DNA from: an uncultured Synergistales bacterium
Lineage (GTDB): Bacteria > Synergistota > Synergistia > Synergistales > Aminobacteriaceae
Assembly: GCA_905235735.1 (NCBI GenBank)
Contig: CAJOMU010000001.1
Span: 1-64,000, forward strand
Reading direction: 5' to 3'
Length of the DNA stretch: 64,000 nt
The notes under the pieces were generated by a model. That model saw only the letters and a list, made by a program, of their open reading frames with translations. It made no database searches and had not been told where the DNA came from. Numbering within the stretch: the first letter of the stretch is position 1; each line of letters starts with the position of its first letter. This document shows positions 1 to 64,000 of this stretch, piece after piece. Both the position numbers and the translations under genes were made by a program.

Positions 1-259
1 TTGATTTTTGAACATTTGGGCTGTTGGACGGAAAAACACGAAGCGAGAACCAAGCATAAAGGTTTCGTCTGTAAAATGTTCAGCCATCAATGAGCAGAAG
101 ATTATGTACCCGTACGTTAGCGGGGAATTGAAGCCTCTGGAGCGTTAAACCAAACGTAAGTAGCAGAACATCGTGAAAGCGGACGCGTTGAATGAGGAAG
201 GAAACATAAAAGTTGATTTATAGCTTTTTATAAGTTTTCTGTAACGGTATCAATCATAC
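1..259. other. Left-edge stretch without a convincing gene
   Basis: Frame 1 is open from the window edge to a TGA at 91-93. This could be the last 30 codons of a gene cut by the edge, but I recognise no family in it. Positions 94-259 contain no coding signal I can support and no clear terminator. No good Shine-Dalgarno sequence is visible just before the ATG at 260. Confidence 0.3.
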
Positions 260-1759
260 ATGCTCAATAAGGCAATCAATAATTATTTGCAGTCTGAACC
301 TCAAAAAAATTGTTGCTGGTTCAATCACCATTGGCTAACGAGAATCGAATTCAACAATCTAATCGACAATTTGTCTACCGTTCTCAAAAGTTCAGGTTTC
401 ACTCATGGTCAGCGTCTCGCTTCTCTCCTTCCGAATTCTCCGGTTACCCTTGCGCTCATTGCCGCTACATGGAGATTAGGCGGAGTGTTCTGCCCACTCA
501 ACCCACAATCAGGGGAGGCATCTCTCATCAAAACTTTAGACATGCTGAAACCTTTCTCCGTCATAATCCCTCAAAGCATCAGTCCTAAACTTCTTGACGC
601 TCTCAATTCTTCTTCATGGCCTTCCTCCATTCTTCCACTTGAGACACTCTCAGGCATTGAAACAATTTCAGGCAGAATGCAACAATCAGATGATTACGAT
701 AAATCTCTCGCCGTCATCTTCTCTACCTCCGGCACTACTGGTGAACCTAAAGCCGTTCCTCTCACTCATGCAAACATTCTCGACAACATTAATGCCTGCC
801 TCGAACATGTTCCTGATCTCAATCCGTCCGATTGCCTCCTTAATGTCCTGCCGAATTTTCATGCGTTCGGTTTCACCATTTGCTGTATCCTTCCATTTGT
901 GTTAGGTGCATCTCAGGTTCTCCTCACTTCCTTTATGCCGCCGTCGAATGTCATTAAGGCTATTGAGGAAACTCATCCGACAGTCCTTTTGCTCGTACCT
1001 ACAATGCTGGGGTTCACTGCGTCATTGCTTGAACGCATGAACATGAAACTCTCAGGAATAAAATTGCTCATTGCTGGAGGCGACAGATACAATACGAAAA
1101 TGGACGACAGAGTTACACGTGCATTCGGTGTACCAGTGATTGAAGGTTACGGCATCACTGAATGTTCTCCTGTTCTCGCAGTCAATCCAAGTCCTGAAGT
1201 TCGTAAACTGGGTACAGTTGGACCAGCATTGCCGCGTTTCGAGTTGCAGTTACGCTCTGAGAATGGTGAATTGCAAAACATTCCAGGTGAAGGCGTGTTG
1301 TGGGTTAAAGGGCCGTCGGTTACATCAGGTTACTATCATGCTGACGAAATCAATCGTGAACGTTTCGTTGACGGCTGGTTCAATACTGGTGATTACGTCC
1401 GTATTGATGACGATGGTTACATCTCCGTCTTAGATCGGGTAACTGATATTATCATTGTCGGTGGGTTCAATGTCTACCCGCAGGAAGTTGAAGCCATTCT
1501 GAATGCAAATGAAGCCGTTAATACCGCAGTAGTCGTAGGAATGCCAAATGACATAAGCGGAGAAGTTCCGAAAGCATATATAATTCTGAATGCAGGAGTT
1601 GAAGTTACGGAAGGAGAAATCATAAAATACTGCAAGGAAAGATTATCGCATTACAAAGTTCCAAGAGCAGTTGAATTTGTGGATAGTCTGCCTGTATCAT
1701 CAACAGGTAAGATATTACGGCGCGTATTAAGACAACAGGAAAGGGAGAAAAACTCATGA
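260..1759 (+). CDS. AMP-dependent acyl-CoA synthetase/ligase (first of a tandem pair)
   Basis: This is a 499-residue class I adenylate-forming enzyme that would activate a carboxylic acid as acyl-AMP and pass it to CoA or another thiol. The P-loop STSGTTGEPKAVPLTH lies near residues 155-170, the A5 motif EGYGITECSP near 295, the GDYVRIDDDGY and DRVTDIIIVGG hinge region near 377-400, and the catalytic-lysine motif STGKILRR near the C-terminus. It is shorter than typical FadD (about 560 residues). It overlaps the paralogous next gene by 4 bp (ATGA). Its first two thirds use many C-ending codons, unlike the A-rich style of the paralogue. The acyl substrate cannot be told. The position ahead of a surface-glycan locus is suggestive only. 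No clear ribosome-binding site precedes the ATG. Confidence 0.85.
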   Translation: MLNKAINNYLQSEPQKNCCWFNHHWLTRIEFNNLIDNLSTVLKSSGFTHGQRLASLLPNSPVTLALIAATWRLGGVFCPLNPQSGEASLIKTLDMLKPFSVIIPQSISPKLLDALNSSSWPSSILPLETLSGIETISGRMQQSDDYDKSLAVIFSTSGTTGEPKAVPLTHANILDNINACLEHVPDLNPSDCLLNVLPNFHAFGFTICCILPFVLGASQVLLTSFMPPSNVIKAIEETHPTVLLLVPTMLGFTASLLERMNMKLSGIKLLIAGGDRYNTKMDDRVTRAFGVPVIEGYGITECSPVLAVNPSPEVRKLGTVGPALPRFELQLRSENGELQNIPGEGVLWVKGPSVTSGYYHADEINRERFVDGWFNTGDYVRIDDDGYISVLDRVTDIIIVGGFNVYPQEVEAILNANEAVNTAVVVGMPNDISGEVPKAYIILNAGVEVTEGEIIKYCKERLSHYKVPRAVEFVDSLPVSSTGKILRRVLRQQEREKNS

Positions 1760-3231
1760 GACTTGAAGACGTAATCATACCAACACTAGAGACGGACATT
1801 GAGACGCAATGCTGCTGGTATGATGGGACATGGTATACGCGAAGGGATTTGCTGAAACTCATTGAGAGTTGCGAGAATGGATTGAAGAGAGCGGGTTTCA
1901 CAAATGGTCAGCGGTTAGTAGTGATGCTTCGTAATTCACCGTTGATACCTGCGTTATCTGTTGCTGTCTGGAAATTAGGCGGTGTGTTCTGTCCATTGAA
2001 TGAGAAGGCAGGAATTCCGTCATTGAAGGGGACGTTGAAACTCATACGACCGTTTGCAGTGATAGCGGAACATGAAATCCCGGAACTTTCGGAGGAATGG
2101 CCATGTCTGACGATGAACCTGAATGATACGGAATTTCCCGATTTCAAAGGAAGAATACAGCCAGATGAACCTGAAGATTACGCGATAATCTTTGCGACAT
2201 CAGGTACAACAGGAAATCCTAAAGCAGTACCGTTGACGCATGAGAATATAATCGACAACTGCAAGATAGTGAATGAAAGAATAAATTCACTTTCAAGTGA
2301 TGATACGTTTCTTGTAGTCTTGCCGAACTTCCATTCATTCGGATACACAGTAACAATCGTACTGCCTCTCACAATCGGAGCGAAGACAGCAATAGTACCT
2401 TCATTTCTTCCGCCAGCGGCAACAATACGCGCATTGAATGAGACAAAGATTAATGTGATGTTCGTAGTTCCGGCAATAGTATCGTTCTTACTGATGAACG
2501 TTGAGAAGGGGAAATTATCACCTGAAGTTCTGCGAGATATTCGGATAATCTGTACGGGTGGCGACAGGTTGAACCCGAACATTCATAGTTTAGCGATGAA
2601 GTTACTTGGCCGTGATGTAATGGAAGGCTATGGTCTTACTGAGACATCACCGGTAATATGCGTCAATCATGACTGCGTAGACCAGAAACACGGAACAGTA
2701 GGACAAGTGCTTTCAGGCTATGAATACCGTATACGAACTCGTGAAGGTCAGGACACAGATGCAAACGAAGGTGTCTTATGGGTAAGAGGCCCTTCAGTAA
2801 CACCTGGCTATCTTCATGCACCAGAAATTACGGCTGAACGTTTTGATGCTGACGGGTGGTTCAACACTGGAGATTATGTGCGGATTGACGATGAAGGTTA
2901 TGTGAGCATACTGGACAGGGTAACGGACATAATAATAGTTGGAGGTTTCAACGTGTATCCTCAGGAGGTCGAGAAGATACTATCGGAACATCCGGCGGTA
3001 CATTCGGCGGTAGTAGTTGGAATGCCTCACGACATCAACGGAGAAATCCCGAAGGCATACGTGCAGTTGAATGATGGAGCGGAGACAACAGAACGGGAAA
3101 TCATAAAGTATGCGAAGGAGAAACTTGCACACTTTAAAGTTCCAAGAAGTGTAGAATTCGTTGAAGAGTTTCCGTTATCAGGAACGGGAAAGATACTCAG
3201 ACGAGTATTGAGGGAACGAGCACGTCAATGA
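1756..3231 (+). CDS. AMP-dependent acyl-CoA synthetase/ligase (second of a tandem pair)
   Basis: This 491-residue paralogue of the preceding gene matches it over its whole length. Its motifs are ATSGTTGNPKAVPLTH near residue 150, EGYGLTETSP near 290, WFNTGDYVRIDDEGY and DRVTDIIIVGGFNVYPQEVE near 370-400, and GTGKILRRVLR at the C-terminus. All adenylation motifs are intact, so two active enzymes are likely. Start and stop both overlap neighbours by 4 bp (ATGA), which indicates translational coupling with the upstream ligase and the downstream xthA gene. Substrate is unknown. Medium- or long-chain fatty acids, or an acyl group used in envelope lipids, are possible. Confidence 0.85.
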   Translation: MRLEDVIIPTLETDIETQCCWYDGTWYTRRDLLKLIESCENGLKRAGFTNGQRLVVMLRNSPLIPALSVAVWKLGGVFCPLNEKAGIPSLKGTLKLIRPFAVIAEHEIPELSEEWPCLTMNLNDTEFPDFKGRIQPDEPEDYAIIFATSGTTGNPKAVPLTHENIIDNCKIVNERINSLSSDDTFLVVLPNFHSFGYTVTIVLPLTIGAKTAIVPSFLPPAATIRALNETKINVMFVVPAIVSFLLMNVEKGKLSPEVLRDIRIICTGGDRLNPNIHSLAMKLLGRDVMEGYGLTETSPVICVNHDCVDQKHGTVGQVLSGYEYRIRTREGQDTDANEGVLWVRGPSVTPGYLHAPEITAERFDADGWFNTGDYVRIDDEGYVSILDRVTDIIIVGGFNVYPQEVEKILSEHPAVHSAVVVGMPHDINGEIPKAYVQLNDGAETTEREIIKYAKEKLAHFKVPRSVEFVEEFPLSGTGKILRRVLRERARQ

Positions 3232-4007
3232 GGATAGCGACATTCAATGTGAATTCAGTGCGTTCACGACTGCATATACTGGAGCGATGGATACCTGAAT
3301 TCCAGCCGGATATGTTATTCATGCAGGAGACGAAGACAACAGACGCTTCCTTTCCTGCGTCATTTTTCAGTGAGCTAGGCTACAAGTCATACTATCATGG
3401 AGAGAAGATGTACAACGGAGTAGCAGTAGCTGTGAAGAATTATGAGAAGAATTGCGATGTAGAAGTAACATATGGATTTGAGGACGGGGAATATGCGACG
3501 CGGGTAATGATGCTGAGACATGATGACATCACGATACTGAATACGTATGTTCCTCAGGGAAAGGAGATGATGCACCCAGATTTTGAGATGAAGAAAGAAT
3601 TTCTATCAAGAGTACGAGAGGTAATAGAACGCAACATCAATTCAAGTTTTATGTGGTTAGGCGACCTGAACGTAGCTCCTGAAGCTATAGATGTAACTCA
3701 CCCTGAGAACAAGAAGAAGCATGTATGTTTCTGTGAGGAGATACGGAACATATTTTCGGACACGAAACGGGGATTGATAGACATATTACGGAAGTTCAAA
3801 CCGTCAGAGAGAATTTATACGTTCTATGACTATCGTGTGAAGGATGCGATGAAACGAGGCATAGGCTGGCGGATAGACCATATGCTGGCCACACCGGAAC
3901 TAGCAGAATATGCCATATCATGCAGTCCTGACATAAGAGTACGGGAATGGGACAAACCATCAGATCATGTGCCATTAACGGGAGTGTATAATGTGAGAAA
4001 AACGTGA
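3228..4007 (+). CDS. xthA: Exodeoxyribonuclease III
   Basis: This 259-residue enzyme of the exonuclease III / AP endonuclease family removes nucleotides 3' to 5' and cuts at abasic sites in base-excision repair. Family motifs are visible in order: FNVNSVRSR at the N-terminus, FMQETKT near residue 35 (metal-binding Glu), YVPQGK near 107, WLGDLNVAP near 143 (catalytic Asp and Asn), GWRIDHMLAT near 215 and the C-terminal catalytic SDHVPL. The length is normal. It starts inside the stop of the ligase gene (ATGA), so it is carried in the same transcript although its function is unrelated to its neighbours. Confidence 0.95.
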   Translation: MRIATFNVNSVRSRLHILERWIPEFQPDMLFMQETKTTDASFPASFFSELGYKSYYHGEKMYNGVAVAVKNYEKNCDVEVTYGFEDGEYATRVMMLRHDDITILNTYVPQGKEMMHPDFEMKKEFLSRVREVIERNINSSFMWLGDLNVAPEAIDVTHPENKKKHVCFCEEIRNIFSDTKRGLIDILRKFKPSERIYTFYDYRVKDAMKRGIGWRIDHMLATPELAEYAISCSPDIRVREWDKPSDHVPLTGVYNVRKT

Positions 4008-4021
4008 TAGGTGTTGTTTAA

Positions 4022-5659
4022 ATGAAAACAGAGGAATTTTCACTATTAAAGAAACTCATAGTGCTATGGAACGGTAGGAGACTAATACTGTTTCTGGCGT
4101 TAATCTCATGCATAGCTTCAGGGATATATGCGTATAATCTTCCGCCAATCTACAAAGCCGAATGTTATTTCCTGCCGCCCAATCAGGACACGAACCGAAT
4201 AAGTTCAGTGAGTGGAAGAAATCTAATGAGCGACACGATAGCAGCCACGCCAGAACGAGTTGGAGGAGTAGCGGATTTAACTGGATTGCCGAGTACGGTA
4301 ACGAGTGGCCAGATGATATTGGGGATAATGAAGAGGAATGTGGTGATAGACGAGATAATCGAGAGATTTGCATTAATGGAAGTGTACGGGCAGCAATCTA
4401 AATCACAAATGCGCGGCAAAGTACTTCACGAGATACTAGAGACGAACGAAGACACGAAGAGTGGAATTATAACGGTATCAGTTCTTGATGAAGACCCGCA
4501 GAGAGCGGCTGAAATGGCGAATGCATTCGTAGAGGTATTGCAGGCGAAGATGCTGGACTTGTCATTGAATGAGGCAGTACAGCGGAGGGTATTCTTTGAA
4601 CAGCAGGTAGAGAAGAGCCGTGAGACGTTGAACCGTGCGGAAGCCGAGATGTCAGCGTATCAGCAGGAGTCAGGTTCAGCGATACCAGAATCGCAAATGC
4701 AGGCGAGACTGAGGTCAATAACGGATTTACAGCAGCAGATAATCTCGAAGAATGCGGAAATATCGGCATTATTGACGTATGCGAGACCTGATAATCCGAA
4801 AGTTCGAGCGGCACGTTCGCAGTTAGATACATTGACGAATGAGCTTGCGAGATTAGAAGCGGAACAGCGGACATCAACGCCGCAGTTAAGTGTGGAATAT
4901 CAGAGGTATGCGATGAATTTGCATTTAGCGACGGCGGCCTACGAGGTAGTATTGAAGCAGTATGAGAATGCGAAGATAGATGAAGCGCAAGGATTTTTTC
5001 CATTGCATGTAGTGGATTACGCGACCCCGCCTGATTTAAAATTCAAGCCTAGCCGTATGCGAATAATAGCAGTGGGAACATTCTTAGGGATGTTACTGGG
5101 AAGCATGATAGTAGTATTTAGGGAATTCATGCGTAACATTCGCTCAAAGCTGAAAGAATGTGCACAAGAGGAAAAATATGAAACAGTTCCGGAGTTATCC
5201 AGGCAGAGAAGGAGTGTATTGCCGTTTCTGCTGTTTGCGTTCATGGCCGCAATGATAATGTATCTGACGTTTCAAGCGAAGCCAGACTCTGAAGCAATAA
5301 GTTTCAAGATGTATAAGATGCTGGAGAGTTTTTACAGTCAGGACAACATGCCTGAATGGGTAAATAACATGATATTTCTTCGAGCAATTGCGCATTTCCC
5401 GTTATATTTCTTCCTTGCAGTGAGTGCATTCACGTCATTTTATCTTTATGGCCTAACGATAGGGCGTTCATTGGTGATTTCAATATTGCTGAGTGCGTGT
5501 GTAGGGCTTGCAGATGAAATAATCAAGATATTTATTCCCGCACGTGAATTTGACTTTGTAGACTGGTTGATAGATGTGTGCGGAATACTAGCTGGAGGGA
5601 GTTTATCATCGATAATAGCATTAATATTAGGGAGGCGGAGGCATGAGGAAAGCGATTAA
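4022..5659 (+). CDS. Wzz-type chain-length regulator fused to a VanZ-like membrane domain
   Basis: This is a 545-residue inner-membrane protein. The N-terminal part is a polysaccharide co-polymerase: a membrane segment near residues 20-40, a long periplasmic region with coiled-coil stretches (residues about 190-330) and a second membrane segment near 350. Wzz proteins set O-antigen or capsule chain length together with Wzy. The last 150 residues add about four more membrane segments with VanZ-like signatures, namely AHFPLYFFLA, then LADEIIKIFIPAREFDFVDW and a glycine-rich end. The fusion is uncommon and the role of the VanZ part is unknown. The gene overlaps the next (sugar transferase) by 17 bp and lies in the Wzx/Wzy locus. 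Confidence 0.8.
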   Translation: MKTEEFSLLKKLIVLWNGRRLILFLALISCIASGIYAYNLPPIYKAECYFLPPNQDTNRISSVSGRNLMSDTIAATPERVGGVADLTGLPSTVTSGQMILGIMKRNVVIDEIIERFALMEVYGQQSKSQMRGKVLHEILETNEDTKSGIITVSVLDEDPQRAAEMANAFVEVLQAKMLDLSLNEAVQRRVFFEQQVEKSRETLNRAEAEMSAYQQESGSAIPESQMQARLRSITDLQQQIISKNAEISALLTYARPDNPKVRAARSQLDTLTNELARLEAEQRTSTPQLSVEYQRYAMNLHLATAAYEVVLKQYENAKIDEAQGFFPLHVVDYATPPDLKFKPSRMRIIAVGTFLGMLLGSMIVVFREFMRNIRSKLKECAQEEKYETVPELSRQRRSVLPFLLFAFMAAMIMYLTFQAKPDSEAISFKMYKMLESFYSQDNMPEWVNNMIFLRAIAHFPLYFFLAVSAFTSFYLYGLTIGRSLVISILLSACVGLADEIIKIFIPAREFDFVDWLIDVCGILAGGSLSSIIALILGRRRHEESD

Positions 5660-6254
5660 GAGAGTATTAGATGTAATCGGAGCGTTATTTGCGCTGATAT
5701 TATTATCGCCGGTAATGATATGGGCGGCAATAAAGATACGCCGTGAGGATAAAGGGCCTGTATTCTTTACGCAGGAACGAATTGGGAAGGACTTAAAGCC
5801 ATTCATGACGTACAAGTTCAGGACTATGTTCATGGATGCGGAAGCGAGAGCGAATATATTATTCCGAGATGAGGAGATAAAGGCGGAATACGAAGAGGGA
5901 GCGAAGATGAAGACAGACCCAAGATTAACGAACATCGGAGCATTCCTGAGACGCACGAGCATAGATGAACTTCCCCAATTAATAAATGTCCTGAAAGGAG
6001 AAATGAGCTTAATCGGGCCAAGACCATTATTGCCAAGTGATGTAGCATTATGTTACGGGAAGGATGCGGGGAAAGTCTTCAGGATGAAGCCCGGAATGAC
6101 GGGATTATGGCAGGTGAGTGGACGGAGTGATACGGACATAAATTTTCGCCGTAAGATAAATTTATATTACATGCGGAAATGGTCATTATGCCTTGATTTC
6201 TGGATAGCCTTACGAACAGTGAAGACGGTTTCAAAGGGAGAAGGAGCATATTAA
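5643..6254 (+). CDS. Initiating sugar transferase (minimal phosphoglycosyl transferase)
   Basis: This 203-residue bacterial sugar transferase (PF02397 type) moves a sugar-1-phosphate from a nucleotide sugar to undecaprenyl phosphate, the first step of surface glycan assembly. One N-terminal membrane/re-entrant helix (residues about 5-30) is followed by the conserved cytosolic core: KIRREDKGPVFFTQERIGKD, KFRTM, RTSIDELPQL, SLIGPRPLLP and KPGMTGLWQVSGR. The domain is complete and no extra N-terminal domains are present, as in PglC-like enzymes. It overlaps the Wzz-VanZ gene at its start, and its stop TAA shares a base with the next start. Two further members of this family lie at 53301-56107. 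Confidence 0.9.
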   Translation: MRKAIKRVLDVIGALFALILLSPVMIWAAIKIRREDKGPVFFTQERIGKDLKPFMTYKFRTMFMDAEARANILFRDEEIKAEYEEGAKMKTDPRLTNIGAFLRRTSIDELPQLINVLKGEMSLIGPRPLLPSDVALCYGKDAGKVFRMKPGMTGLWQVSGRSDTDINFRRKINLYYMRKWSLCLDFWIALRTVKTVSKGEGAY

Positions 6255-7375
6255 TGAGGATACTGCATATAGTGAAGGCGTATTATCCTGATGTAGGAGG
6301 ATTAGAGACATCGGCACGTCAGATAGCGGAAGGAGGTGCAGAGAGGGGACATGAAGTAACGGTATTATGTTTTGGCGACAAGAATGAATCAGTAACGGTG
6401 AATGGAGTGAAGGTTCATAGGGTAAAGCCAATCTTCAACGTGGGAAGTGCATCAGTATCGTTAAAGTATCTGAATATGTACAGGAAGCTCTCACGGGAAG
6501 CGAACATAATACATTTTCATGTGCCCAACCCATTTGGAGAACTAGCATTCTGTATGTTTGGCAGTCATGGAGCGAAGACGTTATGCACGTATCATTTAGA
6601 CCCAGTGAAGCCGAAGTTATTCGTATGGATATACACGAAGTTACTGCGAATGTTCATGAGGAAAGTAGATGTGATATGTCCTACTTCACCGCACTACATA
6701 GTATCATCGAAAATAATATGCGACTTTCTGGAGAAATGCAGAACTGTGCCGTTAGGAGTGGACATAGCGAGTTTTCGGAACGTATCACCAGAGAGAATAT
6801 CGGAGGCAGAAAAGCAGGTATCGCATTTAAAGAGGCCAAGAATATTATTCTGCGGTAGGTTTGCATATTTCAAGGGAATTCCGTGCTTGCTTGATGCGTT
6901 GAGTACGCTCCCCGAATGCACGTTAATCATGGTAGGAGACGGGAAGACGAGAGCGGAGACGGAGGAACGTATCGACAAACTAGGATTGAGGGACAGGGTA
7001 TATCTTGCAGGATTGAAGACAGGTGAAGAATACCGTGCATATTTTCATGTATCAGATATATTTGCATTCCCTTCGACATGGCCTGAGTCGTTCGGGATAG
7101 TAGGACTCGAAGCCTTAGCATCAGGACTGCCAATAATAACGACGGAGATATGGGCAGGTTCATCATATTTCAACGAGGATGAGAAGACGGGGATAATAAT
7201 ACCGCCGAATGACCCTGAAGCCTTATCAGAAGCGATAAGAAGGATAGTGAGCAATCCGGAATTATCAAAGAAAATGTCAGAGAATGCGAGGGTACGTGCA
7301 GAAAAGTTTTCGATAGAGAAGATGCCGGAACGTTACGAGGCAATATATAAGCTATTAGAGAAGCATATGATATGA
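6254..7375 (+). CDS. Glycosyltransferase, GT4 family
   Basis: This 373-residue GT-B glycosyltransferase likely adds a sugar to the lipid-linked glycan on the cytosolic side. The N-terminal Rossmann half has the donor-family signature YPDVGGLETSARQIA. The C-terminal half carries FCGRFAYFKG, followed by the GT4 E-x7-E motif in PESFGIVGLEALASGLPII. The length is normal and no membrane segment is seen. It overlaps both neighbours by 1-4 bp, so it is part of the glycan operon. The sugar donor cannot be assigned from sequence. Confidence 0.88.
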   Translation: MRILHIVKAYYPDVGGLETSARQIAEGGAERGHEVTVLCFGDKNESVTVNGVKVHRVKPIFNVGSASVSLKYLNMYRKLSREANIIHFHVPNPFGELAFCMFGSHGAKTLCTYHLDPVKPKLFVWIYTKLLRMFMRKVDVICPTSPHYIVSSKIICDFLEKCRTVPLGVDIASFRNVSPERISEAEKQVSHLKRPRILFCGRFAYFKGIPCLLDALSTLPECTLIMVGDGKTRAETEERIDKLGLRDRVYLAGLKTGEEYRAYFHVSDIFAFPSTWPESFGIVGLEALASGLPIITTEIWAGSSYFNEDEKTGIIIPPNDPEALSEAIRRIVSNPELSKKMSENARVRAEKFSIEKMPERYEAIYKLLEKHMI

Positions 7376-8532
7376 GAATTAAGAGAATAATATCGAAGGC
7401 ACTGATAGCATCAGAGGCGATAGTGCGAGGAATGACGTACAAGCCGAAGCCAACGAACAGTAAACGAGTAATAGTGATATTGCACCAGTTGTTTGGAGAT
7501 GCAATAGTGATAAGTGATTCACTGAGGGAATATGCGAAGCTGTATGAGGATGTAAAGTTTCTAGTGCGGCCATCAGTGATAGAGTTTATGCGTTCAGTAG
7601 TACCGTATGCGAATGAGCTTAGATTTGAGCCTGTAGATTTCACGCGATACATAGAGGATTACGGATATTATCGTGAAATATCATCGAGATACAGGGACAG
7701 TGCGGATATACTGATAGTTCCGGCAACAAGTCCCGGAGCGGAGATATTTTCATGTTCAAGTAAAGCGTCAAGAAAGATAGCGTCAGTACGTCCAGTAGAC
7801 ATAACGAATTCACTGTTAATGCGATTACTCTCGAAGTATGCGTACACGGAGAGGGTACGACCGAACCCAAGCGAAATGACGTTACAGAGGCATCGTCAGC
7901 TCATTCATTATCTCGGCAACACGAACTTTCAAGCGAGACTACCACGATTGAACTCCGAACCTAAAATCATAGATGAAGCCCGATATTGTGTTATATGTTT
8001 AGGAGCATCGAAGCCAGAAAGATGGTGGCCGGTAGAGAGATATGCTGAGATAATAGACTTTGTGAATGAAGAGCTTGATATGAACGTGCATTTATGCGGA
8101 GGCAAAGAGGAAGCCGAGATAGAGGCACGATTGAAAGTGAGACATCCTGAAATGCTAATCAGTCACGCGGGCAAGACGAACTTTGCAGAATGGTCATCAA
8201 TCGTTCAACATGCGAGCTTATACATAGGGAATGACAGCGGAACGGCACATTTAGCGGCGGCGCACCGGGTACGAAGTGTGTGTATCATAGGGGATTACGA
8301 GTTCGTGATATTCCCATACAAGGTAGATGTACTTGAACCAGACGACAGATTACCGTTATGTGTGTATAAGCATATGGACTGTGAGAACTGTCGGGATACG
8401 GGCTACTATACAGGTAGCACAAATCCTGAATGCAAGAAGCGAATTCGGGAAGGCAAGTGTGCATTATGCATAGATGCGGTGAGAGCAGACGAAGTAAAAG
8501 CGGCAATCAAGAAAGTAATGAAGGAGGATTAA
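7372..8532 (+). CDS. GT9-type glycosyltransferase (heptosyltransferase-like), Cys-rich tail
   Basis: This 386-residue member of the ADP-heptose:LPS heptosyltransferase family (GT9) has the hallmark GNDSGTAHLAAA near residue 285 and the substrate-side segment CLGASKPERWWPVERYAEI. The ADP-heptose synthesis genes hldE, gmhA and gmhB lie directly downstream, which supports a heptosyl donor. The last 50 residues are unusual, with five cysteines spread over about 35 residues (DCENC, ECKK, GKCALC). They could form a metal site. The gene starts by ATGA overlap with the GT4 gene and ends 4 bp before hldE. Confidence 0.82.
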   Translation: MRIKRIISKALIASEAIVRGMTYKPKPTNSKRVIVILHQLFGDAIVISDSLREYAKLYEDVKFLVRPSVIEFMRSVVPYANELRFEPVDFTRYIEDYGYYREISSRYRDSADILIVPATSPGAEIFSCSSKASRKIASVRPVDITNSLLMRLLSKYAYTERVRPNPSEMTLQRHRQLIHYLGNTNFQARLPRLNSEPKIIDEARYCVICLGASKPERWWPVERYAEIIDFVNEELDMNVHLCGGKEEAEIEARLKVRHPEMLISHAGKTNFAEWSSIVQHASLYIGNDSGTAHLAAAHRVRSVCIIGDYEFVIFPYKVDVLEPDDRLPLCVYKHMDCENCRDTGYYTGSTNPECKKRIREGKCALCIDAVRADEVKAAIKKVMKED

Positions 8533-8536
8533 GAGA

Positions 8537-9985
8537 TTGGCAGATTTCAATAACATACAATCGAAGTCAATACTAGTAATCGGGGACATAATGCTTGATG
8601 CCTATTACACGGGCGACATATCGAGAATATCCCCTGAAGCACCAGTACCAGTATTCAAGAGGGAACGAGAGCGAAGCGTTTTAGGAGGAGCGGCGAATGT
8701 AGCGTCAAATCTGATAGCGGCGGAACAGAAAGTATCATTGATGTCCTTAATCGGGAAAGATTCAGACGGAGAATATCTGAAGAAGAAGATTGCGAAGATG
8801 GGCATTAACACAGAACTGATAGAGACGGACGAGAGACGCAGTACGACAGTGAAAACGAGATTTCTAGCCGGACATAATCAGCAGGTAATCAGAATGGACG
8901 TAGAGGATGCAGTTCCTATAGATGAAGAGTTAAGTGCGCGAATGCTGTCAAAGTTACGAGACAGGGTTTCAGACTATGATTTGATTTTGCTTTCGGATTA
9001 CATGAAGGGATTGCTGACCTACGAATTCACGCAGGAAGTGATAAGCATCGGGAATGAAGCGAACATACCGGTGCTAGTAGATGTGAAAGACCGGCATGTA
9101 GAGAAGTACAGCGGAGCATATTTACTCAAGCCAAATCTGAATGAACTTCGGAACTTAACGGGACTAAGCATATCGGAGGACAAGGACAGGGAGATAATCA
9201 ATGCGGCGGAAATTCTGCGTAAGAGATGTAACTGCAAATATGTTTTGGCGACCTGCGGTTCAAAGGGAATGGTATTAACGGGAGAAGATGAACCCGGATA
9301 CTTCAACAAGGCAGTAGCGCGTGAAGTCTTTGATGTAACTGGAGCAGGAGATACGACGATAGCATATTTATCTGCGTGTATGGTGAACGGTTTCAGCATG
9401 AGAGAGAGTGTAGACATAGCGAACTGTGCGGCGGGGATACAGGTATCGAAGGTTGGAACATCATCGGTGTACTGGCGAGAAATCCGGAGTGTGCAAAGTC
9501 GTAAAGCGATGAATGTGGAGCAGAAGATACTGAAGGGAGAGGCATTGAAGAAATTCCGGAAGATACATGAAGAACAGGTAGTAGTATTCACGAATGGATG
9601 CTTTGACATTCTGCATTCAGGCCATGTGAAATATTTACGGAAGGCGGCAAGTCTAGGTGAAGTCCTAGTTGTAGGGTTAAACAGTGATGCATCAGTGAAG
9701 CGTCTGAAAGGACCGACCCGTCCAATCAACAATCAGGAAGACCGAGCGGAGATATTATGTGCATTAGGATTTGTGGATTATGTCGTGATATTCGATGAGG
9801 ATACGCCACTTGAGCTGATAAAGATGATACAGCCTGATGTATTAGTGAAGGGTGGAGATTATACACCTGAGACCGTAGTAGGAGCGGATTTTGTGAAGTC
9901 GAGGGGCGGAGAATTATTCCTGATACCGTTTGTGGAGGGGAAATCGACAACGAATATAATCAGGAAAATAGAAGGGAGCAAATGA
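8537..9985 (+). CDS. hldE: Bifunctional heptose-7-phosphate kinase / heptose-1-phosphate adenylyltransferase
   Basis: This 482-residue two-domain enzyme makes ADP-heptose for LPS. Residues about 1-315 form a ribokinase-type kinase (GDIMLDAYYTGDISRISPEAP, GGAANVASN, and the anion-hole motif DVTGAGDTT). Residues about 340-482 form a nucleotidyltransferase with FTNGCFDILHSGHVKYL (HxGH) and KGGDYTPETVVGAD. The chosen start is TTG at 8537, set by a strong AAGGAGGA 8 nt upstream. The gene lies between the GT9 gene and gmhA, so the ADP-heptose pathway and its user enzymes are co-transcribed. Confidence 0.94.
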   Translation: MADFNNIQSKSILVIGDIMLDAYYTGDISRISPEAPVPVFKRERERSVLGGAANVASNLIAAEQKVSLMSLIGKDSDGEYLKKKIAKMGINTELIETDERRSTTVKTRFLAGHNQQVIRMDVEDAVPIDEELSARMLSKLRDRVSDYDLILLSDYMKGLLTYEFTQEVISIGNEANIPVLVDVKDRHVEKYSGAYLLKPNLNELRNLTGLSISEDKDREIINAAEILRKRCNCKYVLATCGSKGMVLTGEDEPGYFNKAVAREVFDVTGAGDTTIAYLSACMVNGFSMRESVDIANCAAGIQVSKVGTSSVYWREIRSVQSRKAMNVEQKILKGEALKKFRKIHEEQVVVFTNGCFDILHSGHVKYLRKAASLGEVLVVGLNSDASVKRLKGPTRPINNQEDRAEILCALGFVDYVVIFDEDTPLELIKMIQPDVLVKGGDYTPETVVGADFVKSRGGELFLIPFVEGKSTTNIIRKIEGSK

Positions 9986-9986
9986 G

Positions 9987-10562
9987 ATGTATGAACAGAT
10001 AAAGGAAAGAATAAAGGACAGCATAAAAGTAAAACAGGGTTTATTAGAGAACACGGAACTCTTAAAGACAGTGTCATCACTTGCAGATGAAATTGTAGCC
10101 TGTATTCGCAACGGAGGGAAATTAGTGATATGCGGCAATGGAGGTTCAGCGAGTGATGCGTTGCATTTTGCCGGTGAAATAGTGGGACGCTTTCAGAGGG
10201 AACGTTCAGCATGGCCTGCTGTAGTGTTGAATGCGGACGTAGCGACGATGACGGCAATAGCGAATGACTACGGATATGATGAAATATTCTCGCGTCAGGC
10301 GGAGGCACATGTAACGGACAAGGATATATTCATAGGTATCAGCACGAGCGGGAACTCGAAGAATGTACTTTCGGCAGTGAAAGTATCGAAGTCAAAGGGA
10401 GCTAAGACTGCGGCATTACTTGGCAAAGACGGCGGAAAGATAGCACCTGAAGTAGATTATGCGTTGGTTGTGCCGTGCGACGTAACAGCGAGGGTACAGG
10501 AAAGTCATATATGCCTGATACACATACTATGTGAGATTTCGGAGAATATTCTAGCTTCATGA
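9987..10562 (+). CDS. gmhA: Sedoheptulose-7-phosphate isomerase
   Basis: This 191-residue SIS-domain protein converts sedoheptulose 7-phosphate to D-glycero-D-manno-heptose 7-phosphate, the first step to ADP-heptose. The phosphate-binding SIS motif CGNGGSASDALHFAGE lies near residues 50-65, followed by IGISTSGNSKNVLSA and a C-terminal histidine region (QESHICLIHILCE). The length is normal for the family. It begins one base after the hldE stop and overlaps gmhB by 4 bp (ATGA). Confidence 0.94.
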   Translation: MYEQIKERIKDSIKVKQGLLENTELLKTVSSLADEIVACIRNGGKLVICGNGGSASDALHFAGEIVGRFQRERSAWPAVVLNADVATMTAIANDYGYDEIFSRQAEAHVTDKDIFIGISTSGNSKNVLSAVKVSKSKGAKTAALLGKDGGKIAPEVDYALVVPCDVTARVQESHICLIHILCEISENILAS

Positions 10563-11095
10563 ACAGAGCAGTATTTTTAGATCGAGACGGGACAATCAAC
10601 ATTGACAAAGGATATATGTATAAGATAGAAGACGTTGAATTTCTTCCCGGCGCAATAGAAGCACTCAGAATGTTACAGGAAGCGGGTTATCTCTTAATCA
10701 TAATAACGAATCAGTCAGGAATAGCTCGCGGCTACTACACAGAAAAAGATTTTGAGGAGCTCAATGATTACATGAAAGCAGAACTCATGACACAAGGTGT
10801 AAAGATTTCAGGAGTATATTACTGTCCGCATTTGCCTAACGGAGAGGTTGAACGTTACAGAAAGGTTTGCACATGCCGTAAGCCTGCAACGGGATTATTT
10901 GAGCGAGCAGTTCAAGATTTCGATATAGACCTGTCAGCAAGCTATGCAATCGGCGACAAGGAACGCGATTGTTCGATATGTCTTGATACTGAATGCAAGG
11001 GATTTCTGATAGGCAGAGAGAGTGCAAATGATAGGATACGAAGAGTATCAAGTCTTAAAGAGGCGGCAGAGATAATAACGGGGGTGAAAGCATGA
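10559..11095 (+). CDS. gmhB: D-glycero-D-manno-heptose 1,7-bisphosphate 7-phosphatase
   Basis: This 178-residue HAD-superfamily phosphatase removes the 7-phosphate between the two HldE steps. The nucleophile motif FLDRDGTIN is at residues 6-14, the TNQSG motif near 51, and the zinc-loop cysteines in YYCPHLP and VCTCRKP near 90-108. GDKERDC supplies the acidic motif IV. The length is typical. Overlaps with gmhA and with the next GT9 gene complete the block hldE-gmhA-gmhB. Confidence 0.93.
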   Translation: MNRAVFLDRDGTINIDKGYMYKIEDVEFLPGAIEALRMLQEAGYLLIIITNQSGIARGYYTEKDFEELNDYMKAELMTQGVKISGVYYCPHLPNGEVERYRKVCTCRKPATGLFERAVQDFDIDLSASYAIGDKERDCSICLDTECKGFLIGRESANDRIRRVSSLKEAAEIITGVKA

Positions 11096-12144
11096 CGAAA
11101 ATCCGAAACTTTTTAATTCACACTGGAGCGGGAATAGGAGATATGGTGCAGAAGTTACCAATGGCACGTGCAATCAAGGAAGCATATCCTGACTCCAACG
11201 TAGACTTTCTGATGAATGGGACGGCCTCAAGGTGGGAATTAGTGAATAACGTAATAGAATGCCAGCATTACGTGAGGAATTTATACAGATATGACGTGAG
11301 AGATAAATTTCACTGTGCGAAAACATTACTGCGTCTAATATTAAATCGTTACGACTATGGATTTGTGCGTGATGCAGGATTAGCGGTGCATAGTGTAGTC
11401 CCGTCATTATGGGTATTCAGGATAATGCGGTGGTCAATGTGCAAAAACATTGTGGGCTTTCTTAGGGAACATGTTGATGTATATGTAGATGTCCCCGACA
11501 GAGCGCACTATCTTGAGCGGGACAGATTAACGTTAAAAGCGATAGGAATAGAACGAGAGCTGAATGCGAATACACTTGATGTATCACTTACGGATAAGAG
11601 CATATTATCTTCAGTGAGCACAGAACGCAGGATAATAGGTTTATCAGTGGGTACGAATTTATACAGGTGGAGTGAGAACGGCAGGACGATAGCATATGAT
11701 GTGAAGTCATGGGCATATGATAAATGGGTTACGCTTTCGGAAGAACTTGTGAATAATGGCTATGCAGTAATTCTTCTAGGCGGACAAAAGGAAGCAGAAG
11801 AGCTTCAGGAACAAGGGATAAGAATTCCAGAGAGTGAGCACATTATAAATTTCATAGGGAAGGCAACACTGAAGCAGAGCCTGGCGTTACTGAGCATATG
11901 TACTCTTGTAGTAGGTTCAGAAGGAGGAATGATGCATTGTGCGGCGGGAATGGGAAAACGAACACTGACGATAATGGGAGGTTCGGATTATAAGCAATGG
12001 AGGCCAGCGGGAGGGGAGATAGTGAATTTAAATCTTGAATGTTCGCCATGTTTTTCGACCAAACGTGCGGCGGACTGCAAGTATCATAAGTGTCTTGAGG
12101 GGATAAGTGTAGACATGGTACTTGAAAAGATACTGAGTATGTAG
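11092..12144 (+). CDS. GT9-type glycosyltransferase (heptosyltransferase-like)
   Basis: This 350-residue second GT9 family protein has an N-terminal HTGAGIGDMVQKLPMARAIK (acceptor-side signature) and the C-terminal VGSEGGMMHCAAGMGKRT, corresponding to the GxDSGxxHxAAA motif with Glu-Gly-Gly in place of Asp-Ser-Gly. A cysteine group at the end (ECSPCF, DCKYHKC) recalls the tail of the other GT9 protein. It likely transfers heptose or a related sugar to LPS core or O-unit. Translation is coupled to gmhB (ATGA). Confidence 0.8.
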   Translation: MTKIRNFLIHTGAGIGDMVQKLPMARAIKEAYPDSNVDFLMNGTASRWELVNNVIECQHYVRNLYRYDVRDKFHCAKTLLRLILNRYDYGFVRDAGLAVHSVVPSLWVFRIMRWSMCKNIVGFLREHVDVYVDVPDRAHYLERDRLTLKAIGIERELNANTLDVSLTDKSILSSVSTERRIIGLSVGTNLYRWSENGRTIAYDVKSWAYDKWVTLSEELVNNGYAVILLGGQKEAEELQEQGIRIPESEHIINFIGKATLKQSLALLSICTLVVGSEGGMMHCAAGMGKRTLTIMGGSDYKQWRPAGGEIVNLNLECSPCFSTKRAADCKYHKCLEGISVDMVLEKILSM

Positions 12145-12159
12145 CGCGAGTATGTAGTG

Positions 12160-13467
12160 ATGGAAAATTTATTACTGTTGATGATAATGTATTTGATATA
12201 CACGGTGATAGCATTCTGGCTGTTCAACGGAAGTTTTGTGTCTCCGAGTTTTGTATTTTCGTTATCGCTGTCAATGATGCTGTGTTTAGCGTACTATACG
12301 GCAACGACGATGGGAATGTTATTTGCGATAGGTATAAGGACGTTCAACATATTTGCATTTGCTGGAATAGTATTTATAGCGACGGAATTTTGTGTATATC
12401 TTCTAAGGACATCATCATGCAGTCTAAAGCCACTGGAAAGTCATGTGAAATATGAGCCGTTAATAGTGAACCGTCAGATACAGATATGTGCGACAATATT
12501 TTTTGCGATGTCAGCAGTGATAGCGATATATGTGCTTTATGTGAATACAGGCGGAGGGAGCTGGGCAGACAGGATGAGAGCCTATAAGAAGCTCGTATTT
12601 ACTGATCCGTATTCATTGAGGTATATAGTTATCACGGCACAGCTATACAAGATTAATGTTATAGCGATAGATGTATTTGGCTATATTATGGTCTATAATC
12701 TGACGGTATGCAATGTCCCTGTTAAGCAGGTATTAAGCTATATCATAGATACAGTGTTATATGCAGTATTCAGTGCGGTGTACACGGGGGCGAGGCAATC
12801 AGCAATAGAGGTATTATTATTCTTGATGTCAATATATGCGGTATTGAATATGAGGCCAGGAGGGAAGGCGAAGATTTATCGTTTCATATTGAGAGCGGTA
12901 CCATTATTGCTTGTAGTAGCGGCACTATTCACGGTAACGGGAGGTCTTGTAGGACGTTATACGACGAAGTCATCGCTGGAGAATTTAGCGGAATACATTT
13001 GCGGAGGATTATATTTCTTTGACCGCCACATAGATGACCCATCGACAAAATATTTTGGACAGGCGACATTGTCATATGTTTACTCGATACCGCAGAGAAT
13101 GGGGATGAAAATATTTGAGAGTGATGATGACATATTGATAATGGGAGAATTTGACATATACGGGAACACGGTAACGGTATTCGGACGCTGGTACAGGGAT
13201 TTCGGAACAATTGGAGTATTCATAATGACGTGCATAATATCACTGTTATATTCACTTGTTTATCACTACAAGCTGACATATTTGAATAATATAGATTATG
13301 AACATCATTTTGCGCGTATATTCTACTGTCAATTTCTGACTGGGTTAATCTGGGCATGTTACGATGACCGAATAGCCTCACTTTTAACGGTTCAGAGTGT
13401 AGTATTTCTAATTGCAGTGCCAATTGTATTCTGGCTATTAATCAAGAAGAGATTGAGACTAATATAA
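12160..13467 (+). CDS. O-antigen polymerase-like membrane protein (Wzy candidate)
   Basis: This protein of about 435 residues is very hydrophobic, with ten or more predicted membrane segments, starting LLLLMIMYLIYTVIAFWLF. A larger polar loop, which includes GGGSWADRMRAYKK, is typical of Wzy polymerases. Its position directly before the Wzx-like gene and downstream of Wzz supports a polymerase that joins repeat units in the periplasm. Such proteins have low sequence conservation, so the call rests on topology and context. The start could be GTG at 12157 or ATG at 12160, and the ribosome-binding site is weak. Confidence 0.7.
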   Translation: MENLLLLMIMYLIYTVIAFWLFNGSFVSPSFVFSLSLSMMLCLAYYTATTMGMLFAIGIRTFNIFAFAGIVFIATEFCVYLLRTSSCSLKPLESHVKYEPLIVNRQIQICATIFFAMSAVIAIYVLYVNTGGGSWADRMRAYKKLVFTDPYSLRYIVITAQLYKINVIAIDVFGYIMVYNLTVCNVPVKQVLSYIIDTVLYAVFSAVYTGARQSAIEVLLFLMSIYAVLNMRPGGKAKIYRFILRAVPLLLVVAALFTVTGGLVGRYTTKSSLENLAEYICGGLYFFDRHIDDPSTKYFGQATLSYVYSIPQRMGMKIFESDDDILIMGEFDIYGNTVTVFGRWYRDFGTIGVFIMTCIISLLYSLVYHYKLTYLNNIDYEHHFARIFYCQFLTGLIWACYDDRIASLLTVQSVVFLIAVPIVFWLLIKKRLRLI

Positions 13468-13497
13468 AAATCCAATGAAAGAGATGGTATAAATGCA

Positions 13498-14844
13498 ATG
13501 CAGATACAAATAACGAATAGAGATGCAATATGGAGCTACATCGGAACAATCATATCAATGGGAGCAAATTTCATAATGCTTCCGTTCCTGATGTATTTTC
13601 TGAATGCGGACATGCTTGGCCTATGGTATGTATTTGTGAGTATGGGAACGATAACGGCGTTATTTGATTTTGGATTTGCGGTAACATTTGCGAGAAACAT
13701 AACGTACTGTTGGAGTGGAGCATCAGAATTAAAGAGGGAAGGAGTAACATTCTCAGATAACAGCGAGCCTAATTACGCATTGATGAAGGATGTATTAACG
13801 ACCTCACGTTTCATTTACGCGGCAATATCTATCGTAGCGTTTATAATTCTGGTAACGGCGGGCAGTCTTTACGTTCATTACATTACAAGAAACACGGAAG
13901 GATATGTGCCGGTAATCGCATGGATTATTTACGCTGTTGCTGTCTTCCTGAACCTGTACTACGGGTACTATGCCTCATTTCTTAGAGGAGTAGGCGCAAT
14001 AACGCAGGCGAACAAGAATACATTGTATGCACGAGGAGCACACATAATCCTGATGATAATATTGCTGTTCATGGGAACGGGAATAATCGGAGCATCAGCG
14101 GCATACTTGGCTTATGGAATAGTCTTCAGGTTACTGGGCAAGTATCATTTCTATAAATATCAGGACATAGGCAGGCACTTATCGTTAATAACATCACGAA
14201 CATCATTTGCGAGGCTTAAAGAAGTATTCATAACGGTATGGCATAATGCGTGGAGGGACGGCATAATCTCAATATGCGATTACTTATGTTCGCAGGCTTC
14301 AGTGATAATATGTTCGGTCTACATGCCATTATCGCAGACGGGGATATATTCAATCGGAGTGCAGATAGCGACGGCGATAAATCAAATCTCGAAGACGTTA
14401 TACACAGCGAAACAGCCAGAGATACAGAACGCATATATAATGTCCGACATGGGGAAGATACGGAGCATAATGAAATATGTAGTAACGACATTCGTAGTCT
14501 TATTCATATTGGGAGTAATAGGATTTATTCTCGTTGGAATGCCGTTACTGAAGCTCATAAAGCCCGATGCAGTAGTATCAATCCCTGTATTTCTGGGAAT
14601 ATCTGCATATAACATAATGTTAGGTTTCAGAGATTGTCATGCATCATATTTTTCATGCACAAATCGCATTCTTTATCTCAGGAGTTATATCATCTCAGCA
14701 ATAAGCAGTGTGCTTCTCTCATTCATAACGATGGGAGTATTTAATCTTGGAGTATGGGGACTAATAGGCTCGCAGATAATCAGCCAGTTAAGTTATAACG
14801 TATGGTACTGGCCGATGAAAGCACTGCGAGAAATGTATGAATAA
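13498..14844 (+). CDS. Lipid-linked oligosaccharide flippase (Wzx-like, MOP superfamily)
   Basis: This 448-residue polytopic protein has about 12-14 hydrophobic segments. The N-terminus NRDAIWSYIGTIISMGANFI and the segment DMLGLWYVFVSMGTITALFDFGF are typical of polysaccharide flippases, which move undecaprenyl-linked units to the periplasm. It is the last gene of the long plus-strand operon and is followed by a perfect 13-bp hairpin. The start ATG at 13498 is preceded by GAAAGAGATGG-like purine-rich sequence. Confidence 0.83.
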   Translation: MQIQITNRDAIWSYIGTIISMGANFIMLPFLMYFLNADMLGLWYVFVSMGTITALFDFGFAVTFARNITYCWSGASELKREGVTFSDNSEPNYALMKDVLTTSRFIYAAISIVAFIILVTAGSLYVHYITRNTEGYVPVIAWIIYAVAVFLNLYYGYYASFLRGVGAITQANKNTLYARGAHIILMIILLFMGTGIIGASAAYLAYGIVFRLLGKYHFYKYQDIGRHLSLITSRTSFARLKEVFITVWHNAWRDGIISICDYLCSQASVIICSVYMPLSQTGIYSIGVQIATAINQISKTLYTAKQPEIQNAYIMSDMGKIRSIMKYVVTTFVVLFILGVIGFILVGMPLLKLIKPDAVVSIPVFLGISAYNIMLGFRDCHASYFSCTNRILYLRSYIISAISSVLLSFITMGVFNLGVWGLIGSQIISQLSYNVWYWPMKALREMYE

Positions 14845-14854
14845 ACTGAACAAC

Positions 14855-15949
14855 TTAAATGAGTACAGAGATGTGATTAATTCCGTCTCTGTACTCATAT
14901 TTTATGTCCTGAGAAACCTGCCTTAGAACCGTAACGCCCAAGTGAACATTATCACTTTCTGTGTCATTTTCGGAGAATGGATCGAACTTCGAACCTTTAC
15001 CAGAAATATCAATGAATGTTTTTGAGTCGGCCTCTGAATATGAAATCTCAAGGTCAAGGGAGATACTCTCAGCATGAACGCATGAACCGAAGAGCATTTC
15101 GTAGACCAGTTCCTCACAGCACAATTGAAGTCTGTATGCTAAGGCTGTTCTGAGTCCGTGTTTCTCTGAGAACAACCTGATACCGCTTTGAAGAGTGAGG
15201 AGGTCGAAGTCGCAAGTATCGATATGGAAGCTGAAGGATTTCAAGCGTCTAATGAAATCTTTTGTCCTGTCGCGTTTAGGAGTGTCAAGAATTTCTGACG
15301 GTCTGCCTTCTTCATAAATTTCCCCGTTGGACATGAAGATAGCTCTGTCAGCAGTTTCACGAATAAAATCGATGTCATTCGTAACATAGAGGAGAGCAAT
15401 ATCCTGTTTTGCGACCAAACGAAGCATGGCGATGATTTCAGCGGACATAGCAGGGTCTAAATCGGATGTGAGGTCATCAATCAATAATGCTTTTGGGTTC
15501 ATCATGAGACTTCTGCATATTGAAACTCTGTGTTGTTGACCTGCGGATAATTTTTCGGTTTTCACTTTAGCTTTTGTAGTTAGACCTGCTTTAGCGAGGA
15601 GGTCAGCTGCTTTTCGGGAGGCATTTCGTCTGCCAATGCCAGTGAGTTTAAGGGGAGCGAGGCAGAGGTTATCGATGACATTCAAGTGAGAGAAGAGGTT
15701 TGAAGAAGAATGAATCATGCCAATCTTGCGTCTGATGCGATCAACGTCAGCATTATGTGAAGTAATTTCGTCTCCGTCAATGAAGATATTTCCAGAGTCT
15801 GGAATATCAAGCATCTCAATTGAACGCAGGAGAGAAGTTTTACCTGCACCTGAGCTGCCCATGAGAGCGATTTTTTCACCTGCAGATACATTAAGGTTTA
15901 TATCTTTGAGAACATAATTAGACAAGTGTTTAATCTCAATCAAATTCAT
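14855..15949 (-). CDS. ABC-type ATPase fused to a GHKL (RsbW-like) domain
   Basis: This protein has about 364 residues. Residues 1-240 form an ABC ATPase with Walker A GSSGAGKTS, signature LSAGQQHRV (Ala for the usual Gly) and Walker B ALLIDDLTSDLD, where Asp stands in place of the usual catalytic Glu. The last 125 residues resemble an anti-sigma-factor-type GHKL ATPase, with an N-box-like LQLCCEELVYEML and a G-box-like ISGKGSKFDPF. No permease lies beside it. I prefer the ATG at 15949, with GGAAA 8 nt upstream, over a longer reading from 16096, because the extra 49 residues run into the divergent antitoxin gene. Function is unknown. Regulation of a transporter or a switch protein is possible. 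Confidence 0.72.
   Translation of the reverse strand: MNLIEIKHLSNYVLKDINLNVSAGEKIALMGSSGAGKTSLLRSIEMLDIPDSGNIFIDGDEITSHNADVDRIRRKIGMIHSSSNLFSHLNVIDNLCLAPLKLTGIGRRNASRKAADLLAKAGLTTKAKVKTEKLSAGQQHRVSICRSLMMNPKALLIDDLTSDLDPAMSAEIIAMLRLVAKQDIALLYVTNDIDFIRETADRAIFMSNGEIYEEGRPSEILDTPKRDRTKDFIRRLKSFSFHIDTCDFDLLTLQSGIRLFSEKHGLRTALAYRLQLCCEELVYEMLFGSCVHAESISLDLEISYSEADSKTFIDISGKGSKFDPFSENDTESDNVHLGVTVLRQVSQDIKYEYRDGINHISVLI
14859..14905 (+). terminator. Perfect 13-bp hairpin ending the glycan operon
   Basis: ATGAGTACAGAGA (14859-14871) pairs perfectly with TCTCTGTACTCAT (14886-14898) across a 14-nt loop and is followed by ATTTTAT. It lies 15 bp after the flippase stop and inside the last codons of the convergent ABC-GHKL gene, so it can serve both strands. 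Confidence 0.75.
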
Positions 15950-16038
15950 GTTTATGTTTCCTATCCTGATAATATTTTTTGTAATTTTAACATGTAATTG
16001 TGATTTGCTTACGATAGAATGAATGCGAGGTGATGAAC

Positions 16039-16158
16039 ATGAAGGCATTAGATTATGATGAAGACGACAACAACAGACCGTTAAGCCCAGAGACATTGAG
16101 AGCGATAGAGGAAACGAAGAAGATAGTAGCGATGTGGGAAAAGCTGATGGAGGAATAA
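16039..16158 (+). CDS. Miniature antitoxin (39 residues) of a YafQ-type pair
   Basis: This very short acidic protein begins MKALDYDEDDNNRPLSPETL and ends in an amphipathic helix rich in Glu and Lys (ETKKIVAMWEKLMEE). The start ATG at 16039 has GAGG 8 nt upstream; an in-frame ATG at 16033 is too close to it. The gene ends 2 bp before the toxin start. Typical DinJ/RelB antitoxins have 80-90 residues and an N-terminal ribbon-helix-helix DNA-binding domain. This protein has only the part that would wrap the toxin. Antitoxin function is inferred from position. Confidence 0.6.
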   Translation: MKALDYDEDDNNRPLSPETLRAIEETKKIVAMWEKLMEE

Positions 16159-16160
16159 TT

Positions 16161-16496
16161 TTGACAGCTCAAAAGAGAACATCAGCGAGTAAACGCACAA
16201 GGCATGTCAGAGATGTAAAGCAGACGGATAATTTTCTTAAAGATTGGGAACGTCTTGAACATTCCGGCAAACACGATATGAACCGCATAAAAGAAGCTAT
16301 GTTACTGCTTATTGCTAATGATGCTCCTATGCCGCCTGAGTGGAAAGACCATGCACTTGACGGCAATCTTCAAGGCTACAGAGAATGCCATGTTAAAGGC
16401 GATTTGCTCCTGCTCTACCATATCGAGGAGAAAAGCAAAGCAGACTTACTTGTATTCATGAGAGCCTGCACACATTCAGAATTATTTGCAATGTGA
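16161..16496 (+). CDS. YafQ/RelE-family mRNA interferase toxin
   Basis: This 111-residue toxin would cut mRNA on the ribosome. Residues about 60-111 hold the YafQ signature: EWKDHALDGNLQGYRECHVKGD, then LLLLYHI and RACTHSELF, including the conserved His residues used in catalysis. I chose the TTG at 16161 because GGAGGA lies 6 nt upstream within the end of the antitoxin gene. A GTG at 16134 inside the antitoxin would give an odd N-terminus. Co-transcription with the 39-residue upstream gene is clear from the 2-bp gap. Confidence 0.82.
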   Translation: MTAQKRTSASKRTRHVRDVKQTDNFLKDWERLEHSGKHDMNRIKEAMLLLIANDAPMPPEWKDHALDGNLQGYRECHVKGDLLLLYHIEEKSKADLLVFMRACTHSELFAM

Positions 16497-16499
16497 GAG

Positions 16500-16533
16500 A
16501 AAAAATTCCCCCTGCCATTTTCGACAAGGGGTT
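16500..16533 (-). terminator. Terminator of gltX
   Basis: On the minus strand CCCCTTG pairs with CAGGGGG across a short loop and is followed by AATTTTTT. It lies just after the gltX stop. The same stem and T-run recur after rlmB at 26791-26822. Confidence 0.75.
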
Positions 16534-16539
16534 ATAATT

Positions 16540-17889
16540 TTACATCAATCCGTAATATTCAAGTCTCTTCCTGCACTCATCTATTCCAAGATGTTCAGCA
16601 ACTTCAAATATTCCCGGACTAACCTTCATGCCAGTTAATGCAAATCGCAAGGGCATTGCATAATCTTTCATCTTCGCTCCCTCATGTGAACCAATCCATG
16701 AACGTGCAATCTCTTCAAGTTTCTGTGCTTTCCATTCATCAGATGCAAAGAGTGCCGCATAAAAATCTTTCAGTTTCTCCTTATCGAGACCGTCGGAATT
16801 CCAACGAGATTTAACCGGCTCAAACGACACGAAATAATCCGAGAAGTCAGCCATTTCTTTAGCAGTACGACCACGACCAGCCATGAGCGTCAATGAATCA
16901 GCGAGATACTTTTCGCCTCGTTCAGCTTCAACTTCTTCAACGGGAAGACCTGCCTCAATCCAGAACGGTTTAACCATTGAGAGACGTACCATAGGGTCAA
17001 GAGCTTTGAGATGTTCCTGATTGATGTAATTCAGCTTGTCGAAATCGAATACTGCTGCCTTACGTGTAACACGCGAGAGTTCAAAGAGTTCAGCGGCTTC
17101 ATTCCGAGTGAAAATCTCTTTGTCATCACCAGCAGACCAGCCGAGCAAAGCCAGAAAGTTAAACATACTATCCGGCATATATCCCATATCACGATATTCA
17201 TATATGCTTGTAGCACCATGTCTCTTGCTCAGTTTCTTTTTGTCGCGGCCAAGTATCATTGGCAAATGTGCAAACTCTGGAACTTCCCAGCCTAATGCGC
17301 GATACAGCAAAATCTGCTTGGGAGTATTCGATATATGATCTTCACCTCTGATTACGTGAGATATTTTCATGAGATGATCATCAATGACAACGGCATAGTT
17401 ATATGTTGGCATTCCATCACTCTTAATGATGACTATATCCTTTAATTTGTCGCTGTCTTTTTCTCTCAGTCCGTCGCTCATCACGTCAATCTGACCGTAA
17501 ACTATATCTCTGAATGAAATATCCTGACCGCTTTCAACTTTGAAGATTATCGCATCACCATCACGATATGCTTTACCCTCATCAACGAGACGGTTTGCAT
17601 AATCACGATATATATCAAGCCTCTCTGACTGTCTGTAAGGCCCATAATTGCCGCCGATGTCAGGCCCTTCATCCCAGTCGAGACCAAGCCAGACCATACC
17701 TGACATGATAGTCTGTTCATATTCTTTCGTTGAACGCACGAGGTCAGTGTCTTCAATGCGAAGAATGAACTTCCCCTTATTGTGTCTTGCCCATAACCAG
17801 TTGAAGAGTGCAGTATGTCCTCCGCCTATATGAAGAGCACCCGTAGGACTAGGAGCAAATCTCACACGTACATCTTTAATTTCTGTCAT
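16540..17889 (-). CDS. gltX: Glutamyl-tRNA synthetase
   Basis: This 449-residue class I aminoacyl-tRNA synthetase charges tRNA-Glu. The N-terminus has VRFAPSPTGALHIGGGHT (HIGH-type motif), then ILRIEDTD, with IRGEDHISNTPKQ near residue 190 and KLSKRHG (KMSKS-type) near 230. The length is slightly below the usual 465-490. A C-terminal helical anticodon-binding region is present. It is a single gene with its own terminator, divergent from the ABC importer operon. Confidence 0.96.
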   Translation of the reverse strand: MTEIKDVRVRFAPSPTGALHIGGGHTALFNWLWARHNKGKFILRIEDTDLVRSTKEYEQTIMSGMVWLGLDWDEGPDIGGNYGPYRQSERLDIYRDYANRLVDEGKAYRDGDAIIFKVESGQDISFRDIVYGQIDVMSDGLREKDSDKLKDIVIIKSDGMPTYNYAVVIDDHLMKISHVIRGEDHISNTPKQILLYRALGWEVPEFAHLPMILGRDKKKLSKRHGATSIYEYRDMGYMPDSMFNFLALLGWSAGDDKEIFTRNEAAELFELSRVTRKAAVFDFDKLNYINQEHLKALDPMVRLSMVKPFWIEAGLPVEEVEAERGEKYLADSLTLMAGRGRTAKEMADFSDYFVSFEPVKSRWNSDGLDKEKLKDFYAALFASDEWKAQKLEEIARSWIGSHEGAKMKDYAMPLRFALTGMKVSPGIFEVAEHLGIDECRKRLEYYGLM

Positions 17890-17984
17890 TCAATATTGCC
17901 TCCAGTGAATGAAAGTATATATTGCATTATATAGAACTATGATAAACTTACTTTTAAATATCATCAACTAATGGAGGTTCAAAG

Positions 17985-18992
17985 ATGAAAAAATTCATGA
18001 TGATTTTAATTGCGCTTATGGTTCTTGTATCAGCTTCATATGGGGCGGATAAACCGAAGATAACGATTTACACGTCAATGTATGAGGACGTAATCGAGGC
18101 GATGACGGAAGTTTTGCATGAGAAATTTCCGAATTACGATGTCGAATTCTTTTACGGCGGGACTGGAACGTTGCAGGCTAAGATAGCAGCAGAACGCGAC
18201 ACGAAGAAACTCGGCTGTGATATGCTCATGGTTGCAGACCCTTCATACTCGCTTGAACTAAAAGAGCTTGGCCTTCTTCACCCGTACATAACGAAGGAAG
18301 CGAAGAACATTGCACTTGAATATGACCCTGAAGGTTACTGGTATCCAGTGCGAAATCTGAACATGGTACTTGCGTATAACCCTGAGAAGTACAAGAAGGA
18401 AGAATTGCCGCAGTCATTCAAGGATTTCGCATACGATGAGAACATGAAAGGCGTAATCTCGATGTCCAATCCTTTAACATCAGGAACGGCACTAATTGCA
18501 ATTTCAGCCCTCAAGAACAAATACGGCTATGAGTATTTCGACAAGCTCGGAGCGAACAGGGTAATGATTGAATCGGGTTCAGTAGCACTCACGAAACTTG
18601 AGACTGGAGAATGCAAGGTAATAATGATACTTGAGGAGTCAGTCCTGAAGAAACGCGAAGAAGAAGACAGTGAACTTTCTGTAATCTATCCTACAGACGG
18701 AGTGATATGCGTTCCTTCGCCGATAATGACAATTAAAGATGAATGGAGTGCACACGGAAACTCGAAGATATGCGAGGAGCTTACAGACTGGTTCTTATCG
18801 CCAGAAGGACAGAGCTATATCGTCAAGGGCTGGATGCATTCAGTGCTGAAGAACCCTCCGGCGATACCATATGATTCGATTCAATCATCGGAGATATTCA
18901 AGGAAGCAATGCCGGTTGACTGGGCAAAATGTCTCAGTGAACGCACAGAACTTCGCATGAACTTTGAAGAGCGAGTGAAATCAGCGAAATGA
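17985..18992 (+). CDS. ABC importer substrate-binding protein (Fe3+/organic-anion type)
   Basis: This 335-residue periplasmic binding protein has a clear Sec signal peptide (MKKFMMILIALMVLVSASYG, then ADKP). The mature start KITIYTSMYEDVIEAM and FYGGTGTLQAKIAAE are typical of family 1 binding proteins of the FbpA/AfuA or phosphonate type. The double tyrosine that binds iron in FbpA is not evident in the C-terminal half, so a ligand other than free Fe3+ is possible. The gene overlaps the permease gene by 4 bp (ATGA). A good GGAGG lies before the start. Confidence 0.85.
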   Translation: MKKFMMILIALMVLVSASYGADKPKITIYTSMYEDVIEAMTEVLHEKFPNYDVEFFYGGTGTLQAKIAAERDTKKLGCDMLMVADPSYSLELKELGLLHPYITKEAKNIALEYDPEGYWYPVRNLNMVLAYNPEKYKKEELPQSFKDFAYDENMKGVISMSNPLTSGTALIAISALKNKYGYEYFDKLGANRVMIESGSVALTKLETGECKVIMILEESVLKKREEEDSELSVIYPTDGVICVPSPIMTIKDEWSAHGNSKICEELTDWFLSPEGQSYIVKGWMHSVLKNPPAIPYDSIQSSEIFKEAMPVDWAKCLSERTELRMNFEERVKSAK

Positions 18993-20695
18993 AAAGTAAC
19001 TCGCAGAACAGGCCCTTAGGGGCTTTTTTTTATCTTTTTAATGTAAAGTCATTACTAATTTTCGTGATAGCCGCATTCCTCATAGTATTTAATCTCTTGC
19101 CTATGTGCTATCTTGTATTCCGTTCATTTGTCGGAGAGAATGGATTTACGCTTGACGCATTCAAAAGAATATACACGTACCCATTGAACTGGAACGCCTT
19201 GAAGAACACTCTCTTTACTGCGGGTTTCTCAATGATATTCGGGGTAATGATTGCGTTTCCATTAGCGTGGCTGATAGGACGTACTGACATGTACGGCCGT
19301 AAATTCTTTCGGACATTATTTGTGATGACATACATGGTACCTCCATACGTTGGGGCAATGGCATGGTTACGTTTGCTGAATCCCAAAGCAGGAACGTTGA
19401 ACCTTTTACTAGTGAATATGTTCGGATTATCAGAAAGTCCATTCAATATATACACGACAGGCGGACTAATCTGGGTACTGACGACATTCTATTATCCTTA
19501 TGCATTCATCACAATCTCGCGAGCATTGGAGAATATGGATCCGTCATTAGAGGAAGCCTCAAAGATTTCAGGTGCCTCACCATTGCGTACAGTGATGACG
19601 ATAACATTTCCGATAATGCTTCCGTCAATAATTGCGGCTGGATTGCTGGTGTTCATATCGGCGGCATCATGCTACGGAATACCCTCTATAATCGGTGCGC
19701 CTGGACAGATTGATACGGTTACAACACGAATAATCGATTATGTATACGTAGGTTCATCAGAAGGTCTCAATGATGCAACTACATTATCAGTTTCATTAAT
19801 GCTCATTGCGAATTTAGTGCTTTATGTTTCAACGTTCATGACGGGACGAAAGAAGTACATCACAATATCGGGGAAGTCAGTGCGTCCGAATATAGTTGAG
19901 CTTGGAAAATGGAAATTACCCGTAACGTTTCTAGTGATAATCTTTGCGGTAATTGTAGTCGTGATACCTTTTGCGACTGTAGCGATGACATCATTCACGA
20001 AGAATTTAGGCAAGCCGTTATCATCTTCAAATTTCACGATGCGATACTGGGATATATTATTCACTCGCAAGGCGATACTCGACACAATAAAGAACAGTCT
20101 CATCTCAGCATCAGCGGCGGCGACATTCGGAATAGCAATCTCATGTGTAATGGCATGGTTACTCACGCGAACTCAGGCTAAAGGCAGACACATCCCCGAT
20201 TATCTAATCACACTTGGAAGCGGAACACCGAGCATAGTAATAGCACTTGGCCTGATAATGACGATGTCGGGCAGGTTTGGAATAAACATCTATAACACGT
20301 TGACGATAATGATAATCGCATACATGGTGAAGTATATGTTAATGGGAATGCGAACGATAGTATCAGCGATGAGCCAGATACACCCGTCATTAGAGGAGGC
20401 GGCGTTAATATCGGGAGCGGAATGGCAGAGGGGATTTCGAGATATAACATTGCCTCTGATAATGCCTTCAGTAGTGGCAGGGTGGTTCTTAATCTTCATG
20501 CCGAGTTTCTATGAGCTAACGATGTCTACGCTTCTGTATTCGACCAACACAAAGACGATAGGGTATGAACTCTTCACGTATCAGACGTATCACAGTCAGC
20601 AGACGGCATCGGCAATAGCGACTGGAATATTATTGATGGTGGTAATAGTGAACTGGTTATTGAACAAACTGACGAAGGGTAAATTTTCGATATGA
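18989..20695 (+). CDS. ABC importer permease, two fused membrane domains
   Basis: This 568-residue permease contains two consecutive six-helix units, as in FbpB/AfuB iron-type importers. Coupling (EAA) loops are visible in both halves: LEEASKISGASPLRT near residue 185 and LEEAALISGAEWQRG near 470. It starts within the binding-protein stop (ATGA) and is followed 12 bp later by the ATPase gene. A single polypeptide would therefore form the whole transmembrane channel. Confidence 0.9.
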   Translation: MKSNSQNRPLGAFFYLFNVKSLLIFVIAAFLIVFNLLPMCYLVFRSFVGENGFTLDAFKRIYTYPLNWNALKNTLFTAGFSMIFGVMIAFPLAWLIGRTDMYGRKFFRTLFVMTYMVPPYVGAMAWLRLLNPKAGTLNLLLVNMFGLSESPFNIYTTGGLIWVLTTFYYPYAFITISRALENMDPSLEEASKISGASPLRTVMTITFPIMLPSIIAAGLLVFISAASCYGIPSIIGAPGQIDTVTTRIIDYVYVGSSEGLNDATTLSVSLMLIANLVLYVSTFMTGRKKYITISGKSVRPNIVELGKWKLPVTFLVIIFAVIVVVIPFATVAMTSFTKNLGKPLSSSNFTMRYWDILFTRKAILDTIKNSLISASAAATFGIAISCVMAWLLTRTQAKGRHIPDYLITLGSGTPSIVIALGLIMTMSGRFGINIYNTLTIMIIAYMVKYMLMGMRTIVSAMSQIHPSLEEAALISGAEWQRGFRDITLPLIMPSVVAGWFLIFMPSFYELTMSTLLYSTNTKTIGYELFTYQTYHSQQTASAIATGILLMVVIVNWLLNKLTKGKFSI

Positions 20696-20707
20696 GGGGG
20701 AATAAAA

Positions 20708-21583
20708 ATGTCATCAGTAACGTGTAGGAAGATAACGAAGAATTACGGAAGTGTTCAGGTAATTCATGAGTTCAGTTATGTATTCAATGATAAGGAGTTC
20801 ATAACGCTTTTAGGGCCGTCAGGCTGTGGAAAGACGACGATGTTACGAATGATAGCGGGATTTGAGAGACCAACGACAGGAGAAATTCTGATAGATGATG
20901 AGATAGTGAGCAGTTCAGATGAATTCATACCTCCGAACCTTCGCAATATTGGAATGGTCTTTCAGTCATATGCGGTATGGCCACACATGAACGTATTCGA
21001 TAATGCGGCCTATCCATTGAAGATACAGAGAGTGAATCGCAATGAGATTCGCAGACGTGTAGACGAGATACTGGAAGCTGTTCATTTATCGGAATATTCG
21101 CAGAGAATGCCCAATGAGTTATCAGGAGGACAGCAGCAGAGGGTAGCATTAGCACGGGCATTAGTGAGCAATCCGAAACTCTTACTGCTTGATGAGCCAT
21201 TGAGTAACCTTGATGCAAAACTTCGAGAATCAATGCGCTATGAGATAAAAGAACTTCAGAAGCATTTCGGAATAACTGTAGTATATGTAACTCATGACCA
21301 GACGGAAGCAATGACGATGAGCGACCGTGTTATCGTGTTCAACAAGGGAATAGTACAGCAGATAGATACACCGATGAACATATACCGCAAACCAGCAAAT
21401 GAATTCGTAGCTGATTTCGTAGGACGCATAAATTTCATTGAGGGAACAGCTCATGACGGCAGAATAGAACTTGCAGGAGGCCAGAGCATATATTATTCAG
21501 GGAAGAAGCGCGGAGATATTCTTGTTGGCATACGTCCTGAGAACGTAACGCTGTACGATGAGAATTATGCTGTTGTATCCTGA
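20708..21583 (+). CDS. ABC importer ATP-binding protein
   Basis: This 291-residue ATPase energises the importer at 17985-20695. Walker A is GPSGCGKTT near residue 37, the signature LSGGQQQRVALARAL near 135, Walker B LLLDEPLSNLD near 157, and the switch His in YVTHDQTEA near 195. The C-terminal TOBE region is short and ends soon after VGIRPENVTLY. Related FbpC proteins have about 340-350 residues, so the regulatory domain is reduced. A GGGGGAATAAAA-type ribosome site precedes the start. Confidence 0.92.
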   Translation: MSSVTCRKITKNYGSVQVIHEFSYVFNDKEFITLLGPSGCGKTTMLRMIAGFERPTTGEILIDDEIVSSSDEFIPPNLRNIGMVFQSYAVWPHMNVFDNAAYPLKIQRVNRNEIRRRVDEILEAVHLSEYSQRMPNELSGGQQQRVALARALVSNPKLLLLDEPLSNLDAKLRESMRYEIKELQKHFGITVVYVTHDQTEAMTMSDRVIVFNKGIVQQIDTPMNIYRKPANEFVADFVGRINFIEGTAHDGRIELAGGQSIYYSGKKRGDILVGIRPENVTLYDENYAVVS

Positions 21584-21589
21584 TATAAT
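21581..21589 (+). promoter_or_regulatory. Extended -10 promoter candidate for the polyprenyl synthase
   Basis: TGATATAAT forms an extended -10 element overlapping the stop codon of the ABC ATPase gene, 24 bp before the next ATG. No good -35 hexamer is seen. This is the only initiation signal in the 29-bp gap, so the synthase may also be read from the importer promoter. Confidence 0.4.
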
Positions 21590-21612
21590 CTTGTGAAGAC
21601 GGGTGATAAAGA

Positions 21613-22518
21613 ATGAACAGGTTCAGCGAATATTACGACAGATTAAGACGATACGCAGAGGATACGATAAAGTCATTTCTTCCAGAGAGCAAAGGATTTC
21701 AGAAGACATTAATTGAAGCGATGAACTACAGCATGTTATCAGGAGGAAAAAGACTTCGCCCAATCCTGATGTATGAATCGTGGCATTTATTCGGCGGAAC
21801 AGACGAAAGATTAATTGCCCCGTTTATTGCGGCAATCGAGATGATACACACGTATTCTCTTGTGCATGATGATCTGCCTGCAATGGATAACGATATGTAC
21901 AGACGAGGCCGCAAGACTACACATGTGATTTACGGTGCAGGAATGGCAACGCTTGCAGGGGACGGATTGTTGAATCTTGCATTTGAGACGGCATTGAAGG
22001 CATCAGGACATGGCCATGATGACAGAGTGATTGAGGCACTGAGAGTACTTGCGCACAAGGCCGGAATTTACGGTATGGCAGGAGGTCAGTGCGTTGACAT
22101 TGAGATAGAGAACACAGAAGATGTTACAGACGAAGAGATAGATTTCGTGAATGAGCATAAGACAGCATGCATGATAGAAAGCAGCTTAATGGTCGGAGGA
22201 ATATTAGCCGGAGCAGATTCGGGATATATCAGCAGACTTGAGGAAGCCGGAAGCTGTTTAGGCAAAGCATTTCAGATTCGCGATGACATTCTGAACGTAA
22301 CGGGAACAGAGAAGGAACTGGGAAAATCAATCGGGAGTGATTCGGACGAAGGCAAAAGGAATTACGTATCACTTCACGGACTTGAAGATGCGCAGAAGAA
22401 AGTAACGGAATTAACATCACATGCAGTGTCAGTATTCGATGAGCTGTACAGATTCAGAGGGATTGAATATGCGTTTTTGAGCGAACTTGCCGAACGGATG
22501 ACTAGGCGCAGAAAATGA
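21613..22518 (+). CDS. ispA: Polyprenyl (farnesyl/geranylgeranyl) diphosphate synthase
   Basis: This 301-residue trans-isoprenyl diphosphate synthase condenses isopentenyl diphosphate with allylic diphosphates. The first Asp-rich motif is DDLPAMDND with the downstream RRGRKTTH (residues about 85-103), the second is QIRDDILNVTG near 220, and GGKRLRP lies at 40-46. The size and the DDxxxxD spacing fit bacterial IspA-type FPP/GGPP synthases. Product length cannot be set with confidence. It could feed undecaprenyl phosphate for the glycan pathways. Confidence 0.9.
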   Translation: MNRFSEYYDRLRRYAEDTIKSFLPESKGFQKTLIEAMNYSMLSGGKRLRPILMYESWHLFGGTDERLIAPFIAAIEMIHTYSLVHDDLPAMDNDMYRRGRKTTHVIYGAGMATLAGDGLLNLAFETALKASGHGHDDRVIEALRVLAHKAGIYGMAGGQCVDIEIENTEDVTDEEIDFVNEHKTACMIESSLMVGGILAGADSGYISRLEEAGSCLGKAFQIRDDILNVTGTEKELGKSIGSDSDEGKRNYVSLHGLEDAQKKVTELTSHAVSVFDELYRFRGIEYAFLSELAERMTRRRK

Positions 22519-22522
22519 CACG

Positions 22523-22563
22523 AAAAAACGGCGGACACAAAAATGACCTCTCATTATCCGCCG
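22523..22563 (-). terminator. Terminator of the RiPP operon (also faces the polyprenyl synthase)
   Basis: CGGCGGA (22529-22535) pairs perfectly with TCCGCCG (22557-22563). Read on the minus strand the stem is followed by TTTTTTCG, a good intrinsic terminator for the precursor genes. On the plus strand only a weaker T-run follows. Confidence 0.7.
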
Positions 22564-22625
22564 CATGCTTATTTTTACATCAGACTATTTGAACAAACCG
22601 CCTGTTACTTCCCTTACAGTATCCT

Positions 22626-22883
22626 TTATATCATTAAAGCCTCATCAGAACCCAGAGTACTACAGGATATAGGTATCCCCCAAAGCTCATCTGCGCCTCC
22701 AGCAACCATGTCGAGCTGCTCATCTGAGAGTTCAATCATCCCACCTTCTGCCAGCTTCAGAAATTCTTCGGGGGTTTTGCACTTTCTTGCTAATTCCTTC
22801 TGTTCATCGGTCATATTGTCAATGAATTTCCTGATTTCCTCTTTCATGGTTTCTTCATTGATTTCATGATGTTCTGCACTCAT
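22626..22883 (-). CDS. Nif11-like RiPP precursor peptide 1
   Basis: This 85-residue precursor has a 63-residue Nif11-type leader (MSAEHHEINEETM at the start, LARKCKTPEEFLKLAEGG in the middle, and LSDEQLDMVAGG at the end with the double-Gly cleavage motif). The predicted 22-residue core starts ADELWGIPIS and contains one Cys, one Trp, several Ser/Thr and an acidic stretch. GAAAGGAAG precedes the ATG. It is the distal gene of a minus-strand operon with a radical SAM/SPASM maturase. Leader family, double Gly and maturase neighbour make precursor identity strong. The modification is unknown. Confidence 0.88.
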   Translation of the reverse strand: MSAEHHEINEETMKEEIRKFIDNMTDEQKELARKCKTPEEFLKLAEGGMIELSDEQLDMVAGGADELWGIPISCSTLGSDEALMI

Positions 22884-23284
22884 GATTGTAGCTTCCTTTC
22901 ATTAATTTCATCTGATGATGATGTTCATGGTTTTGTATTATAATGCGATGCACTCACATCTGTTTTATACAATCTCCTCCCACAATGACTGAAGAGCCAA
23001 ACCCAAACCATGACTTTGAGGAGCGCGACTAACACTTCCGCCAACAACCATGTCGAGCTGCTCATCTGATAGTTCAATCATCCCACCTTCTGCCTGCTTC
23101 AGAAAATCTTCGGGGGTTTTGCACTTTCTTGCTAATTCCTTCTGTTCTTCGGTCATGTTGTCGATGAATTTCCTGATTTCCTCATTCATGGTTTCTTCAT
23201 TGATTTCATGATGTTCTGCACTCATGTTTGTACCTTACTTTCATTAATTTCATCTGATGATGATGTTCATGGTTTTGTATTATA
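22703..23284. repeat. Direct duplication of leader-coding and upstream DNA
   Basis: Positions 22703-22942 and 23045-23284 align over 240 bp without gaps. The copies cover the Nif11 leader codons, ribosome site and -10 region. The match stops at the double-Gly codons, so the core-coding segments are unrelated. This is a recent duplication with fast core change. Confidence 0.85.
22965..23225 (-). CDS. Nif11-like RiPP precursor peptide 2
   Basis: This 86-residue paralogue of precursor 1 has a 63-residue leader that differs at only five positions and ends LDMVVGG. The 23-residue core starts SVSRAPQSHG and ends LQSLWEEIV. It shares almost nothing with core 1 except a single Trp in a Leu-Trp context, and it has no Cys, so a Cys thioether cannot be the only product type. 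AAGG lies before the ATG, and a TAGACA-17-TATAAT promoter lies 54 bp upstream, beyond the maturase stop. A product carrying a strand-specific modification is likely but undefined. Confidence 0.88.
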   Translation of the reverse strand: MSAEHHEINEETMNEEIRKFIDNMTEEQKELARKCKTPEDFLKQAEGGMIELSDEQLDMVVGGSVSRAPQSHGLGLALQSLWEEIV

Positions 23285-23307
23285 AATCGTAAATTCAATT
23301 CTGTCTA
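23279..23307 (-). promoter_or_regulatory. Promoter of the RiPP precursor genes
   Basis: On the minus strand TAGACA (23307-23302) and TATAAT (23284-23279) are spaced by exactly 17 nt. The promoter overlaps the end of the maturase gene and would let precursors be made in excess of the enzymes. The duplicated copy before precursor 1 keeps TATAAT (22942-22937) but has lost a recognisable -35. Confidence 0.65.
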
Positions 23308-24656
23308 TCCGTATCATTACATGCGGCTTTATTCTTTTTCGCGTTCTCATAGAGTGCAAGCGCATATTTTTCAGGAGTATTCTTGTATGCAACACATTTA
23401 CGGTGTCCGTAACGAACTTTTTGAACTGGACAGCCTCCAGCACAGACGGGGAAAAAGATACACTTCAGGCATTCTTCATCTTCAGACGGAACGGATGCAT
23501 TGATGTAGCTGATTAAATTATCAGGAATATCAGCAGTGAAAACCGGATTTACCGGATCCCATTCGGACACTCTTCCGAAACTGTATTCAGGATTGCCGAC
23601 ATCTTCCCAGCATTTATAGAGCATTCCCTGTTCATCAATTCCGACAAATGAAAATACATTTGCGCCGCAGAAATTCAGTTTTATATTGAAGTTGTCAATT
23701 GCTCTTGCCATTCCAATTTCGACATTCTCATCATCATACGCGCATAACAGACTGAGATTTGAGCCATTCTCAGAGGAAACAGAGTTATTCGACACAGGAG
23801 CAGGATAATATTTCAGCTGATTTCCGCTTTCCTCCGCTAATTTTTCGATTAAAGCTCTTAGTGCAGGAATTTGATCTACATTTCCCTTGTGGACATTGTG
23901 CCGTATGCCTACTTTGAAGGGAATTCTGAGCGTTCTGAGATTTTCGGTTATGCGTTCAAATGTTGAGCCGCCTCCCACTAAATGCCTTGTTTGGTCATGA
24001 GCTTCACCGATTCCGTCAAGCGTTATCTGAGAAAATTTCACATCACATTGAGCGAGAGTATCAACGATTTCCTGAGTGAGCAGATACCCGTTTGTTACAA
24101 TTGATGCCGAATATTTTGCATTTTTCTTTTCTGCAATTGCCCTGAGTTTTTCAGTGAGTGCCGTAATAACATTCATTCCGATTAATGGTTCACCGCCGAA
24201 CCATGTTACATGGAGAGCTTTCGCTGAAGAAGCATCAATCATTTTCTCGGCAAGTGCAGCAATATCAGCCTGAACCTGTTCGGTCATAATTCCTGCTCTG
24301 TGTCTCTCAAAACAGTAAGGACATGCAAAATTACAGTTCATTGTCGGGCATATAGTGAGTGAAACATTATTGTCGCCTCTGCTGGCGAGTCTTCCCATAG
24401 CCTTCATTGCTTCGAGTTCATCATAATTTGCGATGAAACCGCTCTTTGCGAAACGTTCAAGAATGGGATGATTTTCGGGGAGTGTTTCAGCCTCATTAAG
24501 CAGGCAGAGTTCAACAAAGCTGTATGCCTCACATATTCCGCGAAAGAGATTGAGCACTACAAATTTTTGTGAATCAGGAATGCGTGCATATATATTATAT
24601 TTTGAGATGTGCCAGCCAGCTTGACCGGCCGTTCGGACATTTTTATTTTCGGACAT
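23295..24656 (-). CDS. Radical SAM/SPASM peptide maturase
   Basis: This 453-residue enzyme is probably the core modifier of the adjacent Nif11 peptides. The radical SAM cluster motif is CNFACPYCFE (Cys108, Cys112, Cys115), with WFGGEPLIG near 152-160. The C-terminal SPASM part has Cys330, Cys349, Cys396, Cys399, Cys405, Cys409 and Cys421, enough for two auxiliary Fe-S clusters. The first 100 residues are a region commonly seen in peptide maturases. It lies between two paralogous unknown genes upstream and two precursors downstream. Known SPASM maturases make Cys-to-carbon, Lys-Trp, Tyr decarboxylation and other bonds. Which one applies here is open. Confidence 0.9.
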   Translation of the reverse strand: MSENKNVRTAGQAGWHISKYNIYARIPDSQKFVVLNLFRGICEAYSFVELCLLNEAETLPENHPILERFAKSGFIANYDELEAMKAMGRLASRGDNNVSLTICPTMNCNFACPYCFERHRAGIMTEQVQADIAALAEKMIDASSAKALHVTWFGGEPLIGMNVITALTEKLRAIAEKKNAKYSASIVTNGYLLTQEIVDTLAQCDVKFSQITLDGIGEAHDQTRHLVGGGSTFERITENLRTLRIPFKVGIRHNVHKGNVDQIPALRALIEKLAEESGNQLKYYPAPVSNNSVSSENGSNLSLLCAYDDENVEIGMARAIDNFNIKLNFCGANVFSFVGIDEQGMLYKCWEDVGNPEYSFGRVSEWDPVNPVFTADIPDNLISYINASVPSEDEECLKCIFFPVCAGGCPVQKVRYGHRKCVAYKNTPEKYALALYENAKKNKAACNDTDRQN

Positions 24657-24668
24657 TAATTTTCTCCT

Positions 24669-25640
24669 TTATCCAAAATTTTTAACGGTGAACATGCAGT
24701 ATAATTTTGATTTTACAGGAACTCCGCGAACCCACACTGTTTTAATGAACGCAGGAGTACAGAGCATACCTGCAAAGCCTGAATCAGTTTTCATGAGAGA
24801 AGAGAATGATGATTTACTGAGGTATTTGATGCGTTCACCTGATACGGACATTTCTGAAAGTTTCGAGATTATTGCGTTACCCTGTTCACCTGCGAAAAAA
24901 TTTCGGAAGTCAGCAGGTTTTTTTATTGCAAAACCAATGCTTAGTCCGACAGATTCACTCATTGTTCCGTCATCGTTCCTGTCTAACTGAATTTCAAGAT
25001 TGCATTTAGAATTCAGTTTTGAGAACCACGATACAAATTTTTCGATTCTTTCCGTGTCAAAAGAATAGCCGATGTTCTTTAGCTGACGCGGAAACAAATC
25101 AGGTTCTATATTGCGTATGTAACAGTCAACTCTGCACATTCTCTTACTGCGTCCTGAAATTGCAGCTATGTACCATGTGTGCCAGTCTTTTGGGATACGA
25201 TTCATAGTTTCGCGATATAGACTAACGGCTTCAGGATAACCAGAGACCCCGAAAAATTTTTCTGCGTCATTCATGAAGCCTGAATTTACGTTTAAAGCTG
25301 AACCTGCACATGTCATGCTTTCTTTGTTATCGGCCATGTCGAACGCAAGGGCTATACCGTTTCTTTCGTCTCCAGATTCTGAGAACCATTTAAACAATGG
25401 TCTGTAACCGTAATAATCGAGGTCAGCAATCTCATCTTTGCTGAACTGAACATGAAGGTCAGTTTTTGATTCGTCTTTTGATTCGTTCAATGGAATTTCA
25501 AGCCAGAAGCCGGGAAATAATGAACCCGAACACACGCTTGAAAAAGTTCGTCCGACAGTTTCATTATATTCCGGGAAAATTTCAGGGCATCTTGCATGTG
25601 CGAAATTGCATACAAGCTCAAACAAGTTCTTACTGTTCAT
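24669..25640 (-). CDS. Unrecognised RiPP-operon protein B (paralogue of A)
   Basis: This 323-residue cytosolic protein has no signal or membrane segment. I do not recognise the family. It is clearly a distant paralogue of the upstream gene. Shared blocks are FPGFWLEIPL with YPSFYVEFPL, FKWFSES with YDWFSNL, RETMNRIPKDW with MELLKRMPEGM, and DGTMSESVGLSIGF with DGTLGDVFGLSFSF. Alternating hydrophobic beta-strand patterns dominate the C-terminal half. It overlaps gene A (ATGA) and ends 12 bp before the maturase start, so it belongs to the RiPP pathway. A second tailoring enzyme or a recognition protein is possible. Confidence 0.75.
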   Translation of the reverse strand: MNSKNLFELVCNFAHARCPEIFPEYNETVGRTFSSVCSGSLFPGFWLEIPLNESKDESKTDLHVQFSKDEIADLDYYGYRPLFKWFSESGDERNGIALAFDMADNKESMTCAGSALNVNSGFMNDAEKFFGVSGYPEAVSLYRETMNRIPKDWHTWYIAAISGRSKRMCRVDCYIRNIEPDLFPRQLKNIGYSFDTERIEKFVSWFSKLNSKCNLEIQLDRNDDGTMSESVGLSIGFAIKKPADFRNFFAGEQGNAIISKLSEMSVSGERIKYLSKSSFSSLMKTDSGFAGMLCTPAFIKTVWVRGVPVKSKLYCMFTVKNFG

Positions 25641-26647
25641 AATAAATCTGCCTGCATTAAGAGATAGAATTTTGCAGATACAGCCTTTCCTGCATTAAAT
25701 TTGATTTTTGCGTAATTGAAACGAATAACCATAGCAAACATACCAAAACTCCCGTCAGAACGTTCAAACGGTATTCCCTTTCCGCATGCTGCACCTGCAA
25801 TCATCTTCCAGCGGTCATCAGCTAATCCGCGATGTTCAAGCAGCGTCATAAATTCTGCGCCTAAACCTGACCTCATGCATTCCTCAGCCTGACGCGGAAG
25901 AAAATCGTTAAATGAAAATGACAGTCCGAACACATCACCTAAAGTTCCGTCTTGGTAAATGTCAAACTGAAAATCGATTCCGGGAGCACAAGCAAAAATT
26001 TCACGGCAATATTCGAGCATTGATTCATCGTATGCCTTGAAGCCTGCCGAATCAAAACATTCACCCAGTAATGCAGGACGTTCTGCAATCTCACGAAGCA
26101 ATCCCTTATTCATGTATCCCCCGATACGCATCGGAGAACCTTCACGTCCCGGAAAAAGTCCGATATAAGCAGGAGGCATTCCCTCAGGCATACGCTTCAA
26201 CAGTTCCATGTACGATGATAAACGTTTCTCTTCTCCGACTGACTTCAGGAACGGCGCAATGAGTTCTGTATTTTTGCGATACTGAAAATAAACTCCGGCA
26301 TGTTCAGTTTCTCCGCTCCCTGTATCCATTTCGATTGCACAGCCTGTTCCGTGTCCTTCAGGAAGATTTGAGAACCAGTCATACATAGACTGATAACCAA
26401 ATCCGCAGCCCGATGCGAACTGCACATTGGGAGTAAGTCTGCCGTGAATCGTAAGGACATCAAAGCATGGAGTTCCGAGAAGTGGAAACTCAACGTAAAA
26501 TGAAGGATAACTATCGCCGATTAAGCATTTTTCGACAACAGGACGAACCAAAGCAATGCTGTTGCCGAACAATGCCGCTTCACGTCCATCTCGTGAACAT
26601 AGATTGTAGAGAATATCAAAAGCCTCTATCGGTGTTGGTCTGTTCAT
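25637..26647 (-). CDS. Unrecognised RiPP-operon protein A (paralogue of B)
   Basis: This 336-residue soluble protein is the first gene of the minus-strand RiPP operon, coupled to gene B by ATGA overlap. No known catalytic motif was identified. Conserved with B are an N-terminal aromatic-rich strand block, a WFS helix, GLFPGREGSPMRIGGYM (matching AAISGRSKRMCRVDCYI) and the C-terminal FNYAKIKFNAGKAVSAKFY strand pair. The repeated strand-strand-helix layout could suit a barrel such as the ABBA fold of peptide prenyltransferases. That is conjecture from pattern only. The ATG at 26647 has AGGGT upstream. Confidence 0.72.
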   Translation of the reverse strand: MNRPTPIEAFDILYNLCSRDGREAALFGNSIALVRPVVEKCLIGDSYPSFYVEFPLLGTPCFDVLTIHGRLTPNVQFASGCGFGYQSMYDWFSNLPEGHGTGCAIEMDTGSGETEHAGVYFQYRKNTELIAPFLKSVGEEKRLSSYMELLKRMPEGMPPAYIGLFPGREGSPMRIGGYMNKGLLREIAERPALLGECFDSAGFKAYDESMLEYCREIFACAPGIDFQFDIYQDGTLGDVFGLSFSFNDFLPRQAEECMRSGLGAEFMTLLEHRGLADDRWKMIAGAACGKGIPFERSDGSFGMFAMVIRFNYAKIKFNAGKAVSAKFYLLMQADLL

Positions 26648-26790
26648 GATATTTTTACCCTGTACATGCTGGCTGCCTTAGTCGCCGACCCAAGTACAAC
26701 AATTGGATTAATACCTCCCGAATGAATTTTATGTATGTGTTTCGTAGCTCACATATGCTAACATACTTTCTTTATGAAAACAACAAGCAC

Positions 26791-26822
26791 AAAAAAATTC
26801 CCCCTGCCGTTAAAGCAAGGGG
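26791..26822 (-). terminator. Terminator of rlmB
   Basis: On the minus strand CCCCTTG pairs with CAGGGGG, followed by AATTTTTTTG, 7 bp after the rlmB stop. Stem and tail match the gltX terminator almost base for base. Confidence 0.75.
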
Positions 26823-26828
26823 ATCATT

Positions 26829-27575
26829 TCAAATTCTGTATGTCCTTGACCACTCGAAGATTCCAAGTGCCGCCGCAACACTCGCATTCAGTGAACCAGT
26901 ACCGTCCTTCACGATTGGAATTTTCATGAGCATGTCGCATTTCTCACTGACCAGACGCGATAAGCCTGCACCTTCAGCACCAACAACAAGAGCAGTACGT
27001 TCCGGCAATTTTTCGTTCCACATTGAACTTTCAGATTTCTCACTTAGTCCGACTGCCCAGAATCCGCATTCTTTGAGACGCTCAATAGTCTTTGAGATAT
27101 TCACAACCTGAATCACCGGCAATCTCAATGATGCACCTGCACTCGTCTTTATGACCGTTCCATTTGGGAAAGCTGAACGTCTCTTCGCGTAAATCACCGC
27201 AGATGCACCTCCAGCTTCCGCCGAACGAATCACAGCACCCAAGTTATGAGGGTCTTCAATGTGATCAAGTACAACAACGAGTGAAGGAATATTAGTGTCA
27301 AGATTGCGCAGGAAGTCTTCAAGGTCAATCATCTTTGCCTGAGTGAGCTTGCATATTACGCCTTGATGTTTCTCGCCTCCTGAAAGTTTATCGAGTGCTT
27401 CAGGAGCAACAAGCTGATACGTAATCTTTTTGCTTCTTGCGAGGTCAACAATCTCATCGAGGAACGGAGGCCTGACATTATTCGCAATCAGGAGCTTCGC
27501 ACATCTTGAAGGATTGTTCGTTAGAAGATCCAATACAGGCTTTCGTCCTCTGCAAATCTCTTCTTCGTTCGTCAT
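26829..27575 (-). CDS. rlmB: SpoU-family 23S rRNA 2'-O-methyltransferase (RlmB-like)
   Basis: This 248-residue SPOUT methyltransferase has an N-terminal substrate-binding domain beginning GRKPVLDLL, followed by the SpoU catalytic domain: VVLDHIEDPHNLGAVIRSAEAGGA (motif 1), LVVGAEGAGLS (motif 2) and KIPIVKDGTGSLNASVAAALGIF (motif 3). It would methylate G2251 of 23S rRNA. The length is normal. It is a single-gene unit with its own terminator, divergent from the copper ATPase. Confidence 0.9.
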   Translation of the reverse strand: MTNEEEICRGRKPVLDLLTNNPSRCAKLLIANNVRPPFLDEIVDLARSKKITYQLVAPEALDKLSGGEKHQGVICKLTQAKMIDLEDFLRNLDTNIPSLVVVLDHIEDPHNLGAVIRSAEAGGASAVIYAKRRSAFPNGTVIKTSAGASLRLPVIQVVNISKTIERLKECGFWAVGLSEKSESSMWNEKLPERTALVVGAEGAGLSRLVSEKCDMLMKIPIVKDGTGSLNASVAAALGIFEWSRTYRI

Positions 27576-27673
27576 GATAAGTAATGCCTCCTGATAAATA
27601 TAATTGAATTATGTGATTATATCAGCAATCTTGCACGGACATATATAATTAAATTATTATCATATGAGAGGTC

Positions 27674-29914
27674 GTGAATAAATTTATGCCTGACATGTAT
27701 AACGTTACAGGTATGAGTTGTGCGGCATGCAGTGCGAGAGTTGAACGTGTAGTAAAACGCATTCCTGGAGTTACATCATGTGCAGTGAGCCTTCTGACTA
27801 ATTCAATGAGCGTTGAAGGAAGTGCAAAAGTCTCGGATATAATTGCGGCAGTAGAGAAGGCAGGATATGGTGCGAGCCTGAAAGTTGAAGAGAGGGTTAC
27901 GCAATCACATTCGCAGGAAGAGAACATATTAGCCGACCATGAGACACCGATACTGAAGAAGAGATTGATTGCCTCATTGATATTTTTGACTGTATTAATG
28001 TATTTCTCAATGGGACATATGATTAATCTTCCGTTGCCTGAATTCTTCACGGATAATCATGTTGCACAGGGCATAGCACAGTTATTGCTGGCTGGAATAA
28101 TAATGATAATCAATCAGAAATTTTTCATCTCAGGCTTTACGTCATTGCTTCATTTTGCGCCTAACATGGATACACTTGTAGCTATGGGTTCATTTGCATC
28201 ATTTTCATGGAGCGTATATGTGCTGTTCATTATGACCCGACCGCATGCAGGGATAGTGAGCATGTCAGATTACTATTTTGAGTCAGCGGGAATGATTTTG
28301 ACATTAATAACAATAGGTAAGATGTTAGAAGCAAAATCGAAGGGACGAACTACAGATGCATTGAAGAGCCTCATGAAGTTAGCACCGAAGACAGCAAATA
28401 TTATCCGTAATGGCCAAGAGGTAACAGTTCCGATTGAGCATGTACAGAGGGGAAATATATTTGTGGTGAGGCCCGGCGAGAACATACCAGTAGACGGAAT
28501 AATAATCGAAGGAACGAGTGCGGTGAATGAATCTGCATTGACGGGAGAGAGTATACCAGTTGATAAGACAGAAGGGGATTCAGTATCAGCGGCAACGGTC
28601 AATCAATCTGGATTCATAAAGTGCGAGGCAATTCGAGTAGGGGAGGACACGACATTATCACAAATCATAAAAATGGTGAGTGATGCGGCCGCAACGAAAG
28701 CACCAGTAGCGAAGATAGCGGATAAAGTATGCGGAATATTTGTGCCTGCTGTTATCGTAATCGCAATCATTGTTGTAACAGGCTGGCTTATTGCCGGAAA
28801 GACATTCGGAGATGCATTATCATACGGAATAGCAGTGCTCGTAATATCATGTCCGTGTGCACTTGGCCTTGCTACACCAGTTGCGGTAATGGTAGGGAAT
28901 GGAATGGGAGCGAAGAACGGAATTTTATTCAAGACATCGGCATCACTAGAGGAGACCGGCAAGATAAAAATTGCGGCACTCGACAAGACCGGCACGATAA
29001 CGAGCGGAGAACCAAAAGTTACGGACATAATCCCGTCAGACGAAATCACAGAAGAAGAATTAATGAGGCTTGCATATTCACTTGAATCGAAGAGTGAACA
29101 TCCTTTAGCACATGCAGTAGTTGAATATGCGAAGGCTAGGAACGTATCACCTGAAGATGTGAAAGACTTTCATGCGTTACCCGGAAACGGATTGACTGCG
29201 AAACTGAATGATGAGATAACTCTCACAGGCGGAAGTGTGAAGTTCATCAGAGAGAATCTGACAGTGAATGAGAAGTATATTCATGAAGCCGAAAAGTTAG
29301 CTGAAGACGGCAAGACACCGTTAATGTTTGCGCGTAATGATGAGCTTTTAGGAATAATAGCAGTAGCAGATGTAATCAAACCTGAAAGTACGCAGGCAAT
29401 TCATGAGCTAAAATCACTTGGAATTCATGTAGTCATGCTGACGGGAGACAATGAGCGTACAGCAAGAGCAATCGGAAAACAGGCAGGAGTAGATGAAGTT
29501 ATAGCCGGAGTTCTGCCGGACGGAAAAGAGAATGTGATTCGTGAATTGCAGACGAAGGGAAAAACTGCAATGGTTGGAGACGGTATCAACGATGCACCTG
29601 CGCTGACACGTGCGGACATAGGAATAGCAATCGGAGCAGGGACAGATATAGCAATGGACGCGGCAGATGTTGTGCTGATGAAGAGCAATCTGTTAGATGT
29701 TCCTTCAGCAATTCGATTGAGCCGTGCGACACTGAGGAACATTCACGAAAATCTATTCTGGGCATTCATCTATAATGTGATAGGAATTCCATTAGCGGCA
29801 GGACTATGGGGATTGAAACTTGACCCTATGTTTGGTGCAGCAGCAATGAGCTTATCAAGTTTCTGTGTAGTAACGAATGCATTGCGATTGAATTTATTTA
29901 AAATAAGGGGATAA
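27674..29914 (+). CDS. copA: Copper-exporting P-type ATPase
   Basis: This 746-residue P1B-type ATPase pumps Cu+ from the cytosol. One N-terminal heavy-metal domain ([15 protein letters not shown], residues about 13-27) is followed by membrane helices, the actuator loop with TGESIPVDK, the ion-path motif [10 protein letters not shown], the phosphorylation site DKTGTIT and the hinge [11 protein letters not shown]. The length is normal for a one-HMA pump. The start may be the GTG at 27674 or the in-frame ATG at 27686 or 27695, since the AGAGG upstream fits none perfectly. A small exported protein gene follows after 13 bp. Confidence 0.93.
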
Positions 29915-29927
29915 GGGGGCATTAAGA

Positions 29928-30338
29928 TTGAGACGCATAATAATATTCATGGCCATGCTGTTAATTTCATCATGTGCATGTGCAAATGTTCAGGAGTTCA
30001 GATACTTTTCGCTTGATATTCCTGACGGCTGGAGTGCGAAGGAAGAAGGCAAGATTGTAACTGTGAAGGCAGATGATAATTCAGGTTCACTAGTAATCAT
30101 GTCGGGAGATCCAGAGGGGCAATCAATTGGAGATATGGCAGCATTTTTTGCGCTTGAATTCAACGGAACAATGCCTATGAAAGATGATGACGGGAATTAT
30201 ACGTTTGAATTCAACAAGGGAAGGAGTCAGGCAATCGTTAGTGGAGATGAAGGATTCTACATGATAATTGTGGGAAATGGAATCGAGAATAACGGTGATG
30301 TGCTGGGAGCGATACTAAAGAGCCTTGAGATGAAATAA
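29928..30338 (+). CDS. Exported protein of unknown function
   Basis: This 136-residue protein has a signal peptide (RRIIIFMAMLLISSCACA). The Cys-containing end of the signal could make it a lipoprotein, but no clean lipobox is visible. The mature part starts with FRYFSLDIPDGWSAKEEGK, a pattern seen in small periplasmic proteins of the PsbP/DUF1795 sort. The start is TTG at 29928 with AAGGGGG upstream. It lies 13 bp after the copper ATPase gene and may be co-transcribed, but it has no metal-binding motif. Confidence 0.65.
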   Translation: MRRIIIFMAMLLISSCACANVQEFRYFSLDIPDGWSAKEEGKIVTVKADDNSGSLVIMSGDPEGQSIGDMAAFFALEFNGTMPMKDDDGNYTFEFNKGRSQAIVSGDEGFYMIIVGNGIENNGDVLGAILKSLEMK

Positions 30339-30371
30339 AGAATGTGTGATAAAATATGCGAAAAATTTCAT

Positions 30372-30408
30372 GAAAGGTGTAGACAAGAGTGTATGAGATT
30401 GGTATAAT
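30372..30408 (+). promoter_or_regulatory. Repeat-linked promoter module 1
   Basis: GAAAGG (30372-30377), 2 nt, TAGACA (30380-30385), 17 nt, TATAAT (30403-30408). The predicted transcription start near 30415 falls in the 7-bp tandem repeat that begins one base after the -10 box. The same order occurs at 53286 and 54831. It drives the methyltransferase gene at 30562. Confidence 0.75.
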
Positions 30409-30409
30409 G

Positions 30410-30457
30410 CACGCATCACGCATCACGCATCACGCATCACGCATCACGCATCACGCA
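30410..30457 (+). repeat. 7-bp tandem repeat (CACGCAT), 6.9 copies, at a transcription start
   Basis: The unit CACGCAT is repeated perfectly for 48 bp, beginning directly after TATAAT. Perfect short-unit arrays like this change copy number by slippage. Seven base pairs per step would change leader length but not promoter spacing. Confidence 0.95.
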
Positions 30458-30500
30458 AATAGTCTAGCCTTAATTCAGGACATACACAACGATTATAACA

Positions 30501-30536
30501 CGTCTCGAGGAAATGAAAATCTTCGAGGCGTTTTTT
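30501..30536 (+). terminator. Intrinsic terminator within the leader of the methyltransferase gene
   Basis: CGTCTCGAGG (30501-30510) pairs with CTTCGAGGCG (30521-30530), followed by T6. It lies between promoter module 1 and the gene, so it would attenuate transcription. An outer pair CAGGACA (30476-30482) / TGTCCTG (30540-30546) encloses it and reaches the ribosome-binding site region. Confidence 0.75.
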
Positions 30537-30561
30537 GCGTGTCCTGTTGGAGGGCTTTATC

Positions 30562-31449
30562 ATGATTCACTACGAAGACTTTGAACGTGAACGACTTGAC
30601 CCGATTTATGACATTATCGCGCCATATTCAGAGATGTCAAAGAACGAACGGTACTTCCTGAACGGAATGATAAGATACTTCAAACCGAAGAAGATTCTTG
30701 AAGTTGGAGTTTCATCTGGCGGAGGTACTGCATTAATCCTGAACGCAATATCTGACATTGACGGAGCAGAATTGTATTCTGTAGATTACTCAGAGAAAGC
30801 ATACAGGCATCCAGAGAAATCTTCAGGCTTCCTTGTTGAAGAGCAATTCCCACATCTGATGGATAAGTGGCATATATACAGAGGTGGCGATGTTTCGAGA
30901 TTCATTGAGACTGTCGGCGGAGATATTGATATGCTAGTTCTTGATACTGTTCACATTCACCCGTGGGAAACTCTGAATTTCTTGTGTGTTCTGCCACTCA
31001 TGAAGCTATCAGGATCATGGACTATTCTGCATGACATTTCACTTAGCGGACTGGCTTGCCGTTATCTATTCGGTCATGTAGTGTCGGAAGAAAAATTTTC
31101 TCCTGCACCAGATAATCCTGAGTTGCCGCCAAATATAGGAGCGTTCAGGATTTCAGAGGATACTATGAAATACATAAACAATCTTTTCGAGAGTCTCATG
31201 ATCCCTTTTTTCAGTTCAGAAGTTCCGCAAAAAGATTTTGACAGCATAAGTGCGATAATCAAAAAGTATTATTCTCCTGAGCAATATAAATTTTTCCTTG
31301 AGGCTTTCAAATTTCAGGCCTCTCTCAAGGACAGAGGGTATAAAGAGCGCAAAAAAAGTTTCTATGAATCCCTGAAAACTTTCATAATACTTTGGCAGCC
31401 AAGTTTGTATGATTCAATGCGTAAAATCAAACGTTCAATTAAAAAATAA
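30562..31449 (+). CDS. Class I SAM-dependent methyltransferase, glycan-modification type
   Basis: This 295-residue protein has motif I ILEVGVSSGGGTALIL (residues about 45-60) and acidic motif LYSVDYSE. It also has DMLVLDTVHIHPWETLNFL and the Ser-Trp-Thr-Ile-Leu-His-Asp strand typical of family 24 methyltransferases found in surface-glycan clusters. No membrane segment is seen. The chosen start is ATG 30562 with GGAGGG 7 nt upstream; an upstream TTG would lie in the terminator. It stands alone behind a repeat-linked promoter and a leader terminator. The acceptor is unknown, and a role in capsule or O-antigen methylation is inference. Confidence 0.72.
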   Translation: MIHYEDFERERLDPIYDIIAPYSEMSKNERYFLNGMIRYFKPKKILEVGVSSGGGTALILNAISDIDGAELYSVDYSEKAYRHPEKSSGFLVEEQFPHLMDKWHIYRGGDVSRFIETVGGDIDMLVLDTVHIHPWETLNFLCVLPLMKLSGSWTILHDISLSGLACRYLFGHVVSEEKFSPAPDNPELPPNIGAFRISEDTMKYINNLFESLMIPFFSSEVPQKDFDSISAIIKKYYSPEQYKFFLEAFKFQASLKDRGYKERKKSFYESLKTFIILWQPSLYDSMRKIKRSIKK

Positions 31450-31460
31450 ACACTGATAAC

Positions 31461-31493
31461 AAAAAAGGCCTCCCGAATTCAATTAGGAGGCCT
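31461..31493 (-). terminator. Strong terminator between methyltransferase and serpin genes
   Basis: AGGCCTCC (31466-31473) pairs perfectly with GGAGGCCT (31486-31493). On the minus strand T6 follows, which ends the serpin transcript. The hairpin also faces the convergent methyltransferase gene. Confidence 0.8.
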
Positions 31494-31510
31494 CAATTCT
31501 TCTTCATGAA

Positions 31511-32671
31511 TTAAAACGTCTGTCGTCCCATGAATAATATCGTTCCCGTCTTCCTGTCGTAAATGAAATACGTAAATGGTCTATCCGCATGAAACTCCGC
31601 TTTCGGTTTTTGTATGGGCCTCATTGCTGTAGCTCTCACCATCGTAATCGCTGTAGCCGCCGCCGCTTCCGTCTTCTCTTCATCAACATCAATGAATGAC
31701 TGATGAATCACCGCATCAATCTTCAGTTTCTCATCGTCAGTTATGCCGGAGAAGTCAGCATTATTCGAGAACGCTAGACTAACTCCCATTGCCTTGAACA
31801 AATCTGCAAGCTGATACTTCTTCTCTGTCTTGAACTTCGGAAGCCACAAGTCAACGCTGTATTCCCTGAGTGAATCTATCCAGTGCTTGAACGTCTCAGC
31901 ATCAACTGAATCAATCGCATTCGGATTTTCTTTCGGGGGCAATACCGCTATCATTGAGAGCCTGTAACCATTGTATGGCAATCTAACTATCTTAATGCCG
32001 TCGAACTCTCCATAGTCAAAATCTCTGTTCTGAATCATCATCTGAACATCAATAGTCTGCCTATCATTCACATGAAAGGGTTTCAGTGTCGTATCGTCCT
32101 TCTCAAATTTATGTTCCCATTCAGCATTGAAATATACTGCATTGGTGATTATCATTTGAGTTTCAGGGTCAAGCTGTGCAAGCAAATTCTGAATCTTATT
32201 TTTTGTCTTCCTGCTTACCCAGTCGTTTATTGCTTTACGTGATGCTTCTGTCTTATTCCTGATGTCGAGTTCCTTAACCGTGTTTCCGTAGTTCAATGCA
32301 AGAATGTTCCTATATGTATCCTTTAGCGTAAGACCATTCCGTAACCATACACGATTAGCTGACGTGATGAATCTTGTATCATCGAGACTTTCAATGAGTT
32401 CATGAATAGATTCATGTGTACCCGAATCGAACCCTAAGACACATTCAATCTCTCTTGCTGTATCTCCTGCTGAACCTGCATATGCCATACCGAACGCTGA
32501 TATTATGCTGTACGGTGAAAAGAAGTAGCTCCCTGAATCCTTTCCGATAATCCTTCCTGCATTGAACGCGAAGTTATTTATGCTGTCTGACGCTGATAAT
32601 GCGAATGCCTGACCTGAAAATGCGAACACTAACGATAGAATCAAAATCACTTTCACAAATTTTAATGGCAT
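31511..32671 (-). CDS. Secreted serpin (serine protease inhibitor)
   Basis: This 386-residue serpin has a Sec signal peptide (MPLKFVKVILILSLVFAFSG). Serpin signatures include NNFAFNAGRII, SYFFSPYSIISAFGMAYAGSAGDTA and ITNAVYFNAEWEHKF, plus the C-terminal DRPFTYFIYDRKTGTILFMGR. The reactive loop hinge reads DEEKTEAAAATA, so small residues allow loop insertion, but Lys replaces the common Gly at P15. By hinge spacing P1 would be Ala in VRATAMRP. The loop is longer than in antitrypsin, so P1 could be an Arg. An exported serpin suggests defence against host or community proteases. AGGAGG precedes the start. Confidence 0.93.
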   Translation of the reverse strand: MPLKFVKVILILSLVFAFSGQAFALSASDSINNFAFNAGRIIGKDSGSYFFSPYSIISAFGMAYAGSAGDTAREIECVLGFDSGTHESIHELIESLDDTRFITSANRVWLRNGLTLKDTYRNILALNYGNTVKELDIRNKTEASRKAINDWVSRKTKNKIQNLLAQLDPETQMIITNAVYFNAEWEHKFEKDDTTLKPFHVNDRQTIDVQMMIQNRDFDYGEFDGIKIVRLPYNGYRLSMIAVLPPKENPNAIDSVDAETFKHWIDSLREYSVDLWLPKFKTEKKYQLADLFKAMGVSLAFSNNADFSGITDDEKLKIDAVIHQSFIDVDEEKTEAAAATAITMVRATAMRPIQKPKAEFHADRPFTYFIYDRKTGTILFMGRQTF

Positions 32672-32742
32672 AATGAAATCTGCACCTCCTGAAAAATTTT
32701 AAGACTATTATATATTGTCGTATGAATATAATGTGATATGCA

Positions 32743-32781
32743 TAAAAAAATTCCCCTCCCTAAAAATTAAGGAGAGGAATT
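32743..32781 (-). terminator. Terminator of the alanine/glycine symporter gene
   Basis: On the minus strand ATTCCTCTCC pairs over ten positions (one G-U) with GGGAGGGGAAT, followed by a run of seven T. It lies 22 bp after the symporter stop. Confidence 0.8.
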
Positions 32782-32802
32782 ACGATTCAATTCTAATTTA
32801 AG

Positions 32803-34452
32803 TTACATGGCCGCCGCCGCAATTCCCAAAATTACAGCAAGGAATCCCAAAAGTGTCTGTCTCTTATATGCCGTGTAAAGTCCAAGAACGATAGCAAGAC
32901 TTGCGAATAACTGACGGTATGCAAAGAAACCAGTCATGCCCATTACGACAGCAATAACTCCGATGACGATGCACTGAACTTTTGCAACTAAAACCTTCTG
33001 CGGTTTCGAGAGCAATCTGTCGCTTGGAACACCATATTTCTCATCGTAATCCGTAACGATTCTCTTGAGTGTTACAGACAGAATGAGAAGACCAATCAGG
33101 TTTGGAAGTGCCATTAATCCGTTGAGCGTATCTGAGATGTCCCAAATGTTATTGAGGAACTGATTCCCTTCTGCTCCCATGAACTGACCGCCTGCCGCAC
33201 CGATTAGAATCATGACTATCCAGAGAACTTTCATCAATGGCTTGCACCACACACCGAAGAGATACGTTACTGCGGTCTCAGCGTACCAGTACCAGCCGAG
33301 TATTGTCGTGAATGCGAAGAGAAGCAATCCAACAGAGAGCACATACTTTCCAGGTGTACCGAGTGCGTTCTCAAATGCTTTCAATGTGAGCTGTGCACCA
33401 GTCAAATCAGGTGAGCTTGTGAGTGTTCCTGTTACCATTACGACGAGAGCGGTCATTGTGCAGATAACGATTGTGTCCATGAAGACCTCGAATATTCCAT
33501 AGAAGCCCTGCTGAACTGGATGCTCAACGTTAGCTGTTGCATGTACCATAGGGGCAGAACCCATACCTGCCTCATTGGAGAAAACGCCTCTTGCAATTCC
33601 TCTCTGAACTGCCTCTTTCACTCCCCAGCCTGCAAGTGCACCGGGCAATGTCTCTAACGGGTTATTGAATGCGAGATGTACTGCTCTTGATACTGTCTCA
33701 GGAATCATTGAGGCGTTCATGATGAGAACATATGCTGCTCCTCCGATGTAGAATATGGCCATGAACGGAACGATGTATGTAGTAACGGTTGAAAGGCTCT
33801 TCAGTCCTCCGATGATGACGAGTGCAACAAGAACAGCCATAATGATTCCGCTGTAGAGGTGATTCACTCCCCATCCCATTGACATAGCTTCTGCCGCTGA
33901 GTTAGCCTGAGTTGCCGCACCGATTCCGAATGATGCGAGGAATGCGAATAATGCGAAGAGTATTGCGAGAACTTTCCCTAAGAATGCTCCAAGTCCTGAC
34001 CCTAATGCTTCTCCTGCTCCCTTTTCGAGGATGTACATTGTGCCTCCGCGCCAGTCTCCATGTGCATCCTTCTGTCTGTAATGCACAGCAAGCGTAACTT
34101 CTGCGAACTTCGTACACATACCGAAGACCGCTGATATTAACATCCAGACTAATGCGCCCGGCCCGCCTAAGTGAAGAGCTGTAGCTACACCTGCAACGTT
34201 TCCTGTTCCTACAGTAGCTGCCATTGCTGTAGCCATTGCCGCGAACGATGTGATTGATTTGTCCTCGCCGCCGTTCTTCCTGAAGCTGAAGACCTCTGAC
34301 ATTGCATCAAAGAAATATCTGAACTGAGGAAGCCCTAATAAGAGGGTCAGATAAACTCCTGTTCCAACGAGTAATATTAAAACGGGTGCACCCCAGACGA
34401 AGCTGTTTACGATCCCGTTATAATACATTATTGTGTCCATAATGCTATTCAT
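32803..34452 (-). CDS. Sodium:alanine/glycine symporter (AGCS family)
   Basis: This 549-residue polytopic membrane protein has about 11-13 helices. The family signature is ATVGTGNVAGVATALHLGGP near residues 75-95, with the N-terminal GVYLTLLLGLPQFRYF and the helix-lining segment SNEAGMGSAPMVHATANVEHP near 300. It would import alanine or glycine with Na+. It is longer than many homologues (450-490 residues), with two extra C-terminal helices. Glycine or alanine uptake fits an amino-acid-fermenting anaerobe. GGAGAGAG precedes the start. Confidence 0.92.
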   Translation of the reverse strand: MNSIMDTIMYYNGIVNSFVWGAPVLILLVGTGVYLTLLLGLPQFRYFFDAMSEVFSFRKNGGEDKSITSFAAMATAMAATVGTGNVAGVATALHLGGPGALVWMLISAVFGMCTKFAEVTLAVHYRQKDAHGDWRGGTMYILEKGAGEALGSGLGAFLGKVLAILFALFAFLASFGIGAATQANSAAEAMSMGWGVNHLYSGIIMAVLVALVIIGGLKSLSTVTTYIVPFMAIFYIGGAAYVLIMNASMIPETVSRAVHLAFNNPLETLPGALAGWGVKEAVQRGIARGVFSNEAGMGSAPMVHATANVEHPVQQGFYGIFEVFMDTIVICTMTALVVMVTGTLTSSPDLTGAQLTLKAFENALGTPGKYVLSVGLLLFAFTTILGWYWYAETAVTYLFGVWCKPLMKVLWIVMILIGAAGGQFMGAEGNQFLNNIWDISDTLNGLMALPNLIGLLILSVTLKRIVTDYDEKYGVPSDRLLSKPQKVLVAKVQCIVIGVIAVVMGMTGFFAYRQLFASLAIVLGLYTAYKRQTLLGFLAVILGIAAAAM

Positions 34453-34530
34453 GGATACTCTCTCCTAACTGAATTGTAAAAATTTTCGACCTATTATACA
34501 GACTTTCAAAATTTCCGCAAACTACTAAAA

Positions 34531-35619
34531 TTAAGCGGCAAATTTCATGTTATTTCCATTTATAAACGTATATGCACTAAGTAATTCTACCCCCCCCCCA
34601 TTATGCAATAATACTGACTGTTCTGACATTATTAATTTCAGAGGGACAATATACTTGTAGGCGTGAAGATCAATGCTTTGAGATCTTTTATCGTGATACA
34701 GGAAATATTCTGAATTATGATGACTGATTGCGTAAACAGCATCTCCGCGTTTGAATTTCTTGCTGAAATATTCATTGTAGGATTTCGTTACATAATGATT
34801 CATCTGGATTGGAAGGTCATCAATAGGTACATTGTGAATGCCTTGTAGGATTAATTTTCCGAAGCAGTTCACTGGAGGAAGCATGACATTTCTGTGCCCT
34901 CCCCACATAAGATGCATGTATCCGTTCTTCCTGTAAGTTACATCAAGATCATACGCAGTGTTGAATATCATTTTACCTGTCGTGTAATATTTTTTCCAGC
35001 AAACTTTAAAGTCCTCAACTACGAGACCGTTAATATCCCTGTCGATTAATCCTGATGCACCGAAGAACCGCCAGTAGATTAACAGTGAGGGACGATTCTC
35101 AAATTGCGTCATGAATTCACCGATCGTGTCTGTAGAGTTCGGGATGATGAATTCGTCTATGTCAATGAATGCTAACCAGTTCGTATTGTCTCTGAATTTA
35201 TTGAAGCAATCCTGATACGCTGACATTTGTCCCTGCGGAATAGGCCAATCGATTAGCGTAACATCACCTGCGTCTATATATGGAGCAAGAATCTCAAGAT
35301 AGTTATCCGACGAAAAATTATTGTAGAGGTAAAAATGTTCAATGCCAATTATCTTGTGAAATTCAATCCATTCTTTAAGATAGCATCCTTCATCCTTGAA
35401 TATTGCGCAAATTGAGACGTAATATTTCTTGCGTATGATATTTCTAGGACGGAAAATTCTCATGAGCAGCCTATAATACGGAGTCATTATTAACGCCTTA
35501 ACATAATTGATGAAATATCTGTATCTTGCAATTGGACGATCAAATAACACGTACTTGCTTTCTCTAATTTCTCCGGGTAAGAAGAAACTTAAGACACTCT
35601 CTATAATTTTGCGAATCAT
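34531..35619 (-). CDS. GT92-like glycosyltransferase with a slippage-prone G10 tract
   Basis: This 362-residue GT-A fold glycosyltransferase has AIFKDEGCYLKEWIEFHKI near residue 73, EHFYLYNNFSSDNY, the metal-binding FIDIDEFI near 155, and MWGGHRNVML further on. A run of ten G on the coding strand (34599-34590 in window numbering) encodes Gly-Gly-Gly about 20 residues before the end. With ten G the frame reaches the stop at 34531. Nine G gives TAG at once and eleven G gives a stop after a few codons. The acceptor glycan is unknown. AAAGGA lies before the ATG. Confidence 0.82.
   Translation of the reverse strand: MIRKIIESVLSFFLPGEIRESKYVLFDRPIARYRYFINYVKALIMTPYYRLLMRIFRPRNIIRKKYYVSICAIFKDEGCYLKEWIEFHKIIGIEHFYLYNNFSSDNYLEILAPYIDAGDVTLIDWPIPQGQMSAYQDCFNKFRDNTNWLAFIDIDEFIIPNSTDTIGEFMTQFENRPSLLIYWRFFGASGLIDRDINGLVVEDFKVCWKKYYTTGKMIFNTAYDLDVTYRKNGYMHLMWGGHRNVMLPPVNCFGKLILQGIHNVPIDDLPIQMNHYVTKSYNEYFSKKFKRGDAVYAISHHNSEYFLYHDKRSQSIDLHAYKYIVPLKLIMSEQSVLLHNGGGVELLSAYTFINGNNMKFAA
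34590..34599 (-). repeat. Homopolymeric G10 tract inside a glycosyltransferase gene
   Basis: Ten consecutive C on the plus strand (G on the coding strand) lie near the 3' end of the gene. Tracts of this length slip readily, and both one-base changes truncate the protein by about 15-20 residues. Confidence 0.9.
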
Positions 35620-35636
35620 TTGTCATAATCCTTTCA

Positions 35637-35681
35637 CTAATTCGGAATATTCCAGTGCGTTAATATTCCGATAGTCTTCAT
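35637..35681 (-). pseudogene. 14-codon reading frame resembling the start of a pyruvyl transferase
   Basis: A reading frame of 14 codons, MKTIGILTHWNIPN, then TAG, sits behind a strong AAGGAG and 17 bp before the GT92-like gene. The sequence resembles the extreme N-terminus of polysaccharide pyruvyl transferases, which commonly start with a KKIGILT-type strand followed by NYG. The rest of such a gene is missing. It may be a relic left by a deletion or a translated leader peptide. Both readings are inference. Confidence 0.45.
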
Positions 35682-35775
35682 GAATTTTTTCTCCTTATCA
35701 TTTATTGCAACAAAGATTTAAACATTAATTGAATGTGAATATTATAACAGCAACAACAGAATGCTTCCTGAAAAA

Positions 35776-37134
35776 TTAATTTCTCAGACTGTGAATCGGT
35801 GCAGGTATTCTTCCTCCTCTTGCAATGAACTCATGAGCACTTTCACTTTTCACATTCATCACAGGTGCACTCCCTAATAACCCTCCGAACTCTACAGTGT
35901 CGCCTGCCTTCTTTCCCGGAGCAGGAATGATTCGCACTGCTGTAGTCTTCGAGTTGATTACGCCTATCGCTGCCTCATCTGCAATTATCGCCGAAATTGT
36001 ATCTGCACTCGTATCACCAGGAATCGCAATCATGTCCAGTCCAACGGAACATACGCAGGTCATGGCCTCTAACTTATCGAGAGTGAGTGAACCTTCATTG
36101 ACTGCCGCAACCATACCTTCATCTTCACTGACTGGAATGAATGCACCTGATAATCCTCCTACATGACCTGAAGCCATAACTCCGCCCTTCTTCACTGCAT
36201 CATTCAGCAATGCAAGTGCCGCTGTCGTTCCGTGTGTACCGCAGACCTCAAGCCCCATTTCCTCAAGTATACGCGCAACTGAATCACCCTGTGCAGGTGT
36301 TGGAGCAAGTGATAGGTCAACGATTCCGAAGGGAACATTAAGACGTTCGGAAGCAGCATGAGCTACAACCTGACCCATTCGAGTTATTCTGAAGGCTGTG
36401 CGTTTAATCGTCTCAGCAAGAACATCAAAGCTCTCACCTTTCACATCTTTCAATGCACGGTACACAACTCCCGGCCCAGATACGCCGACATTGATGACAC
36501 ATTCAGATTCGCCTTCACCGTGAAAAGCTCCGGCCATGAATGGATTATCCTCAACTGCATTCGCGAAGACCACCAGCTTTGCACATCCAATGCCGTCATT
36601 TTTAGCTGTGAGTTCGGAAGTGCGTTTTATGATTCGTCCCATTATTGCAACTGCGTCCATGTTTATGCCTGCCCGTGTAGTTGCGACATTCACACTTGAA
36701 CATACAAGCTCAGTTGATGATAACGTCTCTGGGATTGAATTGATGAGACGCAAATCCGAATTCGTGAATCCCTTCTGAACCATTGATGAGAATCCTCCGA
36801 TGAAATTCACTCCGCATGTCTTCGCTGAATCATCAAGCGCATGGCCAATCACGGAATAATCTTCACTCTCACATGATGCCGCAATGTTCGCTATGGGTGT
36901 TACTGATATTCTCTTATTAATGATAGGAATTCCGTACTCGCGTTCAATTTCATTCCCAACTTCTACAAGATGTTCTGCCTTCATGCATATCTTGTCGTAA
37001 ATCTTCCTTGCACATGTCTTTATGTCCGAGTGTGCACAGTCATAAAGAGAAATTCCGAGAGTGATAGTTCTGATGTCGAGGTGCTGATGATCTATCATGC
37101 TGACCGTCTGCATTATGTCTGAGATATTTAGCAT
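35776..37134 (-). CDS. PFL family protein (UPF0210/DUF711)
   Basis: This 452-residue conserved protein is of the UPF0210 family, distantly related to pyruvate-formate-lyase-like folds, with no settled activity. Typical stretches are [20 protein letters not shown] near the N-terminus, [20 protein letters not shown] near 165 and [20 protein letters not shown] near 215. It ends 6 bp from the ACT-domain gene start side, forming the widespread two-gene unit ACT protein - UPF0210. The length is typical. Confidence 0.88.
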
Positions 37135-37140
37135 GATGAT

Positions 37141-37410
37141 TTATACCTTGTGCATTGCGTCGAAAATATCCGTGCGCTGAATGTGAATAGTGAGCTGTTC
37201 TGATTCACCGCGTTCTATGATTGCCGAGCGTATTTCGTCGAATGTATGAGTTGATGTTGATGTATCAACGAGCAATGTCATGGTGAATATTCCCTGCATG
37301 ACTGTCTGATTTAAATCGAGAATGTTCACGCCCATGTCAGAGAGGAGAGTACAAACGCTTGCGATGATTCCTACTCTGTCATGAGCTGATACCGTCATAA
37401 TAGCTTTCAT
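37141..37410 (-). CDS. ACT domain protein (UPF0237)
   Basis: This 89-residue single ACT domain is a small-molecule sensor fold. It starts MKAIMTVSAHDRVGIIASVC, and the DRVGI turn is the ligand-contact motif. The start at 37410 has AAGGAG upstream. A longer reading to 37488 would run into the region shared with the divergent thrC start. It is coupled to the UPF0210 gene, the usual partner. The ligand is not known, and the location next to threonine genes hints at amino-acid sensing. Confidence 0.88.
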   Translation of the reverse strand: MKAIMTVSAHDRVGIIASVCTLLSDMGVNILDLNQTVMQGIFTMTLLVDTSTSTHTFDEIRSAIIERGESEQLTIHIQRTDIFDAMHKV

Positions 37411-37489
37411 GATGAATAAATCTCCTTTTATGAACTCGTGATAGTGTATTATATCAGCGCAAAATAACCAAACAGGAGGCATAATCATA

Positions 37490-38533
37490 ATGGGAGTACT
37501 GAAACATTACCGTGAACTTTTACCCGTAACAGACGCAACACCAATCGTGAATCTCGAAGAAGGAATGACACCTTTAATCCCTCTTCCAATAATCAACAAG
37601 AGGCTCGGAATAAATCTTTACGGAAAATTTGAAGGCTGCAATCCTTCAGGATCATTCAAAGATAGAGGAATGGTTCTCGCGGTCGCAAAAGCACTCGAAG
37701 AAGGTAAACGTGCAGTCATTTGCGCATCAACAGGCAATACTTCAGCATCAGCGGCAGCATATGCAGCTTCACAGGGCATACCGTGTTTCGTATTACTGCC
37801 TGCGGGAAAGGTAGCGTTAGGGAAACTTGCACAGGCATTGATGTACGGAGCAAAGGTTATCGCAGTCAAAGGGAATTTCGACAGAGCACTTGAACTCGCT
37901 CGTGAAGGAGCAGAGAAAACAGGCTGTGCAATGGTGAACAGTGTGAATCCGTATCGTTTAATCGGACAGCGTTCAGGAGCATGGGAGATATGCGATGTAT
38001 TAGGAAAAGCACCGGACTGGCATGCAATCCCTGTAGGCAATGCAGGAAATATATCAGCATATTGGGCAGGCTACAATGAATATCAGAAGCTCGGCAAAAT
38101 TGATTCGCTTCCCCGAATGATGGGTTTTCAGGCGGCAGGTGCAGCACCTCTCGTAACGAATCAGCCCTGTCCAAACCCTGAGACAATCGCAACAGCAATA
38201 CGAATCGGAAATCCAGTTAGTGCACACTTAGCACGTGCGGCAGTTAGTGAGTCGCATGGTGAATTCAATTCCGTAACTGATGATGAAATTCTTGAAGCTC
38301 AGAGATTACTTGCATCTGAAGGAGGAGTTTTCGCAGAGCCTGCATCATGTGCACCACTTGCGGGATTGATGAAGCTGAAACGTGAGGGAAGACTGCCAGA
38401 AGGAATAACAGTAACGATGATACTCACAGGAAACGGACTTAAAGACCCCGATACGGCCATGTCGCAAGTCGGAAAGCCAATAGAGATTAATGATACACTC
38501 GAAGAATTAATGCGGGTGCTTGAGTCGAAATGA
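37490..38533 (+). CDS. thrC: Threonine synthase
   Basis: This 347-residue PLP-dependent enzyme converts O-phosphohomoserine to threonine. The PLP lysine lies in NPSGSFKDRGM near residue 55, followed by CASTGNTSASAAAYAASQG near 80-98 and the phosphate-binding GNAGNISAYW near 180. The length fits the short bacterial class. AGGAGG lies before the ATG. It overlaps thrB by 4 bp (ATGA), so the last two steps of threonine synthesis are coupled. Confidence 0.95.
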   Translation: MGVLKHYRELLPVTDATPIVNLEEGMTPLIPLPIINKRLGINLYGKFEGCNPSGSFKDRGMVLAVAKALEEGKRAVICASTGNTSASAAAYAASQGIPCFVLLPAGKVALGKLAQALMYGAKVIAVKGNFDRALELAREGAEKTGCAMVNSVNPYRLIGQRSGAWEICDVLGKAPDWHAIPVGNAGNISAYWAGYNEYQKLGKIDSLPRMMGFQAAGAAPLVTNQPCPNPETIATAIRIGNPVSAHLARAAVSESHGEFNSVTDDEILEAQRLLASEGGVFAEPASCAPLAGLMKLKREGRLPEGITVTMILTGNGLKDPDTAMSQVGKPIEINDTLEELMRVLESK

Positions 38534-39444
38534 TACGTCTGAAAGTTCCTGCTACAACTGCAAACTTAGGTTCAGGTTTCGACACTCTGGGAATGGCATT
38601 AACACTCTACAATATATTCACGGTCAAAGAGATTTTGCCTGAAGGAGAATACACGTGCGAAGTATCTGGTGAAGGCATTGATGAACTCAAAGATGCGAGA
38701 AAGAATATGCTTGTTACGAGCTACATCAAGGCATGTAATGAATGGAACGTACCTGTAAAAGGATTTGCATTCGAGAGCTGTAATGCAGTGCCGTTGAATC
38801 GCGGACTAGGAAGTTCATCTACTGCTGTAGTTGCAGGTGTAGTTCTCGCAAATGTTCTGTCTGGTCTGAATCTTCCTGAAGCTGAATTACTGCGAGTGAT
38901 GACGAAGATAGAAGGACATCCTGATAATGTAGTTCCGTGTTACATCGGAGGCATGACGGTTTCATGCTGGGACGGAGAATCATTGCGTTATGTCCGGCTT
39001 CCTGCACTACCCGATGACCTGAATGTTATCGCCGCAGTCCCAGACTTTGAAGTTCACACTGAAGACGCAAGAAGGATTCTTCCTGAGAGTGTTCCGTTCC
39101 GTGATGCAGTGTTCAATGTCAGTCATGCGAGTATCTTATGTGCTGCATGGGCAATGGGACGCTGGGATTTGCTTCGTGTTGGAATGGAGGACAGACTTCA
39201 TCAGCCGCATAGAGCGAAACTGTTTCCTGGTTCAACTGGTGAGAAATTCTTCAGTGAGATTGCAAATCACCCTGACTGCGTTGCGACTGCAATATCTGGT
39301 TCAGGCCCTACAATGATAGCTATCGTTCATGGCCTTGCGGGTAAATTATCTCAGGCGATGTGCAGAATATTCACGGACGGAGGAGCTGCATCACATTTCT
39401 TCGTTCTGAACTGTTCATCATATGGAACGGTCATAGAAGCATAA
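38530..39444 (+). CDS. thrB: Homoserine kinase
   Basis: This 304-residue GHMP kinase phosphorylates homoserine for ThrC. Motif 1 is PATTANLGSGFDTLGMAL, motif 2 is LNRGLGSSSTAVVAGVVLAN near 95, and motif 3 is ATAISGSGPTMIA near 257. The length is normal. The start overlaps the stop of thrC, and a bidirectional hairpin follows. Confidence 0.95.
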   Translation: MIRLKVPATTANLGSGFDTLGMALTLYNIFTVKEILPEGEYTCEVSGEGIDELKDARKNMLVTSYIKACNEWNVPVKGFAFESCNAVPLNRGLGSSSTAVVAGVVLANVLSGLNLPEAELLRVMTKIEGHPDNVVPCYIGGMTVSCWDGESLRYVRLPALPDDLNVIAAVPDFEVHTEDARRILPESVPFRDAVFNVSHASILCAAWAMGRWDLLRVGMEDRLHQPHRAKLFPGSTGEKFFSEIANHPDCVATAISGSGPTMIAIVHGLAGKLSQAMCRIFTDGGAASHFFVLNCSSYGTVIEA

Positions 39445-39450
39445 ACATAA

Positions 39451-39485
39451 AATCCCCCAGCCTTTTATGGTTGAGGGATTTATTC
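39451..39485. terminator. Bidirectional terminator after thrB
   Basis: AATCCCCCAGCC (39451-39462) pairs with GGTTGAGGGATT (39469-39480) with one mismatch or wobble. T-rich sequence follows on both strands. It separates thrB from the convergent exported-protein gene. Confidence 0.7.
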
Positions 39486-39491
39486 TGTCTC

Positions 39492-40019
39492 TCAGTCCCA
39501 CTTACTGTATGTATGTATCAATTGAATGAAACGACTGCTTATTGATGTTCCAGGTAACTTCTTTGACATCTCAGGGTTATACGTCAGTGTTATGGTCGTA
39601 TATCTGTCTGGTGTCCATACGTTTCGTAACATCAGTTTCTTTTTGTCGCGGGTACTTGCTGTTGGGGTCTCATGGCCTGAACCGTAAAACGCATTGTATG
39701 ATCTCCGAAGTGCATCATAGAAATTTGCATCTCTGTTCTTATCGCCGAGACTGAGAAGATATACTGCTTTTGATTTAAGGAGACTGTTCTTATAGAATCC
39801 GAACACGAAGATTGCGGGATAACCTTCAAACATACCTTCCATTGTTAAAGTCTCTTTTCTAGGAATTGTTGATTTTGCTCCGCTCCTCTCCATGCGTTTC
39901 TGAACACGTTCATACTTCAGTCCGAATTTAAGCGACATGAATGCGTCAGAACTGTTTGATGCGATTGCAGATGATGACATGCAGGCAAGAAGGATTAATG
40001 CGCATAAAAGTTTTCTCAT
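39492..40019 (-). CDS. Exported protein of unknown function
   Basis: This 175-residue protein has a Sec signal peptide (MRKLLCALILLACMSSSAIA). The mature part, rich in basic and aromatic residues (FGLKYERVQKRMERSG, YPAIFVFGFYKNSLL, then RRSYNAFYGSG), looks like a small periplasmic domain. I do not recognise a family. It lies downstream of the HicB-like gene by 12 bp on the same strand and may share its transcript. Confidence 0.6.
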   Translation of the reverse strand: MRKLLCALILLACMSSSAIASNSSDAFMSLKFGLKYERVQKRMERSGAKSTIPRKETLTMEGMFEGYPAIFVFGFYKNSLLKSKAVYLLSLGDKNRDANFYDALRRSYNAFYGSGHETPTASTRDKKKLMLRNVWTPDRYTTITLTYNPEMSKKLPGTSISSRFIQLIHTYSKWD

Positions 40020-40031
40020 TTTGTCAGTTCC

Positions 40032-40241
40032 TCATGCATACATCAATTTTCCAGATGGAACAGGAATCTCACGGCCTGTAATTTCAGCGGTCTCTATCCA
40101 TTCAGATATTATTATGCTCACGTTCTCTAATGCTTCTATCTCTGTCTCTCCGTCGGCCATGCATCCGGGCAGTTCTGGAACTTCTGCAATGAATCTGTTG
40201 TTTTCTTCAGACCAATATATTATCTTCTCGTACCTATCCAA
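40032..40241 (-). CDS. Orphan HicB-like antitoxin domain protein
   Basis: This 69-residue protein has the HicB signature: YWSEENNRFIAEVPELPGCMADGETEIEALENV, a partial RNase-H-like fold. The start is TTG at 40241 with GGGAGGA 7 nt upstream. HicB normally neutralises a HicA toxin of about 60 residues. No HicA-like frame was found on either side, and the C-terminal DNA-binding domain of longer HicB proteins is absent. It may be an orphan regulator or a remnant. Confidence 0.72.
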   Translation of the reverse strand: MDRYEKIIYWSEENNRFIAEVPELPGCMADGETEIEALENVSIIISEWIETAEITGREIPVPSGKLMYA

Positions 40242-40277
40242 TGATTTATCCTCCCATACTTAAATTTTCAATTCATA

Positions 40278-40628
40278 TCAGAACTCCCAGTCAAGATATT
40301 TCGCCGATTCTGCCTCATGTCCACTGCCATAACTGAAGAATGCCTTATACTGCCTTGATGAATGTCTTTTTATCCTCGCGTTCATTAGTTCGGCCTTCGC
40401 TATGACCTTATAGTTCTTATCACGAAATATCATAGTGCCTCCGAAATTCACGTTATATTTCGTTCTGTTTCTGATTGTTACATCAAGCGACCTGAAACTG
40501 TAACTTATACTGCTGAATGATAATCCCGATTTGCCTCTGATACTTCCGTCGCGTATTAACGCCTCAGAAATTCCGCAATACAGAATCAGAATCAGAATCG
40601 CAAAACATAATCTTCTCCTCATAATCAT
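40278..40628 (-). CDS. Exported protein of unknown function
   Basis: This protein has about 116 residues and a signal peptide (RRRLCFAILILILYCGISEA) that starts at ATG 40628, set by AGGAGG 6 nt upstream. The mature part has a beta-rich pattern (SYSFRSLDVTIRNRTKYNVNFGG), similar in style to FxLYD-type domains in which a residue strip supports extracellular beta-sandwich folds. This similarity is loose. The gene is divergent from the precorrin-2 dehydrogenase gene with about 70 bp between. Confidence 0.6.
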   Translation of the reverse strand: MIMRRRLCFAILILILYCGISEALIRDGSIRGKSGLSFSSISYSFRSLDVTIRNRTKYNVNFGGTMIFRDKNYKVIAKAELMNARIKRHSSRQYKAFFSYGSGHEAESAKYLDWEF

Positions 40629-40698
40629 AAACACCTCCTGAAAGTTATTGAATGTTATTATGATAACAAAAATTTTTTCACAAGGAGACTTCATCATC

Positions 40699-41187
40699 TT
40701 GCATAACGAATCTCGTCCTCCATTTTTCCCCATGATGATTAATATTCATGATAAGGATGTTCTCATCATCGGAGGAGGACATATAGCATCACGAAGAGCA
40801 AATACGTTACTGACATGCGGAGCTAAAGTTCATGCTGTGAGTCGTGATTTCATTGATGACTTTCCAGAATGCACAGAGAAAATAAAACGAGCGTTTGAAC
40901 CTGAAGATATAGATTCAAGATTCATATTTGTGATTGCCGCAACGGATTCAAGAGAGACCAACAAGTTCATTCATGACATCGCGAAGTCAAAAGGAATACC
41001 CGTTAATGTCTCTGATAATCAGAGTGAATGTGATTTCTTCTTCCCATCATTGATTGCACATCATAACGTTGCAGTCTCTGTGAACAGTGCAGGACTATCA
41101 ACTTCACTCACAAAAAGACTATCTGACAGACTAAGACGCGTATGGTCATCATGGGTTGAAGATGAAATGAATGAATCACTGTCATAG
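40699..41187 (+). CDS. Precorrin-2 dehydrogenase / siroheme synthase N-terminal domain protein
   Basis: This 162-residue protein contains the Met8/CysG-N type NAD-binding domain: DVLIIGGGHIASRRANTLL, then AATDSRETNKFI, NVSDNQSECDFFFPSLI and the helix of Ser-Ala-Gly-Leu-Ser-Thr. It would oxidise precorrin-2 to sirohydrochlorin on the way to siroheme or cobalamin. I chose the TTG at 40699, 11 nt after AAGGAG. The next methionines would cut into the strand before GGGHIA. No other tetrapyrrole gene is near. Confidence 0.82.
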   Translation: MHNESRPPFFPMMINIHDKDVLIIGGGHIASRRANTLLTCGAKVHAVSRDFIDDFPECTEKIKRAFEPEDIDSRFIFVIAATDSRETNKFIHDIAKSKGIPVNVSDNQSECDFFFPSLIAHHNVAVSVNSAGLSTSLTKRLSDRLRRVWSSWVEDEMNESLS

Positions 41188-41422
41188 TCTTTAAAAGTGC
41201 TGTGTTATAATAGCCCCAAATTTGCGGAGTATACGGCAGTTCTCACGGTCATTGAAGGCTATTGATTAGTGATTAGGTATTTCATGTGATACTGAATTAT
41301 GCTAGAATACTTATATTCAATGTTTGATTTAACAATTTGGTTTGAAAGGTATCATAAAAATTTAATATGTCGTAGCTAATCGTATATTTTAATTTTGCGG
41401 CGGCAGGTCGGGAGGAATATTT
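41188..41422. other. Intergenic region with promoter-like elements
   Basis: This region has no gene. TATAAT lies at about 41209-41214 without a good -35. TTTCAT-17 nt-TAGAAT (ending near 41316) is a second candidate promoter. I see no known structured RNA. The 190 bp between the first TATAAT and the ribosome site of the next gene are unexplained leader sequence. Confidence 0.4.
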
Positions 41423-44651
<3,229 letters not shown>

Positions 44652-44660
44652 GGCGATAAA

Positions 44661-45824
44661 ATGAGGACAGCAAAAATTCTTCTGGCATTAATGTTAGCGT
44701 TCACATCTTCAGTATGTCTTGCGTCTGAGGGTGTACCTGATCCTGATCCTAGTCCTGTTGATGGTTCATCGGGTCAGATGATGGCACGGATAGAGCAGGT
44801 AGTATACGGTTATGTAGCAAAGGGAGGACTAATCGAGAGGCTCGGAAAAGTTGAAGAAGACCTTTTTGGCCGCAGTCTTCCGGGAACGATAGCGGAGAGA
44901 CACGCGGCAATATTAACGTTCCTTGAGATTGGAACAGATGAACAGCCTTCGATGATGTTCAAGCTCGGCGTTGCTGAATGGGTAGTGAACAAAAGGATAC
45001 GAGCATCAGAATCAGCGACAAGAAGACTTGAAGACCTTGAAGTGAATCTCACAGGAGCATCAAGAAACGGAAATCCAATCGTAATGAGAGTAGAGAGCCT
45101 TCTTGCAACTCTCGTAATGGATCCTGTAGCCGCACGACCCGTACTGCTTCCCGGAAACACGGTAATGAAGTTCAGGTTTATGGATGAATTAAGCCCTGCA
45201 AAATCAAAGAAGGGTGATTATGTTCGTCTTGAACTTACGAATGATATTATCGTCAATCAATGTCTGGTTGCACCAGCAGGTTCATTGCTCATCACAGAAG
45301 TGCGTGATGTTAAACGACCGAGAATGTTCGGTATACCTGGCGAGGTGAGATTATCATTCAATGAATTAAGACCTCTTGGGCCTCAGAAGCCGCTTGTGTT
45401 CGTAGGGAAGGAATCGGAGAATGCAATCAAGGAAGCACGCAAGGCAGGCGATAGGGGAGAAGGAGCAGTAATAGGAGCAGGAGCAGTGAGCATAGCAGGA
45501 GCTGCATTGCTTGGCCCTGTTGGACTTGTAAGCGGGGTATTCATTCGTGGAAACTCGATAAAGATTCCGGCAGGTTCAGTTACATTCCTTCAGACATCAG
45601 GAGATATTGTTGTGTCAGCATACCCAATCCCATCGAGCATTCAGGTTACCGAGCCAGTGATTACGACACCGCAGCCTCAGAATGATTCATCATCAACGGG
45701 CACGTATAATAATCCTGAAAGAGATACGATAATCAAGGGAGATGTATTCAACAAGAATGCATACGGAGCGAATACACCTACAGGAGGAGACTTTGAACTT
45801 CCTCCAGAACAACAGGTAAGATAA
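44661..45824 (+). CDS. Exported protein of unknown function with a glycine-zipper segment
   Basis: This 387-residue protein has a signal peptide (RTAKILLALMLAFTSSVCLA). The N-terminal half is helical (IEQVVYGYVAKGGLIERLGKV). A beta domain near 165-260 (LPGNTVMKFRFMDEL) leads to a Gly/Ala-rich hydrophobic stretch near 270-300 (AVIGAGAVSIAGAALLGPVG), like a glycine zipper that could insert in a membrane. The tail is low-complexity. I do not recognise the family. It is likely in the pyrG transcript and is followed 1 bp later by another exported protein gene. Confidence 0.7.
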   Translation: MRTAKILLALMLAFTSSVCLASEGVPDPDPSPVDGSSGQMMARIEQVVYGYVAKGGLIERLGKVEEDLFGRSLPGTIAERHAAILTFLEIGTDEQPSMMFKLGVAEWVVNKRIRASESATRRLEDLEVNLTGASRNGNPIVMRVESLLATLVMDPVAARPVLLPGNTVMKFRFMDELSPAKSKKGDYVRLELTNDIIVNQCLVAPAGSLLITEVRDVKRPRMFGIPGEVRLSFNELRPLGPQKPLVFVGKESENAIKEARKAGDRGEGAVIGAGAVSIAGAALLGPVGLVSGVFIRGNSIKIPAGSVTFLQTSGDIVVSAYPIPSSIQVTEPVITTPQPQNDSSSTGTYNNPERDTIIKGDVFNKNAYGANTPTGGDFELPPEQQVR

Positions 45825-45825
45825 C

Positions 45826-46944
45826 ATGAAGAAGAGAATATCATTACTCGCTGTAATTTTTACGGCGGGTATTTTTTTTACGCTTTCACATTCAGCATAT
45901 GCACTTGATGCTTCAGATGAGACAATAAGAATTCTTGAACGCTGGACATCTTCGCATTGGGGACAGGACTGTTTCGTGTGGATAGTGCATTATCCTGATG
46001 AGATTGTAGATGCATGGACGGAATCAGAAGCGTTACGTTCGGGAATGAGTGATGCGGAACGTGAGAGGTTCAGAAGAAATTTTGTGTCTGAACTGAAACT
46101 TGATTCATCAGAGACATTTTTAGTCAGCATATATTCATTTGGTGCAAGGCCGGTTAATTTGTCGCCTGTACGTGATAATGTATCATTGCTATCATCGATA
46201 GGAGAACGCATAAAGCCGACGCGATATGATAACAGTCTCGATAATCCGTCTCAGGGAATCGTTCAAGGTCTGGTGTTCTTTCCGAAGCAAAGCAACAAGG
46301 ATTATGTTATAGCGTTAAACGGAATGGGACGAACCGAACGAATATTTTCATTCTCACCTCCTGAACCTGTTACGCCTCCGAAAGAAGAGAAGAAACCTGA
46401 AGTTGTAGTAGTGAACATACCGAAGAGAGAACCCGCAGTAAGATCAAAGCCTAAACCCAAACCTACACCGCCGCCTCCGCCAGCAATACCACCGAGACCA
46501 GTTCAGCCGCTCTTTCAGGAAAGTTCAAACGACATGGCCGATTTCGTGAATTCAGTGCGAGAACGCGGAAGCAATGATGTGAATGTGAGAAGCAATCCAC
46601 CTGCATTGACGACAGCAAGACCGACCAATATCGACAACGCATATGTGAGCCGTGAAAATGTTCTGAGGAAATTTCTGACGTTATGGTCGAATAACAATCC
46701 GAATGAGATGTATGATATGTTATCAGAGAATTCAAAGAAGATAATCTCGCGAGAAAATTTTGCGAAGGAGATAGCGAAGGATTCAGGATTTCGTTCGGGC
46801 CTCAAGAGCGACTATAGAATAGACTGGATTGGAGAGGAACGAGCGAAGGTAATCACGACGAGGAAGACATTAGTGTTCAGGTCAGTAGTAACGAGGACGC
46901 TGGGAGTTACGCGAGAAGGTTCATCGTGGCGTGTCATATGGTAA
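45826..46944 (+). CDS. Exported protein with Pro-rich linker and NTF2-like C-terminal domain
   Basis: This 372-residue protein has a signal peptide (KKRISLLAVIFTAGIFFTLS). A mature N-terminal domain (residues about 25-185) is followed by a Lys/Pro-rich linker (KPKPKPTPPPPPAIPPRP) long enough to span part of the periplasm. The C-terminal 100 residues (LRKFLTLWSNNNPNEMYDML and later SWRVIW) resemble an NTF2/SnoaL-like fold. Function is unknown. The gene is one base from the preceding exported protein gene, so the two probably act together in the envelope. Confidence 0.68.
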   Translation: MKKRISLLAVIFTAGIFFTLSHSAYALDASDETIRILERWTSSHWGQDCFVWIVHYPDEIVDAWTESEALRSGMSDAERERFRRNFVSELKLDSSETFLVSIYSFGARPVNLSPVRDNVSLLSSIGERIKPTRYDNSLDNPSQGIVQGLVFFPKQSNKDYVIALNGMGRTERIFSFSPPEPVTPPKEEKKPEVVVVNIPKREPAVRSKPKPKPTPPPPPAIPPRPVQPLFQESSNDMADFVNSVRERGSNDVNVRSNPPALTTARPTNIDNAYVSRENVLRKFLTLWSNNNPNEMYDMLSENSKKIISRENFAKEIAKDSGFRSGLKSDYRIDWIGEERAKVITTRKTLVFRSVVTRTLGVTREGSSWRVIW

Positions 46945-46984
46945 AATTTTTGCACTTCAAATTTAATTCAGGAGGTTTATTATC

Positions 46985-48085
46985 ATGTTTAACCGCAAAA
47001 TGTTAATCGTTGTTTCCGTTTTTCTGCTCGCTGTAATGTCTGTACCGTCATGGGGCGCATCATTCAAGAAGAAAACAATCTCCGACCAGCAGTTTTTGGA
47101 CATGTGCGAAGCGGGGGATACTCAGGGTGTTATCAATGCAATAAACTCAGGAGCTAATCTCAACGCTAAGAACAATGTCGGCACTACTGCGCTTATGTGT
47201 GCAGCAGAGAAAGGCCATACAGAAATCGCCAATGCACTCATCAAGGCTGGTGCTGATGTCAACGCTAAGGACAAATGGGGCAGTACGGCTTTAATGGAGG
47301 CAGCAGAGAAAGGCCATACAGAAATCGCCAATGCACTCATCAAGGCTGGTGCTGATGTCAACGCTAAGACCAATGACGGCAGGACGGCTTTAATGGAGGC
47401 AGCAAGGATTGGCCATACAGAAATCGCCAATGCACTCATCAAGGCTGGTGCTGATGTCAACGCTAAGGACAATTACGGCTATGGCTATGCTAAGCATTAC
47501 GGCTATACTGCGCTTATGTGGGCAGCAGAGAAAGACCATACAGAAATCGCCAATGCACTCATCAAGGCTGGGGCTGATGTCAACGCTAAGGACGATTACG
47601 GCGAGACTGCGCTTATGCGGGCAGCAAGGGGCCATACAGAAATCGCCAATGCACTCATCAAGGCTGGGGCTGATGTCAACGCTAAGAACGAATTCGGCTG
47701 GACTGCGCTTAGGTGGGCAGCAGACTATTGCTCTACAGAAATCGCCAAGGCACTCATAAAGGCTGGGGCTGATGTCAACGCTAAGGACGATTACGGCAAG
47801 ACTGCGCTTATGGTGGCAGCAAGTAGAAGCTATGGTACAGAAACAGTCAATGTGCTCATCGAGGCTGGGGCTGACGATTTAACCGATATGGAAGGCAAGA
47901 CAGCACTAATCTATGCCGCAAGCGAATTTGGGACGAACGCCGAAATAGTCAACGCTCTCATTGACGCAGGCTCATACGTTAAACATAAAGACAACGAGGG
48001 CAACATGGCCGTTGATTACGCACGCAAAAATTACCAGCTCAAAGGCACAGACGCACTCAAACGCCTTGAGCAACTCAGCAGGTGA
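46985..48085 (+). CDS. Exported ankyrin-repeat protein 1
   Basis: This 366-residue protein has a signal peptide (KMLIVVSVFLLAVMSVPSWG) followed by about ten ankyrin repeats of the form GxTALMxAAxxGHTEIANALIKAGADVNAK. The internal repeats are nearly identical at both protein and DNA level. The last two repeats differ and form a capping end (MAVDYARKNYQLKGTDAL). Such proteins act as protein-binding scaffolds in the periplasm or outside the cell. AGGAGG lies before the start. A shortened paralogue follows directly with the same promoter and signal-peptide DNA. Confidence 0.9.
   Translation: MFNRKMLIVVSVFLLAVMSVPSWGASFKKKTISDQQFLDMCEAGDTQGVINAINSGANLNAKNNVGTTALMCAAEKGHTEIANALIKAGADVNAKDKWGSTALMEAAEKGHTEIANALIKAGADVNAKTNDGRTALMEAARIGHTEIANALIKAGADVNAKDNYGYGYAKHYGYTALMWAAEKDHTEIANALIKAGADVNAKDDYGETALMRAARGHTEIANALIKAGADVNAKNEFGWTALRWAADYCSTEIAKALIKAGADVNAKDDYGKTALMVAASRSYGTETVNVLIEAGADDLTDMEGKTALIYAASEFGTNAEIVNALIDAGSYVKHKDNEGNMAVDYARKNYQLKGTDALKRLEQLSR
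47130..47870 (+). repeat. Near-identical 99-bp class repeats in ankyrin gene 1
   Basis: The stretch coding for HTEIANALIKAGADVNAK recurs six to seven times with few base changes, at about 99-bp spacing (one unit is 96 bp and one is longer). Equal repeats like these permit gain or loss of units by recombination, also with the copies in gene 2. Confidence 0.85.
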
Positions 48086-48152
48086 ACCAAGCGAAAACTA
48101 TAAAACATGGTAAAATTTTGCACTTCAAATTTAATTCAGGAGGTTTATTATC

Positions 48153-48728
48153 ATGTTTAACCGAAAAATGTTAATCGTTGTTTCCGTTTTTCTGCTCGCA
48201 GTAATGTCTGTACTGTCATGGGGCGCATCATTCAGGTGGAAAACAATCGCTGAACAGCAGTTTATGTACATGTGCACAGAGGGGGATACTAAGGGGGTAA
48301 TTGAGGCTATAAACTCAGGGATTAATGTAAACGCTAAGGGCAATTACGGCCATACTGCGCTTATGCGGGCAGCATCTCATGGCCATACAGAAATCGCCAA
48401 TGCACTCATCAAGGCTGGGGCTGACCTCAACGCTAAGGCCAATAACGGTGTGACTGCGCTTATGTGGGCAGCAAGGGGCCATACAGAAATCGCCAATGCA
48501 CTCATCAAGGCTGGGGCTGCTGTCAACGCTAAGGACTATGACGGCGATACTGCGCTTATACTGGCAGCATTGAGTGGCAATACAGAAATCGTCAACGCTC
48601 TCATTGACGCAGGCTCATACGTCAATGAGAAAAACAACAGGGGCAAAATGGCCGTTGATTACGCACGCGAAAATTACAAGCTCAAAGGCACAGACGCACT
48701 CCAACGCCTTGAGGAACTCAGCAGGTGA
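48153..48728 (+). CDS. Exported ankyrin-repeat protein 2 (short paralogue)
   Basis: This 191-residue protein has the same signal peptide as its neighbour (two substitutions) and about five ankyrin units. The first repeat and the C-terminal cap (MAVDYARENYKLKGTDALQR) match protein 1, while three to five internal units are lacking. About 45 bp upstream and 110 bp of 5' coding DNA are almost identical to gene 1, which marks a recent tandem duplication. The shortened array suggests units were lost by recombination or were gained in gene 1. Confidence 0.9.
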   Translation: MFNRKMLIVVSVFLLAVMSVLSWGASFRWKTIAEQQFMYMCTEGDTKGVIEAINSGINVNAKGNYGHTALMRAASHGHTEIANALIKAGADLNAKANNGVTALMWAARGHTEIANALIKAGAAVNAKDYDGDTALILAALSGNTEIVNALIDAGSYVNEKNNRGKMAVDYARENYKLKGTDALQRLEELSR

Positions 48729-48770
48729 ACCAAGCGAAAGACTATGAAACAGTGAAATAATATGTTCTAT

Positions 48771-48813
48771 CCAGCACACATGGCACAATAATTCGAGAAT
48801 GTCAGTGTGCTGG
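48771..48813 (+). repeat. 9-bp inverted repeat upstream of the small acidic gene
   Basis: CCAGCACAC (48771-48779) and GTGTGCTGG (48805-48813) are exact complements with 25 nt between them. No T-run follows, so it is not a standard terminator. It could be an operator or a cassette end. Confidence 0.7.
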
Positions 48814-49056
48814 ACAGCAACAATAACATGTAAATTAAAGGAGACTCAATTAAATGACTACAGCAGCAATAGAAACTGAAAGAACTGTTAAGACCGGCAA
48901 TATCGTTCTTGATGATGACGATGACAGCTGGGCAGATGCTCCGCTTACACCTGAAGAAGAGGAAGGACTCAGGCGTGGACGTGAAAACGCTAAAAAGGGA
49001 GATTACCTTACGCTTGAAGAATTCATGAAGGGACTTTAAACATCTGGACAGCAACA
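48810..49056 (+). repeat. 13-bp direct repeats flanking the small acidic gene
   Basis: CTGGACAGCAACA occurs at 48810-48822 and at 49044-49056, just outside the 61-codon gene. The first copy overlaps the right arm of the inverted repeat. The spacing makes the gene look like a small inserted or excisable unit. Confidence 0.7.
48854..49039 (+). CDS. Small acidic protein, antitoxin-like C-terminus
   Basis: This 61-residue protein has an Asp cluster (VLDDDDDSWADAPLTPEEEE) and a C-terminal helix pair (GLRRGRENAKKGDYLTLEEF) similar in style to the C-terminal ends of RelB/Phd-type antitoxins. No toxin-like gene is beside it. AAAGGAG lies before the ATG. The gene is enclosed by two copies of CTGGACAGCAACA and has a 9-bp inverted repeat upstream. 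Function is not known. Confidence 0.6.
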   Translation: MTTAAIETERTVKTGNIVLDDDDDSWADAPLTPEEEEGLRRGRENAKKGDYLTLEEFMKGL

Positions 49057-49070
49057 GCACTTAAATTATC

Positions 49071-49634
49071 ATGAAAATAAAAATATCTCGTCCTAAATTC
49101 ATTATGTGCTTTCTCTTTCTCGGTCTCGTCGTGCTCGTTCGATTCGCTATGCGTGATATGGAACTCGATGTTGATGTCCTCCGTGAAAGTATCATGAATC
49201 TTCCTGCCGTAATCATGGAGAATATTCAGCTATCACGTGAAGTTTCTGGTGATATGTGGCGCATAAAAATTCCTTACTTAGACCGCGACGGCGATACAGT
49301 AAACGTTAAATCACTCGACATTCGCAGAGAAATTAGCGGCGATAAAGGCGAATGGTATTTCTTCGGACGTGAAGGAATATATTCGCATGACGTTAAAGAA
49401 GCAAGCATTACAGATTTGCTCGGAACACTCAAAGATGAAAACCGAACATGGAATCTTGAAGGCAAAAGATTAAACTGGCAGGAAAAAAATAATACACTCA
49501 CTTTCCCTGAAGGTCTCACAATTTATGATGAGGAACTCTCATTGAAAGCACCTAATGCAAGCATGGATAACAGCGGCGTGATATTATTAGATCATGGAGG
49601 CGTAATCCAATGGCTAAAACCTTTAGAAGAATAA
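49071..49634 (+). CDS. lptC: LptC-like LPS transport periplasmic protein
   Basis: This 187-residue protein has one N-terminal membrane anchor (FIMCFLFLGLVVLVRFA). It has a periplasmic beta-jellyroll pattern typical of LptC (SGDMWRIKIPYLDRDGDTVNVKSLDI, then LEGKRLNWQEKNNTLTF). LptC takes LPS from the LptBFG extractor and hands it to LptA. It overlaps the LptD-like gene by 25 bp, which supports the assignment. Sequence conservation in this family is weak, so context carries much of the call. Confidence 0.78.
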   Translation: MKIKISRPKFIMCFLFLGLVVLVRFAMRDMELDVDVLRESIMNLPAVIMENIQLSREVSGDMWRIKIPYLDRDGDTVNVKSLDIRREISGDKGEWYFFGREGIYSHDVKEASITDLLGTLKDENRTWNLEGKRLNWQEKNNTLTFPEGLTIYDEELSLKAPNASMDNSGVILLDHGGVIQWLKPLEE

Positions 49635-51352
49635 TATTATTGCTCACAGTTCTGCTCTCTCTGAATCACAATCTTTATGCTCTGTATGCTGCTGAATATG
49701 AAAAGTATTATGTCGAAGAATCCAGTGAGATATTAGATGAAAATATTTCACACTCCACATCCGAATCTGACACCGTAACCCTCAATGCAGATCGAGTATC
49801 TTTTAATGATGATACAGGTTACGCTACAGCTGAAGGAAATGCAGTACTTCGATACAAGGACACGACCATAGAGGCCGAACGCATAGAATACAATGCAGAT
49901 ACCCAGAAAGTTCAGGCAATGCCACTGCCGAATGAGAAAGTTACGATTAAGTATGCAAACAGATACTTGCGAGGCGATCAGCTCGATTATGATCTCAACA
50001 GCAGAGAAGGAATCTTAACCGGCCCTTCAACACGTGTTCAGTTAGGAGAGAATCGCGGAGTGTTATACGTCTCAGGAGGAGAGATTGACGTTATCCCTTG
50101 GGAACTTGCAGAGGAACGCGGACTAGTTACAGGTAACCCTGAAGACTATATCGTACAATGGAGACAGGTATCACTCACAACATGCGCACTTGATCACCCT
50201 CACTACAGATTAGAATCCAAGACAATATCATTCATTCCAGGTAAAAGAGTAATCGCTAAGAACCCAAGAGTGTATTTAGGTAATACGTATCTCTTCACAT
50301 CACCTCTGAATTATGTCGTAAGTCTCAAACGTAGAGCAATGACATACTCATTCCTTCCGTACTTTCAGAGGAGTGATACCAAAGGCACAGGCGGAGGTAT
50401 AACAGGCACTATAGGCTGGGAAACAGGATCACTCTCAATAGGTCTTACGTATGCAAGTGAGGCAGGACTTGAGTCAATGTTTGAGCTTGAGCAGGAATTG
50501 AACGATGATTTTTCATTTACGATTGGAGTTGAAAATTCATGGGATGAAGTATGGGACGAAAGAGTTTGGAGACCATATGCATCATTGAATTACTCACATA
50601 GGGGATGGGATGCAGCTCTCAGATGGAGCAAGAATGAATACATCACAGACCGTAAAGACTCACTGAACAAATTCAAAGGCAGATTAGACCGCAGACCTGA
50701 ATTTGTGGTATGGGCACCATGGATAAAAACATCATCGTATTCATGGCTGAGGCTTCGCGCAGACTTCGGAAGTTATATTGAGACTATTCACGGCATCGAT
50801 GATGATAACATTACATCACGTTACGGAATGGGCTTCAGGCATTACTTCGAGAGACCATTGAATAGAGTCGGAACAGTTGAAATGTTCTCGAACACTGAAG
50901 GCTCATTATGGTTCTATGACCGTGAAGATGCAGACCACGAAATGCTGAGGAGTTTTACAGGAGTGCGATATACTATAGGTGCATTTGAATTCGGAACAGG
51001 ATACGAACGTCAATATGTCTGGGGAGAAAGTCCAATGCAATGGGATTTGTACCGTGAACGTGAAAGGATACATCAAAAGATTCGTTTTCCTCTTGGCCGC
51101 GAAGTATATACGTCTGTACGAGGCAGTTATGATTTGGATGAAAGCATGATTGATGAAGTGTATTACAGTATTCAATGGGTAACGGATTGCATGACGTGGG
51201 ATTTGCACTACAAGAATGACAGGACAGTTGACGGTGATGATGAGATTGGGATTTCACTGCTCATCAATGCATTCTCGGACAGGCCCGCATCATTCGGACA
51301 GAATATAAATACAGATCCTTTTGACAGACCTAAAGATGTTCCGAAGAAATGA
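49610..51352 (+). CDS. lptD: LptD-like outer-membrane LPS assembly protein
   Basis: This 580-residue protein has a signal peptide (RIILLLTVLLSLNHNLYA). Residues about 50-150 form the OstA/LptA-like jellyroll (LNADRVSFNDDTGYATAEGNAV, then EAERIEYNADTQKVQA). A segment TTCALDHPHYRLESK follows, typical of LptD between jellyroll and barrel, and many amphipathic beta strands run to the end. LptD inserts LPS in the outer leaflet. It is shorter than proteobacterial LptD (about 780 residues), so loops or strands are reduced. It overlaps lptC. Confidence 0.85.
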   Translation: MAKTFRRIILLLTVLLSLNHNLYALYAAEYEKYYVEESSEILDENISHSTSESDTVTLNADRVSFNDDTGYATAEGNAVLRYKDTTIEAERIEYNADTQKVQAMPLPNEKVTIKYANRYLRGDQLDYDLNSREGILTGPSTRVQLGENRGVLYVSGGEIDVIPWELAEERGLVTGNPEDYIVQWRQVSLTTCALDHPHYRLESKTISFIPGKRVIAKNPRVYLGNTYLFTSPLNYVVSLKRRAMTYSFLPYFQRSDTKGTGGGITGTIGWETGSLSIGLTYASEAGLESMFELEQELNDDFSFTIGVENSWDEVWDERVWRPYASLNYSHRGWDAALRWSKNEYITDRKDSLNKFKGRLDRRPEFVVWAPWIKTSSYSWLRLRADFGSYIETIHGIDDDNITSRYGMGFRHYFERPLNRVGTVEMFSNTEGSLWFYDREDADHEMLRSFTGVRYTIGAFEFGTGYERQYVWGESPMQWDLYRERERIHQKIRFPLGREVYTSVRGSYDLDESMIDEVYYSIQWVTDCMTWDLHYKNDRTVDGDDEIGISLLINAFSDRPASFGQNINTDPFDRPKDVPKK

Positions 51353-51371
51353 AGAAAGGTGATATTTGATT

Positions 51372-52196
51372 ATGCTGTTATGTTTTATGAACGGCGAGTT
51401 TCTTAAACCAGAAGACGCGAAACTTCCAATGTCAGATTTAATCATTCAGCGTGGTGTAGGAGTGTTCGAGGCGTTTGCTTCATTCAATCTCAAGCCCTTA
51501 ATGCTCACACCACACATGAATAGATTCATAAAGAGTGCAGAAGAATCCGGGATTGCGAATATTCCCGATGCTGAGTACATGAAGAATATCGTGCGTGAAG
51601 GAATTGCGAAGATAGGCCATGATGTAAGAATAAGAACGTTTCTTACCGGCGGAGATTATTTTGATTCTGAAAAAGGATGTTTCCCTGAGCCGAGATTTTT
51701 TGTGATTTTCGACAATGCAGGACTGATTACACCAGAAGAACGTGAACGCGGAGTTGTTCTTGAACCTGTAACGTTCGGACGCGATAACCCGGAAGTGAAG
51801 AGCGTGAATTACCGTGCGACATACAAGATGCCTTCGGGAGCATATGAGATTCTCTACTGTCCGAACGGTGAGATAACTGAAGCAGGACACAGCAACTTCT
51901 TTCTTGTTCTGAATGACAAAACGATACTCACTGCACCTACAACGAGAGTTCTCAAAGGTACAACGAGGAGTGCAGTGATTGAACTTTTGAGAGAAAACGG
52001 TTTTAATGTCATTGAGAGATGTCCGTTATGGTCGGAACTTTCTGTTTCATCAGAGGCATTCGTTACGGGAAGCATAAAGATGATAGTACCTGTTGTGAAG
52101 ATAGGCGGAATAACAATCGGAGACGGTAAACCAGGAAAAGTTACGAAGAAACTCTTTGAGCTTTACACGAAATATCTTGAGAGATGGCTTGAATAA
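51372..52196 (+). CDS. Class IV PLP-dependent aminotransferase
   Basis: This enzyme of about 274 residues is of the BCAT/D-amino-acid transaminase/ADC lyase fold. The N-terminal LIIQRGVGVFEAF contains the usual Arg-Gly-x-Gly-x-Phe-Glu motif. The PLP lysine is likely in VKSVNYRATYK near 145, and ITEAGHSNFFLV near 175 with LKGTTRSAVIELL near 205 gives the cofactor and phosphate contacts. Substrate choice among branched-chain amino acids, D-amino acids and aminodeoxychorismate cannot be made. TTG 51366 or ATG 51372 may be the start. Confidence 0.85.
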   Translation: MLLCFMNGEFLKPEDAKLPMSDLIIQRGVGVFEAFASFNLKPLMLTPHMNRFIKSAEESGIANIPDAEYMKNIVREGIAKIGHDVRIRTFLTGGDYFDSEKGCFPEPRFFVIFDNAGLITPEERERGVVLEPVTFGRDNPEVKSVNYRATYKMPSGAYEILYCPNGEITEAGHSNFFLVLNDKTILTAPTTRVLKGTTRSAVIELLRENGFNVIERCPLWSELSVSSEAFVTGSIKMIVPVVKIGGITIGDGKPGKVTKKLFELYTKYLERWLE

Positions 52197-52218
52197 TATA
52201 CATGAACAAGAGAAATAT

Positions 52219-52245
52219 CTTCAGAGCGTAATGTTCTGAAGTTTT
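52219..52245 (+). terminator. Terminator after the aminotransferase gene
   Basis: CTTCAGA (52219-52225) pairs with TCTGAAG (52235-52241), then TTTTC. It lies 23 bp after the aminotransferase stop and before the ribosome site of the acyltransferase gene. Confidence 0.6.
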
Positions 52246-52285
52246 CATAGAGACAAATAAAATTCATTCAGGAGGTTAAATTTTC

Positions 52286-53218
52286 ATGGAACAGATTCGT
52301 TCATTGTCGCAGTTAATCGAGGAAGCAACGAAGTTATGTGCAGAGAAGGGACGTAAGCGCATATCGGTAGCAATGGCAGAGGATGCAGGACTAATCTCAG
52401 CAATCGAAGAAGCCCGCAAAATGGGACTCGTTGATGCAACACTCGTAGGCAATCCTGAGAAGGTCAAAGCCTGCATAGCCGAAGCAGGAGCAGCAGAAGC
52501 AAACTATCACATCATCCCTGAGACGAATGAAGCAGCCTGCGGAATCGTGGCAGTAACCGAAGTATCATCAAAGCGTGCGGATATTTACATGAAGGGTCAG
52601 CTTCACACGGACAATTTCCTTCGCGGAATGCTGAACAAAGAAGTCGGATTACGCGTAGGCAAGAGAGCAATCTCACACTGCTACTTCCATTCGATTCCCG
52701 GATATGACCGCGTAATCTTCATCGCTGACGGTGCATTCAATATGTATCCTGACCTCAAGATGAAAGCTGACATCGTTCAGAACACAGTCAACTTTGCGCG
52801 TTCACTCGGCGTTGAGACCCCGAAGGTTGCATGTCTTGCCGCAGTCGAAATGGTGAACCCCGATATGCCTTGCACGTTAGACGCAACTGCACTCGTTCAG
52901 ATGAATGCACGCGGACAGATCAAGAACTGCATAGTTGATGGGCCTCTTGCACTCGACAACGCAATTGATGAGGAAGCCGCGAGAATCAAGCACATCAAAT
53001 CCGCAGTTGCAGGACATGCAGACGTGTTGTTTGTTCCTCAGATTGAAGTCGGAAATGCACTCGCGAAATCAATCAGCTTCTTCGCAAAGGGAAGTGAGAC
53101 AGCAGGATTAATCATCGGAGCATCAGCACCCGTAGTACTCACGAGCAGAGCGGATTCACCGAGAGCAAAATTATTGTCGATTGCAGGTGCAGTTATGCTT
53201 GCACATCATCAGGAATGA
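52286..53218 (+). CDS. Phosphate acetyl/butyryltransferase family enzyme
   Basis: This 310-residue protein is of the PTA/PTB family, transferring an acyl group between CoA and phosphate. Visible family stretches are VAMAEDAGLISAIEEARKMG, DIYMKGQLHTDNFLRGML near 115, VIFIADGAFNMYPDL near 150 and VGNALAKSISFFAKG near 262. The length fits phosphotransbutyrylase more than long PTA. No butyrate or acetate kinase gene is adjacent. AGGAGG precedes the ATG, and an intrinsic terminator follows. Confidence 0.88.
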   Translation: MEQIRSLSQLIEEATKLCAEKGRKRISVAMAEDAGLISAIEEARKMGLVDATLVGNPEKVKACIAEAGAAEANYHIIPETNEAACGIVAVTEVSSKRADIYMKGQLHTDNFLRGMLNKEVGLRVGKRAISHCYFHSIPGYDRVIFIADGAFNMYPDLKMKADIVQNTVNFARSLGVETPKVACLAAVEMVNPDMPCTLDATALVQMNARGQIKNCIVDGPLALDNAIDEEAARIKHIKSAVAGHADVLFVPQIEVGNALAKSISFFAKGSETAGLIIGASAPVVLTSRADSPRAKLLSIAGAVMLAHHQE

Positions 53219-53240
53219 TTTATCAGATTTGCATTCACTT

Positions 53241-53272
53241 GCGGGGGATAAAATTTCTCCCGCTGTTTTTTT
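53241..53272 (+). terminator. Terminator of the phosphotransacylase gene
   Basis: GCGGGGG (53241-53247) pairs over seven positions (one G-U) with CTCCCGC (53257-53263), followed by TGTTTTTTT. It closes the upstream unit only 14 bp before promoter module 2. Confidence 0.8.
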
Positions 53273-53285
53273 GATTTTCATTTCA

Positions 53286-53324
53286 GAAAGGAAATTGACA
53301 ATGACAGAAAATTCCGTGTATAAT
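53286..53324 (+). promoter_or_regulatory. Repeat-linked promoter module 2
   Basis: GAAAGG (53286-53291), 3 nt, TTGACA (53295-53300), 18 nt, TATAAT (53319-53324), then immediately the 7-bp tandem repeat. The hexamers are consensus. The predicted transcription start near 53331 lies within the repeat. The same DNA also codes for the N-terminus if the ATG at 53301 is used. Confidence 0.75.
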
Positions 53325-54773
53325 GCTCACAGCTCACAGCTCACAGCTCACAGCTCACAGCTCACAGCTCACAGCTCACAGCCATTTTTATCACCAAAAA
53401 TCCGCCGTGCACTAAGATTTACATTCTCAATATTTCAAGTTATTCTTGATATTATACTATACAATTTATGTCTCTCGTTGATGCAAACGTCTTTAACTTT
53501 TGAGATTCGTGCATTCTTAACGGGAACAATGTCCGCATTCTTTTTGTTCTGTAAGCTCTATGGATTCAGGTTATGGACGTTTCATGATGAGATGAGCGCA
53601 GTCTTACGTTCAATGCTGTTAATCTTTCTCGTTAATGTCCTGTTCCTATACGCAAATAAATTCCAAATACCCTTTGTATCTTTCATCATTGCGATCGCTC
53701 TCTTCATTACAGTAACGTTGACCGCAAGATATTTCTTCAGATACATTCTATTCTCACTTGGCCTCCTTTCAACTTCAGTCATAATTGTAGGAGCTGGTGA
53801 GGCAGGTGAAATGTTCGCAGGCAGTATCGCAAAATCTCCGTTCATATCGCGCAGGGTAATAGGGTTCGTTGATGACGATGAAGGCAAGCAGGGCAAAATC
53901 ATTGCGGGTGTTCCTGTTCTTGGAAGACTAAAAGACTTTCAGCGTATACAGTCTGATGTTCATGCAGATGAAGCAGTAATCGCAATCCCAACAGCATCAC
54001 GTAAAACTCTCGCGGACATTCTTAATATGGTTGAAGATAACGTGAACAGAGTGTTATATATTCCAGATATGTATATGCTCAACACATACACAGCATCAAT
54101 CAGAAGCATTGACGGCCTGCCGATAATATCAGCTTCACAGGGACTATTGAACCCAATGAATCGATTCATTAAATGCATTATGGATTACGTCGGAGGATTT
54201 GCGGCCCTGTTACTCTTCTCACCGTTCATGATATATGCTGCCGTTAAGATTAAACACGAGGATAACGGAGATATATTGTTCAGGCATGAGAGAATCGGAC
54301 GTAATTTGAAACCGTTTTATCTCTACAAGTTCAGGAGCATGATTCCGAATGCACAAGAAGTTCTGAAGGAAATGATGAAAGATGAGAAATTGAAACGTGA
54401 ATTTGAAGAGTCATTCAAATTTAAGAATGACCCAAGAATCACGAAGATAGGAAAGCTATTGAGACGTACAAGCCTTGATGAACTTCCGCAGATATTCAAT
54501 GTCCTTAAAGGTGAGATGAGCCTCACAGGGCCTCGTCCGATTGTTCAGAAGGAGATTGAATTGTATTATGGATACAGGACAGCAAGACAGATATTTCACG
54601 TTAAGCCAGGCATGACTGGATTATGGCAGGTGAGCGGACGTAATGATGTGGGAAGTTACAAGCAGAAGATACAGTATGACCTGTATTATATTCATAACTG
54701 GTCAGTGTGGCTTGATATTATCATTCTTGTCAGGACAGTTAAGGCTGTCTTCAAGGGAACAGGAGCATACTAG
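53301..54773 (+). CDS. Polyprenyl-phosphate sugar phosphotransferase (WcaJ/WbaP-like), repeat-coded N-terminus
   Basis: This 490-residue enzyme starts glycan synthesis on undecaprenyl phosphate. Four N-terminal helices lead to a central NAD-like fold (VIIVGAGEAGEMFAGSIAKS, GFVDDDEGKQGKIIAGVPVLG). The C-terminal catalytic domain has KIKHEDNGDILFRHERIGRN, RRTSLDELPQIFNVLKGEMS, TGPRPIV and KPGMTGLWQVSGR. From ATG 53301 (GAAAGGA upstream) the first codons cross eight copies of a 7-bp repeat and give Ser-Ser-Gln-Leu-Thr-Ala-His heptads. Seven or nine copies shift the frame into early stops. An upstream ATG at 53181 overlaps the previous gene and is unlikely. Confidence 0.82.
   Translation: MTENSVYNAHSSQLTAHSSQLTAHSSQPFLSPKIRRALRFTFSIFQVILDIILYNLCLSLMQTSLTFEIRAFLTGTMSAFFLFCKLYGFRLWTFHDEMSAVLRSMLLIFLVNVLFLYANKFQIPFVSFIIAIALFITVTLTARYFFRYILFSLGLLSTSVIIVGAGEAGEMFAGSIAKSPFISRRVIGFVDDDEGKQGKIIAGVPVLGRLKDFQRIQSDVHADEAVIAIPTASRKTLADILNMVEDNVNRVLYIPDMYMLNTYTASIRSIDGLPIISASQGLLNPMNRFIKCIMDYVGGFAALLLFSPFMIYAAVKIKHEDNGDILFRHERIGRNLKPFYLYKFRSMIPNAQEVLKEMMKDEKLKREFEESFKFKNDPRITKIGKLLRRTSLDELPQIFNVLKGEMSLTGPRPIVQKEIELYYGYRTARQIFHVKPGMTGLWQVSGRNDVGSYKQKIQYDLYYIHNWSVWLDIIILVRTVKAVFKGTGAY
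53325..53382 (+). repeat. 7-bp tandem repeat (CTCACAG), 8.3 copies
   Basis: A perfect array of 58 bp lies directly after the -10 box of promoter module 2 and inside the possible N-terminal coding region. Because the unit is not a multiple of three, each slippage step changes the reading frame from ATG 53301. Confidence 0.95.
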
Positions 54774-54830
54774 CAGAAATGTTTCCGGGAAATCATGATA
54801 TAATTCCAATAATATCATAAAATATTTTAC

Positions 54831-54867
54831 GAAAGGTCTTGACATCGCAATGATTAGTATGTATAAT
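54831..54867 (+). promoter_or_regulatory. Repeat-linked promoter module 3
   Basis: GAAAGG (54831-54836), 2 nt, TTGACA (54839-54844), 17 nt, TATAAT (54862-54867), then after one base a 5-bp tandem repeat. Both hexamers are perfect consensus with ideal spacing. The predicted transcription start near 54874 lies in the repeat. It drives the sugar transferase gene at 55001. Confidence 0.8.
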
Positions 54868-54868
54868 T

Positions 54869-54897
54869 TCACATCACATCACATCACATCACATCAC
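54869..54897 (+). repeat. 5-bp tandem repeat (ACATC), 5.8 copies, at a transcription start
   Basis: A perfect array of 29 bp starts one base after TATAAT. The unit shares the TCAC core with the two 7-bp arrays. It lies wholly in the untranslated leader. Confidence 0.95.
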
Positions 54898-54945
54898 TAA
54901 TTTTTTTTTGTCTTTTAGAACAGGTAGATTCATTAAGTATAGATG

Positions 54946-54984
54946 AAAAACGTTCACCGTTAGTGTCTGGGCGGGCGTTTTTTT
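54946..54984 (+). terminator. Intrinsic terminator within the leader of the sugar transferase gene
   Basis: AAAAACGTTCACC (54946-54958) pairs with the GGGCGGGCGTTTTT arm ending at 54984 (two G-U pairs and one mismatch), with T7 at its end. It lies between promoter module 3 and the gene's ribosome site, as in the leader at 30501-30536. Confidence 0.7.
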
Positions 54985-55000
54985 ATGGGGAGGCATAAGA

Positions 55001-56107
55001 ATGAAAATGTCTCCCCTCACACTGAGAGCATTGAATCTCGCATCATCTTTCATTCAGGCTTCTCTTGATGTTCTCATTCATCAGCTCATTCTTTCTCTTT
55101 CACTCTTCATCTTCTCTGAGCATCTCACGTTTGAGGTTCGCGTTTTCCTGTCTGGAATCATAATCGTATGCTTCGTGTTTAATTCACTGTATGGATTTGA
55201 ATCTCTCAGGCAAACATTCAGGCATGAAAAAGTTTCTCTGAGGCGTGCATATATCCTCGTGTCATTCCTGAGTGTTCTGTTCTCATTCACCAGTGAAGTG
55301 CATTCATCATTGAGCGTAATAGTCCTCAGTCTTGCATTGTTCTTTGCGGTTAATCTCGCACTCAGATATTCACTAAGGCATGTATTATCTTCAGGACTTC
55401 CGGAATTTTTTCGCGTCTTCAAGGCTAAGGCAGCTTATGCATCTGATGAATCAGGAACAGGAACATCAAGACAGAACATGAAAGACGTGTATGCAAAGAA
55501 GAGCATAGTCTACAAGTTCATAAAGCGTATGTTCGATATTCTTTCATCGGGACTGGCATTGCTCCTTCTCTCTCCTGTATTTCTGGTAACAGCAATCGCA
55601 ATCAAACTCGAAGACAGAGGCCCGGTATTTTACACTGCAAAACGCTGGGGAAAAGACATGAAGACATTCAAGATGGTGAAATTCAGATCCATGAAGGTAA
55701 ATGCAGATGACTTGCTGAAAAATTTACTCAAGAACAGCGAACAGACCGGGCACGCATTCAAGATAAAGGATGACCCGAGAATAACGAAAGTCGGAAAGTT
55801 TATCAGAAAGTACAGCATAGATGAACTGCCTCAGCTATGGAATATTTTTAAGGGTGATATGTCGGTTGTAGGGCCAAGACCAATTATGACAGTGAACACG
55901 GAAGAGATTAGCGACTATGACAAACAGAGATGGATAGTTAAGCCAGGATTAACATGTTACTGGCAGGTAAGCGGACGAGCAAATGTGAAATGGGAAGAAT
56001 GGATTGAAATGGATTTAGATTATATTGAACGCATGAGCATAACTGAAGACTTAAAGCTGATATTCAAGACAGTGCCGGTAGTGTTCAAAGCATCGGGGGC
56101 ATATTAG
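55001..56107 (+). CDS. Polyprenyl-phosphate sugar phosphotransferase lacking the central domain
   Basis: This 368-residue enzyme has an N-terminal helix bundle aligned with the upstream paralogue (residues about 10-130). A short linker without the NAD-like domain follows, then a full catalytic domain: KLEDRGPVFYTAKRWGKD, VKFRSMKVNAD, RKYSIDELPQLWNIFKGDMS, VGPRPIM and KPGLTCYWQVSGR. About 110-130 residues of the middle domain are absent compared with the gene before it. Catalytic motifs are intact, so it is probably active. GGGGAGG lies before the ATG at 55001; the ATG at 55007 is also possible. Confidence 0.85.
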   Translation: MKMSPLTLRALNLASSFIQASLDVLIHQLILSLSLFIFSEHLTFEVRVFLSGIIIVCFVFNSLYGFESLRQTFRHEKVSLRRAYILVSFLSVLFSFTSEVHSSLSVIVLSLALFFAVNLALRYSLRHVLSSGLPEFFRVFKAKAAYASDESGTGTSRQNMKDVYAKKSIVYKFIKRMFDILSSGLALLLLSPVFLVTAIAIKLEDRGPVFYTAKRWGKDMKTFKMVKFRSMKVNADDLLKNLLKNSEQTGHAFKIKDDPRITKVGKFIRKYSIDELPQLWNIFKGDMSVVGPRPIMTVNTEEISDYDKQRWIVKPGLTCYWQVSGRANVKWEEWIEMDLDYIERMSITEDLKLIFKTVPVVFKASGAY

Positions 56108-56172
56108 AATATCTTGATGTGTCTGATAGAATACTGGTTTAATTCTTATCATGAAAGGAAGAATAAAGAATT

Positions 56173-57846
56173 ATGGCAGTATTAAGCGATATAGAAATTG
56201 CTCAGGCAGCTCACCCTGAAAATATCATAAACGTAGCTGCAAAGTTGGGAATCGCTGAAGATGATTTAGAATGCTACGGAAAATTCAAAGCTAAAATTTC
56301 TCCGTCAGTATTGAAGAATCTCAAAGACAAACCAAATGGCAAATTGATTCTCGTTACGGCAATCACTCCAACTCCCGCAGGTGAAGGCAAAACTACAACG
56401 AGCGTAGGTCTCACAGACGGATTGAATCGAATCGGCAAACGTGCATGTGCTGCATTGAGAGAACCATCGTTAGGGCCAAGTTTCGGACTAAAAGGAGGTG
56501 CAGCAGGAGGAGGTTACGCACAGGTCATCCCAATGGAAGATATAAACCTTCACTTCACAGGAGACATTCACGCAATTACAACGGCACATAATTTATGCGC
56601 GGCAATGCTCGACAATCATATTCAGCAGGGAAATGAACTCAATATTGATCCACGAAGAATCGTATTCAGGAGAGTAATGGATCTCAATGAACGTGCACTG
56701 CGGAATATCATTATCGGTCTCGGAGGAACAGCTAACGGTGTGCCTCGCGAATCAGGTTTTGATATTACAGTTGCATCTGAAGTAATGGCAATCTTCTGTC
56801 TCGCATCGGATTTAATGGACTTGAAGGCAAGACTTGGCCGAATGGTTATCGCTTACACTTACGACCAGAAACCCGTAACCGTACATGACATTCACGCGGA
56901 AGGAGCTATGTCCGCATTGCTGAAGGACGCAATCAAACCGAATTTAGCGCAGACACTCGAAAATAACCCTGCATTCATTCACGGAGGGCCTTTCGCGAAT
57001 ATTGCTCACGGATGCAACTCTGTACAGGCTACACGCTTGGGTTTGAAGTGCGCGGATTATCTCGTTACGGAAGCGGGATTCGGTGCAGATTTGGGAGCAG
57101 AGAAATTCCTTGATATTAAATGCAGAATGGCAGGACTGAAACCTGATGCAGTTGTTGTTGTCGCAACAGTGAGAGCATTGAAGATGCACGGAGGTTTAAA
57201 GAAAACAGAATTAGCTCACGAGGATTTGAACGCACTCGCAAAAGGTATACCCAATCTTCAGAAGCATATCGAGAATATTCAGGGATATGGACTGCCCGTT
57301 GTAGTTGCAATTAATCGATTCCCAACGGACACAGAAGCAGAACTTGATTTGCTTGCGGATAAATGCAAAGAGTTAGGTGCATCATTCGCACTCTCTGAAG
57401 TCTGGGAAAAAGGCGGTGAAGGCGGTGAAGAACTTGCACGTAATGTTGTTGAGGCATGTGAAAAGCATTCAGAGTTCAGATTCATGTATGATGAATCAAT
57501 GAGTCCAAAAGAGAAAATGAATGCAATCGCAACAAAAATTTACGGTGCTGACGGCGTAGATTTCACTCCACAGGCAGAAAAAGATTTGCAGATGATTCAT
57601 GAATTAGGCAAAGATAATTTGCTCGTCTGCATGGCCAAAACTCAATACTCACTCTCAGATGACCCGATGAAACTCGGAAGACCTGAAGGTTTCAGAATTA
57701 CAGTTCGAGAGGTCAGATTGTCAGCAGGTGCAGGATTCATGGTTGCAATAACAGGAGCAATTATGACCATGCCCGGATTACCTAAGAAACCTGCCGCATT
57801 GAATATCGACGTTGATGCAGACGGAAAGATTACGGGGTTGTTCTAA
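56173..57846 (+). CDS. fhs: Formate-tetrahydrofolate ligase
   Basis: This 557-residue ATP-dependent enzyme makes 10-formyl-THF from formate. The N-terminal P-loop region [43 protein letters not shown] and [19 protein letters not shown] are all intact. The length is normal. It begins a three-gene folate unit (fhs-fchA-folD) that links formate to methylene-THF, as in the methyl branch of acetogens and in purine or glycine-fermenting anaerobes. AAAGGA lies before the start. Confidence 0.96.
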
Positions 57847-57847
57847 C

Positions 57848-58483
57848 ATGAGCATAGTACATGAAAACATTCCTGATGTAACAATCGGGAAATTCCTTCA
57901 GGAGTTAGGCTCTTCTGCTCCTGCTCCAGGCGGTGGAAGTACTGCGGCTCTATCTGGTGCTATGGGTGCTGCTCTCGTCTCTATGTTATGCAATCTCACA
58001 ATTGGACGTGAAAAGTATGCAGACTATCAGGAGATTAATGCTGAGACAAAAAAACGTTCAGATGAATTGATTCATGAACTCACTGAATGCATCACAAAGG
58101 ATATGACTTCATATGATTCTGTCATGGCAGCATTGAAACTCCCAAAGAATACAGAAGAAGAGAAAGCATTACGTTCTGAAAGATTGCAGGAGGCGTATAA
58201 ATCTGCGGCATCAGCTCCGATTGAGACATCTGAAAAATGCCTTGAGGTTATGAAACTCGCTTATTCACTCACAGGAAAATCAAATAAGACTGCTGAATGT
58301 GATTTACTCGCCGCTGCACTCAATGCTAATTCTGGAATCGCATTAGCAATCGTGAATGTGAAAGTGAATTTACTGTACATAAAAGATTCTGAGTACGTTG
58401 GGAAGACATGTTACTGGGCAGACAGGATTACGCGTGAGGCATCCGAAATCCTGAAGAATATTCGGGAGGCAATGAAAGCATGA
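57848..58483 (+). CDS. fchA: Cyclodeaminase / methenyl-THF cyclohydrolase (FchA family)
   Basis: This 211-residue all-helical protein is of the formiminotransferase-cyclodeaminase C-terminal family. The signature is SSAPAPGGGSTAALSGAMGAALVSM at residues about 20-44. It would either convert methenyl-THF and 10-formyl-THF (as FchA) or release ammonia from formimino-THF. The location between fhs and folD favours the former. The start ATG 57848 follows the fhs stop by one base, and the end overlaps folD by 4 bp (ATGA). Confidence 0.88.
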   Translation: MSIVHENIPDVTIGKFLQELGSSAPAPGGGSTAALSGAMGAALVSMLCNLTIGREKYADYQEINAETKKRSDELIHELTECITKDMTSYDSVMAALKLPKNTEEEKALRSERLQEAYKSAASAPIETSEKCLEVMKLAYSLTGKSNKTAECDLLAAALNANSGIALAIVNVKVNLLYIKDSEYVGKTCYWADRITREASEILKNIREAMKA

Positions 58484-59316
58484 CACTTATAATGAAAGGT
58501 TCAGAAGTTTCAGCAGGAATGAAATCACGAATCCTCGATGAACTTCACGCTTTGAGCATTACGCCTACGCTCGCGGTAATACGTGTTGGTTCGCGTCCAG
58601 ATGACTTAGCATATGAACGTGGAATCATTAAACGCTTTGATTCACTTGGCCTTAAAGTTAAGGTTCATGAACTCGATGAAAATATCTCTCAGAATGATTT
58701 TGATTCCGAATTTATGAACATCAACAACGATTCAAATGTTCACGGAATATTATTATTCCGTCCTTTGCCCTCTGGATTGAGTGATGAATTTGCCGTGCGA
58801 AATATCAATCCCATTAAAGATGTCGATTGCATGAGTGATGTGAACATTGCAGGAGTGTTTGCGGGTAAGTCTGAATGTTTCGCTCCGTGTACAGCAAGTG
58901 CAGTTATGGAAATGCTATCACATTATGATATTGCGCTTCATGGCCTCAATGTCGCAGTAATAGGGCGCAGTATGGTCATAGGCAAACCTGTTGCAATGAT
59001 GATGACGAAACAGAATGCTACAGTTACGATATGCCACACTAAGACACAAAACATCGAAGAGATTTGCAGACGTTCAGATGTGATTGTTGCGGCGGCAGGT
59101 AAAGCGTTAATGCTCACGAAGGATTATGTGAATGAGAACAGCATTATCGTTGACGTTGGAATTAACGTTGATGCAAACGGTAAGCTGTGCGGTGATGTTG
59201 ACTTCGAGAACGTATCATCAGTCGTAAAAGCAATCAGTCCTGTACCTGGTGGTGTAGGTGCAGTTACAACATCTGTTCTTGCTGAACATGTTGTGAGGGC
59301 CGCAAAGAATAGTTAA
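58480..59316 (+). CDS. folD: Methylene-THF dehydrogenase / cyclohydrolase
   Basis: This 278-residue bifunctional enzyme has the substrate-side ILLFRPLPSGL (for the usual VQLPLP) near 87-98, DVDCMSDVN, FAPCTASAVMEML near 128, and the cofactor loop VIGRSMVIGKPVAMMM near 155. The end has PVPGGVGAVTTSVL. The usual YxxxK catalytic stretch reads Leu-Ala-Tyr-Glu-Arg-Gly-Ile near 45, so the Lys position should be checked by alignment. It completes the fhs-fchA-folD unit. Confidence 0.9.
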   Translation: MTLIMKGSEVSAGMKSRILDELHALSITPTLAVIRVGSRPDDLAYERGIIKRFDSLGLKVKVHELDENISQNDFDSEFMNINNDSNVHGILLFRPLPSGLSDEFAVRNINPIKDVDCMSDVNIAGVFAGKSECFAPCTASAVMEMLSHYDIALHGLNVAVIGRSMVIGKPVAMMMTKQNATVTICHTKTQNIEEICRRSDVIVAAAGKALMLTKDYVNENSIIVDVGINVDANGKLCGDVDFENVSSVVKAISPVPGGVGAVTTSVLAEHVVRAAKNS

Positions 59317-59352
59317 AAGCATAACGGGCAGGCATGACACATTATGACCTGC

Positions 59353-60477
59353 CTACACACTTATTGAATACCGTCCTGTGTTATCGCTTATCAGACCTTC
59401 AGACATAAGAGAAAGTAACGCAGACTGAACCGTCAGAATATCAAGTTTGCTTTCATCTGCAAGTTTATCCGCAGTTATCTCATTATGCGTCTGAATTAAT
59501 GAATATATTATCTTCTCGTCATCTTCAAGTTCAATCGCATCATTTGCTTTGTCTTCTTCATGGCCGCTCATTGAATCATTAAGTGAATCATCAAACTCTA
59601 AGTTCAATTGTTCGGGCTTAAATGCAAATTTATCCGCAAACTCATCAATGCTCAATAGGATTTTTGCTCCTCTGGATATTAATCTGTTACTGCCTTTGCA
59701 ACTCTCGTTCGTGATTAATCCGGGTACAGCATAAACCTCACGATTGAGTTTGAATCCATGTTCTGCTGTATTCAATGCACCGCCGTTCTCTGGTGATTCA
59801 ACGACAACTACAGCTGATGACATTGCAGCTATGATTCGATTACGTTCAGGGAAACGCCACGCCTCTCCGTTTGTATTCATCGGATACTCTGAGATTATCG
59901 CTCCCCTGTACAATATGCGGCTGAATAAGTCTCTGTGTTCCGCAGGATATATTTTGTCTATGCTTGTCCCGAACACTGCAATCGTGCTTCCGTTTTCAGC
60001 GAGTGTTCCCCGATGACCTTCAGCATCAATTCCTCTTGCTCCTCCGCTTATCGTCATTACTCCCCTCTTCGCGAGTTCCCTTCCAAGATGATTAGCCGTA
60101 ACCCTTCCGTAATCGCCGGGCTTTCGTGTCCCTACAACTGCAACTGAAGGCATCATGATATTTGCATTCCCTTTGACGTATAAGCCTATTGGAGGATGAG
60201 TTAAATCTTTGAGCTTCGCAGGATAGTCCAAATCTCTCGCATGAATGAATCTCGCTTTGAAAGTTTCAATTCGTTCAAGCTCTTGTTCTGGCCATGAGTC
60301 TTTTATCATGAGTGATGAGATTCTATACTGCTGTTGTTCAGAGAGGCCAAGCTCCTGCAAGATTGATTCATGAGTGAAGAGTTCATCAGGCGAATATAAA
60401 TCACAGAGCTTCGTGAAGAACTCATAAGGTATCTTTACAGCATTGAATATCAAAGCAGCTTTTGTTGTTGCATTCAT
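59353..60477 (-). CDS. dprA: DNA-processing protein DprA
   Basis: This 374-residue DprA/Smf protein loads RecA onto incoming single-stranded DNA in natural transformation. The Rossmann-like core contains PPIGLYVKGN, VAVVGTRKPGDYGRVTANHLG, SGGARGIDAEGHRGTL near 150, and FPERNRIIAAMSSAVVVVES near 215. A C-terminal winged-helix-like DML1 domain (EITADKLADES and following) is present. A GGCAGG/CCTGCC inverted repeat lies between its end and folD. It is divergent from metG. Confidence 0.93.
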   Translation of the reverse strand: MNATTKAALIFNAVKIPYEFFTKLCDLYSPDELFTHESILQELGLSEQQQYRISSLMIKDSWPEQELERIETFKARFIHARDLDYPAKLKDLTHPPIGLYVKGNANIMMPSVAVVGTRKPGDYGRVTANHLGRELAKRGVMTISGGARGIDAEGHRGTLAENGSTIAVFGTSIDKIYPAEHRDLFSRILYRGAIISEYPMNTNGEAWRFPERNRIIAAMSSAVVVVESPENGGALNTAEHGFKLNREVYAVPGLITNESCKGSNRLISRGAKILLSIDEFADKFAFKPEQLNLEFDDSLNDSMSGHEEDKANDAIELEDDEKIIYSLIQTHNEITADKLADESKLDILTVQSALLSLMSEGLISDNTGRYSISV

Positions 60478-60546
60478 TGTTACAGTCTCCGAAAAAATTT
60501 TTGTCTGGTGATATTATAAGCACAAATATCAAAGGAGGATAACGGA

Positions 60547-62472
60547 TTGAAGACATTCTACATAACGACACCGATATACTACGTGAATGACATCCCACAT
60601 ATAGGACATGCATATACAACCATAGCATGTGATGCGATTTCGAGATACAAGCGCATGAAGGGATATGATGTTCACTTTCTGACTGGAACAGATGAACACG
60701 GCCAGAAGATTCAGGCAGCCGCAGAGAAAAAAGGTATAACGCCTCAGCAATTAGTTGATGAGATTCACCAGAACTTCAAAGAATTGTGGAAGGTATTAAA
60801 CATCAGCAATGATGATTTCATTCGAACGACCGAAGAACGGCACATTAAAACAGTTCAGGCCATGTTCAAGAAATTGATTGATCAGGGAGATATATACAAG
60901 GGTACGTATTCGGGATATTACTGCGTTCCATGCGAGACGTATGTACCTGAGAATGCAATGGGCGAGAACAAAACGTGTCCAGACTGCGGAAGACCATTGA
61001 CGATAATGGAAGAGGAAAGTTATTTCTTCAAAGCGTCTAAGTATGTTCCTGAACTGATTAAATTCTATGAGGAACATCTGAAAGCTATCATGCCGAAGAT
61101 ACGTTACAACGAGATTATGAGCTTCCTGAAGAGCGGAGTTCATGATCAGTCCGTATCAAGAACATCATTAAAATGGGGAATACCTGTTCCAGGTGATGAA
61201 AAGCATGTTGTGTATGTATGGTTCGATGCATTAATCAATTATGCTTCAGCTATCGGTTATCTCGATGACCATGAACGATTCAATAAATGGTGGCCTAATG
61301 TCCGTCATATGGTCGGAAAGGACATAATCCGATTCCATTGCGTGATATGGCCGTTAATGCTGATTGCACTCGGTCTGAACATTCCCGTTGAAGTTATTGC
61401 ACATGGGTGGTGGACATACAACGGTGAGAAGATGAGCAAGACCAAAGGCAACGTAGTAGACCCGTTCGCAATGGTCAAAGAGTATGGACTTGACCCATTC
61501 AGATATTTTCTTCTGCGTGAAGTTCCGTTCGGGAATGACGGTGATTTTTCAGAACGTGCATTAGTCGGACGAATTAACAGCGACCTCGCAAACGATTTAG
61601 GGAACTTGCTGAACCGTACACTTCAGATGATAAAGAGTTATCGTGATGGAATTGTACCTTCATGTGATGATTCGAGTTCGGACTTGAGCAGGCTCGCACC
61701 TGAAATATTATCGCGTCTTGATGAATGCATGAATGATTACGCGTTCGATGATGCATTAAAAACAATATGGGAGTTCATAAGCCGTTCAAACAAATTCATT
61801 GATGAGACTATGCCGTGGAAGTTAGCCAAAGATGAAAATGAATCACAAAAGCTGAATCATGTCCTCCTGAATCTCTATGAGGCACTTCGTCTGTCTGCAA
61901 TGTTAATCGCTCCCTTCATGCCTGACACATCAGAGCAGATATTCTCACAGCTTGGCCTGAAGGATAATCCGTTAAAGTGTCAGTATGATTCATTTAAATG
62001 GGGCGATGCTTCTGGAAATCATATCGGAGAGGCAAAAGTGTTATTCCCAAGAATAGATGTAACTGAATGGCAGAAAGCATATGATGAAAAACGAAAGGAG
62101 AAAGTGAAATTGCCAGAAGTTGAGACGAAACCAGAAATTACGATTGATGAATTCGCAAAAGTTGAGATGAGAGTTGCACGCATAATCAATGTTGAGGAGA
62201 TACCACGTTCAAAGAAACTCTACAAGCTCGAACTCGATTTAGGTTACGAGAAACGCACTGTATGTTCTGGGATCAAAGCGTTCTTCACTCCCGAAGATTT
62301 GAACGGAAGACTCGTGATTGTCGTAACGAATTTGAAGCCCGTGAAATTATGCGGAGTTGAAAGCAACGGAATGGTATTAGCCGCAAGTGTGAAGCATGAC
62401 GGAAAAGCAGAAGTGTTGACGCTCTTACGCCCTGCTGATGAAAATATTCCGCTTGGAAGTCTGGTGAGCTGA
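60547..62472 (+). CDS. metG: Methionyl-tRNA synthetase
   Basis: This 641-residue class I synthetase has the HIGH motif HIGHAYTT at residues 20-27. A CP domain carries one zinc knuckle (YCVPCETYVP and CPDCGRPL near 125-150), and KMSKTKGN (KMSKS) lies near 298. An anticodon-binding helix bundle is followed by a C-terminal OB-fold tRNA-binding domain (FAKVEMRVARIINVEEI) near 535. The start is TTG at 60547, set by AAAGGAGG 8 nt upstream. The membrane protein gene starts 2 bp after its stop. Confidence 0.96.
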   Translation: MKTFYITTPIYYVNDIPHIGHAYTTIACDAISRYKRMKGYDVHFLTGTDEHGQKIQAAAEKKGITPQQLVDEIHQNFKELWKVLNISNDDFIRTTEERHIKTVQAMFKKLIDQGDIYKGTYSGYYCVPCETYVPENAMGENKTCPDCGRPLTIMEEESYFFKASKYVPELIKFYEEHLKAIMPKIRYNEIMSFLKSGVHDQSVSRTSLKWGIPVPGDEKHVVYVWFDALINYASAIGYLDDHERFNKWWPNVRHMVGKDIIRFHCVIWPLMLIALGLNIPVEVIAHGWWTYNGEKMSKTKGNVVDPFAMVKEYGLDPFRYFLLREVPFGNDGDFSERALVGRINSDLANDLGNLLNRTLQMIKSYRDGIVPSCDDSSSDLSRLAPEILSRLDECMNDYAFDDALKTIWEFISRSNKFIDETMPWKLAKDENESQKLNHVLLNLYEALRLSAMLIAPFMPDTSEQIFSQLGLKDNPLKCQYDSFKWGDASGNHIGEAKVLFPRIDVTEWQKAYDEKRKEKVKLPEVETKPEITIDEFAKVEMRVARIINVEEIPRSKKLYKLELDLGYEKRTVCSGIKAFFTPEDLNGRLVIVVTNLKPVKLCGVESNGMVLAASVKHDGKAEVLTLLRPADENIPLGSLVS

Positions 62473-62474
62473 CG

Positions 62475-63602
62475 ATGGAAGATTTTTACCAAATCAGCAA
62501 AAAGGAGATGGAATTCTTAACCGCCGAAATAAACCGCTGGAAGGAAGAAAATATAATCTCAGAGGAACAATCAGAAGATATTCTTGCACTCTATGAACTC
62601 AAAAAGAGCAGCCTTCGTATGGTTCTCTTCACCGCAGGGTGTGTATTGCTAGGTCTGGGTGCAATTAGCTTCATTGCTGCACAATGGCATGTGATACCTA
62701 AATTGCTTCGTGTATGCATTATCGTTAGCTTTTACATTCTGAGTATTGCGGCATATCTCTTCACTGGAAGGTCTGAGACTAAGACGGGGAAATCATTCTT
62801 GCTTCTTGCAGGAGCGATTCTAGGTTCGGGTATATATCTCATAACCAGAATGTACAACTACAAACTCGAATGGTCAACGATACTCGGCGTATGGGGATTA
62901 TGCATAATGATTGCGGCACTGTTCACGCGTGATACATGGCAGGTATACTTCTCACAGGTAATAGTGTTAATGTATCTCATTGTGATAGATGCAGTGGATA
63001 TATTCGCACTCGATTTCCTGAATACAGCGAGACTTCCTTTGAGTGAATTCTTCTCACCCATTAATGCATTTGCACTTATTGCATCGCTCTGGGTACTCTG
63101 GAAGATTCTTAATGACCGTTTAGCATTCAACCTCAATCTTGCATTGACGATATTGCTTCTTGCATCACGAATGAGCTTATGCTTCGGAGGAACATGGACG
63201 TTAATCATTCTTGCGCTTACGGGAGCAGTTATGTCGTTTATCTCGCGCTGGATTGATACGGAACATGCTGGTCTGCTTATGCTTGGTGTGTTTGGATTGC
63301 TTCTTACATGGCCGGAATTCTGGAAAGGAGATTTATTCACTCAGCCGATTATGGGCATTGAAGGTTCATCATTCTGGCCTGTGATTAATGCATTAGTTGT
63401 CGCTGTCTTAATGCTCGTGAATATATATCGCGGTCATGGTGCAATCGGTGTAGTATTCTGTGCACTACTTGCATCGAGATACTTCTTCGATCATCTATTT
63501 GGGTATATGCCTAAAGCATGGGGATTCACACTGACGGGAATAATTTTTCTCGGAGCAAGTATGTTCTTCGGTAAGATTCGAAAATTCTTCAGCAAGGAAT
63601 GA
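62475..63602 (+). CDS. DUF2157 membrane protein
   Basis: This 375-residue membrane protein has an N-terminal cytosolic helical part (MEFLTAEINRWKEENIISEE) typical of DUF2157 proteins. About 12 membrane segments follow, starting LFTAGCVLLGLGAISFIAAQW. No catalytic motif is known for this family. It lies 2 bp after metG and is therefore co-transcribed with it. No functional link is evident. Confidence 0.8.
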   Translation: MEDFYQISKKEMEFLTAEINRWKEENIISEEQSEDILALYELKKSSLRMVLFTAGCVLLGLGAISFIAAQWHVIPKLLRVCIIVSFYILSIAAYLFTGRSETKTGKSFLLLAGAILGSGIYLITRMYNYKLEWSTILGVWGLCIMIAALFTRDTWQVYFSQVIVLMYLIVIDAVDIFALDFLNTARLPLSEFFSPINAFALIASLWVLWKILNDRLAFNLNLALTILLLASRMSLCFGGTWTLIILALTGAVMSFISRWIDTEHAGLLMLGVFGLLLTWPEFWKGDLFTQPIMGIEGSSFWPVINALVVAVLMLVNIYRGHGAIGVVFCALLASRYFFDHLFGYMPKAWGFTLTGIIFLGASMFFGKIRKFFSKE

Positions 63603-63617
63603 GCTTCAGGGGGCTTG

Positions 63618-64000
63618 TTACGTCCTGTAGATGATAACCTGCCCCTTGCTGTTTCTCTTTAAATCTTTAGCTTGTGATTCTGCATTCTCAATACTTCCCT
63701 GATAATACAGCTTGTATTTGCTCCATGAGAAATTTGGCGTTGATGCTATGAATATCTTTCTGCTGAACTCATTTTCCCATTCGCTTAGTACATGCGAGAT
63801 GTAACTTGCGGCGTAAGGTGCACATTGAATCATGAATGCCTCAGAATTATTATTGCCGATTAACTTTCTAATGAAACGTTTGATGTTCATTGCAATGTTC
63901 TCTTCACGTTCAACGAATCCATTATCGACGCATACAGGACAGTTTCGGGTTAATATGCTCCGTAAGTCAGGACGTTCTCTTCTGCGTGTGAGTTCAACGA
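63618..64000 (-). CDS. Ribonuclease G/E family protein, C-terminal part (cut by the window edge)
   Basis: The frame is open from the right edge through to the stop at 63618, about 126 residues. The first visible residues, VELTRRRERPDLRSILTRNC and then PVCVDNGFVE, match the end of the RNase G/E catalytic region, where a CPxC pair forms the zinc link between subunits. The following 90 residues (KRFIRKLIGNNNSEAF and on) correspond to the small C-terminal domain. Reading only from the inner ATG at 63890 would miss this. The protein processes rRNA and mRNA 5' ends. Confidence 0.82.
   Translation of the reverse strand, partial: VELTRRRERPDLRSILTRNCPVCVDNGFVEREENIAMNIKRFIRKLIGNNNSEAFMIQCAPYAASYISHVLSEWENEFSRKIFIASTPNFSWSKYKLYYQGSIENAESQAKDLKRNSKGQVIIYRT

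Follow-up and report, generated by a model that had tools for sequence, protein, structure and literature searches.

A RiPP operon whose product is probably both radical-SAM-modified and prenylated, most likely on tryptophan, was found in the window, by which the whole 64,000-nucleotide stretch of DNA analysed here is meant, from a gut bacterium of the Synergistales (genome G000; phylum Synergistota, 2.1 Mb, 41 contigs). Two paralogous proteins, A and B, are the predicted prenyltransferases, and the overall reading, which leans on structure models, is given a probability of about two in three. Prenylation is suggested by the Foldseek matches of A and B, the hairpin pattern of an ABBA barrel, a set of invariant residues, the presence of Trp in all four known cores, a farnesyl-diphosphate (FPP) synthase beside three of three operons, a homologue in a RiPP cluster of plasmid pNP243 and the precedent of MppC, whereas models built from four sequences, low TM-scores, the lack of a sequence-profile match, the occurrence of the FPP synthase also without the operon and the close kinship of the three carriers were counted against it.

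The genes follow on the minus strand in the order B, A, radical SAM/SPASM maturase, precursor 2 and precursor 1, and all five open reading frames were found at the coordinates and on the strand given by the sequence-only reading of the window. Protein B (25637–26647, minus strand, 336 amino acids) and its paralogue protein A (24669–25640, minus strand, 323 amino acids) are linked by an ATGA overlap of the A start with the B stop, followed by the radical SAM/SPASM peptide maturase (23295–24656, minus strand, 453 amino acids), precursor 2 (22965–23225, minus strand) and precursor 1 (22626–22883, minus strand). The claim that this is a RiPP operon served by a single radical SAM/SPASM maturase was borne out, as PF04055 and TIGR04085 were both matched above cut-off and a leader-peptide gene adjoins. 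Directly before precursor 2 lies a promoter-like site (23279–23307, minus strand; TAGACA-17-TATAAT) that is a consensus match alone, at 11 of 12 positions, and a terminator-like hairpin after rlmB (26799–26823, minus strand; a 10-pair stem and then a T run) separates the operon from this upstream gene. The operon recurs, with 94% identity at the protein level, in a reindeer Synergistales MAG (G012; CAJOLN010000032.1), the closest operon-bearing relative of G000, where B is preceded and the maturase followed by one precursor each. The dN/dS values between the two genomes were 0.28 for B, 0.30 for A and 0.36 for the maturase, indicating that all three are under constraint, and recurrence in a second species at such values marks these as real genes and the whole as a real, recurring RiPP operon.

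The sequence-only reading had described A and B as two unknown paralogues, of which the paralogy stood, with 21–22% identity and detection of B by A at E = 8.5e-9, so that the two are, judged by sequence, true homologues, and the word unknown gave way, on models and Foldseek, to a probable assignment as ABBA-fold prenyltransferases. No family match was obtained for either protein in Pfam or NCBIfam, where no prenyltransferase appeared at E values up to 10, and nothing beyond noise was seen among PHROGs and PDB sequences. Membership of the sequence family PF11991 was rejected, as neither protein matched it; a scan of 61 relatives for PF11991 gave no match either, but, as the control genomes likewise stayed silent, it carries no weight. 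The AlphaFold models of A and B were built from a four-sequence alignment and are not independent, since one sequence set underlies both. The model of B (pLDDT 72.6, pTM 0.72) displays five helix-separated beta-hairpins and that of A, which is of low confidence (pLDDT 55.9, pTM 0.57), has the same topology; by topology and Foldseek, an ABBA barrel, which is defined by ten antiparallel strands, is predicted for both at the model level. All 50 listed PDB matches of B were ABBA/DMATS prenyltransferases (E 3.3e-6 to 4.3e-3) and, of the 50 listed for A, 49 were ABBA prenyltransferases (best E 4.6e-5), among them the RiPP enzymes PagF and PirF, the top matches of both being ABBA/DMATS aromatic prenyltransferases that mostly act on Trp. 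The TM-scores of about 0.5 for B and 0.4 for A, with large rmsd, mean that the fold has good support in B and is likely in A, with pocket detail unreadable. Residues invariant among A, B and a Butyrivibrio homologue include, in B numbering, E53, R174, R279, K281, K314 and Y328, and E53, which lies in the first predicted strand, presumably sits where DMATS enzymes carry their catalytic Glu. Taken with the models, A and B are best read as a new, previously unnamed family of ABBA prenyltransferases.

Precursors 1 and 2 each carry a 63-residue double-Gly leader with an LX4L element (LSDEQL in precursor 2), followed by the cores ADELWGIPISCSTLGSDEALMI and SVSRAPQSHGLGLALQSLWEEIV, respectively. Over 63 codons the two leaders share 94.7% DNA identity, and both have GG at their end, in keeping with their earlier description as nearly identical, and when the downstream precursor of G012 is included the identity is 94–95% and stops at the double-Gly codons. 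The DNA 5' of the starts of precursors 1 and 2 is also repeated, TATAAT box included, and for the core of precursor 1 with its downstream DNA no match was found elsewhere in 43 genus genomes. The leaders had been called Nif11-type, and this failed: TIGR03798 gave 13.0 bits against a cut-off of 32.3 for precursor 1 and no match for precursor 2, and PF07862 matched neither, so that a Nif11-like precursor family was rejected at curated cut-offs; a weak match to the CTB-family bacteriocin leader was observed (26.6 bits for precursor 1 and 21.1 for precursor 2, cut-off 32).

As had been claimed, the two window cores differ almost completely, and no meaningful similarity was detected among these two and the core of the downstream G012 precursor. 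The four known cores (ADELWGIPISCSTLGSDEALMI, SVSRAPQSHGLGLALQSLWEEIV, AWNTVHECTYYDEIDNYH and DLRGNIWKDFCYYWNRPM) have only Trp and Ile in common. The earlier remarks that both window cores have a single Trp following Leu, and that Cys occurs once in core 1 and is absent from core 2, likewise held, and the two further cores have one Cys each. The chance of Trp in all four cores is approximately 0.001 at a Trp frequency of 1.05%, in a test chosen post hoc, and of the side chains found in all four none but that of Trp offers obvious prenyl-acceptor chemistry, which makes Trp the likely common target. That A and B are prenyltransferases with a different acceptor (Tyr, Ser, Thr, His or a terminus), or that they form a heteromer in which one partner is inactive, is unlikely: the joint retention of the two paralogues does suggest a division of labour, but no other comparable side chain occurs in all four cores, and the shared charged and Tyr residues are kept in both proteins.

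Beyond the close relatives, a tblastn search of plasmids with B gave one relative, which belongs to another phylum and is encoded on the rumen plasmid pNP243 of Butyrivibrio fibrisolvens (E 9e-14, 97% coverage) and 24% identical to B in a five-sequence alignment. Its 3' neighbours comprise two genes for ABC transporter ATP-binding proteins, a kinase-like protein, which we read as resembling those of lasso clusters, a 57-residue Tyr/Cys-rich peptide with a C-terminal Trp, PqqD and an S24/S26 peptidase, and no radical SAM gene was present among the listed neighbours. The family of A and B thus occurs in an unrelated RiPP setting (n = 1) and is not tied to the maturase of the window. Had the homologues mostly lain away from RiPP genes, the case for the two proteins as RiPP enzymes would have weakened; within the reach of the search, a single distant homologue came to light, and it sits in a RiPP cluster. 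On the same plasmid, some 7–10 kb upstream of the homologue, the locus L114:1806-6641 holds lasso-type B2, kinase-like and Asn-synthetase genes and, on the opposite strand, a small peptide of 49 residues.

The maturase scores 63.5 bits for PF04055 and 51.4 bits for SPASM TIGR04085 (cut-off 27) and carries a CNFACPYC motif, and all equivalogs stayed below cut-off, the nearest being Clo7bot (211.7 against 600) and TIGR04463 (203.6 against 525), with CefB and PapB also among the nearest profile models. These systems resemble the maturase in their radical SAM and SPASM architecture and in profile score, and differ in that their substrates are Cys-rich or Cys-requiring, whereas window core 2 is without Cys and the maturase falls far below their cut-offs. 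An obligatory thioether is therefore unlikely, the core Cys that would define a ranthipeptide being absent from core 2, and, provided that the maturase acts on both precursors, a bond without Cys or some other radical change is more likely, even though the nearest models include thioether-formers; a common modification independent of Cys had been anticipated on the same ground. A distinctly improbable account is that the radical SAM enzyme alone modifies the cores, giving a ranthipeptide, cyclophane or epimerised peptide, with A and B serving as chaperones or in self-protection and the ABBA call arising as a modelling artefact. The nearest maturase models, some of them thioether-linked, and the low to moderate confidence of the A and B models speak for it, but an artefact would not be expected to return the same fold, as essentially the sole match class, from two sequences at 22% identity, and the pNP243 homologue, lacking a radical SAM gene among its listed neighbours, also argues against it.

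The operon and its surroundings differ in their divergence. Synonymous divergence between G000 and G012 is 0.08–0.11 in the operon and 0.37–0.41 in the flanking rlmB and ABC gene, and DNA identity between window positions 22251–26500 and the G012 locus (L048) is about 96% inside the operon and about 90% in the flanks. As the operon is more alike than its flanks, it has probably passed from one lineage to the other since the genomes split. Before B, a scar of a lost precursor (26651–26716, minus strand) was recognised by alignment with L048:8960-9460 of G012, where a precursor with core DLRGNIWKDFCYYWNRPM stands. In a third species (G035) the operon is decaying, with B and the maturase frameshifted, A deleted and no precursor left. 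A convincing A/B gene was present in no other of the 188 genomes searched in the phylum, a genome-wide pattern scan matched the reindeer MAG alone, although with so few patterns the lack of other matches counts for little, and viral and phage collections gave no A/B match. One weak match in G032 (E 0.001, a 70-amino-acid frame) was rejected on inspection, as neither an A/B-like gene nor the operon was present. The state of G035 and the lost precursor site would fit a relic that makes no product in the window's species, but this is very improbable given the intact frames in G000 and G012, their dN/dS of 0.28–0.36 and the replacement of cores behind retained leaders.

The FPP synthase (21613–22518, plus strand) is convergent to precursor 1, matches NF045485 FPPsyn at 281.1 bits (cut-off 275) and is the only PF00348 gene found in G000. 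Of 43 genus genomes, 8 were found to have PF00348 genes, the three operon carriers, which are close relatives and in which the gene adjoins the operon, all being among them; the view of the FPP synthase as an operon-specific gene was rejected, as orthologues of 72–74% identity occur in unrelated contexts in the operon-less genomes G021, G032 and G036. The remaining 35 of the 43, many of them near complete, show no PF00348 polyprenyl synthetase, even though undecaprenyl synthesis normally needs FPP. In another genome of the set, a divergent polyprenyl-synthase-like gene overlaps PqqD-like and nucleotidyltransferase-like genes (L131:5832-8202, G031:C1), which is possibly a ComQ-type (trans-IDS-like) peptide prenyltransferase setting, although no precursor was seen there.

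In the pathway proposed for the doubly modified product, the leader with its LX4L element (LSDEQL) would probably be recognised by all modifying enzymes and guide the maturase and A/B to the core, where the SPASM maturase would install a radical modification and A and/or B would attach an isoprenoid, most likely on the Trp indole, from a C10 or C15 diphosphate donor that possibly comes from the adjacent FPP synthase. A stand-alone NHLM-like C39 exporter would then probably cut after the double Gly and export the lipidated peptide. It had been stated that the window holds no transporter, protease or dehydratase; a peptide exporter, C39 peptidase or dehydratase was indeed not seen there, but the 64 kb do contain an ABC importer and an ABC ATPase that is probably of the polysaccharide type. 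The accompanying expectation that leader removal is supplied elsewhere agrees with a single C39 peptidase ABC transporter found in G000 (G000:C25, L118), accompanied by a second ABC subunit, for which the NHLM families are nearest (TIGR03796 845.9 bits against a cut-off of 853.3; TIGR03797 679.6 against 709.4). One C39 gene each was found in G012 and G035, the G012 locus having the same layout as in G000, and this transporter on contig 25 is a plausible enzyme for the cut after the double Gly.

Peptide prenyltransferases are known mainly from cyanobacteria, in cyanobactins and a few lanthipeptides, and from Bacillus pheromones. The closest precedent for the operon is MppC/MppE, from the mpp cluster of Moorena producens, in which MppC performs leader-dependent geranylation of one lanthipeptide Trp, a reaction that requires the LX4L motif as well as a structured part of the leader (PMC12715784). 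The likeness would lie in an ABBA-fold prenyltransferase, a leader-bearing precursor, the leader LX4L and a Trp acceptor, predicted in the case of the window; the differences are a LanM synthetase forming the ring rather than a radical SAM enzyme, one prenyltransferase rather than two, and a long Nif11-like MppE leader in a cyanobacterial host. The cyanobactin prenyltransferases PagF, PirF, KgpF and LimF also have peptide substrates, KgpF acts on Trp, and PagF and PirF are fold matches of A; these enzymes modify cyclic or linear cores once the leader has been removed, have no sequence-family match to A or B, and belong to clusters with PatA/PatG-type proteases. A cyanobactin was rejected, as no PatA/PatG-type genes were seen by inspection of the operon and the window's list of reading frames and the core reaches the C-terminus instead of lying between two recognition sequences, and a lanthipeptide was rejected, as no Lan synthetase was seen by inspection of the five genes and their neighbourhood. 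The best structural matches of A and B, the bacterial and fungal Trp prenyltransferases PriB, CymD, Streptomyces 5-DMATS, IptA and FgaPT2, act on free Trp or small molecules, and their family PF11991 is not matched by A or B.

A 2026 review of peptide prenylation covers cyanobactin and NctPC ABBA enzymes and trans-IDS-like enzymes such as ComQ, and the word "radical" is absent from it (PMC13290415). Literature on a peptide prenyltransferase with a radical SAM enzyme, searched with most subscription journals outside the scope, yielded only reviews and the MppC paper, so that the pairing appears undescribed. It is tentatively put forward, as a possibility, that the operon stands for a new RiPP class. 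Its hypervariable cores would be acted on both by a radical SAM/SPASM enzyme and by a leader-guided pair of prenyltransferases from a new sequence family, the products would be radical-modified peptides with a farnesyl or geranyl group on Trp, a matching FPP synthase would stand alongside, and cores would be exchanged between species while promoter and leader stay fixed. If true, a divergent ABBA branch would exist in anaerobic rumen bacteria of two phyla, joined to radical SAM chemistry, and two compact enzymes would be at hand that may lipidate peptide Trp under leader control; with variable cores behind a fixed leader, substrate tolerance is directly testable on four natural cores.

Other peptide loci were also observed in the genus. 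A double-Gly precursor lies beside a radical SAM protein that is approximately 36% identical to the window maturase over part of its length (L052:5687-7580, G000:C34), and similar loci occur in several genus members (L055, L056 and L057). Arrays of four tandem precursors were detected at L051:8709-9994 (G000:C21, at a contig end) and L058:4-1245 (G024:C107), with longer Nif11-like leaders (the one scanned gave 27.0 bits for TIGR03798) and short, mostly Cys-rich cores, and these arrays represent a second RiPP family of the genus.
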